A stretch of 64,000 nucleotides of DNA from Polaromonas sp. GTDB lineage: Bacteria > Pseudomonadota > Gammaproteobacteria > Burkholderiales > Burkholderiaceae_C. Made by a program: the position numbers and the translations under genes. Position 1 is the first letter of the stretch. Each line of letters begins with the position of its first letter. The stretch spans positions 1 to 64,000 of the forward strand of contig JAQGNE010000080.1 of the NCBI GenBank assembly GCA_028291985.1, given 5' to 3'. This document shows, piece after piece, positions 1-64,000 of this stretch. Below the pieces are notes generated by a model that searched no databases, was not told where the DNA came from, and saw only the letters and a program-made list of their open reading frames with translations.

Positions 1-326
1 CGCGTCCGATGCGAAGCGAGCCTCCCCGCTCCCGAGCCCGCCTGCCCCGTCCTGGCTGGGCCTGCGCAAGGGGCGCAAACCCGGATCAGGGCTGCAGTTG
101 TCCGAGCCGCCGGCGAGTTCTGCAGACCCCCGGTTTTCGACCCTTTCGCAGGTCGCCCGTAGGGCCCCGGACTGCGGGTCGCCTTTTCTTGGTTTACTGT
201 CTTTTGGCGAAGCAAAGAAATGGGACTTGCCGCCGGGCAACCCCCGGCCAGCAGCCTCAAAACATCGCGCGATCAACCAATCACTACGGCCTCAAAAAAC
301 CAAGCCCGTACAGCACCGGCAAAAAC
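1..326. repeat. Intergenic region with R2-type dispersed repeat (copy 1)
   Basis: I see no convincing gene here; the two track ORFs have no recognisable domain. From about 170 the sequence runs through 'ggtttactgtcttttggcg', 'gacttgccgccggg', 'ccagcagcctcaaaa' and 'aaacgctacgctttca'. The same ordered blocks recur diverged at about 58410-58545. Both copies end in the block 'aacgctacgctttca' followed by 'tagct'. At this copy that block leads directly into an R1-type repeat. I read it as a dispersed non-coding element. Confidence 0.55.
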
Positions 327-390
327 GCTACGCTTTCAATAGCTATAACCCAAGGTAATACCTGGGCTACCACCCTAAAAGGTTAAAATT
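327..390 (+). repeat. R1 short interspersed repeat, copy 1
   Basis: The core 'gctacgctttcaatagct' is followed by a variable stretch, then 'gggctaccaccctaaaa'. This is the R1 layout shared with eleven other sites here: GCTAT, short spacer, ATAGC, about 20 nt, GGGCT, two bases, aGGC, then a T-rich or A-rich tail. It lies just downstream of the binding-protein gene, which is on the minus strand and ends at 406. Confidence 0.6.
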
Positions 391-405
391 CCGCTAGACG
401 AACTA

Positions 406-1548
406 TCAGGTACGAATCCGCCCATCCCCCGTCAACATCGACATTTCCACAAACGTCGATGCCACATGGTTGGTAGGACTGAAATTCACCTGAAACCCGC
501 CAAAACTCTGCGCGCCCATGCTTTCCAGCCCTGCAATCAGCGTCTCACGCGTGGCCCTCGGGCCGGCCCGTCTCAGGCCATCCACCAACACCCGCGCTGC
601 AACATAGCCTTCCATGCTGGAAAAGTTGGCCTGCGCATCCTTGCCGCCGGCCTTGACGATTTCTATGAACTCGCGCGCGATGGGACGGGCCGGGTTGTAG
701 GGCGAGGGCATGACCTGGCAGACCACGACACCGGCACCGTCTTTGCCCAGCTCATCCGACAGCGCCTGCGTGCCCACAAACGACACGTTGTAGAACGTGC
801 CGCCGTAGCCTGCCTTGCGCGCCTGGCGGATGAATTCGGCGCAGGCCTTGTAGGCGCCTACCTGAACAATCGCTTCCGGCATGGCGCCGACCAGCGTCTT
901 GACGGCCTGCGCCACGTCGACGGTGTTGCGCTCCACGGTGGCTTGCGCGGTGGGTTTGAGGCCAAGCCCTGCCAGCGCCAGCGTGACACCGTCCAGGCCT
1001 GCCTTGCCGTACGCATCGTTCTGGTAGAACACGCCAAACTTCTTCAAGCCCAGCATGTGCATCTGCTTGACGATCAGTGCGGTTTCGTCGTTATAGGAAG
1101 CCCGCACATGAAAGGCATAGCGGTTGAACGGTGCGCGCAGGCCCATGGCGCCGGTAAAAGGGGCAAAGAAAGGGGTTTTTTCCTTGATCGCCAGCGGCAG
1201 GGCGGCAAGGCTGGTGGGTGTGCCGATATAGCCAAACAGCGCAAACACGTCTTCTGCCAGCAGCTTGCGTGTATTTTCGGCGCAGCGGTCGGGCTCATAG
1301 CCGTCGTCCAGCTGGCGGATCTCAATCAGTCGCTTGTTGACACCGCCCTGGGCATTGATCTGGTCAAAGTAGAGCTTTGCCCCTTGGTAAAACTGGATGC
1401 CCAGCTGGGCAGCGGGGCCGGTGAAGGCAGCCGACTGTCCCAGAATGATTTTCCCTTCGGTATCAGCGCGGGCAACATTGACGCCGGCGAGCATGGCTGC
1501 GCCGGTGGAAATAGAGAAGGTGCGGCGGTTTATGGTCATCGCTGGCAT
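406..1548 (-). CDS. ABC transporter periplasmic binding protein (branched-chain amino acid type)
   Basis: This is a periplasmic solute-binding protein of the Peripla_BP_6/LivK family, 380 aa, typical for the family. The N-terminus 'NRRTFS' followed by a hydrophobic stretch and 'ARA' looks like a Tat-type export signal. The mature part opens with 'IILGQSAAFTGPAAQLG', the usual first strand and ligand loop. Family members deliver amino acids, amides or aromatic acids to LivHMGF-type permeases. No permease or ATPase gene adjoins it, so it is an orphan that may share a transporter encoded elsewhere. It is divergent from the molybdopterin oxidoreductase across about 150 bp that should hold both promoters. 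The ligand cannot be read from the sequence. Confidence 0.9.
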   Translation of the reverse strand: MPAMTINRRTFSISTGAAMLAGVNVARADTEGKIILGQSAAFTGPAAQLGIQFYQGAKLYFDQINAQGGVNKRLIEIRQLDDGYEPDRCAENTRKLLAEDVFALFGYIGTPTSLAALPLAIKEKTPFFAPFTGAMGLRAPFNRYAFHVRASYNDETALIVKQMHMLGLKKFGVFYQNDAYGKAGLDGVTLALAGLGLKPTAQATVERNTVDVAQAVKTLVGAMPEAIVQVGAYKACAEFIRQARKAGYGGTFYNVSFVGTQALSDELGKDGAGVVVCQVMPSPYNPARPIAREFIEIVKAGGKDAQANFSSMEGYVAARVLVDGLRRAGPRATRETLIAGLESMGAQSFGGFQVNFSPTNHVASTFVEMSMLTGDGRIRT

Positions 1549-1700
1549 TTTGATCTGACAAGCTCATCATGAAGTTACATAAAAGTAACAGTTTGATTCA
1601 GCCCGCAAAAACTGATGAATAAATTGCGGAATTTTGGAGTTTGTTGATGTTCTAAAACCACGAAAGTCTTCGGGCTAACCGGTGCAGGTAGAGTCAAGCC

Positions 1701-3887
1701 ATGACCGTTTTCACCAGTTTGGACCCCCGCATGGATCCTCAGGCCACCACACCGGTACCGGTAGTTCAGCCGGTGCTTGCGGTGCGGGGTGCCTGTCCGC
1801 ATGATTGCCCTGACACCTGCGCGCTGGTCACAACGGTAGAAAACGGAGTTGCGGTGCGGGTACAGGGCAATGCCGCTCATCCGCAGACCGCCGGCGTACT
1901 GTGCGCCAAGGTGGCCCGTTATACCGAACGCACTTACCACCCCGATCGCGTGCTGCAGCCGCTGCGGCGCAGCGGCCCCAAGGGCTCGGGACAGTTTGAG
2001 CCAGTCAGCTGGGATGCGGCGCTGGCGGATATCGCCGCCCGGCTGACAAGCATCGCGGCGCGAGACCCCCAGGCCATCATGCCCTACAGCTATGCCGGCA
2101 CCATGGGTCTGGTGCAGGCCGAAAGTATGTCCGCGCGGTTTTTCAACCGGCTGGGCGCATCCTTGCTGGACCGCACCATCTGCTCTGCAGCCGGGGGCGA
2201 AGGCTTTGCGCAAACGCTGGGCGGCAAGGTCGGCATGAAGGTTGAGTTTTTTGCCGAGTCCAGGCTCATCATCATCTGGGGCAGCAACTCGATCACCAGC
2301 AACCTGCACTTCTGGCGCTATGCGCAGCAAGCCAAACGGGACGGCGCAAAACTCGTCTGCATCGACCCGCGCAAAAGCGAAACCGCTGAAAAATGCCATG
2401 AACACATCGCGCTGCTGCCAGGCACCGATGCTGCGCTGGCCTTTGCGCTGATGCATGAACTCATCGCCAATGACTGGCTGGACCATGATTACATTGCCCG
2501 CCACACGCTGGGCTGGGAAGCCTTGCGGCAACGTGCACTGGACTGGCCGCCCGAGCGCGCAGCCGACGTGTGCGGCGTGCCTGTCGAGCAGATCAGAAGC
2601 CTGGCGCGCGACTACGGGCAGTGCTTCAGCAGTGGCGAGCCAGCCGCCATACGGCTCAACTACGGCATGCAGCGCGTTCGTGGTGGCGGCAATGCCGCGC
2701 GGGCGGTGGCCTGCCTGCCGGCGCTGATCGGCGCGTGGCGGCACCGGGCCGGCGGCGTGCTGCTCAGCGCCTCGGGCATGTTCCCTGTCGACAGGCAGGC
2801 GCTTCAGCGGCCAGACCTGCTGGCGGGCCGCACGCCCCGCACCCTCAACATGAGCACGATCGGCAACGACCTGCTGGCCGATACCTCGCCTGCTTTCGGG
2901 CCGAAGGTTGAGGCGTTGATCGTCTACAACAGCAACCCGGTTGCAGTGGCGCCGGAATCAGGCAAGGTGGTTGAGGGTTTTGCCCGCGACGACCTGTTCA
3001 CTGTGGTACTGGAGCACTTTCAGACCGACACCGCCGACTATGCCGACTACATCCTGCCAGCCACCACCCAGCTGGAGCACTGGGATGTGCACTATTCATA
3101 CGGCCATACCGATGTGCTGCTGAACCGGCCTGCCGTCGCGCCGCTCGGCCAGGCGCTGCCCAACACCGGCATCTTCAGGCGCCTGGCCCGGCAGATGGGT
3201 TTTACCGACCCCTGCTTTGCTGACAGTGATGAGGCGTTGTGCCGCGCAGCTTACGGTGAGCGGGTTGACTTCAATACGCTGCTGGACAAAGGCTTTGCCA
3301 GTCTGCAGATTGCCGACGCGCCATTTGCCGATGGCGGCTTTCCAACGCCTTCGGGCAAGTGCGAGTTTTTCAGCGCCCGCCTCAAGGCCCAGGGACTGGA
3401 CGGCCTGCCCGACCATGTGCCAAATCACGAGCCCTGGGGCAGATCCGGCGCCTTTCCGCTGGCGATGATTTCCCCGCCAGCGCGCAATTTCATGAACTCG
3501 ACCTTTGTCAACGTCAAAAGCCTGCGTGACATGGAAGGTGAGCCGGTGCTGGAGCTGCATGCCGACGACGCGGCTGCACGCGGTATTGCCAGCGGCGACG
3601 TGGTCACAGTGTTCAACCTGCGCGGCGAATATGTTGTCAGGGCCGAGGTGTCGCCCCGCGCGCGCCCGGGCGTTGTCAACGGCATGGGCATCTGGTGGCG
3701 CAAGCTGAGCCTGGCAGGCGCCAACGTGAACCAGCTTACCAGCCAGCACCTGACGGACCTGGGTGCGGGGCCGGTGTTTTACGACTGCCTGGTGGAAGTC
3801 CGGCGTGCGGATACGCCAGGCACCTCGAACGCGGCATCCAGCGCGAACACCCTGCGTGCGTCTGTGCAGCTGCAACCGGTAGCGTGA
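1701..3887 (+). CDS. Molybdopterin-dependent oxidoreductase with [4Fe-4S] site
   Basis: This is a 728-aa member of the BisC/formate dehydrogenase/DMSO reductase superfamily. Near the N-terminus 'CPHDCPDTC' supplies Cys32, Cys36 and Cys40, and Cys68 in 'GVLCAK' completes a C-x3-C-x3-C-x27-C cluster site. The bis-MGD binding folds follow, and 'RTICSAAGGEGF' sits near the usual metal-ligand region. The C-terminal 'dinucleotide-binding' domain is recognisable around 'ELHADDAAARGIASGDVV'. There is no Tat signal, so it should be cytoplasmic. No small electron-transfer subunit is adjacent, and the substrate cannot be predicted. ATG 1731 (Met11) is a possible alternative start. Its stop overlaps the next gene as GTGA, suggesting translational coupling. 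Confidence 0.9.
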   Translation: MTVFTSLDPRMDPQATTPVPVVQPVLAVRGACPHDCPDTCALVTTVENGVAVRVQGNAAHPQTAGVLCAKVARYTERTYHPDRVLQPLRRSGPKGSGQFEPVSWDAALADIAARLTSIAARDPQAIMPYSYAGTMGLVQAESMSARFFNRLGASLLDRTICSAAGGEGFAQTLGGKVGMKVEFFAESRLIIIWGSNSITSNLHFWRYAQQAKRDGAKLVCIDPRKSETAEKCHEHIALLPGTDAALAFALMHELIANDWLDHDYIARHTLGWEALRQRALDWPPERAADVCGVPVEQIRSLARDYGQCFSSGEPAAIRLNYGMQRVRGGGNAARAVACLPALIGAWRHRAGGVLLSASGMFPVDRQALQRPDLLAGRTPRTLNMSTIGNDLLADTSPAFGPKVEALIVYNSNPVAVAPESGKVVEGFARDDLFTVVLEHFQTDTADYADYILPATTQLEHWDVHYSYGHTDVLLNRPAVAPLGQALPNTGIFRRLARQMGFTDPCFADSDEALCRAAYGERVDFNTLLDKGFASLQIADAPFADGGFPTPSGKCEFFSARLKAQGLDGLPDHVPNHEPWGRSGAFPLAMISPPARNFMNSTFVNVKSLRDMEGEPVLELHADDAAARGIASGDVVTVFNLRGEYVVRAEVSPRARPGVVNGMGIWWRKLSLAGANVNQLTSQHLTDLGAGPVFYDCLVEVRRADTPGTSNAASSANTLRASVQLQPVA

Positions 3888-5086
3888 AAACGCCGTTTTC
3901 CTTGCGATGGGCTGGCGTGTCCGCCGCGCTGTTCGGCGCGCTGGGCATCGCCAGCCTGGCTGGTTGTGCCGGTCCCGGTTACTACTGGCAATCGGTCAGC
4001 GGCCACCTGCACATGCTCAACCTCGCCAGGCCTGTTGATGAAGTCATGGCAGACCCGAAAACCTCTGCCAAGGTCAAGGACCGGCTGGCGCTGAGCCAGC
4101 GCATCCGCAGCTTTGCCGCGGACGAACTGAAGCTGCCCGACAACCCGAGCTACCGACGCTACGCCGACCTGCACCGCAATGCGGTCGTCTGGAACGTGGT
4201 GGCTGCACCGGCGTTTTCCCTGAAACTGAAAACCTGGTGTTTTCCGGTCACCGGCTGCGTCGGCTACCGCGGCTATTTTGACGAAAGCCAGGCGCGCCAG
4301 GAAGCCGAACGGCTGAGGGCGGATGGCCTTGAAGTCACTGTTTATGGCGTACCGGCGTACTCCACGCTTGGCTGGATGAACTGGGCCGGCGGCGACCCGC
4401 TGCTCAATACCTTCATCAACTACCCGGAAGGCGAACTGGCGCGGCTGATCTTTCACGAGCTCGCCCATCAGGTGGTGTACGCGTCGGGCGACACCATGTT
4501 CAATGAATCGTTTGCCACGGCCGTCGAGCGCCTGGGCAGCCAGCGCTGGCTCCAGTCGTCGGCCAATGCGGCTGCACGCGCCGAATACGCGGCTTTTGAC
4601 CAGCGCCGTCAGGCCTTTCGCGCGCTGGCGCTGGCCACCCGGCGCGAATTGCAGGCAATTTATGGTGTTGATGCATCAAACAGGCCTCTAGCCCAGAAGC
4701 GGTCAGGGCATACAGCTATTAAAGGCATAGCAAATGACCTATGGGACACGAACGACACCCCGGTCGCCAGGCAAAAGGCAAAAGAGGCCAAAGATGCCGC
4801 CATGCAACGCTTCAGGGACAGCTACGCAGCGCTGAAAGCCAGCTGGGGCGGTTATGCGGGTTACGACCCCTGGGTGGCGCGAGCGAACAACGCGGCCTTC
4901 GGCGCGCAGGCGACCTATGACGAGCTTGTGCCCGGTTTTGAATCCTTGTTCGCGCGTGAAGGCCACGACTGGCAGCGGTTTTATGATGCCGTCAGGCAAC
5001 TTGCAAAGCTGCCCAAGGACAAGCGCCATGATGTCTTGATGCGTGATGCCCTGATAACGAACCCAACGGAGAAACTCAATGGCTGA
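3884..5086 (+). CDS. Predicted lipoprotein zinc aminopeptidase (Aminopep family)
   Basis: This matches the 'predicted aminopeptidase' family (COG4324/PF10023). I start it at GTG 3884, which overlaps the upstream TGA, rather than at the track start 3695. From there the protein begins 'VKTPFSLRWAG' and has a signal peptide with lipobox 'LAGC', so it is probably membrane-anchored. 'FHELAHQ' gives the HExxH zinc motif, followed by 'NESFATAVE' with a further acidic ligand. About 400 aa. Residues around 260-285 ('GVDASNRPLAQ...KGIAND') are encoded by a copy of the intergenic R1 repeat, read through in frame. It may still be active, because the insert lies after the metal site. Its overlap with the oxidoreductase stop may be only compact packing. 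Confidence 0.85.
   Translation: MKTPFSLRWAGVSAALFGALGIASLAGCAGPGYYWQSVSGHLHMLNLARPVDEVMADPKTSAKVKDRLALSQRIRSFAADELKLPDNPSYRRYADLHRNAVVWNVVAAPAFSLKLKTWCFPVTGCVGYRGYFDESQARQEAERLRADGLEVTVYGVPAYSTLGWMNWAGGDPLLNTFINYPEGELARLIFHELAHQVVYASGDTMFNESFATAVERLGSQRWLQSSANAAARAEYAAFDQRRQAFRALALATRRELQAIYGVDASNRPLAQKRSGHTAIKGIANDLWDTNDTPVARQKAKEAKDAAMQRFRDSYAALKASWGGYAGYDPWVARANNAAFGAQATYDELVPGFESLFAREGHDWQRFYDAVRQLAKLPKDKRHDVLMRDALITNPTEKLNG
4659..4735 (-). repeat. R1 repeat copy 2, inside the aminopeptidase gene
   Basis: On the plus strand the segment reads 'ttgatgcatcaaacaggcctctagccc', then 'acagctattaaaggcatagc'. This is the reverse complement of the R1 layout (GCTAT...ATAGC, then GGGCT..AGGC, then a T-rich tail). 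All other recognised copies are intergenic or at a gene end. This one lies within an open reading frame and keeps it open. Confidence 0.7.
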
Positions 5087-5459
5087 TATCCACATCGAGC
5101 GCCAGCATGGCATGAGCCTGGCGCAGGCACGCAAAGCGGCCTTTCAATGGGCTGAGCAGGCCGAGCAGAAGTTCGACATGGAATGCACCTACGAAGAAGG
5201 CGCTGATTGCGATGCCGTGAGCTTCAAACGCTCCGGCGTGACAGGCACGCTGACGGTGGATGCGAAAACCTTCGAGCTGCAGGCCAAGCTGGGCTTCCTG
5301 CTCGGGGCCTTCAGGGAAAAAATCGAAGGCGAGATCGTCAAGAACCTTGATGCGCTCATAGCAGGCCATCCGGCGCACAAGGCGCACAAGACAGCGGCCA
5401 AAGCGGCAGAAAAGCCGGCTGCAAAAAAAACTCCTCGAAAAAGCAAACCTGCGGCCTGA
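5079..5459 (+). CDS. Polyhydroxyalkanoic acid system family protein
   Basis: A 126-aa protein starting 'MADIHIERQHGMSLAQAR', the characteristic opening of the PHA-system family (PF09650), a small cytoplasmic protein found near PHA granule genes. The middle part 'GVTGTLTVDAKTFELQAKLGFLLGAF' is the conserved beta-rich core, resembling a polyketide-cyclase-like fold. The C-terminus from about residue 105 is a Lys/Ala/Pro tail ('KTAAKAAEKPAAKKTPRKSK') like phasin-associated or histone-H1-like tails. The gene overlaps the aminopeptidase stop by 8 bp. The molecular function of the family is not well defined. Confidence 0.88.
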   Translation: MADIHIERQHGMSLAQARKAAFQWAEQAEQKFDMECTYEEGADCDAVSFKRSGVTGTLTVDAKTFELQAKLGFLLGAFREKIEGEIVKNLDALIAGHPAHKAHKTAAKAAEKPAAKKTPRKSKPAA

Positions 5460-5508
5460 CAACCTTGACAGGTGGACAACCGGTTCTACCCATCACACAC
5501 TTGACCCT

Positions 5509-6840
5509 ATGACAGCATCCTCACCTGCATACCTCTGCCCGAGCGGGCCACTTTCTGGGCTGAAGGTGCTTGAGCTCGGCCAGTTGATTGCCGGGCCGTT
5601 TGCCGCCAGGACACTGGCCGACTTTGGGGCCGATGTCATCAAGATCGAACCGCCGCCAGACGCTGGCCAGCCGGGCTCCAGCGGCGGTGACCCTTTGCGC
5701 AAGTGGCGCCTGCTGAAGGACGGAACATCGGTCTGGTGGCAGGTCCAGTCGCGCAACAAGCGCTCGGTGGCGCTGGACCTCAAACAGGCCGAGGCCCAGG
5801 ACATCGTGCGGTCGCTGGCTGCCGAATCCGACGTGCTGATCGAGAACTTCCGGCCGGGCGCCATGGAGGCCTGGGGCCTGGGCCCCGAGGAGCTGATGGC
5901 CCGAAACCCGCGTCTGATCGTGCTGCGCATCAGCGGGTATGGCCAGACCGGCCCGTACCGCGACAGGCCGGGCTTCGGGGTCGTGGCCGAGGCCATGGGC
6001 GGGCTGCGCCACCTGACCGCCGAACCAGGCCGCGTGCCGGTGCGTGTCGGCGTCAGCATAGGCGACACGCTGGCGGCTCTGCATGGTGTGATCGGCGTGC
6101 TGATGGCGCTGCATCACCGCAGCAAGACGGTTACATCAGAGGTGCCGCACGGGCGCGGACAGGTGATCGACGTGGCGCTCTATGAAGCCGTCTTCAATTG
6201 CATGGAAAGCCTGCTGCCGGAATACAGCGCGTTTGGTGCCGTGCGCGGCGCAGCCGGCAGCGCCCTGCCCGGCATCGCACCCAGCAACGCTTACCTGTGC
6301 AACAGCGACAAGGCCGGCTCCACCGATAACCCCGCCGGTTCCGCGCCTGATCACGCAGGAGGCTCTTACGTGCTGATTGCCGGCAATGGCGACAGCATTT
6401 TCAAGCGGCTGATGAAAGTCATTGGCCGCGACGATCTGGCAGCCGATGCAGCGCTGGCCAACAACGCCGGGCGGGTAGCCCGGGTGCACGAAATTGATGG
6501 CGCGATCGGTGAATGGACCGCGCGCCACTCCGTGGCCGAAGTCCTGGCAGCACTCGACCGGGCGGGCGTGCCCGCAGGCCGCATCTATACCGTTGCCGAC
6601 ATTGCAGCAGACCCGCACTACCAGGCGCGCGGCATGCTGGCGCCCGTCCAGTTGCAGGACGGCAGCGCGCTGGCGGTGCCGGGCGTGGTGCCCAAGTTGT
6701 CGGCCACTCCGGGCGGCCACCGTCGCAACGCCCCCGACCTGGGCCAGGACACCGATGACGTGCTGCGCGAGCTGGGCCTGACGGCCGCGCAAATCCAGGG
6801 CCTGAAAAGCAGGGGCATCGTTGCTGGCGCAACGCCATGA
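5509..6840 (+). CDS. Class III CoA-transferase (CaiB/BaiF family)
   Basis: A 443-aa family III CoA-transferase that moves CoA between acyl-CoA and carboxylate partners through an aspartyl-CoA thioester. The start 'LSGLKVLELGQLIAGPFAARTLADFGADVIKIEPP' is the family signature. The expected catalytic Asp lies in 'VGVSIGDTLAALHG' (about residue 185). 'NFRPGAMEAWGLG' and 'ISGYGQTGPYRDRPGFG' are also typical. Length is normal for the family. It ends in ATGA, overlapping the following hybrid kinase, so the two may be co-translated although their functions look unrelated. The acid substrate cannot be deduced from sequence alone. Confidence 0.93.
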   Translation: MTASSPAYLCPSGPLSGLKVLELGQLIAGPFAARTLADFGADVIKIEPPPDAGQPGSSGGDPLRKWRLLKDGTSVWWQVQSRNKRSVALDLKQAEAQDIVRSLAAESDVLIENFRPGAMEAWGLGPEELMARNPRLIVLRISGYGQTGPYRDRPGFGVVAEAMGGLRHLTAEPGRVPVRVGVSIGDTLAALHGVIGVLMALHHRSKTVTSEVPHGRGQVIDVALYEAVFNCMESLLPEYSAFGAVRGAAGSALPGIAPSNAYLCNSDKAGSTDNPAGSAPDHAGGSYVLIAGNGDSIFKRLMKVIGRDDLAADAALANNAGRVARVHEIDGAIGEWTARHSVAEVLAALDRAGVPAGRIYTVADIAADPHYQARGMLAPVQLQDGSALAVPGVVPKLSATPGGHRRNAPDLGQDTDDVLRELGLTAAQIQGLKSRGIVAGATP

Positions 6841-9800
6841 AGCGCATGAAGTTTTTATCGCCCGAATTGCTGCCGGAATCGCACCCCTTAAGCGTAAGTC
6901 TGCACTACGCCGTCGCGCTAGCAGCTGTTGCTGCTGCGGTACTGCTGCGCTGGATACTGGAGCCCTATCTGCAGGGGTTTTTACCCCTGGTCACGGTATT
7001 TGCCGCTGTGGGCCTCAGCGTCTGGTATGGCGGCTACGGCCCTGCCCTGATGGCTGCTGTGTTGGGTTACGGCTTATGTGCTTTTCTGTTCATGCGTCAG
7101 GACACCGGTGGAGGTTTAGGACAGGCGGGCAGCGCAGCAGCCCTGCTGGCTTTTGCGGCCTCCTGTATGGTCATCGTTGTGGTGGGGGAAAAAGCCCGCG
7201 CCGCGCGGTCAACCCTTCAGCGCGATGAGGCGGAGCGTGTGAAGGTGTTGAGCGAGCTGACCGCCAGTGAACACCGAAGCCGCTCCATCCTGGAGAGCAT
7301 CACTGATTCGTTTTTCTCGCTGAATCACAACTGGTGCTTCGTGTATGTCAATCCGGCAGCCGAGCAACTGCTAGGCCGTCTGGAAGCCGACCTGATTGGC
7401 AAGTCACTGTGGTGTGAATACCCGGGCACCGTTGGCAGCGATATCGAGCAGATGTATCGCCGCGTTGCAGCTGAAGGCGTTACCGGATTCGTCACTGCCT
7501 ACTACGCAGAGCACGATCGTTGGTACGAGATTCGGGCATACGCCGCAGTCGACGGTTTGTCGGTCTACTTCCGTGATGTGACTGACCAAAAGCGCCTGGA
7601 TGAGGTGTTGCGCGCGAGTGAAGAACGCCGTCGAATGGCATTCGACGCAGCAGAGCTGGGTTCGTGGAACATTGACCCTGTAACCCGCGCCCTGACATCC
7701 GACGAGCGCTTTCGAATGGTGTTTTCCGGAAGCAGCGCCGAGCTTACCTATGAGCAGGCAGTAGCAGCCCTGCATCCGGACGACGTTGAGCGCAATCTTG
7801 CTGGCATAGCTTTGGCATTGCGCCCTGAAAATCCGTTGCCCTACGCACAGGAGTACCGGGTCATTCATCCGGATGGGAACCTGCGCTGGGTGCTTGCCAA
7901 GGGCCGGGCAAGCTTCAGCGGCGAAGGCGTTAAACGTCAGCTCATCAGCTTTGATGGAACCGTGGCAGACATTACCGATCGTAAGCAGGCCCAGGAAAAG
8001 TTGAGGCTGAGCGAGGAACGCTTTCGGGCGCTGTTCGATTCGATGGACGAGGGGTTTTGCGTCATCGATGTGATTTTCGATGTGTCCGGGCATCCTGTGG
8101 ACTACCGCTTTCTGGAAATGAACCCTGCCTTCGAACGGCACACCGGCCTGACAAACGCCGTCGGCAAGACGATTCGCGGGCTCGCGCCAGACATGGACGA
8201 TTTCTGGTTTGAAGCTTACGGGCGTGTTGTGACCACCGGTGAGCCCACCCGCTTCGTCCACGAGGCGCCAGCCCTGGGCAGCCGCTGGTTCGATGTTTAC
8301 GCCTTTGGCCTGGGCCACGGCAAGGAACGCAAGGTAGCCGTTCTCTTCAAAGACATCACTGCCCGCAAGCATGCCGAAGACCAGGCGCGGCAGGCTGACG
8401 AGCAGCTGCGCGCGCTGGCTGACAACATGCCGCAGCTGGCGTGGATCACCGAAGCCGGCAGCAACGGCGAGGTCCATTGGTTCAACAAAAGCTGGCTGGC
8501 GTACACCGGCGTATCGGTGGACGACATGAAAGGCGACGGCTGGCGCCAGGTGCACCATCCCGATCACGCTGACCGCGTGGCGCGAAAGTTCGCCTATCAC
8601 GTCAGGAACGGGCTGGAGTGGGAGGACACGTTTCCCCTGCGCTCGCGTGATGGAAGCTACCGCTGGTTTTTGTCGCGCATGAACGTGATCCGGGGCGAAG
8701 GCGGAAAAGTGGCGCGGATCTTTGGCACCGGCACCGACATCACCGAGCAACGCGAAATGGCCGAGCAGTTGAGGCGCCAGGCCGATGCGCTGATCAAGGA
8801 GGACCGCCGCAAGGACGAGTTCTTGGCGACGCTGGCGCATGAGCTCAGGAACCCGCTGGCGCCTATCCGCAATTCGCTGCAGATCGTGCGCATGAAAGCC
8901 CATGACACCGCAACTGTGGAGCAGGCAGCGCGTGTCATGCATCGCCAGCTTTCGCAGATGACCCGGCTGGTAGACGACCTGCTGGACGTCAGCCGCATCA
9001 GTGGCGGCAAAGTGACGCTGCGAAAGGAAAAGATAGAACTGGCAGACGTGATCCGCAGCGCAGTCGAGGCGACCCGACCGCTCTTTGAGGCAAGCGGCGT
9101 ACTGCTGGAGGTGTCGCTGCCCGCCTGTCCCATCTGGCTGGACGCCGACCTGACGCGCATGGCCCAGGTGTTCACCAACCTGCTGAACAACGCTGCCAAA
9201 TTTACCGACAGCGGCGGCCAGGCCAGCCTGACGGCCCGGCTGGAACAGGGCAATGTGCGCGTTAGCGTCAAGGACAGTGGCGTGGGCATCGCCGACCACC
9301 AGATGGAAGGAATTTTCGAAATCTTTGTACAGGGCAACACCGCGCTGGAGCGCTCCCATAGCGGCCTGGGCGTGGGATTGGCCTTGGTGCGGCGGTTCGT
9401 CGAGCTGCATTTGGGCCGGGTCGACGTGCACAGCGACGGCCCTGAAAAAGGCAGTGAATTCACCGTCACCCTGCCAGTGCTGCAGGGCGATAAAGCACCC
9501 GCTTTACCGCGCGTGGAAGTTGTGGCGGAAGCTCCCAAGGCGTTGCGCATTCTGGTGGTGGACGATAACCAGGATGCCGCCAACAGCCTGGCGATGATGC
9601 TGGAGTTGATGGAACATGAAACGCGTACGGTTCACGACGGTTTTGCCGCCCTGGAGTCGGCAGCGTCCTGGCTGCCAGACCTGATCCTGCTAGACATCGG
9701 CATGCCGGGCATGAATGGATACGAGGTGGCGCGCCGCATCCGGCGCCAGCCGTGGGGCGAACGCATGACGCTGTTTGCCTTGACCGGCTGGGGCCAGGAA

Positions 9801-9914
9801 GACGACCGGCGCAAGTCAAAGGAGGCCGGCTTTGACCGGCATCTGGTCAAGCCGGTCGACCCTGCGGAGCTGGAGAAATTGTTAGCCGCGCAGACGGTTA
9901 GCGCTATCGAATAG
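6837..9914 (+). CDS. Membrane multi-PAS hybrid histidine kinase with receiver
   Basis: A 1025-aa sensor kinase. Residues about 15-120 form several membrane helices resembling the KdpD-like DUF4118 membrane module. Four PAS/PAC sensor units follow (roughly 140-250, 260-385, 395-515 and 520-650). The HisKA domain carries the phospho-acceptor in 'ATLAHELRNPLAPIRNS' (His near 668). The ATPase domain has 'NLLNNAAKFTD' and 'GVGLALVRRF'. A C-terminal receiver has 'VVDDNQD' and the acceptor Asp in 'LLDIGMPGMNG' (about 950), with Lys in 'HLVKPVD'. No HPt domain follows, so a partner output protein is needed. The final codons 'SAIE' and the TAG stop lie within a copy of the R1 repeat. The signal is unknown. 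Confidence 0.92.
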   Translation: MKRMKFLSPELLPESHPLSVSLHYAVALAAVAAAVLLRWILEPYLQGFLPLVTVFAAVGLSVWYGGYGPALMAAVLGYGLCAFLFMRQDTGGGLGQAGSAAALLAFAASCMVIVVVGEKARAARSTLQRDEAERVKVLSELTASEHRSRSILESITDSFFSLNHNWCFVYVNPAAEQLLGRLEADLIGKSLWCEYPGTVGSDIEQMYRRVAAEGVTGFVTAYYAEHDRWYEIRAYAAVDGLSVYFRDVTDQKRLDEVLRASEERRRMAFDAAELGSWNIDPVTRALTSDERFRMVFSGSSAELTYEQAVAALHPDDVERNLAGIALALRPENPLPYAQEYRVIHPDGNLRWVLAKGRASFSGEGVKRQLISFDGTVADITDRKQAQEKLRLSEERFRALFDSMDEGFCVIDVIFDVSGHPVDYRFLEMNPAFERHTGLTNAVGKTIRGLAPDMDDFWFEAYGRVVTTGEPTRFVHEAPALGSRWFDVYAFGLGHGKERKVAVLFKDITARKHAEDQARQADEQLRALADNMPQLAWITEAGSNGEVHWFNKSWLAYTGVSVDDMKGDGWRQVHHPDHADRVARKFAYHVRNGLEWEDTFPLRSRDGSYRWFLSRMNVIRGEGGKVARIFGTGTDITEQREMAEQLRRQADALIKEDRRKDEFLATLAHELRNPLAPIRNSLQIVRMKAHDTATVEQAARVMHRQLSQMTRLVDDLLDVSRISGGKVTLRKEKIELADVIRSAVEATRPLFEASGVLLEVSLPACPIWLDADLTRMAQVFTNLLNNAAKFTDSGGQASLTARLEQGNVRVSVKDSGVGIADHQMEGIFEIFVQGNTALERSHSGLGVGLALVRRFVELHLGRVDVHSDGPEKGSEFTVTLPVLQGDKAPALPRVEVVAEAPKALRILVVDDNQDAANSLAMMLELMEHETRTVHDGFAALESAASWLPDLILLDIGMPGMNGYEVARRIRRQPWGERMTLFALTGWGQEDDRRKSKEAGFDRHLVKPVDPAELEKLLAAQTVSAIE

Positions 9915-9967
9915 ATAGCTACAAACCCATACCATACCTGGGCTGTAGGCTTATTTTATTCAAAACC
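9903..9967 (+). repeat. R1 repeat copy 3, overlapping the kinase stop codon
   Basis: The segment 'gctatcgaatagatagctac' through 'tgggctgtaggcttattttatt' is one of the best-preserved R1 copies. Its first bases encode the last residues and the TAG stop of the hybrid kinase. The rest separates that gene from the convergent acyl-CoA-binding protein gene, so it may also act in the shared 3' region. Confidence 0.75.
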
Positions 9968-9994
9968 GTGCTCGGCCGGCACAAAAGTGCAGGT

Positions 9995-10249
9995 TCAGCC
10001 GAGCTCTGCAATCAGGTCGATGTACTGCTGCTTGGCGGCATCCTGCGAGGTGCCTTTGAGCTGATTCCAGGCATCCCATTTGGCACGCGCCACCATGTCG
10101 CCAAAGCCAGGCTTCTTTTCGGTGTTGTCGCCCGCGCTGCCCTGTTTGTAGAGCGCATAAATCTTCAGCAGCGTTGCGTTGTCAGGCCGCTCGCTCAGGT
10201 TTTTCGAGTCGGCCATGGCTTTGTCAAAGGCAGCTTGCAAGTCAGACAT
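9995..10249 (-). CDS. Acyl-CoA-binding protein
   Basis: An 84-aa ACBP-family protein, the usual length of the single-domain form. It shows the four-helix family pattern: 'LQAAFDKAMADSKNL' (helix 1), 'LLKIYALYKQGSAGDN' (YxxYKQ.xxGD acyl-CoA motif), 'KPGFGDMVARAKWDAWNQLKG' (KaKwdAW motif) and a final 'AKQQYIDLIAELG' helix. It binds medium- to long-chain acyl-CoA in the cytoplasm, buffering it and delivering it to lipid enzymes. The wax ester synthase/DGAT gene lies head to head with it about 150 bp away, which suggests linked roles in neutral lipid storage. Confidence 0.95.
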   Translation of the reverse strand: MSDLQAAFDKAMADSKNLSERPDNATLLKIYALYKQGSAGDNTEKKPGFGDMVARAKWDAWNQLKGTSQDAAKQQYIDLIAELG

Positions 10250-10396
10250 GAAGAGGGCTCCGTAGTAGATAAAACAGGTTTAGAACAGCAGCACCAATGA
10301 TGCGCTGGGGGTAACTGCCCGGTATCTTAGCCATGCTGTTGGCGTGAGAATAGTGGGCTCACCCCATCCCGGGCTGATTTGTTGAGGGAAGACTTC

Positions 10397-11995
10397 ATGG
10401 TCACTCGCGTCAAAGCGCCAGAACGCATCAAGAACGGTAAGACAGTTGCCCAGGACCTGGCCACCGACGCAGCGGTGAAGGCGCAGAAAAACTTCAGGCG
10501 CGCAGTGGCCGGCACGCTCGGCCTTTCGGGTGAGCGCATGACCAAGGTCGACACCGCTTGGCTGCGCATGGACTGCGATGCCAACCTGATGATGATCGTC
10601 GGTGTCTGGCAGCTGGCGCCGGGCGTCAAGCACGCGGCGGTTTGCGAGCGCATCGAGGCCAGCCTGTTGAAGTACGACCGCTTTCGCCAGCGCGTGATGG
10701 AAGACGCCGCTGGCGCCACCTGGGTGAAGGACCGCAACTTTGACCTGGCCAACCATGTGGTGCTGGACACGCTGCCAAAGGCGGTGGGGAAATCTGGCCG
10801 AAGCAACGGCCACCATCAGCAGGAAGCTCTGCAGGACCGCGTGGCAGAGCTCGCAACGCAGCGGCTGGAACCTGAACGCCCCCTCTGGCAAATCCACCTG
10901 ATTGAGGACTACACCGGCCCGGATGGCGTGAAGGGCAGCGCCATGATCGTGCGCATACACCACTGCATTGCCGACGGCATTGCGCTGATATCGGTGACGA
11001 TGTCGCTGGTCGATGGCGGCCTGCCGCCGCCGGAGCGGCGCAAGAAAGGCGAGCCGGCCACATCGGAAGACTGGATTGCCGACACGCTGCTCAAGCCTTT
11101 TACCGACATCACCGTGCGGGCGCTGGGCGCGGTTGGCGAAGGCGCTGCGCGATCACTGGGCATGCTGGGTGACCCGAAAGGCATGGCCGAGGGGTTTGAA
11201 AAAGGCATGCAGGGCGGCATGGACATGGCCAAGGTCATGCTGCAGGTCCTGAAAGACGGTGCCGCATTGGCGCTGATGCCCGACGACTCTAAGACGCGGC
11301 TCAAGGGCAAGCCGGGCGGGGCCAAAAAAGTTGCCTGGTCCGAGCCGATTCCGCTGGACGAGGTGAAGGCGGTGGGCAAGGCGCTGAACTGCTCGATCAA
11401 TGATGTGCTGCTGAGCTGTGTGGCCGGCGCGCTGGGGGAGTATTTGAAGTCGCACGGCGACGATGTGTCGGGCCAGGAAATCCGTGCGATGGTGCCGGTT
11501 AATCTGCGGCCGATGGAGCAGGCGCACAAGCTGGGCAACCGCTTCGGACTGGTGCCGCTGGTGCTGCCGATCGGCATTGAAAACCCGATCGAGCGGGTGT
11601 ATGAAGTGCGGCGTCGCATGGCCACCCTCAAGGGCAGCTACCAGCCGCTGCTGGCCTTCAGTCTGCTGGCAGTAGCCGGGCTTTTGATCAAGCCGGCACA
11701 GGACATGATGCTCAACCTGTTTGCCAAGAAAACCACCGCGGTGATGACCAACGTACCCGGCCCGCGCGACAAGCTCAAGTTTTGCGGATCGACGCTGGAG
11801 CAAAGCATGTTCTGGGTGCCACAGTCTGGCGACGTTGGCCTGGGCGTCTCGATACTGAGCTACGGCGGCGGGGTGCAGTTTGGCGTGATCACCGACAGCC
11901 TGCTGTGCTCCGAGCCACAGCGCATCATCGACGAGTTTGTGCCGGAGTTTGCCAAGCTTTCGATCGTCACCTTGATGCTGCCCTGGGGCGACTGA
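10397..11995 (+). CDS. Wax ester synthase/diacylglycerol acyltransferase (WS/DGAT)
   Basis: A bacterial WS/DGAT that makes wax esters or triacylglycerol from acyl-CoA. The family catalytic motif HHxxxDG is present as 'IHHCIADGIAL' (His about residue 188). The C-terminal DUF1298-type part has 'VMTNVPGPRDKL' and 'MFWVPQSGDVGLGVSILSYGG', which match the conserved PLW/NVPGP block. I choose ATG 10397, preceded by 'gaggga', instead of the track's TTG at 10379, giving 532 aa. The N-terminal 35 residues are Lys/Ala-rich and precede the usual 'MTKVDTAWLRMD' family start. Together with the divergent acyl-CoA-binding protein this suggests storage of neutral lipid. Confidence 0.93.
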   Translation: MVTRVKAPERIKNGKTVAQDLATDAAVKAQKNFRRAVAGTLGLSGERMTKVDTAWLRMDCDANLMMIVGVWQLAPGVKHAAVCERIEASLLKYDRFRQRVMEDAAGATWVKDRNFDLANHVVLDTLPKAVGKSGRSNGHHQQEALQDRVAELATQRLEPERPLWQIHLIEDYTGPDGVKGSAMIVRIHHCIADGIALISVTMSLVDGGLPPPERRKKGEPATSEDWIADTLLKPFTDITVRALGAVGEGAARSLGMLGDPKGMAEGFEKGMQGGMDMAKVMLQVLKDGAALALMPDDSKTRLKGKPGGAKKVAWSEPIPLDEVKAVGKALNCSINDVLLSCVAGALGEYLKSHGDDVSGQEIRAMVPVNLRPMEQAHKLGNRFGLVPLVLPIGIENPIERVYEVRRRMATLKGSYQPLLAFSLLAVAGLLIKPAQDMMLNLFAKKTTAVMTNVPGPRDKLKFCGSTLEQSMFWVPQSGDVGLGVSILSYGGGVQFGVITDSLLCSEPQRIIDEFVPEFAKLSIVTLMLPWGD

Positions 11996-12078
11996 CGGGG
12001 TTTGGCGGCACGGGCTGTAAAAGGCGCCTTGGCGCAGCCGGCCGTTTTCACCATCACATACTGAGCCCGGCACACAGG

Positions 12079-12147
12079 CTTTTTGGGTCTTTTAGCCATC
12101 CAGACCTTGTTTCATATAAGGTTTAAGCTATCAATTCAATAGCAAAA
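12079..12147 (-). repeat. R1 repeat copy 4
   Basis: Plus-strand 'tttttgggtcttttagcc' followed by 'agctatcaattcaatagc' is the reverse complement of the R1 layout. It lies between the convergent WS/DGAT and CoaX genes. Confidence 0.65.
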
Positions 12148-12184
12148 AGCGGCTAACGGAAGCGGGTGACAGGACAGGAGGGGC

Positions 12185-12961
12185 TCAAACCTTCAAAGTG
12201 GTGAAACGCCGCGAGGCAATCTCCAGCAGCCCATCGAAGATCAGGCCTTCTACCAGTTCCACCTCGACCGACATGCTGGGCGCCATTTTCCAGCCGGCAC
12301 CGCCCGTCATGATGCAGGCGGGTGCCTCGCCGCAGTGGCGGGTCACGTTTTCAACCATGCGCTGAACCGCACCTGCAATGGCAAAGGTGCCACCGCTCGT
12401 CAACGCGTCGCTGGTGTTGGTGGGAAAGTCCTGCACATCGCCGGTGGGCACATGCAGGCCGGCGGTGCCCGACTCCAGCGCGCGCAGCATGATGCCGTGG
12501 CCTGGCAGGATGATGCCGCCCATAAATTTGCCGCTGGCATCGATCGCCTCGACCGTCACGGCGGTTCCCACCATGACCACCACGCAAGGCCTGCGGACGC
12601 CACGTCCGAGCAGCCGGTGGTAGGCACCGATCATGGCCACCCAGCGGTCGGCGCCCAGACGGGCCGGATGGTCATAGCCGTTGCTCAGGCCCGCCTCGGC
12701 AGGGCTTGACACCACCCATACCGGCGCAACATCCCAAAGCTCCATCTGCTCGACGACACGCCGCTTGATGGCGTCACCCGCCACCACCGACCCCAGGATT
12801 CTGGCAGGCGGCGCAAGGCTGGCCCATTCGTTGTCGGCCAGCTTGTCGATGTTTTCCAGAAACACCGCGCCCTGCGCCAGCAAGCGGGCGCCCACGGCGG
12901 CCGAGTCGTACTGGGCCCATTTGAGGCGGGTATTGCCCACGTCGAGCGCAAGAAAGGTCAT
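12185..12961 (-). CDS. coaX: Type III pantothenate kinase
   Basis: A 258-aa CoaX-type pantothenate kinase, which phosphorylates pantothenate in the first step of CoA synthesis. The ASKHA-fold phosphate motif is '[13 protein letters not shown]' at the N-terminus. '[15 protein letters not shown]' carries the conserved RxGADR motif, and '[10 protein letters not shown]' with 'FMGGIILPG' gives the second phosphate and substrate motifs. The length is normal. It needs a monovalent cation and is not inhibited by CoA in characterised relatives. It is transcribed in the same direction as the upstream LuxR gene with a gap of about 130 bp, so probably from its own promoter. Confidence 0.95.
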
Positions 12962-13094
12962 GGAAACGCGAGCCCTCAGGATAAGGCGCCCTACAGGCCG
13001 GCCGCCGGGTGTGGGTGCCGATTATGAACAGGTTTGGCAGGCTCGCGGAAGCACCTATGCAGTAGCGCCGTCCGGCGCTGGCAGGCACAGGGCC

Positions 13095-13763
13095 TCAGAT
13101 CACGCCGAACCAGCAGGCCCGCTGAACCGCAGCGAGCTTGTTGTCTACCTTGAGTTTGGCCATGGCATTGGACAGGTGAAAGTTGGCCGTGCGCTCGCTG
13201 CACGACAGATGCACACCGGTTTCGCGCGCTGTCAGGCCTTGAAAAGCCAGGCTCAGGCATTCCAGTTCGCGCGGGCTCAAAGGACTGCGCGCTTCGGCCA
13301 GCGCTCGCTTCAAAAGCGGCCAGATATTGAGTGCCGACCACGCCAGCAAGGCTGCCTCGCTTCTGTCATGCCACTGGCGCGGGCTGAACAGATAGCATTC
13401 AAAAGCGCGCCCTACCGTCAGCGGAAACGCAATGCGCACCACGCTCTGGTAGCCATGCGCCAGCCACAGCCGGCGCCAGCGGCCCATGCTGTCGAAGGCC
13501 GACTTGGAAATGTCCTGCCAAGCCACCAGCGGCGCATCGGAGTCGCGCCACGGCGCACCGAAATCACGGCTTTCAGCCAGCGCCTCCGCGGCATCCAGCA
13601 GGCGCGGCGGGTGAATCGCCAGCACCAGTCGATCCTCCTGCCCGCCGAAAGGATCCGGTCCCAGCACCATCAGGGCCTCAACGGAGTACTCACGAAGCGC
13701 GCACAGCCAGTCGTCAAGCACGCCGTCAAGGCTCACACTGTCAAAATTGGCAGGTAGCAGCAT
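13095..13763 (-). CDS. LuxR-family transcriptional regulator (quorum-sensing type)
   Basis: A 222-aa regulator. The C-terminal 60 residues 'LSPRELECLSLAFQGLTARETGVHLSCSERTANFHLSNAMAKLKVDNKLAAVQRACWFGVI' segment is a LuxR helix-turn-helix, of the subclass found in acyl-homoserine-lactone receptors (SERT.NFHL.NAM.KL). The N-terminal 150 residues have the general size and pattern of an autoinducer-binding domain ('WLAHGYQSVVRIAFPL...GRAFECYLF'), but I cannot place all invariant ligand residues. No luxI synthase is present, so it is a LuxR solo here. It is divergent from the CqsS-like kinase gene. A lux-box-like palindrome overlaps its own 5' end and a better one precedes the synthase gene. The start lacks a strong ribosome-binding site and is uncertain. 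Confidence 0.85.
   Translation of the reverse strand: MLLPANFDSVSLDGVLDDWLCALREYSVEALMVLGPDPFGGQEDRLVLAIHPPRLLDAAEALAESRDFGAPWRDSDAPLVAWQDISKSAFDSMGRWRRLWLAHGYQSVVRIAFPLTVGRAFECYLFSPRQWHDRSEAALLAWSALNIWPLLKRALAEARSPLSPRELECLSLAFQGLTARETGVHLSCSERTANFHLSNAMAKLKVDNKLAAVQRACWFGVI
13738..13753. promoter_or_regulatory. Lux-box-like imperfect palindrome in the luxR/kinase divergent region
   Basis: 'CTGTCAAAATTGGCAG' fits the CT-N12-AG pattern of LuxR-type operators, and 12 of its 16 positions agree with its reverse complement. It lies in the first codons of the LuxR gene and 22 bp before the track start of the kinase. It shares 11 of 16 positions with the site before the synthase gene. It could serve autoregulation, but being within coding sequence it may be chance. 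Confidence 0.35.
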
Positions 13764-13775
13764 TCAGCACCGTCA

Positions 13776-15206
13776 GTGGGTCAATGTTTGGGGTCGAAGC
13801 ACGCAGTAGTATGGCTGCTTGACTTCAAACCGTTCAATTTGCTAGCCGATACCCTTCGCAGTATCAGCCGCCTGCAGGCCAGATTTCGGCTGAAGACGCC
13901 GTGGATGGACCGCACCCTGGACTGGCTCCGGCAGGAAGTCGTCGAGGCGCCGCTGACGCCGGTACTGCACCCATCGCCTCTGCGCATGAAGGGGCTGGGA
14001 CTTTTCACGCTGCTGGGGCATCCGCTTTTTTACTTCTTGTGGGCCGTCTGGCTTCCGCAACCGTATGAAAGCCTGTGGTTGCGCATCATTGCAGCCCTTC
14101 TGGGCTGCTTTTTGATCAGCGGGCGCATCAGCAACAAGCCCTCCAGTGATCTGGCCGCGTTCGTCTTTTCAGCCGTGTCGTGGTTCGAATTGCCGTTTGT
14201 TTTCAGCTGGTTTTACTGGTGCAACGGTGGCAACCCAGTGTGGCTGGCCAGCGTGTGCAGCATGATTTTTATCTATTATTTTGTCACCGACTGGCGCATC
14301 GCCAGTGTCGGGCTGGCTCTGGGAGGACTGCTGACCTGGGCGCTCTTTCGACTGGTCGGACCCGAGACTGCCGCCATGAGCGCTTCGCAGACGCCGGTCA
14401 ATGCAGTTGTGATCGCATTCAGCGTCAGCATCAGCACGCTGTTGGGTGTATCGGCCGCCAACCTGCGGCGCCAGCAGCTCAACAACACACTGGCAACCAT
14501 TGGCATCATGGCGCATGAATTGCGCACGCCCCTGTCGACTGCAGCCCTGCTGGGAGACGCCATACAGCTGGAGCTGGAGCGCCAGCCTGACAATCCGCGC
14601 GCCTCGCACCTCAACAGATTGGCAGCGCGCCTGCATGCGCTGGTGCGCAACATGAACCGCCAGATTGACACCCAGATTGCCAATGCCAAGCTGCTGGAGC
14701 TACCGCGCCAGAACGAAGTGGTGGCGGCCGGCTGGCTGGTCAGGGAAGCGGTTTCCAACTACCCATACCTGACCCAACGGCAGCGCGATTGCGTTACCGT
14801 GACGGTACGGCAAGACTTTGCTTTCCGGTCTTCGGCCACCCAGTTTTCGCAGGTGCTCGACAACCTGATCAAAAACGGGCTTTATTCGCTGATGGCGGCC
14901 GACTCTGCCTACCCCAGTGATGCATTGCACCTGGAAGTCGCCACCTCCGAGAGCCGCGGCCAGATCATCGTGAGGGATCGGGGCACCGGTATCGAGCCCA
15001 CGCTGCTTCCGCGGATCTTCAAACCTTTTTTTTCCAGCAACAAGGGCACTGGCCATGGCCTCGGCCTGGCGTTTTGCCAGCAGGTGGTCGAAGGCGCCGG
15101 CGGCCGCATCCAGGCCGCATCGGACCCCCACGGCGGTGCCATTTTCACTATCGAGCTGCCCCTAGCAACGCCGGGTTCGAACGGCCCGCCCGGCAACCTT
15201 CCCTAA
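13776..15206 (+). CDS. CqsS/LqsS-type quorum-sensing sensor histidine kinase
   Basis: A 476-aa membrane sensor kinase. Its transmembrane region 'LLGHPLFYFLWAVWLPQPYESLWLRIIAALLG' closely parallels the start of the Vibrio CqsS sensor domain (GxP.YYF.W..W.PQ.YE.L.LR), and about six helices span residues 70-225. The HisKA motif is 'GIMAHELRTPLSTAALL' (His about 245). The N-box is 'VLDNLIKNGLYSL', with 'GTGHGLGLAFCQQVV' near the end. Unlike CqsS it has no C-terminal receiver; a separate response-regulator gene follows 8 bp downstream. The expected ligand class is an alpha-hydroxyketone made by the adjacent synthase. The start is uncertain: GTG 13776 (track) leaves only 12 bp to luxR, while ATG 13905 gives 433 aa. 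PhcS-like kinases are the nearest alternative. Confidence 0.85.
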   Translation: MGQCLGSKHAVVWLLDFKPFNLLADTLRSISRLQARFRLKTPWMDRTLDWLRQEVVEAPLTPVLHPSPLRMKGLGLFTLLGHPLFYFLWAVWLPQPYESLWLRIIAALLGCFLISGRISNKPSSDLAAFVFSAVSWFELPFVFSWFYWCNGGNPVWLASVCSMIFIYYFVTDWRIASVGLALGGLLTWALFRLVGPETAAMSASQTPVNAVVIAFSVSISTLLGVSAANLRRQQLNNTLATIGIMAHELRTPLSTAALLGDAIQLELERQPDNPRASHLNRLAARLHALVRNMNRQIDTQIANAKLLELPRQNEVVAAGWLVREAVSNYPYLTQRQRDCVTVTVRQDFAFRSSATQFSQVLDNLIKNGLYSLMAADSAYPSDALHLEVATSESRGQIIVRDRGTGIEPTLLPRIFKPFFSSNKGTGHGLGLAFCQQVVEGAGGRIQAASDPHGGAIFTIELPLATPGSNGPPGNLP

Positions 15207-15214
15207 GCATATTT

Positions 15215-16195
15215 ATGTCTTTCGCACTTTATCGCCGCCCTGGTGCCGTTATCTTTCTAGACGACGACCCCGAGTACCTCGAAATGCTGGCCATGGTGAT
15301 GCCGCCCGAGTGGTACGCGCGCCTGTTTCTGCGGCCGGTGGCCTGTATCGAAACCCTGTTGATGGAGCGCGACGCCTGGGAAAGCGACATCTGGAGACAC
15401 CAGGAAATGGTGAACCGGTGGCGCGAAGGGGTGGCGCTGATCCCGCAAATACTGCAGTACTGGCGGGAAGACGCCACGACCCGGTTTGCCCTGACGCAAG
15501 TCTGCGTCGTTGACTATTCCATGCCGGCCATGAGCGGCCTGCGCGTACTCAGCGAGCTCACGCAGTGGGAAGGTTCACGCATTCTGCTGACGGGCCGCGC
15601 TGACGAACAGCTTGCCGTGTCGGCTTTCAACCGCGGCCTGATCGACCAGTTCATCGCCAAGCAGCTTCCGGATATCCGGCTGCGACTGACAGAGGCCATA
15701 CGGGCAAGGCTCAGTCAGCCCAACCCGCGGCACGAGCAGACCTGGCGCGCCACCTTGTCGCGCGAACAGCACGCGCTGCTGGGCGATGCGGGAATCGAGC
15801 GGGCACTCGACCAGCTTGCCATGACGCACGGCTGGGTCGAGCACATCGTGCTGGGCGCGCCTTTCGGCGTACTGGCCCTGGACCGCACGGGCCAGGTGTC
15901 CTGGCTGCAACTGGAGCCGCAGCACCGGCTGGCAGAGCTTGCCGAAATGGCGGAATCCCAGGGATGCGAGCGGGCCATCGTCAACAACGTTGCCAGTGGC
16001 GAACTGCTGATCGACTTGGAACTCCGGCTGGCACTCGGCGGCAGTGCCAAGCCCCAGACGCGGCCAGCCACTGCCGTGGCATCGCAGGATGCGCTGGTCT
16101 ACACCGCGCTGTTTCCTGTGGATCCCTCTCTTGCGCCGGGGCCGGCATCCAGCCATGGCAGCTTTGTGGCGGCACACAGCCACAGGTCGCTGTGA
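15215..16195 (+). CDS. Response regulator of the CqsS-like kinase (LqsR/JqsR-like)
   Basis: A 326-aa regulator starting at ATG 15215, 8 bp after the kinase stop, rather than at the track start 15074 which lies inside the kinase gene. The receiver has the acidic pocket 'IFLDDDPEYLEML', the phospho-acceptor Asp near residue 99 in 'VCVVDYSMPAMSGLRVL', Thr in 'RILLTG' and Lys in 'QFIAKQ'. About 85 residues separate the acidic pocket from the acceptor, roughly 40 more than normal, because of an insert ('CIETLLMERDAWESDIW...IPQILQYWRED'). The C-terminal 150 residues are not a DNA-binding domain I recognise; 'FGVLALDRTGQVSWL' hints at a PAS-like fold. Output may therefore be by protein interaction. 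Confidence 0.82.
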   Translation: MSFALYRRPGAVIFLDDDPEYLEMLAMVMPPEWYARLFLRPVACIETLLMERDAWESDIWRHQEMVNRWREGVALIPQILQYWREDATTRFALTQVCVVDYSMPAMSGLRVLSELTQWEGSRILLTGRADEQLAVSAFNRGLIDQFIAKQLPDIRLRLTEAIRARLSQPNPRHEQTWRATLSREQHALLGDAGIERALDQLAMTHGWVEHIVLGAPFGVLALDRTGQVSWLQLEPQHRLAELAEMAESQGCERAIVNNVASGELLIDLELRLALGGSAKPQTRPATAVASQDALVYTALFPVDPSLAPGPASSHGSFVAAHSHRSL

Positions 16196-16220
16196 CAGCG
16201 CGGGCGGCAAGCCATCACGC

Positions 16221-17468
16221 TCAGCCCCGGGCGGCCCTTGCGCGTCGGGCAATCGGCCAGTCCCACGGCTTGAGTAAAGGCGCTATTTCCTGGGCGACCG
16301 ATTCGACATGACTCATCTCTGCATCGGTCAGCGAGCTGTTGAGGGTCAGTCGAACCATTGCGCGGTTGCGGCTGGTGGCAGGCGCACAAAAAATAGAGCC
16401 GATGACGTCGCGGGCTTCCAGCGTATCGCGCAGGACCATGGCGCTGGATTCCGAGCCGGCTTCCAGGGAGATGATCTGCTCTGTGCCCTGATGAATGGGA
16501 AAGCCAACATCTGACAGGCTGGCGCGCAGGCGCGCAGTGTTGGCATGCAGACGCCGCCGGGCGTCATCGCTGCGCTGCAACACCCCCACAGTTGCACCCA
16601 GCGCTGCGATTTCATGCGGCAGCAGCGAAGAGCTGAAGATATTGGGAAGACTTGCCGTCAGGATGTAATACCGCAGGCTGGCCGGCGCCGTGAAAAATCC
16701 CGCGCGTCCCGCCATCGCCTTGGCCAGGCTTGCGGAAATGAAATGGACGCGGTCAGTAAGTCCCAGCTCGGCGCAAAGGCCAGCGCCCTTGGGGCCATGG
16801 GTTCCCAATGAATGTGACTCGTCGACCACGATCATGCTGCCATGGCGCTCGGTGACCTCCAGTATCTCGTGCAGCCGGCACACGGCGCCGGTGGTGCTGT
16901 ACACCGAATCCACGACGACCACACCAGGGCCGTGTGTCGTCATCATGCGTTCCAGATGGGCCGGGTCGTTGTGCCGAAATGCATGGGCTGGAGCGCGCGC
17001 GGCATGCGCGCCTTCCCACAAGGATGCATGAGCGAGCGAATCAAGGTAGACCGGTGTCTGGGCATCGGCAATGACTTGCAGCAAACCCATGTTGGCAGCG
17101 TATCCGGACTGGCATAACAGTCCATCCTCCTTGCCCACCCAGTCCGCCAGGGACTTCTCAAGCCGGTGCGCCGGGTGGTCGCCCAGCAAAAACACGCCCG
17201 ATTGCACAACGCTTTCCTGGCCTTGCGTCAAGGCGGCAATCTGCGCGCGCACGATATCGGGATGGCCGGTGACACCCAGGTAATCGTTGCCATCAAGCCG
17301 CACGGCTCCCGGCCCCGGGGTCCGGCCATGGAGCACGAACTTGCCGCCCCATTCACTTTCCCAGCGGCTTGAAAAATCGCGTGCGATCCGGGCAGCCAGC
17401 GTTTTTCCTAAGGCAGGGTTGTTGAAAGGCCGTGCAGCGGGCGAAAGTTTGCGGTCAAGAACTTGCAT
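16221..17468 (-). CDS. CqsA-family alpha-hydroxyketone autoinducer synthase
   Basis: A 415-aa PLP-dependent alpha-oxoamine synthase fold. Several blocks match the CqsA branch rather than 8-amino-7-oxononanoate synthase or glycine C-acetyltransferase: 'DGNDYLGVTGHP', 'QSGYAANMGLLQ', 'VVDESHSLGTHGPKGAGL', and the PLP lysine in 'HFISASLAKAMAGRAGFF' (about Lys250, SLAK instead of TFSKA). CqsA-type enzymes condense an acyl-CoA with an amino donor to give CAI-1/LAI-1-like ketone signals. The gene converges on the kinase/regulator pair and has a GGAG ribosome-binding site. A near-consensus lux box lies about 64 bp upstream of its start codon. The exact signal cannot be predicted; the Janthinobacterium Jqs and Legionella Lqs systems are the closest precedents I know. 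Confidence 0.88.
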   Translation of the reverse strand: MQVLDRKLSPAARPFNNPALGKTLAARIARDFSSRWESEWGGKFVLHGRTPGPGAVRLDGNDYLGVTGHPDIVRAQIAALTQGQESVVQSGVFLLGDHPAHRLEKSLADWVGKEDGLLCQSGYAANMGLLQVIADAQTPVYLDSLAHASLWEGAHAARAPAHAFRHNDPAHLERMMTTHGPGVVVVDSVYSTTGAVCRLHEILEVTERHGSMIVVDESHSLGTHGPKGAGLCAELGLTDRVHFISASLAKAMAGRAGFFTAPASLRYYILTASLPNIFSSSLLPHEIAALGATVGVLQRSDDARRRLHANTARLRASLSDVGFPIHQGTEQIISLEAGSESSAMVLRDTLEARDVIGSIFCAPATSRNRAMVRLTLNSSLTDAEMSHVESVAQEIAPLLKPWDWPIARRARAARG

Positions 17469-17531
17469 GGAAACTCCAGAGATAAGGAACTTCCATTGAA
17501 GGCGCTTGGCCTGCCGGGCAGGTCCAGCCCC

Positions 17532-17547
17532 CTGTCAGATCTAACAG
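17532..17547. promoter_or_regulatory. Near-consensus lux box upstream of the autoinducer synthase
   Basis: 'CTGTCAGATCTAACAG' is an inverted repeat matching its reverse complement at 14 of 16 positions, and it fits CT-N12-AG with a central AGATCT as in known LuxR-family operators. It lies 64 to 79 bp before the synthase start codon, a spacing compatible with a LuxR activator site at the promoter. The LuxR solo encoded 3.8 kb away is the obvious candidate to bind it. Confidence 0.7.
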
Positions 17548-17552
17548 TAGAG

Positions 17553-17581
17553 CTACAACGGCGGCCGAATCGCCGTTGTAG
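17553..17581. repeat. Perfect 11-bp inverted repeat upstream of the lux box
   Basis: 'ctacaacggcg', a 7-nt spacer, then 'cgccgttgtag' form a perfect inverted repeat. It lies 5 bp beyond the lux box, on the side away from the synthase gene, and 94 bp after the rhodanese stop. No T-run follows on either strand, so it is not a typical intrinsic terminator. It may be an operator or an RNA hairpin at the end of the rhodanese transcript. Confidence 0.6.
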
Positions 17582-17674
17582 AACGACTACTAAATAGCTC
17601 GTTTACCTGGCAATTCGCTTAAAAGCCAACATGCCCGGACAGCGCAGCTGCCTGACCACTGCCGGTGCAGAATT

Positions 17675-18154
17675 TCAACGCTGTTGCCAAGGCAGTCCAT
17701 GGTGCCGCCATCCACCCTTGTTGCCGCGGTGCCCCTCCTGGTCAGCATCGCCCTCGAAGCCTTCGAGGATGTTGTAGGCCGCAAAACCCAGGCGGTCGGC
17801 GCACTGGGCGGCCGCAACAGACCGCACGCCGCTTCGGCACAGGAACAGCACCTTTTTTCCGGCAGGCACCAGCGCCTGTATGCGCTGCTCAAAGTCGGGG
17901 TTGAGCGCCATGCCGGGCCACGTCTTCCAGGGCAGTGCGATCGCGCCCGGCACAAAGCCGACCCATTCACGCTCGGCATCGGTTCTGACATCTACCAGAA
18001 CCGCGTCGCCAGACTGCCACCACTGAAAAGCCTGCGCCGGTGACACATCGCCCGCGTAAGCAAGTGCCGGTTGTTCCACACCGGTAGCCGAAAGACTGGC
18101 GCCAGGCAGCGTCGTGCCGGTCGGGCCGGTTGCAGGCAAATCGCAGGATGTCAT
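17675..18154 (-). CDS. Rhodanese-like domain protein
   Basis: A 159-aa single-domain rhodanese, a sulfurtransferase that carries sulfane sulfur on an active-site cysteine. The CH2A-like block is 'DAVLVDVRTDAEREWVGFVPGAIALPW'. The catalytic loop is 'VLFLCRSGVRSVAAA' with the expected Cys followed by Arg at the usual position. 'YNILEGFEGDADQEGHRGNKGGW' is the conserved C-terminal part. The first 35 residues are a poorly conserved leader. It lies upstream of the synthase gene on the same strand, but a gap of about 200 bp with a lux box separates them, so co-transcription is doubtful. A 133-aa ORF in another frame (17590-17991) is a shadow. Confidence 0.88.
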   Translation of the reverse strand: MTSCDLPATGPTGTTLPGASLSATGVEQPALAYAGDVSPAQAFQWWQSGDAVLVDVRTDAEREWVGFVPGAIALPWKTWPGMALNPDFEQRIQALVPAGKKVLFLCRSGVRSVAAAQCADRLGFAAYNILEGFEGDADQEGHRGNKGGWRHHGLPWQQR

Positions 18155-18430
18155 GTTGATATGGGTATCCGGTTACAGCCGGTACCGCCGGCACATTCGG
18201 GAAGGAATGCCGGCCCGGGACGTCGGGCCGGTCATGGCTGCTTCGGCCAGGCCGTGTGATTGCGACCTATGGGCGTCCGGGCCGCTGCAGGGCTGATGAA
18301 GTGCTCTGCCGCCCGTCCCTGGTCAGTATAGGAGCAGGCTCGCGCAGCACCAGCGCCGCCTTGCTCAACCGGCAAACCACGCGATTGCGGGTCGAAAGAC
18401 TGGAATTATCCTGCCCGCCAACATTCATTT
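18155..18430. other. Non-coding gap between rhodanese and PPK2 genes
   Basis: The divergent promoters of the two flanking genes should lie here. I see no gene, hairpin or clear operator. Short track ORFs in it have no recognisable features. Confidence 0.4.
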
Positions 18431-18495
18431 GCTATTGATTTGATAGCTATAACAGCTTACAGGTGTTGGGCTGGAGTGATTTTTTCTGCATAATG
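18431..18495 (+). repeat. R1 repeat copy 5
   Basis: 'gctattgatttgatagct' followed by 'gttgggctggagtgattttttc' matches the R1 layout. It ends about 25 bp before the PPK2 start codon, so the repeat forms part of that gene's upstream region. Confidence 0.7.
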
Positions 18496-18521
18496 TTTAT
18501 CCAGCAGACTTATCGGAGACC

Positions 18522-19406
18522 ATGATGCCCGCCAACGCCAACCGAGCGCCCAGCGCAAAATCCCTGGCGCAGACCCTTGCCGCATGGCAGCCACGCCTGA
18601 GCACCGGGCCCGCCAGCAAGGGCAAGGCCGGGCGCACCGCGCTCTCATCGTTCGACCCTTCCAAAAAACCCTTTTCAAGTGGCAACAAGCAGCAGGACAA
18701 GGCGGCGGTGGAAGACCTTGCGGTGGAACTCGACAGGTTGCAGAACCTCTTTTATGCCGACCGGCGCTTCAAGCTGCTGGTGATCCTGCAAGGCACCGAC
18801 ACCTCCGGCAAGGACGGGACGCTGCGCGCTGTTTTCGGCCGCATGAGCCCGCTGGGCATGCACACTGTGAGCTGGCGCGCACCCAGCGAGCATGAGCGTG
18901 CACATGACTACCTCTGGCGAATTCATCAGCAGGTGCCGGCAGCCGGCGACATCACCATCTTCAACCGCAGTCACTATGAAGACGTGCTGGTGCCCGTGGT
19001 CAACGGCTGGATCACGCCCCCGCAGGCTGGCGAGCGCTACGCCCACATCAACGACTTTGAGCGCATGCTGACCCAGACTGGCACCGTGGTCCTGAAGTTC
19101 ATGCTGCACATCAGCCTGGACGAGCAGCGTGAACGGCTTCAGGAACGCATCGACGACGTCACCAAAAACTGGAAATTCAGCATGGGCGACCTGGAGACAC
19201 GCGAGCAGTGGGCGCACTACCAGCAAGCCTATGAAGACCTGCTGAATGCCACCAGCACGCCGTGGGCGCCGTGGACGGTGGTGCCCGCCAACTCAAAAAC
19301 GCATCGCAACCTGATGATTGCCACGGTGCTGCGCCATGCGCTTGAAAACATGGGGTTGCGCTATCCGCCTGCCGATCCGGCACTGGACGGCCTTCGCATC
19401 GTCTGA
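18522..19406 (+). CDS. Polyphosphate kinase 2 family protein
   Basis: A 294-aa PPK2-family enzyme that transfers phosphate between polyphosphate and nucleotides. The Walker A motif is 'ILQGTDTSGKDGTLRAVF'. The Walker B/lid region is 'DITIFNRSHYEDVLVPVV', with 'RYAHINDFERML' and 'FMLHISLDEQRERLQERIDD' also family-typical. 'NWKFSMGDLETREQW' and 'PWTVVPANSKTHRNLMIA' are the C-terminal signature. Single-domain proteins of this length phosphorylate AMP, ADP or both; the subclass cannot be fixed by eye. ATG 18522 has an upstream GGAG at good spacing. Confidence 0.93.
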   Translation: MMPANANRAPSAKSLAQTLAAWQPRLSTGPASKGKAGRTALSSFDPSKKPFSSGNKQQDKAAVEDLAVELDRLQNLFYADRRFKLLVILQGTDTSGKDGTLRAVFGRMSPLGMHTVSWRAPSEHERAHDYLWRIHQQVPAAGDITIFNRSHYEDVLVPVVNGWITPPQAGERYAHINDFERMLTQTGTVVLKFMLHISLDEQRERLQERIDDVTKNWKFSMGDLETREQWAHYQQAYEDLLNATSTPWAPWTVVPANSKTHRNLMIATVLRHALENMGLRYPPADPALDGLRIV

Positions 19407-19543
19407 CCGGCTTACAAGCTGAAGCAAAATGCACCCTACCCCCCCGGGTAATTCCTGAGCCAATTCGGTGAAAACCCTCAAGGCTCCAGCGCCTGCTGAT
19501 CCCATAATAAGTGTTCTTACCTTATCTTACAAAGGACGAACTC

Positions 19544-20659
19544 ATGAACGAAAGCAAAAGCCCCCGCAGGCGCAGTCTTCTGAAGGGCGCAGCTGTTGCG
19601 GCCGGCGCCGTGGCGGCTCCGATGGTCGCGACTGCACAAACCGCAACCACCTTGCGTTTTCAAAGCACCTGGCCATCGAAAGACATCTTTCATGAGTACG
19701 CCATCGACTTTGCCAAAAAAGTCAATGACATGGCCAGCGGCAAGCTCAAAATTGAAGTACTGCCAGCAGGCGCTGTAGTTCCTGCATTCCAACTGCTGGA
19801 AGCCGTCAACAAGGGCACACTGGACGGTGGCCACGGTGTGGTTGCCTACCATTACGGCAAGAACTCCGCACTGGCCTTATGGGGTTCCGGCCCTGCCTAC
19901 GGCATGGACCCCAACATGGTGCTGGCATGGCACAACTACGGCGGCGGCAAGGCCATTCTTGACGAGATCTATAAAAGCCTGAACATGGACGTGGTGTCCT
20001 ACCTGTACGGCCCTATGCCCACGCAGCCACTGGGCTGGTTCAAGAAGCCGGTTTCCAAGGTCGAGGACATGAAAGGCTTGAAGTTCCGCACCGTCGGCCT
20101 GGCGGTTGACGTGTTCACCGAAATGGGTACTGCCGTCAATCCGCTGCCAGGCGGCGAGATCGTGCCGGCACTGGACCGCGGCCTGATCGATGCAGCCGAG
20201 TTCAACAACGCATCCAGCGACAAGTTGCTGGGCTTTCCCGATGTCGTCAAGAACTGCATGCTGCAAAGCTTTCACCAAAGCGGCGAGCAGTTCGAGATTT
20301 TATTCAACAAGAGCAAATACGCCGCATTGCCACAAGAGCTGCGCTCGATCATCGACTACGCAGTCCAGGCGGCCAGTGCCGACATGAGCTGGAAAGCCGT
20401 CGAGCGCAATTCGCTGGACTACATCGAACTGAAGAAAGCCGGCGTCAAATTCTACAAGACCCCCGACTCCATCCTGCGTGCACAGCTGGCTGCGTGGGAC
20501 AAGACCATCGACAAGAAAGCCAAGGAAAACGCCCTGTTCAAAAAGGTGCTGGACTCCCAGAGGGCTTTTGCCGAGCGTGCCGGCCAGTGGCAGAACGACT
20601 ACACCGTCGACTTCAAAATGGCTTACAACCATTACTTCGCCAAAGGCAAGAAGGCCTGA
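19544..20659 (+). CDS. TRAP transporter substrate-binding protein (TakP/DctP family)
   Basis: The periplasmic receptor of a TRAP transporter, 371 aa from ATG 19544, which has 'aaagga' upstream; the track start 19511 is too early. The N-terminus 'PRRRSLLKGAAVAAG' is a Tat signal, cleaved after 'ATAQ'. 'GMDPNMVLAWHNYGGG', 'GWFKKPVSKVEDMKGLKFR' and 'ALDRGLIDAAEFNN' match the TakP/FcbT1 branch, which includes alpha-keto acid and aromatic acid receptors. The DctQ and DctM genes follow, but a terminator-like hairpin lies between dctP and dctQ. That could give more receptor than permease, as TRAP systems need. The ligand is probably a monocarboxylate, not determinable here. Confidence 0.93.
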   Translation: MNESKSPRRRSLLKGAAVAAGAVAAPMVATAQTATTLRFQSTWPSKDIFHEYAIDFAKKVNDMASGKLKIEVLPAGAVVPAFQLLEAVNKGTLDGGHGVVAYHYGKNSALALWGSGPAYGMDPNMVLAWHNYGGGKAILDEIYKSLNMDVVSYLYGPMPTQPLGWFKKPVSKVEDMKGLKFRTVGLAVDVFTEMGTAVNPLPGGEIVPALDRGLIDAAEFNNASSDKLLGFPDVVKNCMLQSFHQSGEQFEILFNKSKYAALPQELRSIIDYAVQAASADMSWKAVERNSLDYIELKKAGVKFYKTPDSILRAQLAAWDKTIDKKAKENALFKKVLDSQRAFAERAGQWQNDYTVDFKMAYNHYFAKGKKA

Positions 20660-20826
20660 CAAGGCGCATTGCTCCCCACAGCCAAGTATCTGGTCTCAAT
20701 CGGGTCGGTTTTCTGGCCAGGCTGGGCCGGGGCATGCAAAAGCCGCGTAGTGCTGCGGAAAGCTACCCACATTGATTGTTTCACTCTGAATGGGGACGCC
20801 ATTCGCTTGAATACTGGACCGGTAAA

Positions 20827-20855
20827 AGGGGGCGCCTGCAGGTGCCCCCTTTTTG
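20827..20855 (+). terminator. Hairpin terminator between TRAP receptor and permease genes
   Basis: 'agggggcgcctg' and 'caggtgccccct' form a 12-bp stem with one mismatch-like G:T pair and almost no loop, followed by 'tttttg'. It looks like an intrinsic terminator or attenuator. It lies about 170 bp after the dctP stop and 40 bp before dctQ. Confidence 0.75.
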
Positions 20856-20894
20856 TGTTTGTGAGCTGGGCGTCAGCTGACGCAAGGAATCGAT

Positions 20895-21515
20895 ATGCAA
20901 TCGTTGATGCTGGCGGTGGACCGTTTTTCCACCTGGATAGGCAAGGCCTGCGCATGGAGCGTGGTCTTGCTGACATTGCTCATTAGCTGGGAAGTTTTCA
21001 GCCGGTATGTTATGAATCAACCGCATGCCTGGGTGCTGGACGCCCAAATCATGCTGTACGGACTGTTGTTCATGATGGCGGGCGCCTACACGCTGAGCAA
21101 GAACGGGCATGTGCGTGGCGACGTGCTGTATGGGTTTCTTCAACCCCGCACGCAAGCCATCATTGACCTGACGCTCTACATCATCTTTTTCCTGCCTGGC
21201 GTCGTCGCCTTGACCTATGCCGGATGGACGTACGCAAACGAGTCGCTAGCCATTCGCGAACAGACATTCAATGCCGACCCCATACCGGTTTATCCGTTCA
21301 AGTTCGTGATACCGGCCGCTGGCTTTGTGCTGCTTTTACAGGGCATTGTCGAGATCATTCGCTGCATCAAGTGCATCCAGACCGGCGCGTGGCCGGCACG
21401 CGACGGTGACGTGGAAGAAGTTGACGTTGAAAAACTCAAAGAGATGGTCCACGTGAAGGACGAAGACATGGCCGCTCTCGAGCGCGATCTGGCCCTCAAG
21501 GGGACCAACAAATGA
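20895..21515 (+). CDS. TRAP transporter small permease (DctQ)
   Basis: A 206-aa small membrane subunit of a TRAP transporter with four predicted helices: 'ACAWSVVLLTLLISWEVFSRYV', 'AQIMLYGLLFMMAGAYTL', 'LTLYIIFFLPGVVALTYAG' and 'FVIPAAGFVLLLQGIVEII'. 'WEVFSRYVMNQPHAWVLD' is the usual DctQ signature around the first helix. The C-terminal 45 residues form a charged cytoplasmic tail ('GDVEEVDVEKLKEMVHVKDEDM') longer than in many DctQ proteins. The stop overlaps the DctM start as ATGA, so the two permease subunits are probably co-translated. Confidence 0.92.
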   Translation: MQSLMLAVDRFSTWIGKACAWSVVLLTLLISWEVFSRYVMNQPHAWVLDAQIMLYGLLFMMAGAYTLSKNGHVRGDVLYGFLQPRTQAIIDLTLYIIFFLPGVVALTYAGWTYANESLAIREQTFNADPIPVYPFKFVIPAAGFVLLLQGIVEIIRCIKCIQTGAWPARDGDVEEVDVEKLKEMVHVKDEDMAALERDLALKGTNK

Positions 21516-23446
21516 AAATTCGCAAGGAACTCTATTTCGGCCTGATCTTCATGGCGCTTGTCGTCATAGGTGCAATCGCATTGCTGGTGAGTGTCGAGAA
21601 AGTCACCAACGGGCATTTGGGTCTGCTGATGCTGAGTCTGGTGGTAACCGCCATCATGCTGGGCTTTCCCACAGCCTTCACCCTTATGGGCATGGGCATG
21701 ATCTTTACCTGGCTGGCTTATAACCGGGACACCACCAAGACACTTGACCTGATGGTGCAGGCGGCCTTCAAGACGATGGCCAGCGATGTACTGATAGCGA
21801 TACCGCTGTTCGTCTTCATGGGGTACCTGGTCGAGCGCGCCAACCTGATCGAAAAATTGTTCAAGAGTCTGCACCTCGCGATGGCGCGTGTGCCTGGCTC
21901 GTTGGCTGTCGCAACACTCGTGACCTGCGCTATTTTTGCCACGGCAACCGGCATCGTCGGCGCAGTCGTGACACTGATGGGACTGCTGGCACTGCCAGCC
22001 ATGCTGCGTGCAGGTTATAGCGTTCCATTGTCGGCCGGCGCCATTACGGCAGGTGGCTGCCTCGGCATCCTGATTCCGCCATCCGTTCTGCTTATTGTGT
22101 ACGGCGCTACTGCCGGTGTGTCAGTGGTTCAGTTGTATGCCGGCGCCTTCTTTCCAGGTCTGATGCTGACCGGGCTCTACATCATTTACGTGATCATTGT
22201 TGCCAAGCTGAAACCGGCATGGGCTCCACCCCTGTCCGCTGCTGATCGCGTTGTGCCGCTGCCGCCGCTGACTCAAAAGCTGACATCGAGCGGCGACACC
22301 TATGCCCTGACAAACCTGTTCAATGCGATGAAGGGCAAGCGCAATGCTGATGTCCCCTTAGGCCATGTGTTGCGCCAGTTGCTGGTCGTCATCTTGCCCG
22401 GCTTGTTGTTCCTGCTGGTTCTCGTCACCAGTTACCGCGCGGTCACCACGGTAGAGGCAGAGGCGGTTTATGACATCCAGCAGATTGGTGGCTCCAGCCA
22501 GTCGTCCTCCAGTAGCAGCGGTGGACTGCAGGAGCCGCCCTCCGAGGGCGGACTGCAGGAACCACCATCCGGCGACACGCCAGCTGCAGCAGCCAGCCCC
22601 GCTGCCGCGCCAGCAGAGCCAGCAGCAGCAGCGATTGCCCAGGCACCTGCGGCGGCCGAGTCCACCGACAAACCCGCAGCGTCCACCAAACGCGACGCCC
22701 CTACGTGGTGGTGGGTCTGCTTTGCGATTCTCGGTGCGCTGGTTGCCCTGTTCTACCTGTTCCTGAGCTACGCCCGCCTTGAAATCTTCAAGATGCTGCT
22801 GACATCCTTCTTCCCGCTGATGGTGCTGATCATTGCGGTGCTGGGCTCGATCGTCATGGGACTGGCAACGCCCACCGAGGCGGCGGCCATGGGCGCACTG
22901 GGTGGTTTCCTGCTGGCCGCGGCCTATCGTCGATTGACCTTCTCCGTTGTCAAGGAGTCAGTGTTTCTTACGGCCAAGACATCTGCAATGGTGTGCTGGT
23001 TGTTTGTCGGCTCGGCCATCTTTTCAGCAGCATTCGCGCTGCTGGGCGGACAGGAGCTGGTCGAAACCTGGGTGCTCGGCATGAACCTCAGCAAGACCCA
23101 GTTTCTGGTCATGAGCCAGGCCATCATCTTCATTTTGGGCTGGCCGCTGGAGTGGACGGAAATCATCGTGATCTTCATGCCCATCTTCATTCCGCTGCTG
23201 GACAATTTCGGGGTCGACCCCCTGTTCTTTGGACTGCTGGTGGCCTTGAACCTCCAGACTGCATTCCTGAGCCCGCCCGTGGCCATGGCTGCCTTCTATC
23301 TGAAGGGCGTTGCGCCCAAGCATGTGACGCTGAACCAGATCTTCCTTGGCATGCTGCCCTTCATGGCGATCCAGATTCTGGCGATCGTGCTGCTGTATCA
23401 GTTCCCGGCGATCGGGCTCTGGCTGCCACAGCTGCTCTACAAGTAA
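21512..23446 (+). CDS. TRAP transporter large permease (DctM) with low-complexity insert
   Basis: The 12-TM-type channel subunit of a TRAP transporter, 644 aa against a usual length of about 430. The N-terminal half has 'LGFPTAFTLMGMG' and 'GGCLGILIPPSVLLIVYGA', and the C-terminal half has 'LGSIVMGLATPTEAAAMGALGG' and 'LGWPLEWTEIIVIFMPIFIPLL', all family motifs. The extra length is a central region of about residues 310-400, Ser/Ala/Pro-rich, containing two 27-nt tandem units that encode 'GGLQEPPSE/GGLQEPPSG'. It probably forms an extramembrane loop between extra helices. Together with DctP and DctQ it should drive Na+- or H+-coupled carboxylate uptake. A strong terminator follows the gene. 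Confidence 0.92.
   Translation: MKIRKELYFGLIFMALVVIGAIALLVSVEKVTNGHLGLLMLSLVVTAIMLGFPTAFTLMGMGMIFTWLAYNRDTTKTLDLMVQAAFKTMASDVLIAIPLFVFMGYLVERANLIEKLFKSLHLAMARVPGSLAVATLVTCAIFATATGIVGAVVTLMGLLALPAMLRAGYSVPLSAGAITAGGCLGILIPPSVLLIVYGATAGVSVVQLYAGAFFPGLMLTGLYIIYVIIVAKLKPAWAPPLSAADRVVPLPPLTQKLTSSGDTYALTNLFNAMKGKRNADVPLGHVLRQLLVVILPGLLFLLVLVTSYRAVTTVEAEAVYDIQQIGGSSQSSSSSSGGLQEPPSEGGLQEPPSGDTPAAAASPAAAPAEPAAAAIAQAPAAAESTDKPAASTKRDAPTWWWVCFAILGALVALFYLFLSYARLEIFKMLLTSFFPLMVLIIAVLGSIVMGLATPTEAAAMGALGGFLLAAAYRRLTFSVVKESVFLTAKTSAMVCWLFVGSAIFSAAFALLGGQELVETWVLGMNLSKTQFLVMSQAIIFILGWPLEWTEIIVIFMPIFIPLLDNFGVDPLFFGLLVALNLQTAFLSPPVAMAAFYLKGVAPKHVTLNQIFLGMLPFMAIQILAIVLLYQFPAIGLWLPQLLYK
22520..22573 (+). repeat. 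Two 27-bp tandem units within dctM
   Basis: 'ggtggactgcaggagccgcc' begins the first unit and 'ggcggactgcaggaaccacc' the second; both are 27 nt and encode GGLQEPPS plus E or G. The junction 'ccgccctccgagggcgg' (22534-22550) is a near-perfect palindrome. It lies in the low-complexity insert of the DctM protein. Confidence 0.75.
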
Positions 23447-23467
23447 AGCCCGAACGGGACGGTCATC

Positions 23468-23493
23468 AAAGAGGCGCTGCGGCGCCTCTTTTT
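23468..23493 (+). terminator. Intrinsic terminator of the TRAP operon
   Basis: 'aaagaggcgc', loop 'tgcg', then 'gcgcctcttttt' form a perfect 7-bp GC-rich stem extended by three A:T pairs and followed by a T-run. It lies 22 bp after the dctM stop and is a textbook rho-independent terminator. Confidence 0.9.
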
Positions 23494-23688
23494 CTTGCTG
23501 CTTCCGAATGTGAAGGACCGGAAAAAGCTTGGTTTACATGGCGTCGCCTTGCTCTGTGTGCAGTCAGCGGCACCAGACATTGAAAGCGCCGAGGGTAGTA
23601 ACGTCGGCAGCCGGTGGCACGCCAGATCACGCATGTCAGGCCGTTTGCGAAGGTCGGTCCGCCTAGCAGGCGTGCATGACCCGAGACC
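23494..23688. other. Non-coding stretch after the TRAP operon
   Basis: No gene or strong signal is visible. It separates the TRAP terminator from the decayed antiporter gene, and short ORFs on either strand look like chance. Confidence 0.4.
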
Positions 23689-24330
23689 ATGAGTCCTGCC
23701 TACGTCCGTGGATAGCCGCTGCGCTTTTTGCCCTTGCGCCGCTCCACACCTTCGCCGCCAAATTGTCGAGCAGGTTTCTCGCCGCGCCGCGCTCTCTAAA
23801 CCTGCTTGGCGAAGTCGAGAGCGAGGTCGTATATGAATTTGGGCCATCGTTCTGATACTGATGATGGCGTTGGTGCCTGGCGGCGACGCCGCGCTGGCTT
23901 AGGCCGAGTCGAGAAATTAAACCGGAACACTGTTCGTCTTCGTGGTGATGGTGATAGCCGCTTGCCAGCCGGTGCTGACCACGGTGATATCAACTGTTGC
24001 CGTCATCGCCCGGAAGCTGCCCGTGACCACACCGCTGGCATCAGCCTAGCTGGGTCTTTCCGCTGTGCCACTGCTGGGCTCGCTCATCAGCGAGCCAGCC
24101 GCGATGACGATTGCTGCCCTGATGGTTGCGCCGCAGATCTTCAGACCGCAGGTGGCCGGAAGCCGTCAAGTACCTGGCGCTTGGCGCTTGGCGTGTGGTT
24201 CGTGAACATGTCGATCGGCGGCACCCTGACGCCATATGCCGCATTGCCTCTATTGATGGTGGCGAACACCTGGCAATGGGACAGTGACGCAAGCCGGGGG
24301 CAGCGTCAAGTTGGTTGCGGACCATGAAAA
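23689..24330 (+). pseudogene. Decayed putative Na+/H+ antiporter (PF07399-like)
   Basis: Pieced together across frames, the translation gives 'MSPAYVRG', then 'IAAALFALAPLHTFAAKL', 'LNLLGEVESEVVYEFG', 'WAIVLILMMALVPGGDAALA', 'FVFVVMVIAACQPVLTTVIS', 'LGLSAVPLLGSLISEPAAMTIAALM' and 'VWFVNMSIGGTLTPYAALPLLMVA'. These are ordered pieces of a putative Na+/H+ antiporter family membrane protein (about 400 aa when intact). At least three in-frame stops and several frameshifts interrupt it, and the 3' part is missing. The family assignment is from memory of its conserved blocks. The track ORF 23806-24327 reads only part of it, mostly out of frame. Confidence 0.72.
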
Positions 24331-24585
24331 CGCGAACCTTGCATTTCGCATAGCTGCGGCAAGCGGTTTTTCCATCGTCAACCGGTCGCTGGCGTTGATC
24401 AGGTGCAGACGCAGATGCTTGACGAGTTGGCACGGATGATCGTGGGACAGCCGCACACCTTTGCCTGAGGCGCAGATCGGCGGCGGACGGGTATTAGGGC
24501 GTCAGCCGCGCGTCGTTGTCAGGCCTGCTGCAGCGCTCCCAATGGGCTCGCGCGCAAGAAGTCAAACGCGTCAGGCTGGTGGTTT
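24331..24585. other. Region without an intact gene before icmF
   Basis: Coding-like composition continues (for example a frame reading '[22 protein letters not shown]' then a stop), suggesting a remnant of another gene, which I cannot identify. No intact frame with a start and domain is visible. The region ends at the palindrome before icmF. Confidence 0.35.
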
Positions 24586-24601
24586 ACGTTTACGTAAACG
24601 T
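24586..24601. promoter_or_regulatory. Perfect 16-bp palindrome upstream of icmF
   Basis: 'ACGTTTACGTAAACGT' is a perfect 16-bp palindrome within 'gtttacgtttacgtaaacgtaa', ending 54 bp before the icmF start codon. Such TTTACGT/ACGTAAA sites resemble operators of MerR-type regulators of branched-chain amino acid and acyl-CoA catabolism (LiuR-like). That assignment is from memory and not proven here. Confidence 0.6.
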
Positions 24602-24655
24602 AATATCATCAGGGACACCGACCGGACGCATCAACAGCCTTTGCCGAGGAAGCCC

Positions 24656-27600
24656 ATGACCGACCTCTCAGCCGAATACCAGGCGCTTGCCAATTACCGC
24701 CCCACCCACAAGGTACGGTTTGTAACCGCTGCTTCCCTGTTTGACGGGCATGACGCGGCCATCAACATCATGCGCCGTATCTTGCAGAGCATGGGCGCCG
24801 AAGTGATTCACCTCGGTCACAACCGCAGCGTTGAAGAAGTCGTTACCGCCGCGCTGCAGGAAGATGCGCAGGGCATTGCGATCAGCTCTTACCAGGGCGG
24901 TCATGTCGAGTATTTCAAGTACATGGTCGACCTGCTCAAAAGCCGGGGCGGCGAGCATATACAGGTGTTTGGTGGCGGTGGCGGCGTTATTGTGCCGCCG
25001 GAGATTCGTGAGCTGCATGCCTACGGTGTGGCACGTATCTTCAGCCCTGAAGATGGTCAGAAGATGGGCCTTGCCGGCATGATTGGCGAGATGGTCATGC
25101 GTTGCGACAAGGACCTGAGCGGCTCTGCGCCCGGTGACATCCAGGCAGTTAAGGGCCACACCGACGCCAGCTGGCGAGCCCTGGCCCAGCTCATCACCGC
25201 GCTTGAAAATGACAAGGCAAATCCAGCTTTGGTCCAGGACATACGGCGCAGTGGTGCTATTAAAAAAATACCGGTGCTGGGCATTACCGGTACCGGCGGC
25301 GCCGGCAAGTCGTCGCTCACGGATGAGCTGATCCGTCGTTTTCGCCTGGACCAGGATGACCGCTTGCGCATGGCGGTGATCAGCATCGACCCCTCGCGCC
25401 GCAAGAGCGGTGGTGCCTTGCTGGGCGACCGTATCCGCATGAACGCGATCAATCCCTGGACCACGACCTCGCTGCGAGTGCCAACTGCCGGAACGGCTTC
25501 GCCGGACGGCAAACGCGCAGTTTCCCCGGAGGAGGGCTCTGAAGCACACGCAGTGACGAGCGTGGGGACTCGGGTCTTTATGCGCTCGCTAGCCACCCGC
25601 GAATTCGGCAGCGAAATCAGCAAGGCGCTCCCCGATGTGATTGCGGCATGCAAGTGCGCTGGCTTTGACCTGGTGATTGTCGAAACCTCCGGCATTGGCC
25701 AGGGAGACGCCGCCATCGTGCCGCATGTGGATGTGCCTTTGTATGTGATGACGCCCGAGTTCGGCGCTGCCAGCCAGCTCGAGAAAATCGACATGCTGGA
25801 TTTCGCAGAGTTCGTTGCCATCAACAAGTTTGACCGCAAGGGCTCGCTAGACGCCCTGCGTGATGTGTCCAAACAGGTACAGCGCAACAAGGAAGCCTGG
25901 ACGGCTCCAGCTGACAAGATGCCAGTTTTCGGAACCATGGCCGCGCGGTTCAACGACGACGGCGTGACAGCGCTGTACCAGGCGCTCAAAGGGCGTCTGA
26001 CCAGACTGGGGCTTGACCTGAAGGACGGCGCATTGCCGCTGGTCGATGTGCGGCACAGCACCAACCAGACACCGGTGGTGCCTGCCGGGCGCACCCGCTA
26101 CCTGGCGGAAATCAGCGATACGGTGCGGGGCTACAAGCAGCGCGCACGGGAACAGGCCCGGTTGGCGCGTGAGGTGCAGCAACTCAAAGCCGCAGCCGAG
26201 ATGCTGAAGATAGACAAACCCGACCGTGCACCCGCAGCTGAAGCTGCGCTTGATCTGGCAGGAAAGCGCAGAGCCCGTATGGACGGCGATGCGCGCGCGT
26301 TGCTGTCGCAATGGCCCGATATGCAAAAGGCCTATGCCGGTGACGAGTACGTGGTGAAAATCAGGGATAAGGAAATCCGCACCGCGCTCACAAGCAAGTC
26401 GCTGTCAGGCACCACCATACGCAAGGTGGCACTTCCGCAGTACGAAGACCACGGCGAGGTATTGAAATGGCTGATGCTGGACAACGTGCCCGGCAGCTAC
26501 CCTTACACCGCCGGCACTTTTGCCTTCAAGCGGGAGGGTGAAGACCCGACCCGCATGTTTGCCGGTGAGGGCGATCCTTTCCGAACCAACACCCGCTTCA
26601 AGCTGCTCAGCGCGGGCATGGCCGCCAAGCGGCTGTCAACCGCTTTTGATTCGGTCACGCTGTACGGCAACGACCCCGGCCTCAGGCCCGACATCTACGG
26701 CAAGGTCGGCAATTCCGGCGTGTCGATTGCCACGCTGGACGACATGAAGGTGCTGTACGACGGCTTTGACCTGTGCAACCCGAGTACCTCCGTCAGCATG
26801 ACGATCAACGGGCCGGCACCGACGATTCTGGCGATGTTCATGAACACCGCTATTGACCAAAACCTGGACAAATTCAGGGCTGACAACGGCCGCGACCCCA
26901 CGCCGACTGAAACTGAAAAAATTCGCGAATGGGTACAGGAAAACGTGCGCGGCACGGTGCAGGCCGACATTCTGAAAGAGGACCAGGGACAGAACACCTG
27001 CATCTTCTCGACCGAGTTCAGCCTGAAGGTCATGGGCGACATCGCCCAGTATTTTGTGCACAACAAGGTGCGTAATTTCTACAGCGTGTCGATCAGCGGC
27101 TATCACATTGCCGAAGCCGGTGCCAATCCGATATCCCAACTGGCTTTCACGCTGTCAAACGGCTTTACCTTTGTCGAAGCCTACCTGGCGCGCGGCATGC
27201 ACATCGACGACTTCGCGCCCAATCTGTCCTTCTTTTTCAGTAACGGCATGGACCCGGAATACACGGTGATGGGCCGTGTGGCGCGCCGCATCTGGGCGGT
27301 GGCCATGAAGGAGAAATACGGTGCCAACGAGCGTAGCCAAAAACTGAAGTACCACATTCAGACGTCGGGTCGCAGCCTGCATGCCCAGGAGATCCAGTTC
27401 AACGACATCCGAACCACCTTGCAGGCGTTGATTGCGATTTACGACAACTGCAACTCCCTGCACACCAACGCATTTGATGAAGCCATCACCACGCCGACCG
27501 AAGAATCGGTGCGCCGCGCCATGGCGATACAGCTCATCATCAACCGTGAATGGGGTCTGGCCAAAAACGAGAACCCGTCACAGGGCGCTTTCATCATCGA

Positions 27601-28048
27601 GGAGTTGACCGAATTGCTGGAAGAAGCGGTGTTGGGAGAGTTCGAGCGCATTGCCGATCGCGGCGGCGTGCTGGGCGCTATGGAAACCGGCTACCAACGC
27701 GGGCGCATCCAGGACGAGTCGATGCATTACGAGATGCTCAAGCACACCGGCGAGCTGCCGATCATCGGCGTCAACACTTTTCGCAACCCGCATGGTGAAG
27801 TAGTGCAGGACAAGCTGGAACTGGCTCGCTCAACTGAAGAAGAAAAACAGAGCCAGCTCAAGCGGCTGAACGACTTCCACAAACGGCACGCTGAAGAGGC
27901 GCCCGCCATGCTCAAACGGCTTCAGCAGGCAGTGATCGAAAACCTCAATGTTTTCGAGGTACTGATGGACGCCGTGCGCGTCTGTTCGCTGGGGCAGATT
28001 ACCCATGCTCTTTTCGAGGTGGGTGGGCAATACCGCCGCAACATGTAA
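24656..28048 (+). CDS. icmF: Fused isobutyryl-CoA mutase with G-protein chaperone
   Basis: IcmF, 1130 aa from ATG 24656 (GAGGA upstream); the track start 24461 is too early. It interconverts isobutyryl-CoA and n-butyryl-CoA using adenosylcobalamin. Residues 1-150 are the B12-binding domain ('[16 protein letters not shown]' with the cobalt-ligand His). A MeaI-type GTPase follows, with P-loop '[12 protein letters not shown]' (about 205-216), '[12 protein letters not shown]' and 'NKFDRKG'. After a coiled linker the mutase barrel begins near residue 600, where '[25 protein letters not shown]' is the IcmF rather than methylmalonyl-CoA mutase form. It fits a role in valine, leucine or short branched acid breakdown, possibly under a LiuR-like regulator via the upstream palindrome. 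Confidence 0.96.
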
Positions 28049-28305
28049 GCAGCCATTCCCCACCTGGAAATTCAGCAAAGCAGCGTGGTCTTCGCGCGAA
28101 GCTCTTGGCTTATGCACCTTCTGCAACTGCCTGTTCAGGCTCTGGGTGGGCTATTGACCAACATGTCCGCAAGATACTCAAGTCATATGGGCGCATCCCA
28201 TCTGCTGATGTGGCCAGAAAGCATGCACTGCGTGGTGACAGTCAGCGGGGGATGGCAGGCTGACCGGCAAGCGCTAGCAGCAGCTGGTTGTTAATGCACA
28301 CGATA
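28049..28305. other. Non-coding region after icmF
   Basis: No supported gene. A 69-aa plus-strand ORF here lacks a ribosome-binding site and any recognisable domain. No terminator is seen directly after icmF; the nearest hairpin is at 28361. Confidence 0.4.
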
Positions 28306-28360
28306 TGCTCTCCTTTCTATAGCTACAACCCTTCAACGGTACTGGGCAAGAGCCTGTTTT
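28306..28360 (+). repeat. R1 repeat copy 6
   Basis: 'gctctcctttctatagctac' followed by 'actgggcaagagcctgtttt' fits the R1 layout with a degraded left arm. It runs directly into the strong bidirectional terminator. Confidence 0.55.
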
Positions 28361-28398
28361 GGCAATAAAAAAGCGCCTCATGGCGCTTTTTTATTGCC
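28361..28398. terminator. Bidirectional intrinsic terminator, 17-bp perfect stem
   Basis: 'ggcaataaaaaagcgcc', loop 'tcat', and 'ggcgcttttttattgcc' form a perfect 17-bp stem. A-run and T-run within the arms make it work on both strands. It lies between icmF (plus) and the small minus-strand ORF. Confidence 0.9.
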
Positions 28399-28445
28399 AA
28401 GCCGGTAAGAGGCACGGCTGCTGACCCGCAGGTCTGCCGATGTGC

Positions 28446-28610
28446 TCAGCCGCCCTTCTTAGGACGCTTGCCCGGGTTCTTTTTGCTGCGGGTCGACGTG
28501 CCGCGCTCAAGGCTGACTTTCTGGCCGTGGCCAGCGCCTGGGGCATAGCCCTTTGGTGGAACGGGTTTGGGGGCGCAGATGTCGGCTTCGACTCTGATTC
28601 TTTTAGGCAT
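28446..28610 (-). CDS. Small basic hypothetical protein, 54 aa
   Basis: Too short for the ORF track. On the minus strand ATG 28610 is preceded by 'ggagccctcc' (GGAG at suitable spacing) and opens 'MPKRIRVEADICAPKPVPPKGYAPGAGHG', ending '...TRSKKNPGKRPKKGG'. It is strongly basic and rich in Lys, Pro and Gly, with no membrane helix. The stop is followed 48 bp later by the perfect bidirectional terminator, as expected for a real single-gene transcript. I do not recognise a family; a nucleic-acid-binding role would fit the charge but is only a guess. Confidence 0.6.
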   Translation of the reverse strand: MPKRIRVEADICAPKPVPPKGYAPGAGHGQKVSLERGTSTRSKKNPGKRPKKGG

Positions 28611-28893
28611 GGAGGGCTCCGGTTAAAAATGGCAAGACCGTCTATTTTAGCTGGCGCATGCCTGCACTTTTGGCTGCCGGAAAACCCTGTCATCAGTGGC
28701 AGCGGAGCCAGCCGGTGAAGTCGCGTTTAAACGCCAACAGATCCTGTTGCTTACGGGTGACGAACTGATGACGCTGATGCCGGATTTGGGTTTTAATTCA
28801 GGGCCTGTTGAACCGCATCTGTAAGATGCAACACTGTTCAACCTTTCCCGCCTCCACGGGTTCTGGGCCTACGATTCCTGCGCAAACGAAGAT

Positions 28894-30804
28894 ATGAACA
28901 AGAAACTCGGTTTTCGGGATCTGAGGCCCCTCACGGCTGCAGCACTTGTTGCCATGTTTCCCGCCGGCGCATGGGCTTCGAGCGCTGTTCAGGTAGCCGG
29001 GCTGGCAGACCTGAGCCTGGAGCAGCTGAGTAATATTTCAGTTACGTCGGTGTCCGGGCGGCCTGAAAGCCTGAGCGATGCCGCAGCGTCGGTCTATGTC
29101 ATCACCGGCGAAGACATTCGGCGTTCCGCTGCCACCAGCTTGCCAGAGGCCTTGCGGCTGGCGCCCAATTTACAGGTAGCCCAGCTAAATGCCGCGCAAT
29201 ATGCCATCAGTGCCCGCGGCTTTAACAACGCCATTGGCAACAAGCTCCTGGTATTGATCGATGGCCGCACTATTTATTCGTCCTTGTTTTCAGGTGTTTT
29301 ATGGGACGCGAATGATGTCGTGCTGGAGGACGTGGAACGGATAGAAGTAGTCAGCGGCCCCGGCGGAACACTCTGGGGTGCCAATGCGGTCAATGGCGTC
29401 ATCAACGTCATCACCCGTTCGGCGGCGCAGACGCAGGGTACGCGGCTGTCAGTCGTGCGGTCGGGCGATGGCGGGTATGAAATGGGCCGCACTGGCGGCA
29501 TTCTGTCGCCGGACAGCCATTACCGGCTGTACGCGATGCTCAGCGACCATGACAATACCTCACGCGCCGATGGTTTCCGGCGGCCCGATGCCTCCTTCAA
29601 GCAGCAACTCGGTTTCCGGGTCGACCTGGGCACTGCGGCGGAAGGGCTGACGCTTCAGGGTGATGCCTACCAGGGCGGGCAGTATCCAGCCAATAACCTG
29701 GCGCCCAAGATGTCGGGCGCCAACCTGCTGGCCCGCTGGAGCAGCAGGTTTGCCAACGGGTCACCTTACAAATTGCAGGCCTACATCGACCAGAGCCAGC
29801 GCGACGATGTCACCGCCTTTCGCAACAAGGCGGCTACAGCTGATATCCAGTTCAGCCATGAAGTGGCGGTGCCCAACGGGCATAAGCTCTTATGGGGTGT
29901 TGGCTACCGGCATACCCGTGACGAAAACGACAACAGCCCGCTGGCCGCCTTTGCTCCTGCCGCGCGTGATCTGAACTGGGCCAATGTGTTTGCCCAGCAG
30001 GACCTCAAGCTCCATGATGCGCTTCAGCTGACGATTGGCGCCAAGGCCGAGCGTAATGTGTACACCGGTTGGGAATTTTTGCCCAATGCGCGGCTTTCCT
30101 GGCGCCATTCAGCCGATGACACCAGCTGGGCTGCTGCCTCCAGGGCCGTCAGGGCGCCAGCGCGGCTTGACAAGGAGCTTGTCTCTCCCAGTACGCCGCC
30201 ATTTGTCGTCAATGGCGGGCCGGCATTTGATTCGGAAATTGCCCATGTTCTGGAGGTAGGTCACCGCGGCTTTGCGGGTCAGGCGGTGTCGTATTCGGTT
30301 TCCGCCTTTCAGCAGCGTTACGACAAACTTCGCAGCATTGCACCGGGCGCAAGCGGCGCCGCGGTGTTGGCCAACCAGATCAAGGGCGTGGTCAATGGCG
30401 TTGAAGGTTGGGCCAGCTGGCAGGCCGCCAGCAACTGGCGACTGGGCGGCGGCTTCCTGGCGCTGCGCAAGCATCTGCAGCTCACTGACGGCAGTCGCGA
30501 TGTGAATGGCCTTGCCGCACTGGGCAACGATCCTCGCTATCAGCTGAGTCTGAATTCACACCTCGATCTGTCTGAGCGCAGCGAGCTCAATGTGATGGTG
30601 CGCCGGGTTGGCGCCCTGCCGTCGCCGCAGGTTGCCGCATACACCGCCGTCGATGCACGCCTGGCTTGGCACGTCACCCCTGTTCTGGAGCTGTCTCTGC
30701 TGGCGCAGAACATATTCGACAGGCGGCATATCGAGTTCAATGCCATCGGCATGGCCAGCCAGATCGAGCGCCGCATATTCCTTAAAGCGATATGGCAGCT
30801 TTGA
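28894..30804 (+). CDS. TonB-dependent outer-membrane receptor
   Basis: A 636-aa TonB-dependent receptor. A Sec signal ends at 'GAWASS'. The plug domain runs from 'VTSVSGRPESLSDAAASVYVITGEDIRRSAATSLPEALRLAPNLQVAQ' through 'SARGFNNAIGNKLLVLIDGRTIYSSLFSGVLWD' and 'VERIEVVSGPGGTLWGANAVNGVINVITR'. The rest is a beta-barrel that ends 'RRIFLKAIWQL', with the usual C-terminal aromatic region. It overlaps the YfiR-family gene by 13 bp and is followed by a hybrid kinase. That arrangement suggests the receptor belongs to a sensory module rather than simple iron uptake. The ligand is unknown; no Fur box was seen nearby. Confidence 0.92.
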   Translation: MNKKLGFRDLRPLTAAALVAMFPAGAWASSAVQVAGLADLSLEQLSNISVTSVSGRPESLSDAAASVYVITGEDIRRSAATSLPEALRLAPNLQVAQLNAAQYAISARGFNNAIGNKLLVLIDGRTIYSSLFSGVLWDANDVVLEDVERIEVVSGPGGTLWGANAVNGVINVITRSAAQTQGTRLSVVRSGDGGYEMGRTGGILSPDSHYRLYAMLSDHDNTSRADGFRRPDASFKQQLGFRVDLGTAAEGLTLQGDAYQGGQYPANNLAPKMSGANLLARWSSRFANGSPYKLQAYIDQSQRDDVTAFRNKAATADIQFSHEVAVPNGHKLLWGVGYRHTRDENDNSPLAAFAPAARDLNWANVFAQQDLKLHDALQLTIGAKAERNVYTGWEFLPNARLSWRHSADDTSWAAASRAVRAPARLDKELVSPSTPPFVVNGGPAFDSEIAHVLEVGHRGFAGQAVSYSVSAFQQRYDKLRSIAPGASGAAVLANQIKGVVNGVEGWASWQAASNWRLGGGFLALRKHLQLTDGSRDVNGLAALGNDPRYQLSLNSHLDLSERSELNVMVRRVGALPSPQVAAYTAVDARLAWHVTPVLELSLLAQNIFDRRHIEFNAIGMASQIERRIFLKAIWQL

Positions 30805-31397
30805 ATCTCTCACCGCCAGTTGCGGGCATGTCAGGGGTTTTCCTGTGGATGCTTCGCACGGTGTGCTGCTGCGCCCTTGCGCATGTGTTGCTGATTGCCA
30901 CCGCAGCCGCAGCGCAGGTCGCTGCAGCCCCTTCAGAAAATGCGGTGAAGGCCGCTTTTTTATACAGGTTCAGCAGTTTTGCCGAATGGCCCACTGCAGC
31001 ATTCGATGCGTCCGAGCCTTCCTTCATCATCGGTGTGTACGGTAACGATGAGGTGGCGACGGAGCTTGAGAAAATCGTGGCCGGCCGGATGGTCGACGGG
31101 CGGCCGGTAGTGGCCAGACGCATCCGGGAACTGGGTCGCGACACCAGCGCGCACATCCTCTTCATCGGGAACCAGCGTGATAGCAAATTGCGCGATCAGC
31201 TGGCCGTGTTGCTCGGGCCGGTACTTGTCGTCACCGAGCAGGACATGGGACTGACGCAAGGAAGCGTCATCAATTTGTCGATGGACCAGGGAAGGGTTCG
31301 CTTTGCGGTGTCCCTGCCAGCGGCGGAAGCCCGGTCGCTCAAGTTGAGCGCACGCCTGCTGGCGGTGGCCAAAAACGTGGAAGGGCGGTCCCGTTGA
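30792..31397 (+). CDS. YfiR-family periplasmic protein
   Basis: A 201-aa protein of the YfiR/DUF4154 family. A signal peptide runs to 'AAAAQVAAAPS', and the mature domain starts 'ENAVKAAFLYRFSSFAEWP', the family hallmark. It continues with 'FIIGVYGNDEV', 'SAHILFIGNQRDSKLRDQL', 'VLVVTEQDMGLTQGSVINLSMDQGRVRFAVSL' and 'SARLLAVAKNV'. YfiR proteins are periplasmic regulators of inner-membrane signalling partners. Here the partner is probably the hybrid kinase whose TTG start overlaps this stop (TTGA). The gene also overlaps the TonB receptor end, so the three form one translationally coupled unit. Confidence 0.9.
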   Translation: MAALNLSPPVAGMSGVFLWMLRTVCCCALAHVLLIATAAAAQVAAAPSENAVKAAFLYRFSSFAEWPTAAFDASEPSFIIGVYGNDEVATELEKIVAGRMVDGRPVVARRIRELGRDTSAHILFIGNQRDSKLRDQLAVLLGPVLVVTEQDMGLTQGSVINLSMDQGRVRFAVSLPAAEARSLKLSARLLAVAKNVEGRSR

Positions 31398-33685
31398 AGG
31401 CGGCTGGCCCAGCGTCAACGCTGCCTCCGCTGCCCCTTCCCGAAGGGACACGGTCCATCCGGCAAAAGCTGAAACGGACACTGACGATCACGACTTTCCT
31501 CGCGCTGCTCATGGCCGGAATAGCCCTGCTGGCGCTGGACATGCGCAGCCGGCTCCAGACTCTGCAGGAGGATCTGCTCACCCAGGCCAATATCCTGGGC
31601 CTGGCCAACATACCCGCGCTCAGTTTTGACGATCCAAAGGTCGCCATGGAAAACCTGAGCATGATGCGCGCCAACAACAATGTCGAGGTGGCCGCCCTGT
31701 ATGACGCGCAGGGCAAACTTTTTGCAGCATTCACGTCGCCGGACAGCCAGGCTGTCGTGCCACCCGCAAACCGCCGTGATGGTGCCGGCATCTGGACCGA
31801 CACCCGGTGGATGCAAGCCTGGGTCACAGTCACCTCGCAGAACGAGACGGTGGGCATGGTCTATCTGCAGGTGCGCCACAACCTGCTGCAGCGGCTCTTG
31901 GAATATGTTGGCGTCCTGATCGTGGTGCTGGGCAGCAGCCTTTTTGCAGCGCTGATGCTGGCCAACCGGATGCAGACAACATTGACCACACCACTGCTGG
32001 CCATCAGCGGTGTGGCGCGAAAAATTCTCGAGACCAATGATTTTTCCCTGCGTGCGCCGAAAAAGAGCGACGACGAAATCGGCACACTGGTCGACCTGTT
32101 CAATTCGATGCTGGACGAACTGGGGCACCGCGCCCGGATTCTCATGCGCGCCAACAACGCGCTGCGCAGCAGTGACGACCGCTACCAGCTTGCCGTGCGC
32201 GGCTCCAGCGCCGGCTTGTGGGACTGGGACATGGTGGCCGGCACTACTTTTTATTCACCCCGCTTCAAGGCCCTGCTCGGCTACACCCATGAAGAATTTC
32301 CAGACCTGCCGGAGTCGCTGGCACAGGTCCTCCACACCGATGATCGAATTGCGGTGCGCGACGCCTTGCGCGAACACCTGAGCCAGGACAAGCCCTATCA
32401 GGTGGAATGCAGGCTGCGCCTCAAAAGCGGCGAATGGCGCTGGTTTCTGATTGCTGGCATGGCGGAAAAAGATGCGATGGGCAAGGCTTTCCGCATGGCT
32501 GGCTCCGTGATTGAAGTGACCGAGCGCAAGGAGGCCGAGCAGATACTGCAGGATGCCAACCGCGCCAAAGACGAATTCCTGGCCACGCTGGCCCATGAGC
32601 TGCGCAATCCGCTCGCCCCGATCAGAACCTGCCTGCAAATTCTCAAAAAAGACGCCAACAACGGGGCTGCTTCCGAACATGCACGCGAAGTGATGGAGCG
32701 GCAGCTGGCGCACATGGTGCGCCTGATTGACGACCTGCTGGACATATCGCGCATCAACAGCGGCAAGATCAGCATCGAACGCAGCCGCATCCGGCTGGCT
32801 GGCGCCATCGAGACCGCGGTCGAGATCAGCAGGCCCGTGATTGCCGGCAAAGACCATAAGCTGACGCTGGACCTGCCGGCCCTGGATATCGAACTGATGG
32901 CCGACGGCACTCGCCTGGCGCAGGCGCTGGGCAACCTGCTCAATAACGCAGGCAAATACACGCCCGAGGGCGGCCAGATTCACCTGAAGGCGTGGCAGGA
33001 ATCCGGCACCGCCATCATTGAAATCAGCGACAGCGGGGTCGGCATTCCGTCCGGCATGCTGGAGAACATTTTTACGATCTTCACCCAGGTAACCCGTACG
33101 CTGGACCGGTCACAGGGTGGCCTGGGCATTGGGCTTTATCTGGTGCGAAGCCTGGTGGAGCTGCATGGTGGCAGCATCACGGCCGCCAGTGCGGGTTTCA
33201 ACAAGGGAAGCACCTTCACCCTGCGCATTCCATGCCTGCTAGCCAGCCCCACACCACCGGCGGCGTACAGCGTTGATGACGCGCCCGTACAGGAGGCTGC
33301 GCCGCTGAGCGTGCTGGTGGTGGACGACAACGTTGACGCAGCGGAAACACTGCTGGCAGTGTTGCGAATGGACGGCCATAGCGTCAGCGCAGTGTTTGAC
33401 GGCCCGTCGGTACTTGCCGCAGCGGAACTCTGCAGCCCTGACGTCGTGCTGCTGGACATTGGCTTGCCGGGAATGAATGGCTATGAAGTGGCGCGAAAAC
33501 TGCGCGCGGATCCCCGTTTCAGCCGTACGCTGCTGGTGGCAATTACCGGCTGGGGAAGTGAAAATGACAAGAAGCTGGCGCTTGAGGCAGGATTTGACCG
33601 GCATCTGACCAAGCCGGTTGACCTTGCGCTGCTGGAAGCTATGCTGGGAGAAGCTGCTGCTGGCAACATGCGTGCTTTTGAATGA
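31394..33685 (+). CDS. CHASE8-HAMP-PAS hybrid histidine kinase with receiver
   Basis: A 763-aa sensor kinase starting at a TTG that overlaps the YfiR stop. Two membrane helices (about 35-58 and 175-198) flank a periplasmic domain of CHASE8 type ('LTQANILGLANIPALSFDDPKVAMENLSMM'). HAMP follows, then a PAS/PAC unit (about 255-380), and HisKA with 'ATLAHELRNPLAPIRT' (His about 400). The ATPase has 'NLLNNAGKYTPEGG' and 'GGLGIGLYLVRSLVE'. The C-terminal receiver has its acceptor in 'LLDIGLPGMNG' (about 686) and Lys in 'HLTKPVD'. CHASE8 kinases commonly sit with YfiR genes, so YfiR may gate this kinase. The output partner is not encoded in the same operon, unless it is the next kinase. Confidence 0.92.
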   Translation: MKAAGPASTLPPLPLPEGTRSIRQKLKRTLTITTFLALLMAGIALLALDMRSRLQTLQEDLLTQANILGLANIPALSFDDPKVAMENLSMMRANNNVEVAALYDAQGKLFAAFTSPDSQAVVPPANRRDGAGIWTDTRWMQAWVTVTSQNETVGMVYLQVRHNLLQRLLEYVGVLIVVLGSSLFAALMLANRMQTTLTTPLLAISGVARKILETNDFSLRAPKKSDDEIGTLVDLFNSMLDELGHRARILMRANNALRSSDDRYQLAVRGSSAGLWDWDMVAGTTFYSPRFKALLGYTHEEFPDLPESLAQVLHTDDRIAVRDALREHLSQDKPYQVECRLRLKSGEWRWFLIAGMAEKDAMGKAFRMAGSVIEVTERKEAEQILQDANRAKDEFLATLAHELRNPLAPIRTCLQILKKDANNGAASEHAREVMERQLAHMVRLIDDLLDISRINSGKISIERSRIRLAGAIETAVEISRPVIAGKDHKLTLDLPALDIELMADGTRLAQALGNLLNNAGKYTPEGGQIHLKAWQESGTAIIEISDSGVGIPSGMLENIFTIFTQVTRTLDRSQGGLGIGLYLVRSLVELHGGSITAASAGFNKGSTFTLRIPCLLASPTPPAAYSVDDAPVQEAAPLSVLVVDDNVDAAETLLAVLRMDGHSVSAVFDGPSVLAAAELCSPDVVLLDIGLPGMNGYEVARKLRADPRFSRTLLVAITGWGSENDKKLALEAGFDRHLTKPVDLALLEAMLGEAAAGNMRAFE

Positions 33686-33786
33686 GCGCAGCCCGGCAGC
33701 GGCGCCGATAAAATGCGGCGCTGACAGCAGCTCCCCAGGGCTGGCAGGTACGGCATGACCATGAAGTCAGAAGAAAGAGACATGAC

Positions 33787-36021
33787 GTGAGCCCGATTGT
33801 TGTACCGACCCAGACGGCCCGGCAAGCCCATGTCCGCGCCGGGGCGGACATGGGGCGGACACCGCTGCTGTCGCTGCGCGTGCTGGTCTTGCTGTGCATC
33901 GTCCTGCCGCTGCTGGTTTATGGGCTGGTCGGCTTTTACCGCTACCAGCAAATCCGTTCCGAGACCGAAGTGCGGCTTGACCGTGCGCTGCGTATTGCTC
34001 AGGAACACGCGCTCAAGATTTTCGACACCAACGAGCTGGTACTGGCGCGCGTGATGGATGCACTTGGCACCGATAAAGCCAGCGGCATCCATAAGCGCGA
34101 AAAAGCGCTGAATGAACAGCTGCGCGGCATCTCATGGAACAAGCCGCAGATCATGTCGATAGCGGTACATGGCCCTGACGGGCAATTGCTGGCCAGCGAC
34201 CGCGTCTATCCGGCGCCGGCTACCGCCAGCGTGGCAGACCTGCCCTACTTCGCCCAGCACCAGAACCCTTCGGAAACAGATCGGGACCGGGCTTACATCT
34301 CGCAGGTGCTGTCCGACAGCGTTACCGACAGCAAGTTTTTTGCGATGAGCCGCGGCCGCTACGCTGCCGATGGCAATTTTGAAGGCCTGGTATCCATCAG
34401 CCTGTCGCCCACCTACTTCGAGACCATTCACAGCGACCTGGTTGCTGACGAGCCAGGCCTTGCCATCACCATGCTGAGAGAAGACGGCATTATTTTTTCG
34501 CGCTGGCCGTTGCTGCCCTCTACACCCAAAAGCCTGTCGCCGAACAGCCCGGTCATGAGCAAGATCAACGCCGGACATCGGTATGGCAACGCCAACGGGG
34601 TGTCTTCGGTGGATGGGCGCGAACGGCTCCTGACCTTCAGCAAGATAGGCGAATACCCGGTTTTTCTGGGTACCGGCATGGATGTCGACGAGATCCGGTC
34701 CCGGTGGCTGCAGGAAATGGGCTGGCTTGCCGCTTTTGGTGTGCCGCCCCTGATAGGCCTGCTGCTTGCGGCCTACCTGGCCTTGCAGCGCACCCGGGAG
34801 GCGCTGCAGGCCGCGCAGCAACTGCATGATGAAATCGATGCCCGCCAGCGGGTGGAAGAAGCGCTGTTGCAGGCGCAAAAGCTGGAAGCTCTAGGGCGGC
34901 TGACCGGCGGCGTGGCGCATGACTTCAACAATGCGCTGATGGTCATCAGCAACAATGTTTTTTTGCTCAAGCGCAAGCACCCGGTTGCCGACGGCCCCCA
35001 ATTGGAGTCGATTAGCCGGGCGATAGAGTCGGCCACCAAGCTGACGCGCCAGCTGCTGGCGTTTTCACGGCGCCAGGCCATGGTCTCGGAGTGCATACGC
35101 CTGCAAGACAAGCTGCCCACACTGAAAGACCTGCTGGGCCCCGTACTCGGCAGCCAGGTCGTGTTTTCGCTGGACATAGCGCCCGACACCCAGCCGATCA
35201 CCGTGGATTCAGCGGAATTCGAGCTTGCACTGATCAATCTCGCCATCAACGCAAGGGACGCTATGCCTTCGGGTGGCAGTTTTCGCATCCAGGCGCGCAA
35301 TGCCGGACCGGATCTGCCGCCGCTCCTGAAGCAGCCGATGGTGGTGATCGAAGCCACCGACACCGGCAGCGGAATCGATCCGGCTGTGCTCAGCAAGGTT
35401 TTCGAGCCGTTTTTCACCACCAAGCCGGTGGGCCAGGGAACAGGCCTGGGCCTGAGCCAGATTTATGGGCTGTGCCAGCGTGCAGGGGGGCTTGCAACCA
35501 TCCGCAGCGAGTTGGCCACCGGAACCACCGTCAGCCTCTTTTTCCCGGCGCGCCCGGGTGCCGAACCCGGCCGGCCCGATGCTGTTCCGGCTGTACATCG
35601 AGATCTGAAAAAGACAGTTCTGCTGGTGGAAGACAACGAGGAAGTGGCCGCCGCATTGAAGCCGGTGCTGCAAACGCTGGGCTGTACGGTAACGCATGTC
35701 AACCGGGGCGCGGCAGCGCGCGACTGGCTGGACCGGGCATTTTCAAGCGCTGCCGGTGGAGGTGCCGGCTTGCCCGATATTCTGCTTACCGATGTCGTGA
35801 TGCCCGGCCCCATGGACGGCCTTGCGCTGGCCAAATACGCTCGGGAGCATTTCCCCCTGCTCAGGATCATCCTGATGACGGGTTACACCGAGCAGCTCGA
35901 CACCATCTCGCAGCTGGGTTTTCAGGTGCTGCCAAAGCCGTGTTCAGCGGACATCATGGCCGATGCTTTGAGCAAGACCGCTTCCGTGGCTGCAGGCGGT
36001 CAAAGCCTTGATTACAACTGA
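33787..36021 (+). CDS. Cache-type hybrid histidine kinase with receiver
   Basis: A 744-aa sensor kinase, about 100 bp after the previous one. A first membrane helix is 'VLVLLCIVLPLLVYGLVGF'. A periplasmic dCache/PAS-like domain follows, with 'MSIAVHGPDGQLLASD' and 'FEGLVSISLSPTYFETIH', up to a second helix near 320-340. The kinase core is of the HisKA type with 'LTGGVAHDFNNALMVISNN' (His about 377). The ATPase has 'NLAINARDAMPSGG' and 'GTGLGLSQIYGL'. The receiver has 'LLVEDNEE', acceptor 'LLTDVVMPGPMDG' (about 668) and Lys in 'LPKPCS'. The track start GTG 33787 sits just before a perfect inverted repeat; ATG 33850 is an alternative start. Confidence 0.9.
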   Translation: MSPIVVPTQTARQAHVRAGADMGRTPLLSLRVLVLLCIVLPLLVYGLVGFYRYQQIRSETEVRLDRALRIAQEHALKIFDTNELVLARVMDALGTDKASGIHKREKALNEQLRGISWNKPQIMSIAVHGPDGQLLASDRVYPAPATASVADLPYFAQHQNPSETDRDRAYISQVLSDSVTDSKFFAMSRGRYAADGNFEGLVSISLSPTYFETIHSDLVADEPGLAITMLREDGIIFSRWPLLPSTPKSLSPNSPVMSKINAGHRYGNANGVSSVDGRERLLTFSKIGEYPVFLGTGMDVDEIRSRWLQEMGWLAAFGVPPLIGLLLAAYLALQRTREALQAAQQLHDEIDARQRVEEALLQAQKLEALGRLTGGVAHDFNNALMVISNNVFLLKRKHPVADGPQLESISRAIESATKLTRQLLAFSRRQAMVSECIRLQDKLPTLKDLLGPVLGSQVVFSLDIAPDTQPITVDSAEFELALINLAINARDAMPSGGSFRIQARNAGPDLPPLLKQPMVVIEATDTGSGIDPAVLSKVFEPFFTTKPVGQGTGLGLSQIYGLCQRAGGLATIRSELATGTTVSLFFPARPGAEPGRPDAVPAVHRDLKKTVLLVEDNEEVAAALKPVLQTLGCTVTHVNRGAAARDWLDRAFSSAAGGGAGLPDILLTDVVMPGPMDGLALAKYAREHFPLLRIILMTGYTEQLDTISQLGFQVLPKPCSADIMADALSKTASVAAGGQSLDYN
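33829..33852. repeat. Perfect 9-bp inverted repeat at the kinase start
   Basis: 'catgtccgc', loop 'gccggg', 'gcggacatg' form a perfect 9-bp stem inside the first codons of the Cache-type kinase and directly before a possible alternative ATG (33850). In the mRNA it could hide or expose that start. Confidence 0.5.
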
Positions 36022-36053
36022 CTTGTCTGCTGCGGCGCACAGCTGATTGCGGC

Positions 36054-37196
36054 TTAATGGGTGGTACGCAGCGGCAGGTTCTGCAGCAGGTTTTGCGGTT
36101 TGAGTTGCAGCACACCGGCCGCATTCATCATCATCCCGAGATACACCGGTTTGCCCGCAACACCGGGCTGCATCTCCCGCTGGTCGACAAAGTCGAGCCT
36201 GAAAAGACTCAGCAGGCGCTGCAGGCGGGACTGCTCCACCTCGGCACCGGCATACAGGTCATTGAGCAGCGCCATGGCCTCGGCATCCAGACCAATGTGC
36301 CAGCGCCATGCCTGGTCATCAATTTTTTGAAGCGGCCTGATGCGAACCTCGACACCCAGAAAGTGCCCGACCCAGGCCTGCAGCACGCGAGCCAGAGCCT
36401 TGAGCCCCGAATGAGCGCGTGCCATCGTCAACACCAGGCCATGGCTCAGGTCATTGCTCACCTCATGGCGAAGGTCGAGTAGAAAGCGGCGTGCTGCGCT
36501 TGACCGGCCTTGCTCGACAGCCTGCAGGAATGTCTCGGCGTTTTCCGGGACGAGCACCTGCATGTTCACCACCGGCAGTGGGGCGCCGGCCTCCGCCAAA
36601 AACCGACCCATGTCGCCCACGCCACCGGTGACGCTGAGCATGTCCAGGGTCTGCAGGTCCCCGCTGAGCACCTGTCCATTGTCGGTGCTGATGCGCTGGT
36701 TGCGGTACAGCATCTGCGCGGCCCGGACGTCCCACGCTGTCCAGTTTGCGGCAGAGACCGTATCAGCATCCGCCGCTGAGAGGCCTGGTTGAACCGTCAT
36801 CAGGTTTGCCAGGATCGCCTCGACGACGAGCTCGATGAACAGCATCGGCACATCAACCTGTCCGCCGCCGTCTTTAGGGAACAGGCTGAGGTAATAGGCT
36901 TCAAGCGTGCCCGCTGCCAGTACGCTGTCCCTGAAGCGCAAAAACAAGGTGTAGCTGTCCCGTGCATCTTCATCCCGCAGCGCAGCCAGCTCGTGCGATG
37001 GAACGATCTGGAATGGCGTAGCCAGCAGCGCAGCATGCAGGGCCAACTCGGCGCTGCATGACTCGGCCACTGGCGCAAGCTCGGGGCGCGCCAGAAAAGC
37101 TCTCCAGAACTCATCCGACGGTGCAAGCCATTTCATGTGGCCCGGGGCCGCTGTTGTTAGTACAGGCGAGGCGGAAGCAGGTGTTACGTTATGCAT
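36054..37196 (-). CDS. DUF6352 family protein
   Basis: A 380-aa cytoplasmic protein of the DUF6352 family of Burkholderiales. The blocks 'MKWLAPSDEFWRAFLARPELAPVAESC', 'YLSLF..DVPMLFIELVVEAILANL', 'AAQMLYRNQRISTDNGQVLSGD' and 'AWRWHIGLDAEAMALLNDLYAGAEV' match what I remember of the family. The C-terminus 'GKPVYLGMMMNAAGVLQLKPQNLLQNLPL' is also characteristic. No membrane segment or known catalytic motif is visible, and the biochemical role is unknown. In related genomes members lie near transporter and oxidoreductase genes; here it is divergent from the Liv operon across about 520 bp. Confidence 0.8.
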   Translation of the reverse strand: MHNVTPASASPVLTTAAPGHMKWLAPSDEFWRAFLARPELAPVAESCSAELALHAALLATPFQIVPSHELAALRDEDARDSYTLFLRFRDSVLAAGTLEAYYLSLFPKDGGGQVDVPMLFIELVVEAILANLMTVQPGLSAADADTVSAANWTAWDVRAAQMLYRNQRISTDNGQVLSGDLQTLDMLSVTGGVGDMGRFLAEAGAPLPVVNMQVLVPENAETFLQAVEQGRSSAARRFLLDLRHEVSNDLSHGLVLTMARAHSGLKALARVLQAWVGHFLGVEVRIRPLQKIDDQAWRWHIGLDAEAMALLNDLYAGAEVEQSRLQRLLSLFRLDFVDQREMQPGVAGKPVYLGMMMNAAGVLQLKPQNLLQNLPLRTTH

Positions 37197-37364
37197 AACC
37201 TATGGTCGCACAGCTGGCACGCCGGGTAGCAACTGCGTCATCAGCCCCCGCCTGGTTAGCGAGCCGGTCTGAACACATCGACCCAGCATGCTGCTCGGGT
37301 CCAGCCCTGCGGTGAACAGGTCAGTTCCGGTCGCGACAAGCTCGGCTGTCAAACTTTAGAGCTT

Positions 37365-37432
37365 GCTATATTTGCAATAGCTAACAACCCTTTCTCAACA
37401 AGGGCTTGAAGCCTAAATGATCATTTTTTCTA
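37365..37432 (+). repeat. R1 repeat copy 7
   Basis: 'gctatatttgcaatagct' followed by 'aagggcttgaagcctaaatgatcatttttt' matches the R1 layout. It lies in the divergent region between the DUF6352 gene and the Liv operon. Confidence 0.7.
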
Positions 37433-37720
37433 TACAAAGCAGCGCCGGCAATCGGCCAGGATCACGCATAGGCGCGCTTTGAAAACCGGTGTGTGCGGCA
37501 CGGCTGTCGGTCAACGGCAAGGGCTTGCCACCGCCTGCTTGCGGGCCTTTTCAAGGCGCCGGGCCGTCACGCAAAACTACCTAATGGTATTACCCGGTAG
37601 CGCTATACCAGTGCGCTGGCTACGATCGGCAGCTGTCAAACGTGGGCTGTTCGTACCTGCCCGACGGTATGTCAGTCGTCACGCTGCAGGTCCACCTCCC
37701 TCAACCCGCCGGAGAGTCAT
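37433..37720. other. Upstream region of the Liv operon
   Basis: No gene is supported; the 92-aa plus-strand ORF has no domain. 'ctacctaatggtattacccggtag' (around 37577-37600) is the only AT-rich element and could hold the promoter. A GGAGAG lies 4 bp before the TTG start of livG. Confidence 0.35.
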
Positions 37721-38494
37721 TTGCCAGTTGAGTTCATTCTTGAAACCCGCGGACTGACCAAAGAGTTCAAGGGATTTGTCGCCGTCAACGAGGTGGACCT
37801 GAAGGTTCAACGCGGGCACATACACGCTCTGATCGGACCCAACGGCGCTGGCAAAACCACATTCTTCAACCTGTTGACGAAATTCCTGCCGCCCACCCGC
37901 GGCAGCATTACCTTCAATGGCACCGACATCACCTTTGAAAAACCGGCACAGACGGCCCGCCGCGGCATTGTCCGGTCGTTCCAGATCTCTGCCGTGTTTC
38001 CGCACATGACGGTGCTGGAGAATGTTCGCGCCGCGCTGCAGCGCAACAAGGGTACTTCGTTTCATTTCTGGAAATCAGAAGCCACGCTGCACCACCTGCA
38101 TGACCGGGCGCGCGAATTGCTGGCCGCGGTAGACCTCAGCAGCTTTGCCGATGAAATGACCGTCAACCTGCCTTACGGCCGTAAAAGAGCACTGGAGCTC
38201 GCCACCACGCTCGCGCTCGAGCCCGAGCTGATGCTGCTGGACGAACCTACGCAGGGCATGGGCCATGAAGACGTTGACCGGGTGACGCAGCTGATCAAGA
38301 AAGTTTCTGCGGGTCGCACCATCCTGATGGTCGAGCACAACATGAATGTGGTCTCTTCGATTGCCGACCGCATCACGGTCCTGCAACGCGGCGCCATCAT
38401 CGCTGACGGACCGTATGCCGAGGTCGCGAGGAACCCGCTGGTGATCGAGGCCTACATGGGAACAGCCAACACCGAACTCCAGGGAGCCCACTGA
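37721..38494 (+). CDS. Branched-chain-type ABC transporter ATP-binding protein (LivG)
   Basis: A 257-aa LivG-type ATPase, probably starting at TTG 37721 with GGAGAG just upstream. Walker A is intact ('GPNGAGKTTFFNLL'), with 'IVRSFQISAVFPHMTVLENV' as the Q-loop region and Walker B 'LMLLDEPTQGMG'. The ABC signature is altered to 'NLPYGRKRALELA' in place of LSGGQ/LAYGQQR. The C-terminal 'IIADGPYAEVARNPLVIEAYMG' is the LivG tail. Its stop overlaps the LivF start (TGATG). It should pair with LivF on the inner face of the LivHM permease. The altered signature faces the LivF nucleotide site, whose Walker A is also altered. Confidence 0.93.
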   Translation: MPVEFILETRGLTKEFKGFVAVNEVDLKVQRGHIHALIGPNGAGKTTFFNLLTKFLPPTRGSITFNGTDITFEKPAQTARRGIVRSFQISAVFPHMTVLENVRAALQRNKGTSFHFWKSEATLHHLHDRARELLAAVDLSSFADEMTVNLPYGRKRALELATTLALEPELMLLDEPTQGMGHEDVDRVTQLIKKVSAGRTILMVEHNMNVVSSIADRITVLQRGAIIADGPYAEVARNPLVIEAYMGTANTELQGAH

Positions 38495-39198
38495 TGTCAA
38501 GGGAACTCCTGAGGCTGGACGACCTGCACGCGTGGTATGGCGAATCGCATATCCTGCACGGCGTCAACCTGGTCGTCAACGAGGGCGAAGTCGTCACGCT
38601 GCTGGGCCGCAATGGCGCGGGCCGTACCACCACCATGCGGGCCATCGTCGGCATGACCGGCGCCCGCAAGGGTTCGATCAAGATCCGCGGCGAGGAGGCA
38701 ATCAAGCTGGCGCCGCACAAGGTGGCGCGGCTCGGGCTGGGGTATTGCCCCGAAGAGCGCGGCATTTTTGCAAGCCTAAGCGCTGAAGAAAACCTGATGC
38801 TGCCGCCCACCGTCGGGCCGGGCGGCATGGGCATCGACGAGATCTACACGATGTTTCCTAACCTGAAGGAACGCGCCGCCAGCCCGGGAACCCGGCTGTC
38901 GGGCGGCGAGCAGCAGATGCTCGCCGTGGCGCGCATCCTGCGCACCGGCGCCCGACTGCTGCTGCTGGACGAAATCTCGGAAGGCCTGGCGCCCGTCATC
39001 GTGCAAAAGCTTGCAGCAATGATCCTGACGCTCAAGGCCAAGGGATACACCATCGTACTGGTCGAGCAGAACTTCCGCTTTGCGGCGCCACTGGCCGACC
39101 GTTTTTATGTCATGGAGCATGGCCGTATCGTCAAGCATTTTGCCCAGGGCGAACTGCAAGCCAATATGGGCATGCTGCAGGAATACCTGGGCGTCTGA
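38494..39198 (+). CDS. Branched-chain-type ABC transporter ATP-binding protein (LivF)
   Basis: A 234-aa LivF-type ATPase overlapping livG by one base. The Walker A is 'GRNGAGRTTTMRAI', where Arg replaces the normally invariant P-loop Lys. The signature 'LSGGEQQMLAVAR' and Walker B 'LLLLDEISEGLAP' are intact. The family tail 'DRFYVMEHGRIVKHF' and 'MLQEYLGV' is present. In the LivG/LivF dimer the LivF Walker A faces the LivG signature, which is also non-canonical. So one of the two composite sites is probably weak or inactive. The Arg at this position may occur in relatives, so it need not be an error. Confidence 0.92.
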   Translation: MSRELLRLDDLHAWYGESHILHGVNLVVNEGEVVTLLGRNGAGRTTTMRAIVGMTGARKGSIKIRGEEAIKLAPHKVARLGLGYCPEERGIFASLSAEENLMLPPTVGPGGMGIDEIYTMFPNLKERAASPGTRLSGGEQQMLAVARILRTGARLLLLDEISEGLAPVIVQKLAAMILTLKAKGYTIVLVEQNFRFAAPLADRFYVMEHGRIVKHFAQGELQANMGMLQEYLGV

Positions 39199-39249
39199 CG
39201 GCACCAGGTAACGCTATTTTCGCTACCTACCATTAACCGGAAACACTTC

Positions 39250-40455
39250 ATGAAACTCAAAAAACTGGCACTCGCGATGACCATTGGCCTTGTGGCCGCA
39301 GCCACCATGCCCGTCATGGCGCAAAACACTGGCCCGGTCAAGATCGGCATCATCACCGACATGTCCAGCCTGTACGCTGACATCGACGGACCTGCTGGCG
39401 CGGAAATGCTGCGCTGGGCTGCACAGGATTTCGGCGGCAAGGTGCTGAACCGTCCCATCGAAGTGCTGAGCGCCGACCACCAGAACAAAGCTGACGTCGC
39501 ATCCTCGAAAGCACGCGAGTGGATTGACAAGGACGGCCTGCAGATGCTAATCGGCGGCACCAATTCCGGCACAGCACTGGCGATGTCCAAGGTCACCACT
39601 GAAAAGAAACGCCCCTTCATCGCCATCGGCCCTGGATCTGCCCGCCTGACGAATGAAGACTGCTCGCCGTATATCGTCCATTACGCTTACGACACCGTGG
39701 CACTGGCAAAAGTGGCCGGTACAGCGTTGGTCAAGGCCGGCAACAAGAACTGGTTCTTTTTGACCGCTGACTATGCCTTCGGCTATTCGCTGGAAGGCGA
39801 TGCATCCAATGTTGTCAAGGCCAATGGCGGAACCGTTGCCGGCACGGTGCGCCATCCGCTCAATGCCTCAGACTTCTCGTCTTTCCTGCTGCAGGCACAG
39901 TCATCCAAGGCACAGATTCTGGGCCTGGCCAATGCTGGCGGTGACTTCACCAACGCCATGAAGGCCGCCAAAGAATTTGGCATCGGCAAGACGATGAAAG
40001 TCGCTGGATTGCTGGTGTTCATCAACGACGTGCACAGCCTGGGCCTAGCCAACACCGAAGGTCTGCAGTTGGCCGACAGTTGGTACTGGAACCAGGATGA
40101 CGCATCGCGCGCCTTCGCAAAACGATTCTTCGACAAGTACAAGCGCATGCCATCAAGCCTGCACGCAGCTGACTACTCTGCCACCATGACCTACCTGAAA
40201 GCGGTACAAGCCGCTGGCACCACCGATGCCGACAAGGTCATGAGCACCATGAAGAGCATGAAGGTGGACGATTTCTACAACAAGGGTCAGATCCGCGCCG
40301 ATGGCCGCATGATCCACGATATGTACCTGTTCGAAGTCAAGGGTGCAAAAGAGTCGACCACGCCATGGGACTACTACAAGACAGTCGCCAAGATTCCGGG
40401 TGATCAGGCTTTCACCACGATTGCCGAGTCGAAGTGCTCTTTTATCAAGAAGTGA
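39250..40455 (+). CDS. Branched-chain-type ABC transporter substrate-binding protein
   Basis: A 401-aa periplasmic LivK-like receptor for the transporter encoded around it. A Sec signal 'MKLKKLALAMTIGLVAAATMPVMA' is cleaved before 'QNTGPVK'. 'IGIITDMSSLYADIDGPAGAEMLRWA' is the ligand-loop start of Peripla_BP_6 proteins. 'GGTNSGTALAMSKV' and 'DNTADYSATMTYLKAV'-like C-lobe helices complete the fold. It differs clearly from the orphan binding protein at 406-1548. Its position between the ATPase and permease genes makes it the cognate receptor. Ligands in this group range from branched-chain amino acids to aromatic acids; it cannot be narrowed from sequence. Confidence 0.93.
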   Translation: MKLKKLALAMTIGLVAAATMPVMAQNTGPVKIGIITDMSSLYADIDGPAGAEMLRWAAQDFGGKVLNRPIEVLSADHQNKADVASSKAREWIDKDGLQMLIGGTNSGTALAMSKVTTEKKRPFIAIGPGSARLTNEDCSPYIVHYAYDTVALAKVAGTALVKAGNKNWFFLTADYAFGYSLEGDASNVVKANGGTVAGTVRHPLNASDFSSFLLQAQSSKAQILGLANAGGDFTNAMKAAKEFGIGKTMKVAGLLVFINDVHSLGLANTEGLQLADSWYWNQDDASRAFAKRFFDKYKRMPSSLHAADYSATMTYLKAVQAAGTTDADKVMSTMKSMKVDDFYNKGQIRADGRMIHDMYLFEVKGAKESTTPWDYYKTVAKIPGDQAFTTIAESKCSFIKK

Positions 40456-40614
40456 TAACCCGCGTCCGGTAAAGACGAGACAGCAACCGCAGCAAGCGCA
40501 GACCGGGTCTGCTGGCCGTTCGGACGACGAATGCCGGCATTTCCGATCTGCCCAGGGTGCCGCTGTTGCCACACGTTTATCAGCGTTCTATTTTTGGCGA
40601 CCAGCTAGGCTCTC

Positions 40615-41499
40615 ATGGAAATTTTTGGCATCCCTTTGCAAGCGTTCATGGGTCAGCTCATGCTGGGCTTGGTCAATGGCGCGTTTTATGCGATGTTGAG
40701 CCTGGGGCTGGCGGTGATATTTGGCCTGCTGGGCATTGTCAATTTCGCGCATGGCGCCCTCTACATGCTGGGTGCGTTTGCCGCCTGGATCATGCTCGAC
40801 AAGTTCGGCATCAATTACTGGGCTGCCCTGATTCTTGCCCCCCTGGTGGTTGGCTCGCTGGGCGTGGTGATTGAGCGGCTTTTTCTCAAGCATCTGTACA
40901 AGCTTGATCCGCTGTACGGGCTGCTGCTGACCTTCGGCCTGTCGCTCATTCTTGAAGGCGTGTTCCGCGAGCTGTATGGCGTTTCGGGCCAGAACTACAA
41001 CGTGCCCGAGCTGCTGTCGGGTGCCACCAACCTCGGCTTCATGGTGCTGCCAAACTATCGGGCCTGGGTCGTGCTGGCATCGCTGGTCGTGTGCGTGGGC
41101 ACCTGGTACCTTATCGAACGCACCCGGCTCGGCGCCTACCTTCGGGCCGGCACTGAGAATGCACCCCTGGTGCAGGCTTTCGGTGTCAACGTGCCCCTGA
41201 TGGTCATGCTGACCTATGGTGCTGGCGCAGGACTTGCCGCGCTGGCGGGCGTGCTGGCCGCCCCCATCATCCAGGTGAATCCCCTGATGGGATCCAACCT
41301 CATCATTGTGGTGTTTGCCGTGGTGGTGATTGGCGGCATGGGCTCTATCCTCGGCTCTGTCATCACCGGGCTTGGCCTGGGCATCGTGGAAGGCCTCACG
41401 CGGGTTTTCTATCCCGAGGCATCCAATATCGTTGTCTTTGTCATCATGGTTATTGTCCTCATGGTCAAGCCGGCCGGACTTTTTGGCAAGGAGCACTAA
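40615..41499 (+). CDS. Branched-chain-type ABC transporter permease (LivH)
   Basis: A 294-aa LivH-type inner-membrane permease with about eight hydrophobic helices. 'LGLVNGAFYAMLSLGLAVIFGLLGIVNFAHGALYMLGAF' is the family signature near the N-terminus. The cytoplasmic loop 'TRLGAYLRAGTENAPLVQAFGVNV' contacts the ATPases. 'VVIGGMGSILGSVITGLGLGIVEGL' is the C-terminal motif. It is followed 2 bp later by LivM, so the two permease subunits are surely co-translated. The 158-bp gap between the receptor gene and this one has no obvious terminator. Confidence 0.94.
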   Translation: MEIFGIPLQAFMGQLMLGLVNGAFYAMLSLGLAVIFGLLGIVNFAHGALYMLGAFAAWIMLDKFGINYWAALILAPLVVGSLGVVIERLFLKHLYKLDPLYGLLLTFGLSLILEGVFRELYGVSGQNYNVPELLSGATNLGFMVLPNYRAWVVLASLVVCVGTWYLIERTRLGAYLRAGTENAPLVQAFGVNVPLMVMLTYGAGAGLAALAGVLAAPIIQVNPLMGSNLIIVVFAVVVIGGMGSILGSVITGLGLGIVEGLTRVFYPEASNIVVFVIMVIVLMVKPAGLFGKEH

Positions 41500-41501
41500 A
41501 C

Positions 41502-42533
41502 ATGACCACCACCGTCTCAACCTCCCCCGGCGCCACGGCGCCCAGCGCCGCCCGCAGCAAGCAAACTACCCTTTTGGCGGGTTCGGCCAAGGTCACTCGC
41601 ATCACCTATGTCGTGCTGCTTGCACTGGCACTGGCCGCGCCTTTCCTCGGCCTCTACCCTGTCTTCGTGATGAAGCTGTTGTGCTTTGCGCTTTTTGCGT
41701 GTGCCTTCAATCTCCTGCTGGGCTTTACCGGGCTTCTGTCATTCGGCCATGCTGCATTCTTCGGCTCGGCGGCTTATGTCACCGGCTGGTTTGTGAAGTC
41801 CCAACAATGGACGCCTGAACTGGCGCTTCTCGCAGGCGCCGGTGCCGCCGGCCTGATCGGTCTTCTGGTAGGCCTGGTGGCGATACGCCGGCAGGGCATC
41901 TATTTTGCGATGATCACACTGGCGATTGCGCAGATGGTCTATTTCGTCTGCCTGCAAGCGCCATTTACCGGGGGTGAAGACGGCCTGCAGGGCGTGCAGC
42001 GCGGCAAGCTGCTGGGTATGTTTTCGCTGGAGTCCGACACGGCGATGTACTACCTGGTGGTGGCGGTGTTTGTCGCATCGTTTCTGTTCATCTCGCGCAT
42101 CGTCAACTCGCCATTTGGCCAGGTGCTCAAGATGATCCGGGAAAACGAGCCACGCGCCGTCTCGCTGGGTTACCAAGTCGACCGCTACAAGCTGTTGGCG
42201 TTTGTGCTGTCAGCCGCGCTGGCAGGCCTGGCGGGGTCACTGAAAACACTGGTCATGGGTTTTGCCACCTTGTCGGATGTCCACTGGTCAATGTCCGGCG
42301 AGGTCATCCTGATGACCTTGCTCGGTGGTGTGGGCACATTCTTCGGTCCGGTGATGGGCTCGGGTATTGTCATCGCGCTGCAGAACCTGCTGGCCGACAA
42401 GGTCGGCTCGTGGGTCACTGTGATCATTGGCGTAATTTTTGTCATGTGCGTTCTGGCCTTCCGAAAAGGTGTGGTCGGCGAATTGCAAGCTTGGCGCGAC
42501 CGCCGGCGAAACGCGGCCAGTCAGGCAGCCTGA
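41502..42533 (+). CDS. Branched-chain-type ABC transporter permease (LivM)
   Basis: A 343-aa LivM-type permease. After a 35-residue N-terminal tail come about nine membrane helices, with 'FNLLLGFTGLLSFGHAAFFGSAAYVTGWF' and 'RRQGIYFAMITLAIAQMVYF' as family motifs. 'FGQVLKMIRENEPRAVSLGYQVDRYKLLAFVLSAALAGLAGSL' is the loop that meets the ATPases. 'LLGGVGTFFGPVMGSGIVIAL' lies near the end. With LivH it forms the membrane channel of this transporter. It is the last gene of the Liv operon (livG-F-K-H-M order). Confidence 0.94.
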   Translation: MTTTVSTSPGATAPSAARSKQTTLLAGSAKVTRITYVVLLALALAAPFLGLYPVFVMKLLCFALFACAFNLLLGFTGLLSFGHAAFFGSAAYVTGWFVKSQQWTPELALLAGAGAAGLIGLLVGLVAIRRQGIYFAMITLAIAQMVYFVCLQAPFTGGEDGLQGVQRGKLLGMFSLESDTAMYYLVVAVFVASFLFISRIVNSPFGQVLKMIRENEPRAVSLGYQVDRYKLLAFVLSAALAGLAGSLKTLVMGFATLSDVHWSMSGEVILMTLLGGVGTFFGPVMGSGIVIALQNLLADKVGSWVTVIIGVIFVMCVLAFRKGVVGELQAWRDRRRNAASQAA

Positions 42534-42713
42534 GGGCCTCGACAGCAAGGGATGTTGTAGCGGACGTTGCCAGCAGGGCCGCCATGACCTTGGCCATGCC
42601 TGCGCAGCGTCCGCATCGACACCGCAACCACCGCTTGCCGGTATCAAAGATTTCGTGGTGCAGCCCCCTTTTGCGCTGGTCCCCATGAGTCCGGTTGACC
42701 ACAAGCGCGTAAC

Positions 42714-43912
42714 ATGATTCATATGCCAGACCGTAGCCACCGAAAAGACGCCGCAGGCGCTGATGCACCTCAGGCCAGGCCATCCGTCCCGGCCCTCGCT
42801 CCAAGACGACTTTCACGTGTCCTCGTCGTCGACGATACCGAGGACAACCTCTTCCTGATGACGGACATCCTGTCCGAGTTTTGCGAGCCTTGTGTTGCAC
42901 CTTCCGGTGCGGCTGCCCTCGAAATCGCCATGTCGACCACACCGCCCGACCTGATCCTATTGGACATCATGATGCCGGACATGGACGGTTACGAGGTGTT
43001 GCGGCGGCTTCGGCTTGACCCGGTTGCCGCGGGCATTCCGGTGATTTTTCTAACCGCCTTGAGCAGCGTGAAGGAAGAGCAGTACGGACTTGATCTCGGC
43101 GCGGTGGACTATATTTCCAAGCCCATCAGCCCGCCGCTGGTGGTGGCCCGGGTCAAGGCGCACCTGGAGCGCCATGCCAGCATGCGCCGCCTGGCCAGCC
43201 TGTCGGAGCAGTTGTCGCGTTACCTGGCGCCGCCTATTTACCAGTCCATTTTTGACGGCTCGCGTGCGGCTGAAATCAAGACCCAGCGCAAAAAGCTTTC
43301 GGTATTTTTCTCCGACATCAAGGACTTCACCCGATCGACGGCCAAATGGCAGCCCGAAGACATCACCTTTTTACTCAACAGTTATTTTTCGGAGATGTCA
43401 AAAGTGGTTGCGCAGTTTGGCGGAACACTCGACAAGTTCATCGGAGATGGCATGGTGGTTTTCTTTGGAGACCCACACTCGGGCGGCGTCAGGCATGACG
43501 CGCTGCAGTGCGTGAAGATGGCGATTGCGATGCAGCAGCGCATGGGCCACCTGCATGAGGTCTGGCAGGACATGGGCCTGGACAAATCGTTTGACATCAG
43601 AATCGGCATCAACACCGGATACTGCGATGTCGGCAACTTCGGCAGTGACTACCGCATGGACTACACCATCATCGGGCCCGAGGTGAACCTGGCCGCACGG
43701 CTGGAGCAAGCCACCTGCACCGGCGGCATCCTTATTTCTGCCGCCACACACGCGCTTGTCAAAGGCGGAATCGAGGTGCGCCCTGCCATCGCGGTGGAAG
43801 CAAAAGGCTTTTCCGAGGCGCTGGTGGCCTATCCGGTCGTTGGCCTGCTGCACGCTCCCGGTACCGCTTCGCCCCGTTGTGGCTGGTCCTCTTTGAATTC
43901 AACGGAATCACC

Positions 43913-43916
<4 letters not shown>
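42714..43916 (+). CDS. Response regulator with adenylate/guanylate cyclase domain
   Basis: A 400-aa two-domain regulator. The receiver (about residues 33-155) has '[10 protein letters not shown]', acceptor Asp in '[13 protein letters not shown]' (about 83), Thr in 'IFLTALSS' and Lys in 'YISKPIS'. A linker helix leads to a class III nucleotide cyclase domain (about 190-380). '[11 protein letters not shown]' and '[13 protein letters not shown]' supply the two metal-binding Asp residues, and '[34 protein letters not shown]' is the catalytic end. It should make cAMP or cGMP when phosphorylated. Its stop overlaps the following phosphorelay kinase start (ATGA), which makes that kinase the likely partner. 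Confidence 0.92.
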
Positions 43917-46753
<2,837 letters not shown>

Positions 46754-46784
46754 GATCGCGGCTTAACGGGCCGCCCGGAAGACG

Positions 46785-47651
46785 CTAAGGCCCGTCTGTC
46801 GACAGCGCATGGCTGACATGCTGCGGTATCACCAATTGCCCTCTGGCATTGGGAACAGCCCTGATGTGGATGACAGGTTGCCCAGAAGTCACCCCGCCGT
46901 ACATCGTGGCAAAGGCGATATCGGCCGCGTCACGGCCGGTGGCAAAACGCACAAATCCCATCGGAATCGCTGTGCCGGACGGGTCGAACAGATACCAGCG
47001 GTCGCCCAGAAAAACCTCGACGTAGGCGTGATAGTCAGGTGGTCCCAATGCCGGGTCGGCGCCGTAATCCATGCCGCTGGCCATGCGAGCCGGCAGGTTG
47101 GAGGCGCGGCACAGTGCGGTCATCACATGGGCAAAGTCCCGGCAGACGCCCGTTCGCTCGATCAGGGTGTCCAGCGCAGAGGTAGTGCTGGTGCTGGTGT
47201 TGCTCTGAAAGCTGACATGCTCCTGCACCCAGTCGCACACCGCTCTGGCGCGGCTGTAACCCATCGGTAAATGCCCGAACTGCCGGCTGGCCAGGGTCAG
47301 CAGCCGGTCTGACTGGCAATAGCGGCTGGGATACAGATAAGGCAGAACCGGGCCGGGCACCGCCAGCGGACCCAACTCGCCCAGTTGCGCAGGTTGAGCC
47401 TCGAAGTGGATCAGGTCTACCGTTGCCGCATAGCGCACACGCAGATGGCCGCCCGCTGCACGCAGGCGCAGCGTGCGGCCTTGGGTTGCTGGATCGGTGT
47501 ATTCGGTTTTCGGCACATCCTGGCTGATGTCCAGCGACTCGCTGACCACTGTCTGCCGGCTGGTGCGGGCAGCCTGTATGTTGAAGATGAAGTCTGCGCC
47601 GGGTGCGGCAACCTCGTAGTCCAGTTGTGTGGAAAATTCAAGCCTGACCAT
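46785..47651 (-). CDS. Transglutaminase-like cysteine protease family protein
   Basis: A 288-aa bacterial transglutaminase-like protein. The N-terminal beta domain ('FSTQLDYEVAAPGADFIFNIQAAR') is the usual partner of this family. The catalytic triad is readable: Cys in 'ERTGVCRDFAHVMTALCRA', His in 'DYHAYVEVFLGDRW' and Asp in 'YLFDPSGTA'. There is no signal peptide. Such proteins are thought to act as cysteine proteases or amidases, but substrates are unknown. The gene sits downstream of, and on the same strand as, the ECF sigma/anti-sigma pair, separated by about 330 bp. Confidence 0.9.
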   Translation of the reverse strand: MVRLEFSTQLDYEVAAPGADFIFNIQAARTSRQTVVSESLDISQDVPKTEYTDPATQGRTLRLRAAGGHLRVRYAATVDLIHFEAQPAQLGELGPLAVPGPVLPYLYPSRYCQSDRLLTLASRQFGHLPMGYSRARAVCDWVQEHVSFQSNTSTSTTSALDTLIERTGVCRDFAHVMTALCRASNLPARMASGMDYGADPALGPPDYHAYVEVFLGDRWYLFDPSGTAIPMGFVRFATGRDAADIAFATMYGGVTSGQPVIHIRAVPNARGQLVIPQHVSHALSTDGP

Positions 47652-47983
47652 GGAATGCTTTCGTGCGGGTGGGATGAGCCCTGCCGGGTGCGCCAGGCAA
47701 GAGGTTGCAGGCGGCAGCGGTCAGCATGGGGCGGTTGCCCCGCAGGCAGACCCGGTGCGGTGAGCGTCAGCCCTGATTGGGCCAGCAAATCCGTCGTGGG
47801 CCAAAGGCTGGCGAATAGTCCTGAAGCGACTTCGCGAAAAGCGCTGACGCAGCCGGCGTGCAAGGGCCTACAGCAGCGCCGCAGCAATGCCGTTTGCTAC
47901 GGTTATTGCAGCGCATACCACTCGATGGCATTGGGCTGCAGCGCTTTTTATGCTTAAACACAGCCTGCCCTCCAGCGTAAGGG
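47652..47983. other. Gap of about 330 bp between the transglutaminase and anti-sigma genes
   Basis: I see no gene or clear signal. 'ggcattgggctgcagcgctttttatgc' is the only T-rich stretch. The short minus-strand ORF in the region has no recognisable domain. Confidence 0.4.
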
Positions 47984-48796
47984 TCAGGTGATCTTGACAG
48001 CCCGCCCGATGAACTGGATCGGGCCCGTGGGCCGGTTCAGCGGAGATCCATTGAGCGGCTCCAGCGTCAGCTCAAACAGCTGGTTGGGCTGCAGCGGCGG
48101 CAGCTTGTCCAGCGGAATTCTTACCGTCTCGCCGGGTTTGACGAGGCCGAGCGAAACCGGCCCGTTCCAGTTGTCACCCTTGGTCCAGAACTGCAGCGAC
48201 TTTTCTGCCGGCACCGCGGTGGTGGCCAGCGGAATCAGGTTGATATCCCTGGCACCGCTGGCCTGCACCACCCAGCCGGGCGCCTTATCCTGGGGCGCTA
48301 CCAGCACCACCACATATTGCGGCAGCGGCGGAGCGGCCACGCGCGTGACCAGCACGGCAGCCAGCACACAGGCGGCTGCAAATCCGCCACCAGCCAGACC
48401 GCGCCACAGCTTGAGGTTGTCCCACCAGCCGACAGCCGGTGTTGCGGCGATCTTGCGTCGGCCATCCGGCGAAGCTGCGCTGCTCGTGCGGGCGCGAGCG
48501 GGCGGGCCGTCGGTTGCGGGCGCCGACGCTGCAGCTGATGCTGGCATCGCCTGCACCAGGCTGCCTTCGATACGTTGCCACAACAGCTCCGAAGGCTCGA
48601 CCGGGTCGGCCAGTGCTGTCAGCGGCAGCAGGCGATCCTGCCATTCATGCACCGCCGTGCGCAAAGCCTCGTCGCCTGACAGGCGCAGCTCAACCTCGCG
48701 CCGGCGGGCCACGGGCAAGGTGCCCAGCACGTATTCTGTGGCGAGATCGTCCAGGCTGTCGCCCTCGGGTGCGGTGCTGCCGGTCATGCCATGCAC
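47984..48796 (-). CDS. Anti-sigma factor (RskA/ChrR-like, membrane-anchored)
   Basis: A 270-aa anti-sigma factor. The N-terminal domain 'LATEYVLGTLPVARRREVELRLSGDEALRTAVHEWQDRLLPL' is a zinc-less anti-sigma fold that should bind the ECF sigma factor. A single membrane helix follows ('LAGGGFAAACVLAAVLVTRVAA', about 132-155). The C-terminal RskA domain is periplasmic ('YVVVLVAPQDKAPGWVVQASGARDINLIPL', 'FELTLEPLNGSP'). It overlaps the sigma gene by 13 bp, as expected for a paired system. Release of the sigma factor would need a periplasmic signal; the stimulus is not evident. Confidence 0.9.
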   Translation of the reverse strand: MHGMTGSTAPEGDSLDDLATEYVLGTLPVARRREVELRLSGDEALRTAVHEWQDRLLPLTALADPVEPSELLWQRIEGSLVQAMPASAAASAPATDGPPARARTSSAASPDGRRKIAATPAVGWWDNLKLWRGLAGGGFAAACVLAAVLVTRVAAPPLPQYVVVLVAPQDKAPGWVVQASGARDINLIPLATTAVPAEKSLQFWTKGDNWNGPVSLGLVKPGETVRIPLDKLPPLQPNQLFELTLEPLNGSPLNRPTGPIQFIGRAVKIT

Positions 48797-49395
48797 TCCT
48801 TGAGCGTACCCATGCCGCGCTTGATCCAGGCCTTGACAGTACCGAGCGGGGTTTGCGTGCGCTGGGCTATCTCACCATGAGAGCAGCCGTCCACATAGGC
48901 ATACAAGATGCAATTGCGGCGCGCTGGCTCGAGCCGCGACAGGCAATCATGCAAACGGCCAAAGCTGGCGCGCGACTCGAAGGCTTCCACCAGACCGGCA
49001 TGGGCGTCCATCGCGTGCTGTGCGTCCAGCGCTTCGGCGGTTTCTTCATCGACGCCGACTTCGCGCGCACCGTCGCGCACCGCATTCAGGGCCAAGTTTC
49101 GCACCACGCTGTAGATCCAGCCACGGCCGGAGCCACGGCCTGCGTCGAATGTGCCGGCTTTGGTCCAGATATTCATGAAGGCGTCGTGCAACACATCTTC
49201 GGCCTGCTGGCGCTGGCGCACGATGCGCAGGGCCACGCCCAGAAGATGCCGGCTCTCCTGAAGATAGAGCCGCTGCAGGGCGCGCTGATCGCCGTCGGCG
49301 CAGTCCCGCAGGGCCTGCTCGTAGTCGAAGTCTGGCGCAGCAACAGTTGCAGGTATCAAAGGCGGCTCCAACATGGGCACCGGACACACCGGCAC
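48784..49395 (-). CDS. RNA polymerase ECF sigma factor
   Basis: A 203-aa extracytoplasmic-function sigma factor. Region 2 covers 'ALQRLYLQESRHLLGVALRIVRQRQQAEDVLHDAFMNIWTKAGTFD' followed by 'GWIYSVVRNLALNAVRD'. Region 4 covers 'LSRLEPARRNCILYAYVDGCSHGEIAQRTQTPLGTVKAWIKRGMGTLKECM', including the -35-binding helix. The first 25 residues are unconserved and Met8 may be the real start. The anti-sigma gene overlaps downstream. The DUF3455 lipoprotein gene lies upstream on the same strand, about 280 bp away, and is often found with this sigma type, so it may be a target. Confidence 0.93.
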   Translation of the reverse strand: MPVCPVPMLEPPLIPATVAAPDFDYEQALRDCADGDQRALQRLYLQESRHLLGVALRIVRQRQQAEDVLHDAFMNIWTKAGTFDAGRGSGRGWIYSVVRNLALNAVRDGAREVGVDEETAEALDAQHAMDAHAGLVEAFESRASFGRLHDCLSRLEPARRNCILYAYVDGCSHGEIAQRTQTPLGTVKAWIKRGMGTLKECMA

Positions 49396-49675
49396 AGGCT
49401 CACAAAAAGCCCGGATCGCCTGTCGAGGACGCCCCGGGCCCTGCTGCTTCGGATGTTATACGACGCCAGGCTGCCGCAACCGCACAGCCCAGGCCTCTGC
49501 ATCATCAGCCCGCTGCCAGCGTCTGCGCCACAAGCTCGCGCACGGCTTGCGGATGCAGTGAGCAACTTGCCGCCCTGTTGCACGGTGCCGGCCATTACCC
49601 ACCCACCACCAAACAGCTGCTGCGGTAGGGCTTCAGAGGAAACGGTCAGGATTGACCGTGGCCCCCAGCGGCTGG

Positions 49676-50230
49676 TCAGGCGGCTTTCCAGAAGATGTAG
49701 TCGGCCTGGTACTTGACGATTTCCTTGGCGCCCTTGTTGCTGGCGGTGCAGGCCGTGGCAGGTGCAACGCCGCCCTTCAGGGCCACGCGCTGGATATAGC
49801 TCACGCCGGACATGGCGCCGGTGCCAACGGCGGGGTTGGCCTTGACCAGCTGAAACGGCAGGTTGCCGGTGCCGGATGGCGCAACTGCCAGTTGCGTGGC
49901 GGTGATCTTGGAGCCGTCCATGGCTTCCCAGGTGGCTGGTGGACCGTAGTATTTGCCGACCTGCTTGCCGCTGCGGTCATTGAGCGCGGCGTTGGGGCCG
50001 ACAAACACCCACTCGGTGATGCCCGGCGAATTAGCCTTGTCGCGGCACTCATAGGTGATCTCGCCCACACCGACGGTTTCCAGCGCCACCCGGTTGCCTG
50101 CCGGAACCTTGATGGTGTCGGGCAGGCTGTCCTGCACAAACATCGGCGTTGCCGGCGCCATCGAGCTGCAGGCGCCGAGCAGGGCTGCGGCAGAGGCGAC
50201 GGCAATGAGGGAAAGGCGTTTGAAAACCAT
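49676..50230 (-). CDS. DUF3455 domain lipoprotein
   Basis: A 184-aa lipoprotein. The track ORF begins at 50566, but ATG 50230 with 'tttggag' upstream gives a clean signal peptide 'MVFKRLSLIAVASAAALLGACSS' with lipobox LGAC. The mature domain is the DUF3455 type: 'VPAGNRVALETVGVGEITYECR', 'WVFVGPNAALNDRSGKQVGKYYGPPATWEAMDGSKITATQ' and 'VSYIQRVALKGGVAPATACTASNKGAKEIVKYQADYIFWKA'. The function of the family is not known. It is upstream of the ECF sigma/anti-sigma pair on the same strand and may be part of its regulon. Confidence 0.9.
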   Translation of the reverse strand: MVFKRLSLIAVASAAALLGACSSMAPATPMFVQDSLPDTIKVPAGNRVALETVGVGEITYECRDKANSPGITEWVFVGPNAALNDRSGKQVGKYYGPPATWEAMDGSKITATQLAVAPSGTGNLPFQLVKANPAVGTGAMSGVSYIQRVALKGGVAPATACTASNKGAKEIVKYQADYIFWKAA

Positions 50231-50597
50231 GGGCTTCTCCAAAGAAGAGTTAAAAGTTGCTTGAAAACAGGACAGCGTCAGGACACGGTTTGAACAGCTG
50301 CTGCAGGTACTACACAAGAGCTGCCAGTTTGGATGCACCTGAGGGCAAATTTTTTGGCTTTTTCCTGTCCGGGCGTCTGTCCGGATGCCGAAACCTGCCG
50401 ACAGCCAGCAATTGGCCCGGTTTTTGAAGCTTTCCCGACGCCCGGCCGCTGCTGTCATGCGCCAGGTCCGCCAGCCAGGCACGCCAGAAAACCCACGGCC
50501 CGTGACACGCCGGGCGACACAGCCGGTCGATATGTGCCGACAGCGCCTTGCGACCCTGCTGCGCAAGGCACCAGCTGCCAGGCTTTAAGTTAAGCCG
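50231..50597. other. Gap of about 370 bp between the DUF3455 gene and the SGNH pseudogene
   Basis: The region should hold the promoter of the DUF3455 gene. I see no gene, hairpin or repeat that stands out; two overlapping plus-strand track ORFs here have no recognisable features. Confidence 0.4.
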
Positions 50598-51365
50598 ATG
50601 AAATCAGAAGCCCTACCTGCCCGCCATAAGCCCTTCACCGCCCTCGCCCGGCACGGTTTGCAGGGCGCACAGCCGCATCGCTCGAGCGACGGCGCAGGCG
50701 CCGCCGGTATGGTGGGGCTGGCTGCACTGCTGGTGATGGGCGCGGGCGCCTGTGCGGCCTGGCGCATCCGGCAAGCGATCAGGCTGTGTGCCGGCAGCAG
50801 GGTATTTGAGGCCAACCCGCCGCATGCCACCGCCCGCCTGCTGGTGGTGGGCGACAGCACGGCGGTCGGCACGGGCGCTACATCGCCCGCAGCCAGCATT
50901 GCCGGCCTGATCGCGCGGCGCCATCCTGATGTGGCCATCGACAACCGTGCGCACAACGGCGTCCGTTTTGCCGATGTGTTGAGGCAGCTGGATCAGCCGC
51001 AGGCTGCGCTTTGATATGGTGCTGATTCTGGGAGGCCGCAACGATGTGATACGCATGACGCCGGTGAGCGAGCTGCAGACGCAGGTCGAGCAGTCCTTGC
51101 AACTGGCCCGCCAGCTGGCTGACACCGTGATCATCATGCCGGCCGGAAACGTCGGCAATTGCCCGTTTTTCTTCGTGCCCTTCAGCTGGCTGATGACGCG
51201 GCGTTCACGGCGTCTGCATGGTATTGCGCGGCGGGCTGCGGCATCGAGCGGCGCGATTTACGTCAATGGGACAAGGACAGGGACGTCGACCCGTTTGTGC
51301 AGGAGGCCAGTCGCCTCCACGCGCCGGACGGACTGCACCCGATGCTATTTATTCGATAGCTGCCA
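50598..51365 (+). pseudogene. Frameshifted SGNH/GDSL hydrolase
   Basis: Three overlapping frames together give one SGNH hydrolase. The first frame holds 'ARLLVVGDSTAVGTGATSPAASIAGLIARRHPDVAIDNRAHNGVRFADVL' with the GDS catalytic Ser. Near 51000 the reading moves to 'RFDMVLILGGRNDVIRMTPVSELQTQVEQSL...TVIIMPAGNVGNCPFFFVPFSWLM' with GGND. Near 51265 it moves again to 'DKDRDVDPFVQEASRLHAPDGLHP' with the catalytic Asp and His. Two frameshifts therefore break a gene of about 240 aa. Its end runs into an R1 repeat. Sequencing error is possible, but two shifts plus a lost C-terminus favour a true pseudogene. Confidence 0.75.
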
Positions 51366-51406
51366 GTCCTTTATATACAAGGTCTATAGCCCTAAAATAC
51401 TTGAAT
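51343..51406 (+). repeat. R1 repeat copy 8
   Basis: 'gctatttattcgatagctgcc' followed by 'aaggtctatagccctaaaatacttgaa' fits the R1 layout. It lies where the broken SGNH hydrolase gene ends, next to the broken SDR gene. Confidence 0.7.
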
Positions 51407-51466
51407 ATTGCTCCCCGCCGGTTGCCGCGGCGCCAGCCTGACACCGGCCGGCAGCCGGCTCAATAC

Positions 51467-51870
51467 GGCAGCGTCTTGCACGGCCCTGTTTTGGCCAGCA
51501 GGGGCAAAAAATGCTTCATCACCAGCGCCGGGCCTATCGTGTTGATGGCGAACACATGCTGCAGGTAGTCTGCGTCCAGATTCGCCAGGCTTCGCTCGGG
51601 CTGGCCTTGCGGGCCGTGCAGAAAGCCGCTGGCCACGATCAGGGCACGAAGCTGCAGTTTTCGGCGCTGCACAACGCTGCTACGCCCTGCGCGGCGGCTG
51701 AGATGCTCTGTGCATCCAGGTAATCCGGTAATCCAGGTGCATGTCGCTGTGCCGCCCCAGGCCCAGCACACGAGCGTAGGCGCCCTGCTGCGCAAACTGT
51801 GCCAGCAGCGCGTGCCCCAGGCCGCCGCCTGCACCCGCCACCACGGCAAGACCAGCGCTCAGCCCCCGTC
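51467..51870 (-). pseudogene. Truncated, frameshifted short-chain dehydrogenase (SDR)
   Basis: On the minus strand one frame reads 'ALVVAGAGGGLGHALLAQFAQQGAYARVLGLGRHSDMHLDYRI', a Rossmann GxGGGLG nucleotide site. A second frame then reads 'ALIVASGFLHGPQGQPERSLANLDADYLQHVFAINTIGPALVMKHFLPLLAKTGP', an SDR strand-4/helix-5 region of the C-factor-like type. The expected catalytic Tyr-x3-Lys part is absent, so the gene is both shifted and truncated. It converges on the SGNH pseudogene. The track ORF 51460-51849 mixes both parts. Confidence 0.65.
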
Positions 51871-51902
51871 AGTCATGCCTTGCCCAAGGAGGCGGCCACC
51901 GG

Positions 51903-53333
<1,431 letters not shown>

Positions 53334-53438
53334 GCCCGGATTATCGTGACCCCAACACTTTCAGGGCCTTGTTGGCGAGCAGCCTGCACGCACGCTAAGC
53401 TGGCTGGTTTCAAACCTCACGCGCCCCGCCTTCAAATT

Positions 53439-53500
53439 GCTATTTAATATATAGCTGAATCCCCTCGCCTATATTGGGCTGTAAGCCTTTTTGACTTCAA
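53439..53500 (+). repeat. R1 repeat copy 9
   Basis: 'gctatttaatatatagct' followed by 'tattgggctgtaagcctttttgacttcaa' is a well-preserved R1 copy. It ends at the very start of the PAP2 phosphatase ORF, so it forms that gene's leader. Confidence 0.75.
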
Positions 53501-53516
53501 AGTGGAACACCTGTCC

Positions 53517-54347
53517 ATGCTGGAACCTGACTCTCCCAACGTCCTGAGCGCCACCATCTGGGCGGCTACGCACGCCCTGCCGGTGTTCGGCGCCATGCTG
53601 GTGCTGCTCTTGCTTTGCGTAGCCACCCTCTGGCTGCTGACGCGGCGCTACGGCGTGCATCACGAGACCAGCGCCTTTCCACCGCTGGCCTATCTGATCG
53701 CTTACCTGGCGTCGGGCTTTGCACTCATGACAGCAGCAGCCTCCCTGTTTGCAGAGGTAGCCGAAAACGTGGGCGACGGCAGCAAGCTCGGCCAGCTGGA
53801 CCTGGTTTTTTCCAACACGGTTGCAGCTCATGTGTCCCAGGCCACGCTGCAGGTTTTTGCAATGCTGACGCGCCTGGGCGACCCACTGGTGCTGGGCATC
53901 TGCGGCGCCGTGGTGGCGCTGGTATTGATCTGGCAGCGCCACTACCTGCTGTGCGCAGCATGGGCGTTGGCCGCCGGTGGCAACGCCCTGCTGAACCCCA
54001 CCCTGAAAATCATTTTTGCCCGCGCCCGGCCGGTGCATGAGAACGGCCTGGCGCATGCCACCGGCTACAGCTTTCCCAGCGGCCATTCATCCGGCTCGGT
54101 GGTGGTGTACGGCATGCTGGCCTATGTACTGGTAAAGCTGCTGCCTGCGCGCTGGTCGGCGGCACGCCTGCCGGTGGTACTGGCAGCCACGGCGCTTGCC
54201 TACTCGGTGGGTTGCAGCCGGGTGTTTTTGCAGGTTCACTTTGCCAGCGATGTGCTGGCGGGTTTTGCTTCCGGGGCGACCTGGCTGGTGATGTGTATCG
54301 TTGCTGTGGAGCTGGTGCTCTGGCGGCAGCGGCGAATGCTGCAGTAG
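53517..54347 (+). CDS. PAP2-family membrane phosphatase
   Basis: A 276-aa PAP2 phosphatase with about six membrane helices, probably acting on lipid phosphates or undecaprenyl pyrophosphate on the outer face of the inner membrane. The three catalytic motifs are intact: 'KIIFARARP' (KxxxxxxRP), 'YSFPSGHSSGS' (PSGH) and 'CSRVFLQVHFASDVLAG' (SRxxxxxHxxxD). I prefer ATG 53517; the track start GTG 53502 would add five residues and touches the R1 repeat. Length is slightly above that of minimal PAP2 enzymes because of extra N-terminal helices. Confidence 0.92.
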   Translation: MLEPDSPNVLSATIWAATHALPVFGAMLVLLLLCVATLWLLTRRYGVHHETSAFPPLAYLIAYLASGFALMTAAASLFAEVAENVGDGSKLGQLDLVFSNTVAAHVSQATLQVFAMLTRLGDPLVLGICGAVVALVLIWQRHYLLCAAWALAAGGNALLNPTLKIIFARARPVHENGLAHATGYSFPSGHSSGSVVVYGMLAYVLVKLLPARWSAARLPVVLAATALAYSVGCSRVFLQVHFASDVLAGFASGATWLVMCIVAVELVLWRQRRMLQ

Positions 54348-54472
54348 GCAACAGGTTTCGAACCGGCTTGAAACGCCTTGTCGTGAACTCTTCTCCACGG
54401 GTGTGGCAAAGCTCGCAGGCAAAAGACGCACGTGGTTCAGACAGACCCTTGACCGGTCAGGTGCATCCTCAT

Positions 54473-54496
54473 TCGCAATCGCAATCGCAATCGCAA
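54473..54496 (+). repeat. Hexanucleotide tandem repeat (tcgcaa x4)
   Basis: Four perfect copies of 'tcgcaa' in a row, about 80 bp before the glutathione reductase start. It is in non-coding sequence, so slippage would change promoter or leader spacing, not reading frame. Confidence 0.85.
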
Positions 54497-54574
54497 CTGA
54501 TATTGAGCACAGACGCTTGTCGGCTCCCGGTGTTAACGTAACCCCTCAAAAGCCATCAGAACCAGGACACACCC

Positions 54575-55942
54575 ATGCACACTTTCGACTTCGACCTCTT
54601 CGTCATTGGCGGCGGCAGCGGCGGCGTTCGGGCGGCCCGCATGTCGGCGCAGCGCGGCGCGAAGGTGGGCCTGGCCGAGGTGTCAGACATGGGCGGAACC
54701 TGCGTCAACCTGGGTTGCATTCCCAAAAAGCTCTACAGCTACGCAGCCCATTTTTCGGAAAGCTTTGAAGAGTCGCACGGCTTTGGCTGGGTCGGCGAGG
54801 CGCCCACCTTGAACTGGGACATGCTCAAGTCCAACCGCGCACGCGAGATTGCCCGCCTCAACGGCATCTATGTGCAGTTGCTCAAAAGCGCGGGCGTGAA
54901 GATCATCAACGGCTGGGCGCGGCTGGTTGATGCGCAGACGGTTGAGGTGGATGGCCAGCGCTACAGCGCCAAGCATATTCTGGTCGCAACCGGCGGCAAG
55001 CCCAGCCTGCCCGACTTGCCCGGGATTGAACATGCGGTCAGCTCCAACGCCATGTTCGACCTGTCGCCTTTTCCGAAGCGCCTGCTGGTGGTGGGCGGCG
55101 GCTATATCGCCTGCGAATTCGCCTCCATTTTCAATGGACTCGGCTCCAGCGTGACGCAGCTCTACCGCGGCCATCAGGTGCTGCGCGGATTCGATGAGGA
55201 TGTGCGCGCCTTCATCGCTGGCGAACTGGAAAAAAGCGGCGTCAACATCCGGCTGAACACCGATGTCGCCGCCATTGAGCAGCGCGGCGATGGGCTGCGG
55301 GTGCAGCTGATTGACGGCAGCCACACCACCGTTGATACCGTGCTCTTTGCCACCGGCCGCGTTCCGCTGGTTGAGGGCCTGGGCCTGGATACGGCGGGCG
55401 TGAAGCAAAACGCCGCCGGCGCGATCGAGGTCAACGAGCGCTACCAGACCTCGGTGCCATCGATTTATGCGGTTGGCGATGTCACCGCACGGGTGCAGCT
55501 GACGCCGGTGGCCCTGGCGGAAGCCATGGCGGTAGTGGACGACCTCTTTGGCCCTCCACCAGGCAAGCAACCGCGCGGCATGAGCTATGACTTCATTCCG
55601 ACGGCAGTTTTTACCCATCCCAACATCGGAACGGTCGGCTATTCAGAAGCCGATGCGGCCGACAAGCTGGGCAAGATCACGATTTACAAAAGCAATTTCA
55701 AGGCGCTCAAGCACACCCTGAGCGGCAGCACTGAACGCACCTTCATGAAGCTGATCGTCGAGGACGCAACAGACCGCGTGGTGGGCCTGCACATCGTCGG
55801 CGCAGATGCGGGCGAGATCGTGCAGGGCTTTGCAGTGGCCATGAAGGCAGGCGCGACCAAGGCGGTCTTTGACAGCACCATCGGCATTCACCCCACCATG
55901 GCGGAAGAGTTTGTGACGATGCGTGACCCGTTCAAACCCTAG
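54575..55942 (+). CDS. gor: Glutathione-disulfide reductase
   Basis: A 455-aa FAD flavoprotein that reduces glutathione disulfide with NADPH in the cytoplasm. The FAD site is 'FDLFVIGGGSGGVRAAR'. The redox-active disulfide is 'GGTCVNLGCIPKKLYSYAA'. The NADPH domain has 'LVVGGGYIACEFASIFNGLGSSVTQLYRGHQVLRGFD', whose Arg residues are typical for NADPH rather than NADH. 'IYAVGDVT' and the catalytic 'GIHPTMAEEFVTM' (His-Glu pair) complete the set. Length matches Gor. It is preceded by a tandem hexamer repeat and appears to be a single-gene unit. Confidence 0.96.
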   Translation: MHTFDFDLFVIGGGSGGVRAARMSAQRGAKVGLAEVSDMGGTCVNLGCIPKKLYSYAAHFSESFEESHGFGWVGEAPTLNWDMLKSNRAREIARLNGIYVQLLKSAGVKIINGWARLVDAQTVEVDGQRYSAKHILVATGGKPSLPDLPGIEHAVSSNAMFDLSPFPKRLLVVGGGYIACEFASIFNGLGSSVTQLYRGHQVLRGFDEDVRAFIAGELEKSGVNIRLNTDVAAIEQRGDGLRVQLIDGSHTTVDTVLFATGRVPLVEGLGLDTAGVKQNAAGAIEVNERYQTSVPSIYAVGDVTARVQLTPVALAEAMAVVDDLFGPPPGKQPRGMSYDFIPTAVFTHPNIGTVGYSEADAADKLGKITIYKSNFKALKHTLSGSTERTFMKLIVEDATDRVVGLHIVGADAGEIVQGFAVAMKAGATKAVFDSTIGIHPTMAEEFVTMRDPFKP

Positions 55943-56155
55943 CCGCTGAGCCGGATCCGGATCGCAGATCGCAGATCGCGCGCAGCTCAGCGTAAGCTCC
56001 CGCCAGCGGCGCCTCGCTGCACAAAAAGTCAACTGCGGCAAGCTCGACAGCACATCGTGCCATGTGGGTTTTGATGTCAGTTTTCAGGCCTTGAACGGCA
56101 GCCGCGCTGCAGACTGCCCAAGGCATGACCGGCATGGCGGCGTGCACAATAAGCC

Positions 56156-57655
56156 ATGCCTTACCTACCCCCTTTCATCGCGCCTTCCCGCTACCAGGAC
56201 CCGGCTCTGGCATTGGCCCAAGTCCAGAAGATCTACAACCAGCAGATCAGCCATCTGCGCGATGCGATGCAGCGCTTTGTAGCGGGGGAGACGCTGCCCG
56301 GCCATGTGCGCGCCTGCTACCCGTTTGTTCGTATCCAGACTGACACCGTGTCGCGGGCTACGCTGGACGCGGTGGATGTGTCGCCCCTGAGCTATGGCTT
56401 TGTGGCAGGCGCCGGCCGGTTCGAAACCACGCTGACGCGGCCCGACCTGTATGGCAACTACTACCTGGAGCAGTTCCGCCTGCTGCTCGAAAACCATGGT
56501 GTGGAGCTTGAAATCGGCACCAGTACGCAGCCGATTCCGGTGCACTTTTCATTTGCCGAGCATGATCATATTGAAGGCAACATGACGGCCGCGCGCCGCA
56601 ACCTGATGCGCGACGTGTTTGACCTGCCCGACCTCGCCGCGATGGACGACGGCATTGCCAACGGCACTTACGAAGCACGGCCGGGCGAGCCGCAACCGCT
56701 GTCGCTGTTTACGGCGGCGCGGGTTGACTATTCACTGCAGCGGCTACGCCACTACACCGGTACGTCGCCCCACTTCTTTCAGAACTTCGTGCTGTTCACC
56801 AACTACCAGTTTTATATTGACGAGTTTGTGCGGCTGGGCCATGAGGCGATGGCCGATGCCGACAGTGAATACATCTGCTTTGTAGAGCCCGGCAACATGA
56901 TCACCCGGCGCACCGGCCTGGCTGCAGAACCTGCCGATGCCCTGGGCCTTCCACCGCCGCGTCTGCCGCAGATGCCGGCCTACCACCTGATGCGAAGTGA
57001 CCGCAGCGGCATCACCATGGTCAACATCGGCGTCGGCCCGGCCAACGCCAAGAACATCACCGACCATATCGCGGTGCTGCGCCCCTACGCCTGGATCATG
57101 CTGGGCCACTGCGCGGGCCTGCGCAACAGCCAGCAACTGGGTGACTATGTGCTAGCCCACGGCTACGTGCGGGAGGACCACGTACTCGACGAAGAGCTGC
57201 CGCTGTGGGTGCCGATTCCGGCACTGGCTGAAATTCAAAAAGCGCTGGAGCGGGCGGTGCAGGACGTGACCGGCCTGCAGGGCCCGGCGCTCAAAAGCAT
57301 CATGCGCACCGGCACAGTGGCCTCAACCGACAACCGCAACTGGGAGCTGCTGCCCGGCAACCAGCCGCAGCGCCGCTTCAGCCAAAGCCGTGCAGTGGCA
57401 CTGGACATGGAAAGCGCCACGATTGCCGCCAACGGCTTTCGTTTCCGGGTGCCCTACGGCACGCTGCTGTGCGTGAGCGACAAACCGCTGCATGGCGAGA
57501 TCAAGCTGCCGGGCATGGCCAACCATTTCTACCGCGAGCGGGTTGACCAGCACCTGCGCATCGGCATGCGCACGATTGAACTGCTGCGCGCCGAGGGCAC
57601 CGAGCAGCTGCACAGCCGCAAACTGCGCAGCTTTGCGGAAGTTGCCTTTCAGTAA
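56156..57655 (+). CDS. amn: AMP nucleosidase
   Basis: A 499-aa AMP nucleosidase, which cleaves AMP to adenine and ribose 5-phosphate and so adjusts the adenylate pool. The N-terminal AMN domain includes 'ACYPFVRIQTDTVSR', 'SYGFVAGAGRFETTLTRPDLYGNYYLEQF' and 'IPVHFSFAEHDHIEG'. The C-terminal nucleoside phosphorylase-like domain has 'ITMVNIGVGPANAKNITDHIAVLRPYAWIMLGHCAGL' and 'VALDMESATIAANGFRFRVPYGTLLCVSDKPLHGEIK', with the catalytic acid near 'SDKPLHGE'. Length and motifs match Amn well. Confidence 0.96.
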   Translation: MPYLPPFIAPSRYQDPALALAQVQKIYNQQISHLRDAMQRFVAGETLPGHVRACYPFVRIQTDTVSRATLDAVDVSPLSYGFVAGAGRFETTLTRPDLYGNYYLEQFRLLLENHGVELEIGTSTQPIPVHFSFAEHDHIEGNMTAARRNLMRDVFDLPDLAAMDDGIANGTYEARPGEPQPLSLFTAARVDYSLQRLRHYTGTSPHFFQNFVLFTNYQFYIDEFVRLGHEAMADADSEYICFVEPGNMITRRTGLAAEPADALGLPPPRLPQMPAYHLMRSDRSGITMVNIGVGPANAKNITDHIAVLRPYAWIMLGHCAGLRNSQQLGDYVLAHGYVREDHVLDEELPLWVPIPALAEIQKALERAVQDVTGLQGPALKSIMRTGTVASTDNRNWELLPGNQPQRRFSQSRAVALDMESATIAANGFRFRVPYGTLLCVSDKPLHGEIKLPGMANHFYRERVDQHLRIGMRTIELLRAEGTEQLHSRKLRSFAEVAFQ

Positions 57656-57721
57656 ACATGCCAGTGGTCTGGGAAAGCAGTATCCGGACCGGTCAGCGGC
57701 ACGCATCGCCCGGGGTCTCGT

Positions 57722-57780
57722 GCTATGTGTTTTATAGCTACTTACCTTCTATTCTATTGGACTAGAGCCATTTTTTACTC
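57722..57780 (+). repeat. R1 repeat copy 10
   Basis: 'gctatgtgttttatagctac' followed by 'attggactagagccattttttactc' fits the R1 layout. It ends immediately before the ATG of the dipeptidase gene and must contain its ribosome-binding region. Confidence 0.7.
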
Positions 57781-58362
57781 ATGACAACGATGGTTGCTCC
57801 CATGTTCGCCTCCCAGTCTCCCCTCATGCCGCTGGCGCCGCTGGTACCTATCACCGAGGCTGAGCACGGCGTCGTCATCGACATGATGTATGCCCGCGCA
57901 GACAACTTCACCGGAAAAGTTATCTACAGCAGCAAGCTGTGTTTTTTGCACCCCAAGGCAGAGGCAGCGCTGCGCCGCGCCATCGACGGCGCCGCGCACC
58001 TGAAGTTACAGGTCAAGATCTTCGACGCCTTCCGCCCGCAAGCCGCGCAGGAAGCCTTGTGGGCATTTGCCCCCAATCCGGACTACATCGCCGACCCCGC
58101 CAAAGGCTCCAACCACACCCGAGGCGTAGCGGTCGACTTGACCCTGCTGGAGGCCACCGGCAACGAACTGGACATGGGTACCCCGGTTGACACCATGACG
58201 ACGGACTCCCATCACTTTTGCCTCAACCATTCAGCCGCCGTGCAAATCAACCGCGCGAAGTTGCTGACGGTGATGCTGGAGGCAGGCTTCGTGCACCACC
58301 CGAAGGAGTGGTGGCACTACCAGTTGCCGGGGGCGAAAGACTTTGACCTGATCACGCTTTAG
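57781..58362 (+). CDS. ddpX: D-alanyl-D-alanine dipeptidase (VanX/DdpX family)
   Basis: A 193-aa zinc dipeptidase that hydrolyses D-Ala-D-Ala. The zinc ligands are in 'GSNHTRGVAVDLTL' (SxHxxGxAxD) and 'KEWWHYQL' (ExxH). 'IFDAFRPQAAQEALW' contains the conserved Arg that stabilises the transition state. The length is that of cytoplasmic DdpX/VanX; there is no signal peptide. No vancomycin-resistance genes are near, so the likely role is recycling of peptidoglycan D-Ala, as proposed for DdpX. An R1 repeat ends right at the start codon. Confidence 0.93.
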   Translation: MTTMVAPMFASQSPLMPLAPLVPITEAEHGVVIDMMYARADNFTGKVIYSSKLCFLHPKAEAALRRAIDGAAHLKLQVKIFDAFRPQAAQEALWAFAPNPDYIADPAKGSNHTRGVAVDLTLLEATGNELDMGTPVDTMTTDSHHFCLNHSAAVQINRAKLLTVMLEAGFVHHPKEWWHYQLPGAKDFDLITL

Positions 58363-58409
58363 GCGGACGCTTCGACAGGTTGCAGCGCAGGTTGCCTGCA
58401 GGGCTCCCA

Positions 58410-58545
58410 ACTGCGGGTCGACGTTAACTTGGCTTACTTTTTTATGGTCCAGAAAAAGATAGTGACTTGCCGCCGGCCCCCGGTCAGCAGCATCAAAAAT
58501 TGCAATCACATCAGGACGACGCAAACGCTACGCTTTCACTAGCTG
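58410..58545. repeat. R2-type dispersed repeat (copy 2)
   Basis: Blocks 'ggcttacttttttatgg', 'gtgacttgccgccgg', 'ccggtcagcagcatcaaaa' and 'caaacgctacgctttcactagct' correspond in order to the copy near 170-345. It lies between the convergent ddpX and purT genes. Only two copies occur in the window. Confidence 0.6.
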
Positions 58546-58594
58546 CCACCGCAACAGGCACACAAGCGCTGGATCAAGTTCGACAAGCCACCAC

Positions 58595-59797
58595 TCAAAC
58601 CGCCCGAGGCGTCACCCAACCCGCCGCCTTCTTCGCATGGGCCCGAGCCATCTCCACATCATCAGCAAACGCCAGTGCCACACCCATGCGCCGCTTCAAA
58701 AAACTCTCCGGCTTGCCAAATAAACGAATGTCACTGTTCGGCACCCGCAGCGCCTTATCCACGCCATCGAACACAATGCCGTGTGCATCGACGCCGCCAT
58801 AAATCACGGCGCTTGCACCGGGCGAACGCAACGCCGTATCAACCGGCAAACCCAAGATCGCTCTGGCATGCAGTTCGAACTGGCTCTGCACCTGGCTGCA
58901 CATCGTCACCATGCCGGTGTCATGCGGACGCGGGCTGACCTCACTGAACCAGACATCGTCACCCTTGACGAACAGTTCCACGCCGAAAACGCCCTGGCCC
59001 TGCAGGTTGTCGGTCACAGCTTTGGCGATGTCGCGGCTTTTTTGCAGTGCGGCAGGCTGCATGGGTTGGGGTTGCCAGCTTTCCACATAGTCGCCATTGA
59101 CCTGCACATGGCCGATCGGCTCGCAAAAACTGGTTTCAATAGCGCCGTCTGAACCGACGGAGCGCACGGTGAGCTGGGTGATCTCGTAGTCAAAGTCGAT
59201 GAAGCCTTCAACAATCACCCGGCCGCCCTGGATGCGGCCGCCGGCCATGGCGTAATCCCAGGCGGTCTTGACATCTGCCGCCGTGGCGATCTTGCTCTGG
59301 CCCTTGCCGGATGAGCTCATCACCGGCTTGACGATGCATGGGTAGCCGACGCGGGTGTCAATCGCGGCCTGCAACTCGGCCAGCGAATCACAAAACACAT
59401 AGGGGCTGGTGGGCAGGCCCAGGGTTTCGGCGGCGAGACGGCGAATGCCTTCGCGGTCCATGGTCAGCCGCGCTGCACGCGCTGTCGGTATGACCCGAAC
59501 CGTGCCGGCGGCTTCCAGTTCTTCCAGCATCGGCGTGGCAATGGCTTCAATTTCCGGCACCACCAGGTGCGGGCGCTCCCGCTCGATCAGCGCTTTGAGC
59601 TGCACTGGATCACTCATGGTGATGGTGCGCGCATGGTGCGCCACCTGCTGGCCGGGAGCGTTGTCATAGCGGTCAACCGCTATCGTCTCAACGCCCAGCC
59701 TTTGCAAGGCAATCAGCACTTCCTTTCCCAGCTCACCCGAGCCGAGTAGCATGACTTTGGTGGCGTGAGGAGACAAAGGCGAGCCGATGGTGGTCAT
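58595..59797 (-). CDS. purT: Phosphoribosylglycinamide formyltransferase 2 (formate-dependent)
   Basis: PurT, 400 aa from the ATG at 59797; the track start adds 14 unlikely residues. It makes formyl-GAR from GAR, formate and ATP in purine synthesis. The ATP-grasp fold begins '[41 protein letters not shown]'. '[14 protein letters not shown]' is the ATP-binding loop, '[30 protein letters not shown]' contains metal and ATP ligands, and '[14 protein letters not shown]' follows. Length and motifs match PurT. It is convergent with ddpX. Confidence 0.96.
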
Positions 59798-59954
59798 GTG
59801 TGCAGCTTGAAGAAAAGGTGACGAAAGGTTTTTCGGCAAACCGGAATGGCTGCCTGCCTGAGAATGCGCGCTACTTTACTTCACGCCTCCAGCACGGCGA
59901 GCCGGCGCAGTCAGCACCAGCACTGGCAGGTCCTGCCAACTGTTGGCGCGCGCT

Positions 59955-59973
59955 GTGTTTGATAATCATTTCA
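59955..59973. promoter_or_regulatory. Fur-box-like site before the siderophore-interacting protein
   Basis: 'gtgtttGATAATCATTtca' matches the 19-bp Fur consensus GATAATGATAATCATTATC at about 12 positions, including the ten-base run GATAATCATT. It lies about 40 bp before the start codon of a siderophore-interacting protein, where iron control would be expected. Confidence 0.65.
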
Positions 59974-60012
59974 ACCGCCACCGCCGTGGCCGCACATCAA
60001 CCGAAAGCTGCC

Positions 60013-60843
60013 ATGACCGAGCCCGCGACCACGCCTCAGCCAACCGCTGCACCAAACCCTGCAGCTCCCGAGGCAGCCCCACGCAAACGCCGGCCGCCAC
60101 GGCTTGTCGAGGTTACACGGGTACACATGTTGAGCCCGACCATGCGCCGCATCACGCTCCGAGGCGCAGAGCTTGAAGGCTTCGAGGTGCATGACCCCGC
60201 CAGCTACATCAAGCTCATTTTTCCGGAGCCTGGCCAGCTTGAGCCCGACCGGCCGCTACCCGATGGGCCACGTGCCAAAAGCATGCGCACCTATACGCCG
60301 CTGGCCCTACGCCCTGCACTTCATGAGGTCGATGTCGACTTTGTGCTGCACGGCGAAGGCCCTGCGTCCACCTGGGCGGCGCAAGCGGCGCTGGGGCAAA
60401 AGATATTTCTGATGGGGCCTGGCCCGGGTTACAAGCTGGATCAAGCCGCAGCTGCGCTACTGATGATCGGCGACGACAGCGCCTTGCCCGCTTTTGAGAC
60501 CGTGCTGGCTGCACTGCCTGACGCGGTCCAGGCACAGCTGTTGGTGGAAGTGACCAGCGCTGATGAAGAACGGCCTTTGGCAGGGGCAAGCCATGTGCAA
60601 TGGGTGGTTCGCGGCCCGGACAACACCCAGGCCGGCCGGGCACTGGAAGCAGCGCTACGCGCCCGGGGACCGATACCACCGGGTACGCGCATCTACCTGG
60701 CCTGCGAGGCAGCGGCCATGCGCCGCCTACGGAGCCTGCTGACCACCGAGCTCGCGGTAGAGCGCAGCCGCATTGTGGGCCGGGGTTACTGGAAGCTGGC
60801 GACGGCCAACCACCCGGACCACGATTACGGCGAAGACGATTGA
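60013..60843 (+). CDS. Siderophore-interacting protein (FAD-binding ferric reductase)
   Basis: A 276-aa SIP/ViuB-type ferric-siderophore reductase, starting at ATG 60013; the track start at 59800 would place the Fur-like site inside the gene. After an Ala/Pro-rich leader the FAD domain runs 'RLVEVTRVHMLSPTMRRITLRGAELEGF' to 'KSMRTYTPLALRP' (the RxYTP FAD motif). 'HGEGPASTWAAQAALGQKIFLMGPG' follows. The NAD(P)H domain has 'LLMIGDDSALPAFETVLAAL' and ends 'VGRGYWKLATANHPDHDYGED'. It releases iron from imported siderophores in the cytoplasm. No siderophore transport gene adjoins it. Confidence 0.92.
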   Translation: MTEPATTPQPTAAPNPAAPEAAPRKRRPPRLVEVTRVHMLSPTMRRITLRGAELEGFEVHDPASYIKLIFPEPGQLEPDRPLPDGPRAKSMRTYTPLALRPALHEVDVDFVLHGEGPASTWAAQAALGQKIFLMGPGPGYKLDQAAAALLMIGDDSALPAFETVLAALPDAVQAQLLVEVTSADEERPLAGASHVQWVVRGPDNTQAGRALEAALRARGPIPPGTRIYLACEAAAMRRLRSLLTTELAVERSRIVGRGYWKLATANHPDHDYGEDD

Positions 60844-60863
60844 GCCTTGGGCACAATCCCTGG

Positions 60864-61808
60864 ATGCCCGAGCCCCTTTTTGAAGTAAGCGATCTGAGCA
60901 AGCGCTACGGCGAAGCAACCGTCGTTGACCGTTTGTCATTCAGGATTGCGCCGGGCGAGTGTCTGGGCGTGATCGGCCCGAACGGCGCAGGCAAGACCAC
61001 CACCATCCGGATGTGCCTGGGGCTGACGGCGCCCGACACTGGCCATATTTCTTTTTTTGGAGGCGCCCGCGGCACACCGCCGCTGACCATGCCGCGCGAT
61101 GCACTTGCCATCAAGGAAAAGCTGGGCATCGTCAGCCAGTTTGACAGCCTGGACCCTGACTTTTCATGCGCCGAGAACCTGCTGGTGTTTGGCCGCTACT
61201 TCGGCTTGAAGGATGAACTCATCAAGAAGCGCATACCGATGCTGCTGGAATTTGCCGCGCTGACGAACAAGGCCAATGCCAAGCTGAGCGAGCTTTCGGG
61301 CGGGATGAAGCGCCGCCTGAGCCTGGCGCGCGCGCTGGTCAACGACCCACAGCTGTTGCTGCTGGATGAGCCCACAACCGGCCTGGACCCCCAGGCGAGG
61401 CACCTGATGTGGGAGCGGCTGCAGCGGCTGGTGCAACAGGGAAAGTCCATTTTGCTGACTACCCACTTCATGGATGAAGCCGAGCGGCTGTGCAACCGGC
61501 TGCTGGTGCTCGACCACGGTAAAAAAATGACCGAAGGCACACCCCGCCAATTGATAGCCGACCACCTGGAGCCGGATGTCGTCGAGGTTTACGGTGCGGG
61601 CGCTCTGGCGTTGGTGCACTCCAGCCTCAAGGCGCTGGCGGTACGCACCGAGGTCAGTGGCGAAACCGTGTTTTTCTACACGCAGGATGCCAAACCTCTG
61701 CTGGCAGCGCTGGCTGACCATCCGCAGCTGCGCACCCTGCACCGCCCCGCCAACCTGGAAGACCTGTTTTTGAAGCTGACGGGCCGCCAGATCAGGGAGG
61801 ATGCATGA
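60864..61808 (+). CDS. ABC exporter ATP-binding protein (NodI-like)
   Basis: A 314-aa ATPase of the NodI/DrrA group, starting at ATG 60864; the track start 60600 lies inside the previous gene. Walker A is 'GPNGAGKTTTIRMCLGL', the Q-loop 'LGIVSQFDSLDPDFSCAENL', the signature 'LSGGMKRRLSLARAL', Walker B 'LLLLDEPTTGLDP' and the H-loop 'LLTTHFMDEAERL'. The C-terminal domain of about 90 residues is typical of the group. It overlaps the permease gene (ATGA). In rhizobia NodIJ export Nod factor; in other beta- and gammaproteobacteria the cargo of such pairs is unknown. Confidence 0.92.
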   Translation: MPEPLFEVSDLSKRYGEATVVDRLSFRIAPGECLGVIGPNGAGKTTTIRMCLGLTAPDTGHISFFGGARGTPPLTMPRDALAIKEKLGIVSQFDSLDPDFSCAENLLVFGRYFGLKDELIKKRIPMLLEFAALTNKANAKLSELSGGMKRRLSLARALVNDPQLLLLDEPTTGLDPQARHLMWERLQRLVQQGKSILLTTHFMDEAERLCNRLLVLDHGKKMTEGTPRQLIADHLEPDVVEVYGAGALALVHSSLKALAVRTEVSGETVFFYTQDAKPLLAALADHPQLRTLHRPANLEDLFLKLTGRQIREDA

Positions 61809-62623
61809 CACCCGCCAAACAGAGCAACTGGGCTGCACTCATGCGCCCGCCGCAGATCAGCCTGCGCTGGCTGCCGGTTTTTCGGCGCAACCTGCTGGTG
61901 TGGCGCAAGCTCGCCATACCCAGCCTGGTCGGCAACATTGCCGAGCCGCTGATCACGCTGGTGGCGTTTGGCTATGGTCTGGGCGCGCTGGTCGGCCAGG
62001 TGCAACTGAGCGGCGCAGCGGTGCCCTACATTCTTTTTCTCGCGAGCGGCTCCATCTGCATGAGCGCGATGAATGCGGCGTCATTCGAAGCCCTGTATTC
62101 GGCTTTTTCACGCATGCATGTTCAACGCACCTGGGACGGCATCATGAACGCGCCGGTTCGGCTGGACGATGTGGTGTTTGCCGAAATGCTGTGGGCTGCC
62201 TTCAAGGCGCTTTTTACCGCCACCATCATCCTGCTGGTGATGCTGGGCCTGGGCATCAGTTCCAGCCCCTTGCTGCTGCTGGCCCTGCCCCTGCTGGGGC
62301 TGGTCGGCATCACCTTTTCGAGCATTGCATTGATCTTCAATGCGCTGGCCAAAGGCTACGATTTTTTCACCTACTACTTCACCCTGTTCCTGACGCCCAC
62401 CATGTTTTTGAGCGGTGTGTTCTTCCCGCGCGACCAGTTGCCGGGTTTCATGCGGCTGCTGTCAGACTGGCTTCCATTGACAGCGGCGGTTGAGCTGGTT
62501 CGCCCGCTGTTCCTGGGCCAGTTACCGGCAAACGGTTTGCGCTATCTGGCACTGCTGCTGTTTTACGCGGTGGCCGGTTTCTGGCTTGCGCTGGCCTTGA
62601 CGCGCAAGCGGTTTCTCAGCTGA
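61805..62623 (+). CDS. ABC-2-type exporter permease (NodJ-like)
   Basis: A 272-aa ABC-2 membrane permease with six helices, co-translated with the NodI-like ATPase. 'LPVFRRNLLVWRKLAIPSLVGNIAEPLITLVAFGYGLG' is the NodJ-type N-terminus. 'MNAASFEALYSAFSRMHVQRTWDGIMNAPVRLDDVVFAEMLWAA' is the conserved cytoplasmic coupling region. 'TLFLTPTMFLSGVFFPRDQLPGFMRLLSDWLPLTAAVELVRPLFLG' is the ABC-2 signature near the end. It should form a homodimer with two NodI-like subunits. Cargo unknown. Confidence 0.93.
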   Translation: MTPAKQSNWAALMRPPQISLRWLPVFRRNLLVWRKLAIPSLVGNIAEPLITLVAFGYGLGALVGQVQLSGAAVPYILFLASGSICMSAMNAASFEALYSAFSRMHVQRTWDGIMNAPVRLDDVVFAEMLWAAFKALFTATIILLVMLGLGISSSPLLLLALPLLGLVGITFSSIALIFNALAKGYDFFTYYFTLFLTPTMFLSGVFFPRDQLPGFMRLLSDWLPLTAAVELVRPLFLGQLPANGLRYLALLLFYAVAGFWLALALTRKRFLS

Positions 62624-62674
62624 AGCGGTGCTGCCGCAGCCCAGGCCAACGGCACACGTAACGCCTTACATTTT

Positions 62675-62736
62675 GCTATGCATTCCATAGCTACCAGCCT
62701 TTATAAGGAATGGGCTAGAGGCATTATTGCTTGAAT
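62675..62736 (+). repeat. R1 repeat copy 11
   Basis: 'gctatgcattccatagctac' followed by 'aatgggctagaggcattattgcttgaa' fits the R1 layout. It lies between the convergent NodJ-like and LysE-family genes. Confidence 0.75.
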
Positions 62737-62755
62737 TTCGAGGGCGAGGGCCGTA

Positions 62756-63385
62756 TCAGGCCGCTCTTACCTGGCGCGCCGATGTCAACAGCAGCCCCAA
62801 ACCCAGACCACCTACAACGACGGAAGACAGACGTTGAACTGCGGTTCCCGCACGGGCGTAGGCCATGCGCACCCGTGGCCGCGAGAACAGGTGTGCCAAC
62901 AGCAAGTGCCAGCCCAGGGCGTTACAAACCATCATCGCCACCGCGCACATCTGCAGTACCCCTCCAGCTTCTGGCGGAAACGAGGCTGCGAATACACTGC
63001 CAAAAAACAGTGCTGACTTGGGGTTTGTCATGTTGGTCAGCAAGCCCAGCCGGAACGCAGCCGAAGGCGAAAGTGGCAGCAATTGTTTTCTGGCCAGGTG
63101 CGGGTTGCTGGAGCGCCAGAGCCGGCAAGCGACAAACAGCAGATAGGCGCCGCCTGCAAACTGCAGCGCCAGCCGCACGCCGGGAAATGCCTGAAAGATA
63201 AGGTTGATACCGAGCACCGCAGAAGTCGCCCATAAAGCCGCACCGGCTGCAACGCCAAGCGCCGCGAATCGTGCGCCGCGGCCGTCATCGCTGGCGGCCA
63301 TCTGCGCTATCAGCAGCACGTTCACGCCGGGACTGACCAGAGCAGCTGCATGAAGAATCCAGATTGTCAGCAGGACAGAGAGCAT
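62756..63385 (-). CDS. LysE/RhtB-family amino acid exporter
   Basis: A 209-aa LysE-family exporter from the ATG at 63385; the track start adds 47 non-membrane residues. It has about six helices. 'SPGVNVLLIAQMAASDDGRGARFAALGVAAGAALWA' is the family signature (PGP/PGVN loop and G-x-x-x-G helix). 'RLGLLTNMTNPKSALFFGSVFAASFP' is the conserved middle block. Members expel amino acids such as lysine, homoserine or threonine. The substrate is not predictable. Confidence 0.9.
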   Translation of the reverse strand: MLSVLLTIWILHAAALVSPGVNVLLIAQMAASDDGRGARFAALGVAAGAALWATSAVLGINLIFQAFPGVRLALQFAGGAYLLFVACRLWRSSNPHLARKQLLPLSPSAAFRLGLLTNMTNPKSALFFGSVFAASFPPEAGGVLQMCAVAMMVCNALGWHLLLAHLFSRPRVRMAYARAGTAVQRLSSVVVGGLGLGLLLTSARQVRAA

Positions 63386-63476
63386 GAACGGCTCCAAAAG
63401 CTCGATGATGCCATGCACGTTGCAGAACCTGTTGAGCTGCGGGGGTCTGGCAAAGTCAGCAGACAGGCGCACATTT

Positions 63477-63537
63477 GCTACTTTTTTTATAGCTTCATGC
63501 TCTTTTGATGCTTGAGCTATAGGCATAAAATGCCAGA
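63477..63537 (+). repeat. R1 repeat copy 12
   Basis: 'gctacttttttatagct' followed by 'gatgcttgagctataggcataaaatgcc' is a diverged R1 copy, in the divergent region between the LysE-family gene and the last gene of the window. Confidence 0.55.
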
Positions 63538-63633
63538 CAATGCGGCTGCGGTTTGGTGCAGCTGTGGGGTGCGTGCAGGATCTCTCTTTGCCATCACATA
63601 CGGTCGATTCATCTTTTTCATCGCCATTTGCCC

Positions 63634-64000
63634 ATGCAAAAACTAGACGCCCAAACCCTCAGAGCCGTGGGGCGGCAACATGCCGCAGGCCCCTGCGCCT
63701 GCGCGCTTCGGCCCTGCCGGAACTGGGAGAGCTTTACCGAAGACCGCTGGCCGCGCGATCAGATGACGTTACTGGGCACGCTGCGCGACCCGGCAGTGTA
63801 TGAGCCGACAACGGCGGAGCACCATCCGCAGGGCACGCGGTACGCGTCTGAAGATGCGCCGGTTGCGGTTGATTTTTTCCCCTACAACCTCAGCGAGGTG
63901 CATGCCTGCAGCCGCTGCAGCAAGGTGCTGCTTCGCTATACCGAATACGGCGGCTACTACGTGGATCACCGCGTCAGGGAGCTTGACCCAGATCGGGTGA
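63634..64000 (+). CDS. Conserved hypothetical protein, truncated by the window end
   Basis: An open frame from ATG 63634 to the window edge (122 codons, no stop), not in the ORF track because it is cut. It begins 'MQKLDAQTLRAVGRQHAAGPCACALRPCRNWES' and continues 'QMTLLGTLRDPAVYEPTTAEHHPQGTRYASEDAPVAVDFFPYNLSEVHACSRCSKVLLRYTEYGGYYVDHRVRELDPDRV'. The CxxC pairs ('CAC', 'CSRC') suggest a small metal site. I recall similar proteins in Burkholderiales with this layout, but no function is known to me. Confidence 0.7.
   Translation, partial: MQKLDAQTLRAVGRQHAAGPCACALRPCRNWESFTEDRWPRDQMTLLGTLRDPAVYEPTTAEHHPQGTRYASEDAPVAVDFFPYNLSEVHACSRCSKVLLRYTEYGGYYVDHRVRELDPDRV

Follow-up and report, generated by a model that had tools for sequence, protein, structure and literature searches.

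An alpha-hydroxyketone (AHK) autoinducer synthase gene in Polaromonas sp. is preceded by a lux-type palindrome, box 1, which is very probably a LuxR-type control site for the synthase, as it is conserved in orthologous loci and vanishes when luxR does. The window, meaning the whole stretch of DNA that was analysed (64,000 nucleotides, positions 1 to 64,000 of contig JAQGNE010000080.1, assembly GCA_028291985.1), also carries genes for a LuxR-type regulator, a histidine kinase and a response regulator next to the synthase gene, and a second palindrome, box 2, inside luxR (Table 1). It is very probable, in sequence terms, that the signal synthase gene and the receptor genes are both under the control of a dedicated LuxR-type regulator.

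Table 1. Features of the AHK synthase cluster in the window.
Feature	Position	Strand	Evidence
LuxR-type regulator, 222 aa, GerE helix-turn-helix at residues 161-215	13095..13763	-	in the cluster of 25/25 Polaromonas synthase genomes (disrupted in G012)
Box 2, CTGTCAAAATTGGCAG, in codons 4-9 of luxR, oriented towards the kinase operon	13738..13753	+	CTG-N10-CAG in 97/101 luxR genes, skewed codons
Histidine kinase of the AHK system (CqsS/LqsS/JqsS type)	13776..15206	+	HATPase_c
Response regulator (LqsR/JqsR type), no recognisable DNA-binding domain	15215..16195	+	Response_reg only
AHK autoinducer synthase (CqsA/LqsA/JqsA type)	16221..17468	-	NF005526, 551.5 bits
Predicted RNA hairpin that takes up the 5' UTR and pairs across the Shine-Dalgarno region	17469..17494	-	pairing kept across loci
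Conserved TTCAAT element	17495..17500	-	C of CAAT 39-42 bp from box 1 centre in 95/101 loci
Box 1, lux-type palindrome, candidate operator of the synthase promoter	17529..17550	-	98/101 luxR-bearing family loci with CTG-N10-CAG; column counts, 99 loci

The synthase exceeds the cut-off (428 bits) of the equivalog model NCBIfam NF005526, alpha-hydroxyketone-type autoinducer synthase, so that the name given to this gene in an earlier note made from the sequence alone is sound, and its product is predicted from the family model to be an alpha-hydroxyketone-type signal. Relatives mostly preserve the gene order coaX - luxR - (divergent) kinase - response regulator - (convergent) synthase - rhodanese; an exception is one subgroup of Polaromonas, with a more distant rhodanese gene and no coaX found. 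Synteny links the sensor kinase and response regulator to the synthase in the fetched Polaromonas neighbourhoods except that of G012, where both genes are gone and a disrupted luxR lies right beside the synthase, with box 1 kept (L052). Most relatives of the kinase align only from residue 40-58, which places its true start downstream, probably at an ATG near 13905. Relatives of the LuxR were found in 26 of the 101 genomes of the relatives sample, namely the 25 synthase-bearing Polaromonas and G016. A second, truncated luxR relative, 67% identical, lies at a contig edge of the genome under study (G000:C15:8-505, L123), and no box was found on its 3.8 kb contig.

Read directly from the window, box 1 is CTGTCAGATCTAACAG at positions 17532-17547, or CTGTTAGATCTGACAG in the reading direction of the gene. 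It equals its own reverse complement at 14 of 16 positions, fits CT-N12-AG and more exactly CTG-N10-CAG, and begins 64 bp upstream of the synthase start codon at 17468, with 63 bases between, all of which bears out what the earlier note had described. Palindromes of the CT-N12-AG form matching at no fewer than 14 of 16 positions number two in the window against 1.3 expected in first-order Markov sequences, which is chance level, and for this reason palindrome statistics were dropped as the sole yardstick. What lies beyond chance for box 1 is its position and its conservation, not its palindromy. Adjoining it, at 17554-17582, an 11 bp perfect inverted repeat was spotted by eye (CTACAACGGCG...CGCCGTTGTAG); this repeat is absent from the aligned relatives and is perhaps the end of the rhodanese transcript.

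For the analysis of conservation we pooled 140 synthase loci (the window, neighbourhoods from the genus, the order and the family, and 80 named loci); after removal of near-identical loci, 112 distinct AHK synthase loci remained, mostly from Comamonadaceae. The named relatives with the locus are Polaromonas and other Comamonadaceae (Hydrogenophaga, Ramlibacter, Caenimonas, Variovorax and Tibeticola). Box 1 was scored as CTG..A....T..CAG within 160 bp of the synthase start. By this definition it is present in 98 of the 101 loci with luxR in the cluster, in none of the six whose cluster is without luxR, and in three of the four where the contig ends before luxR; the upstream sequence of one further locus (L133) is too short for scoring. 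Shuffled upstream regions yield box 1 at a rate of 0.28%. The Fisher p value for the association between luxR and box 1 is 5e-8, a figure that overstates the association because the loci are related. Across 99 loci the consensus is CCCCTGTCARNNYTGACAGGGG, at a median position of -81 from the start (about 80 bp), and both our own site and those of the 98 luxR-bearing loci take the form typical of a lux box, an inverted repeat of about 20 bp and of the CTG-N10-CAG type. Among the 101 genomes of the relatives sample (our own included), 25 encode a close synthase, all of them Polaromonas, and all 25 of these loci carry box 1 at the same place; three further synthase matches come from other families of the order. 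The earlier note had proposed a scan of related genomes as a check on the site, and both the genus and the family thus show the conservation it called for.

The three luxR-bearing loci without box 1 are of two kinds. Two of them (L137 and L146) have a degenerate site, CTGTCA..TTACCGG, and the third (L139) has no box 1 and a luxR that is only 50% identical. Among the loci without luxR, five are 46-60% identical, and the sixth belongs to Polaromonas OV174 (genome G496, locus L182), which is the best single piece of evidence for the tie between luxR and box 1. OV174 retains synthase, kinase and response regulator, lacks luxR genome-wide and has no box 1 upstream of its synthase gene, while the 5' UTR hairpin is, judged by eye, still present. 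In the synthase tree it groups with two strains that have both luxR and the box (SH-aLRT 95), nested among box-bearing Polaromonas. This co-loss within a well-sampled genus is one event only. Since the only Polaromonas seen to have lost luxR is also without the box, and since the two are conserved together across the family, the palindrome is very probably the switch of this luxR.

A pattern search recovered a second site of the same kind, at the 5' end of luxR. CTG-N10-CAG occupies codons 4-9 in 97 of the 101 luxR genes with a PxNFDS-like motif, a count that leaves out the luxR gene of L052, in which the motif is missing. Codon choice within the box is strongly skewed relative to gene-wide usage: the Pro codon is CCT in 99 of 101 genes (17% gene-wide), the Phe codon TTT in 99 of 101 (43%), the Asp codon GAC in all 101 (75%), and the Ser codon AGY in 99 of 99 (57%). 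This shows that box 2 is kept by selection at the DNA level. Plasmid relatives of luxR are without box 2; pPNAP01 of P. naphthalenivorans (L284) and a plasmid of Polaromonas sp. P1-6 (L285) carry luxR and a response regulator gene and no synthase, the latter also a kinase gene split in two, and these are possibly plasmid-borne listeners.

As far as can be read from sequence, the geometry around both boxes is as expected of a lux-type promoter: in either direction a CAAT element lies about 41-43 bp away from the centre of the box. In classical lux promoters the box is centred at -42.5 from the transcription start, and box-to-start distances of about 41-43 bp are those of lux-type activation sites. 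TTCAAT lies 37-40 bp from the centre of box 1 in 95 of 100 loci, and the conserved CA fits the -42.5 centring; C 17498 and A 17497 would then be -1 and +1, a start position derived from the sequence. Towards the kinase, CAAT is found 38-46 bp from box 2 in 69 of 97 loci versus 3.2% of shuffles, and in our own window it stands at 36 bp, off the usual 42-43. The -10 regions are poorly conserved across loci.

We consider it likely that the cluster LuxR is the regulator of both boxes, activating the synthase gene and the kinase/response-regulator operon. It would bind box 1, most likely as an activator, with transcription of the synthase gene predicted to start at about 17497, and would also bind box 2, activating the divergent operon and perhaps limiting luxR itself. 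Signal maker and receiver would in this way be controlled together by one transcription factor. LuxR may also supply the DNA-binding output that is missing from the response regulator, and it may sense an AHK, a partner protein, or nothing. A fuller version is more tentative, and we hold it somewhat less probable than its negation: LuxR would be the missing DNA-binding output of AHK signalling, descended from the AHL (acyl-homoserine lactone) receptor fold, and would answer the ketone or the response regulator, the two boxes would activate synthase and receptor, and the hairpin would act as a second gate.

The direction of control could be the reverse, with LuxR as a repressor at both boxes that is released by its ligand, as in EsaR. 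The location of box 2 within luxR, downstream of luxR's own start codon, suits blocking, and the synthase gene of OV174, the sole strain to have lost luxR, still looks functional, which would be expected of a gene that can be switched on without luxR. However, both boxes lie at the lux-type activation distance from the conserved CAAT, in the direction of the controlled gene, and OV174 lost the box as well, which the loss of a repressor does not require; we therefore regard repression as unlikely, if still the most serious competitor. Far less probable is the use of the palindrome by some other DNA-binding protein, for example LexA or a regulator encoded outside the cluster. LexA (SOS) operators have the form CTGT-N8-ACAG, and 90 of 101 boxes fit it, but the other 11 break this pattern yet keep CTG-N10-CAG. 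The flanks of lexA itself carry another core (CTGTATGAAAATACAG in the genome under study, CTGTATAAAAATACAG in OV174), and OV174 retains LexA although its box is lost; LexA is ruled out as the binder of box 1 by these three observations. The JAI-1 motif TTGA-N6/7-TCAA, a palindrome upstream of jqsA and other AHK-controlled genes in Janthinobacterium and Duganella whose binding protein is unnamed in excerpts of PMC5080296, was likewise rejected as the identity of box 1, being found in only three of the 112 upstream regions. A function of the palindrome as an RNA or terminator hairpin is scarcely credible: the consensus of box 1 is indeed a long inverted repeat with GC-rich ends, but asymmetric variants such as CTGTCAGATATAGCAG are kept, which indicates that pairing is not the conserved property, and the constant spacing from CAAT is consistent with DNA binding, as is the presence of a copy within the codons of luxR.

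The earlier note had also proposed that LuxR normally answers AHLs, so that the box would wire two quorum-sensing families directly together. The ligands would come from neighbours, and ketone production would be under AHL control. The helix-turn-helix of the cluster LuxR is, by sequence, of the AHL-receptor kind: PF00196 (GerE), of the quorum-sensing kind, is found in 49 of 49 cluster LuxRs, and among PDB sequences RhlR and QscR match best. In contrast, the autoinducer-binding domain PF03472 has no match in any of the 49, even at E 1. An AlphaFold model built from the 49 sequences (mean pLDDT 89.2) has QscR, TraR, SdiA, LasR and RhlR as best whole-protein Foldseek matches, and VIA-align gives Z 12.0 for QscR (rmsd 6.8, 207 residues). 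The predicted fold of the N-domain is near that of the ligand domain of CepR2 (Z 11.2, with an rmsd of 3.4 over 145 residues), but GAF domains, at Z about 10, come close to this score. Among the families listed in the PDB comparison, the N-domain of the model thus resembles QscR, RhlR and CepR2, and its fold would leave ligand binding possible. Residues conserved at AHL contacts in receptors are W, Y, D, P, W and G. In hhalign, which aligns from residue 79 on, W82 and G104 are paired with a tryptophan and a glycine of a canonical LuxR, but these are the only alignable contacts.

Genome content speaks against AHL sensing. The genome under study has no PF03472 protein and no other AHL receptor, nor any match to the AHL synthase family PF00765 (LuxI), for which the same search gives 89 bits in the outgroup G067; absence of LuxI is by itself compatible with AHL sensing, since LuxR solos exist. 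Over the 59 genomes examined, PF03472 exceeds the cut-off in seven and PF00765 in two. An observation in favour of AHL sensing comes from the outgroup, which belongs to another family of the order: a LuxR with PF03472 (7.8e-8) is encoded after kinase and regulator genes (L279, 2654-7202), and its best PDB match is LasR; no box was found there. Together with the Polaromonas-type cluster, this means that AHK clusters have acquired LuxR-type genes in two arrangements or more. We consider AHL sensing by the cluster LuxR improbable, and neither the AHL response nor the direct wiring put forward in the earlier note is supported, with no recognisable AHL-binding domain and no AHL synthase found. What emerges is an AHK system that is complete in itself and has a LuxR-type regulator of its own.

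A hairpin lies between TTCAAT and the start codon of the synthase gene; its arms are wholly different among species, with pairing kept by compensating changes. It reaches at least five net pairs in 88 of 99 loci (shuffled mean 3.3), and 537 of 744 cells are paired compared with 440 +- 9 in 1000 shuffles (maximum 469), counts that are inflated by relatedness, as is the pairing of Shine-Dalgarno-like bases in 81 of 90. The predicted structure would bury the ribosome-binding site of the synthase and is a possible second layer of control, translational or thermal. A role as an RNA thermometer of the fourU type is a guess; a search of the synthase upstream region against Rfam gave no thermometer match and one match below the gathering score (E 2.6), taken as chance. 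At one locus of G016 (L124, G016:C194, 4015-4241 and 6697-7362), box 1 is kept together with the start and last residues of the synthase, but the core of that gene is gone. The luxR gene with its box 2 and the genes for kinase and regulator appear to be there; this is possibly a signal-mute receiver, or an assembly fault in the metagenome-assembled genome.

Of the Polaromonas genomes, 16 of the 25 with the cluster contain strict CCTGTYARNNYTRACAGG sites, as do 2 of the 21 others. Outside the cluster these sites form only two recurring groups, each limited to a few relatives. The first group lies near an ABC-transporter-like gene and the second between a small gene and a phosphatidylserine decarboxylase-like gene, as labelled from reading the sequences (L105, L109, L112, L270, L275 and L106, L111, L268, L271-L273). 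These boxes are a possible subclade regulon. As the genome under study has no convincing further box target, a genome-wide regulon is not claimed.

Homologs of lqsA and lqsS in Polaromonas are already in print (excerpts of PMC3376566). The cluster resembles the Lqs, Jqs and Cqs systems of Legionella, Janthinobacterium and Vibrio in having a CqsA/LqsA/JqsA-type synthase with a linked sensor kinase and response regulator, but it adds a dedicated luxR and two lux-type boxes, which are unmentioned in the excerpts of PMC3376566 and PMC3566124. It shares with the JAI-1 system a palindrome upstream of the AHK synthase gene, although of a different sequence. With LuxI/LuxR systems it shares the features of the lux box described in part of PMC4540015, where that of cepI in Burkholderia cepacia is TGTAAGAGTTACCAGTT: an inverted repeat of about 20 bp with CTG-N10-CAG before an autoinducer synthase gene, luxR nearby, and the logic of autoinduction. 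Unlike in those systems, the synthase is predicted to make an alpha-hydroxyketone-type signal rather than an AHL, the LuxR is without a recognisable AHL-binding Pfam domain, and kinase and response regulator belong to the cluster. As in the LuxR solos treated in sections of PMC10134790 and PMC13419125, the LuxR-type protein has no partner LuxI, but in this cluster an AHK synthase gene takes the partner's place. By its excerpted text, the survey in PMC10134790 took only proteins with PF03472, and the family of the cluster LuxR would therefore have been left out. Within the open PMC literature, which leaves most subscription journals outside and makes absence weak evidence, no paper was found that connects AHK synthases with a lux box or with a LuxR dedicated to them, and none of six exact box strings occurs there.

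Our results bring together an operator found across the family, a co-inherited LuxR, another box preceding the operon of the kinase, and OV174 as a strain with a natural loss, which makes the step from signal to DNA directly testable in AHK systems with an LqsR/JqsR-type regulator. If the proposed control is true, the module of LuxR and lux box, known from textbooks as the partner of AHLs, would serve a chemically unrelated signal in these bacteria, and there would be a family of LuxR proteins that is invisible to surveys keyed to PF03472.
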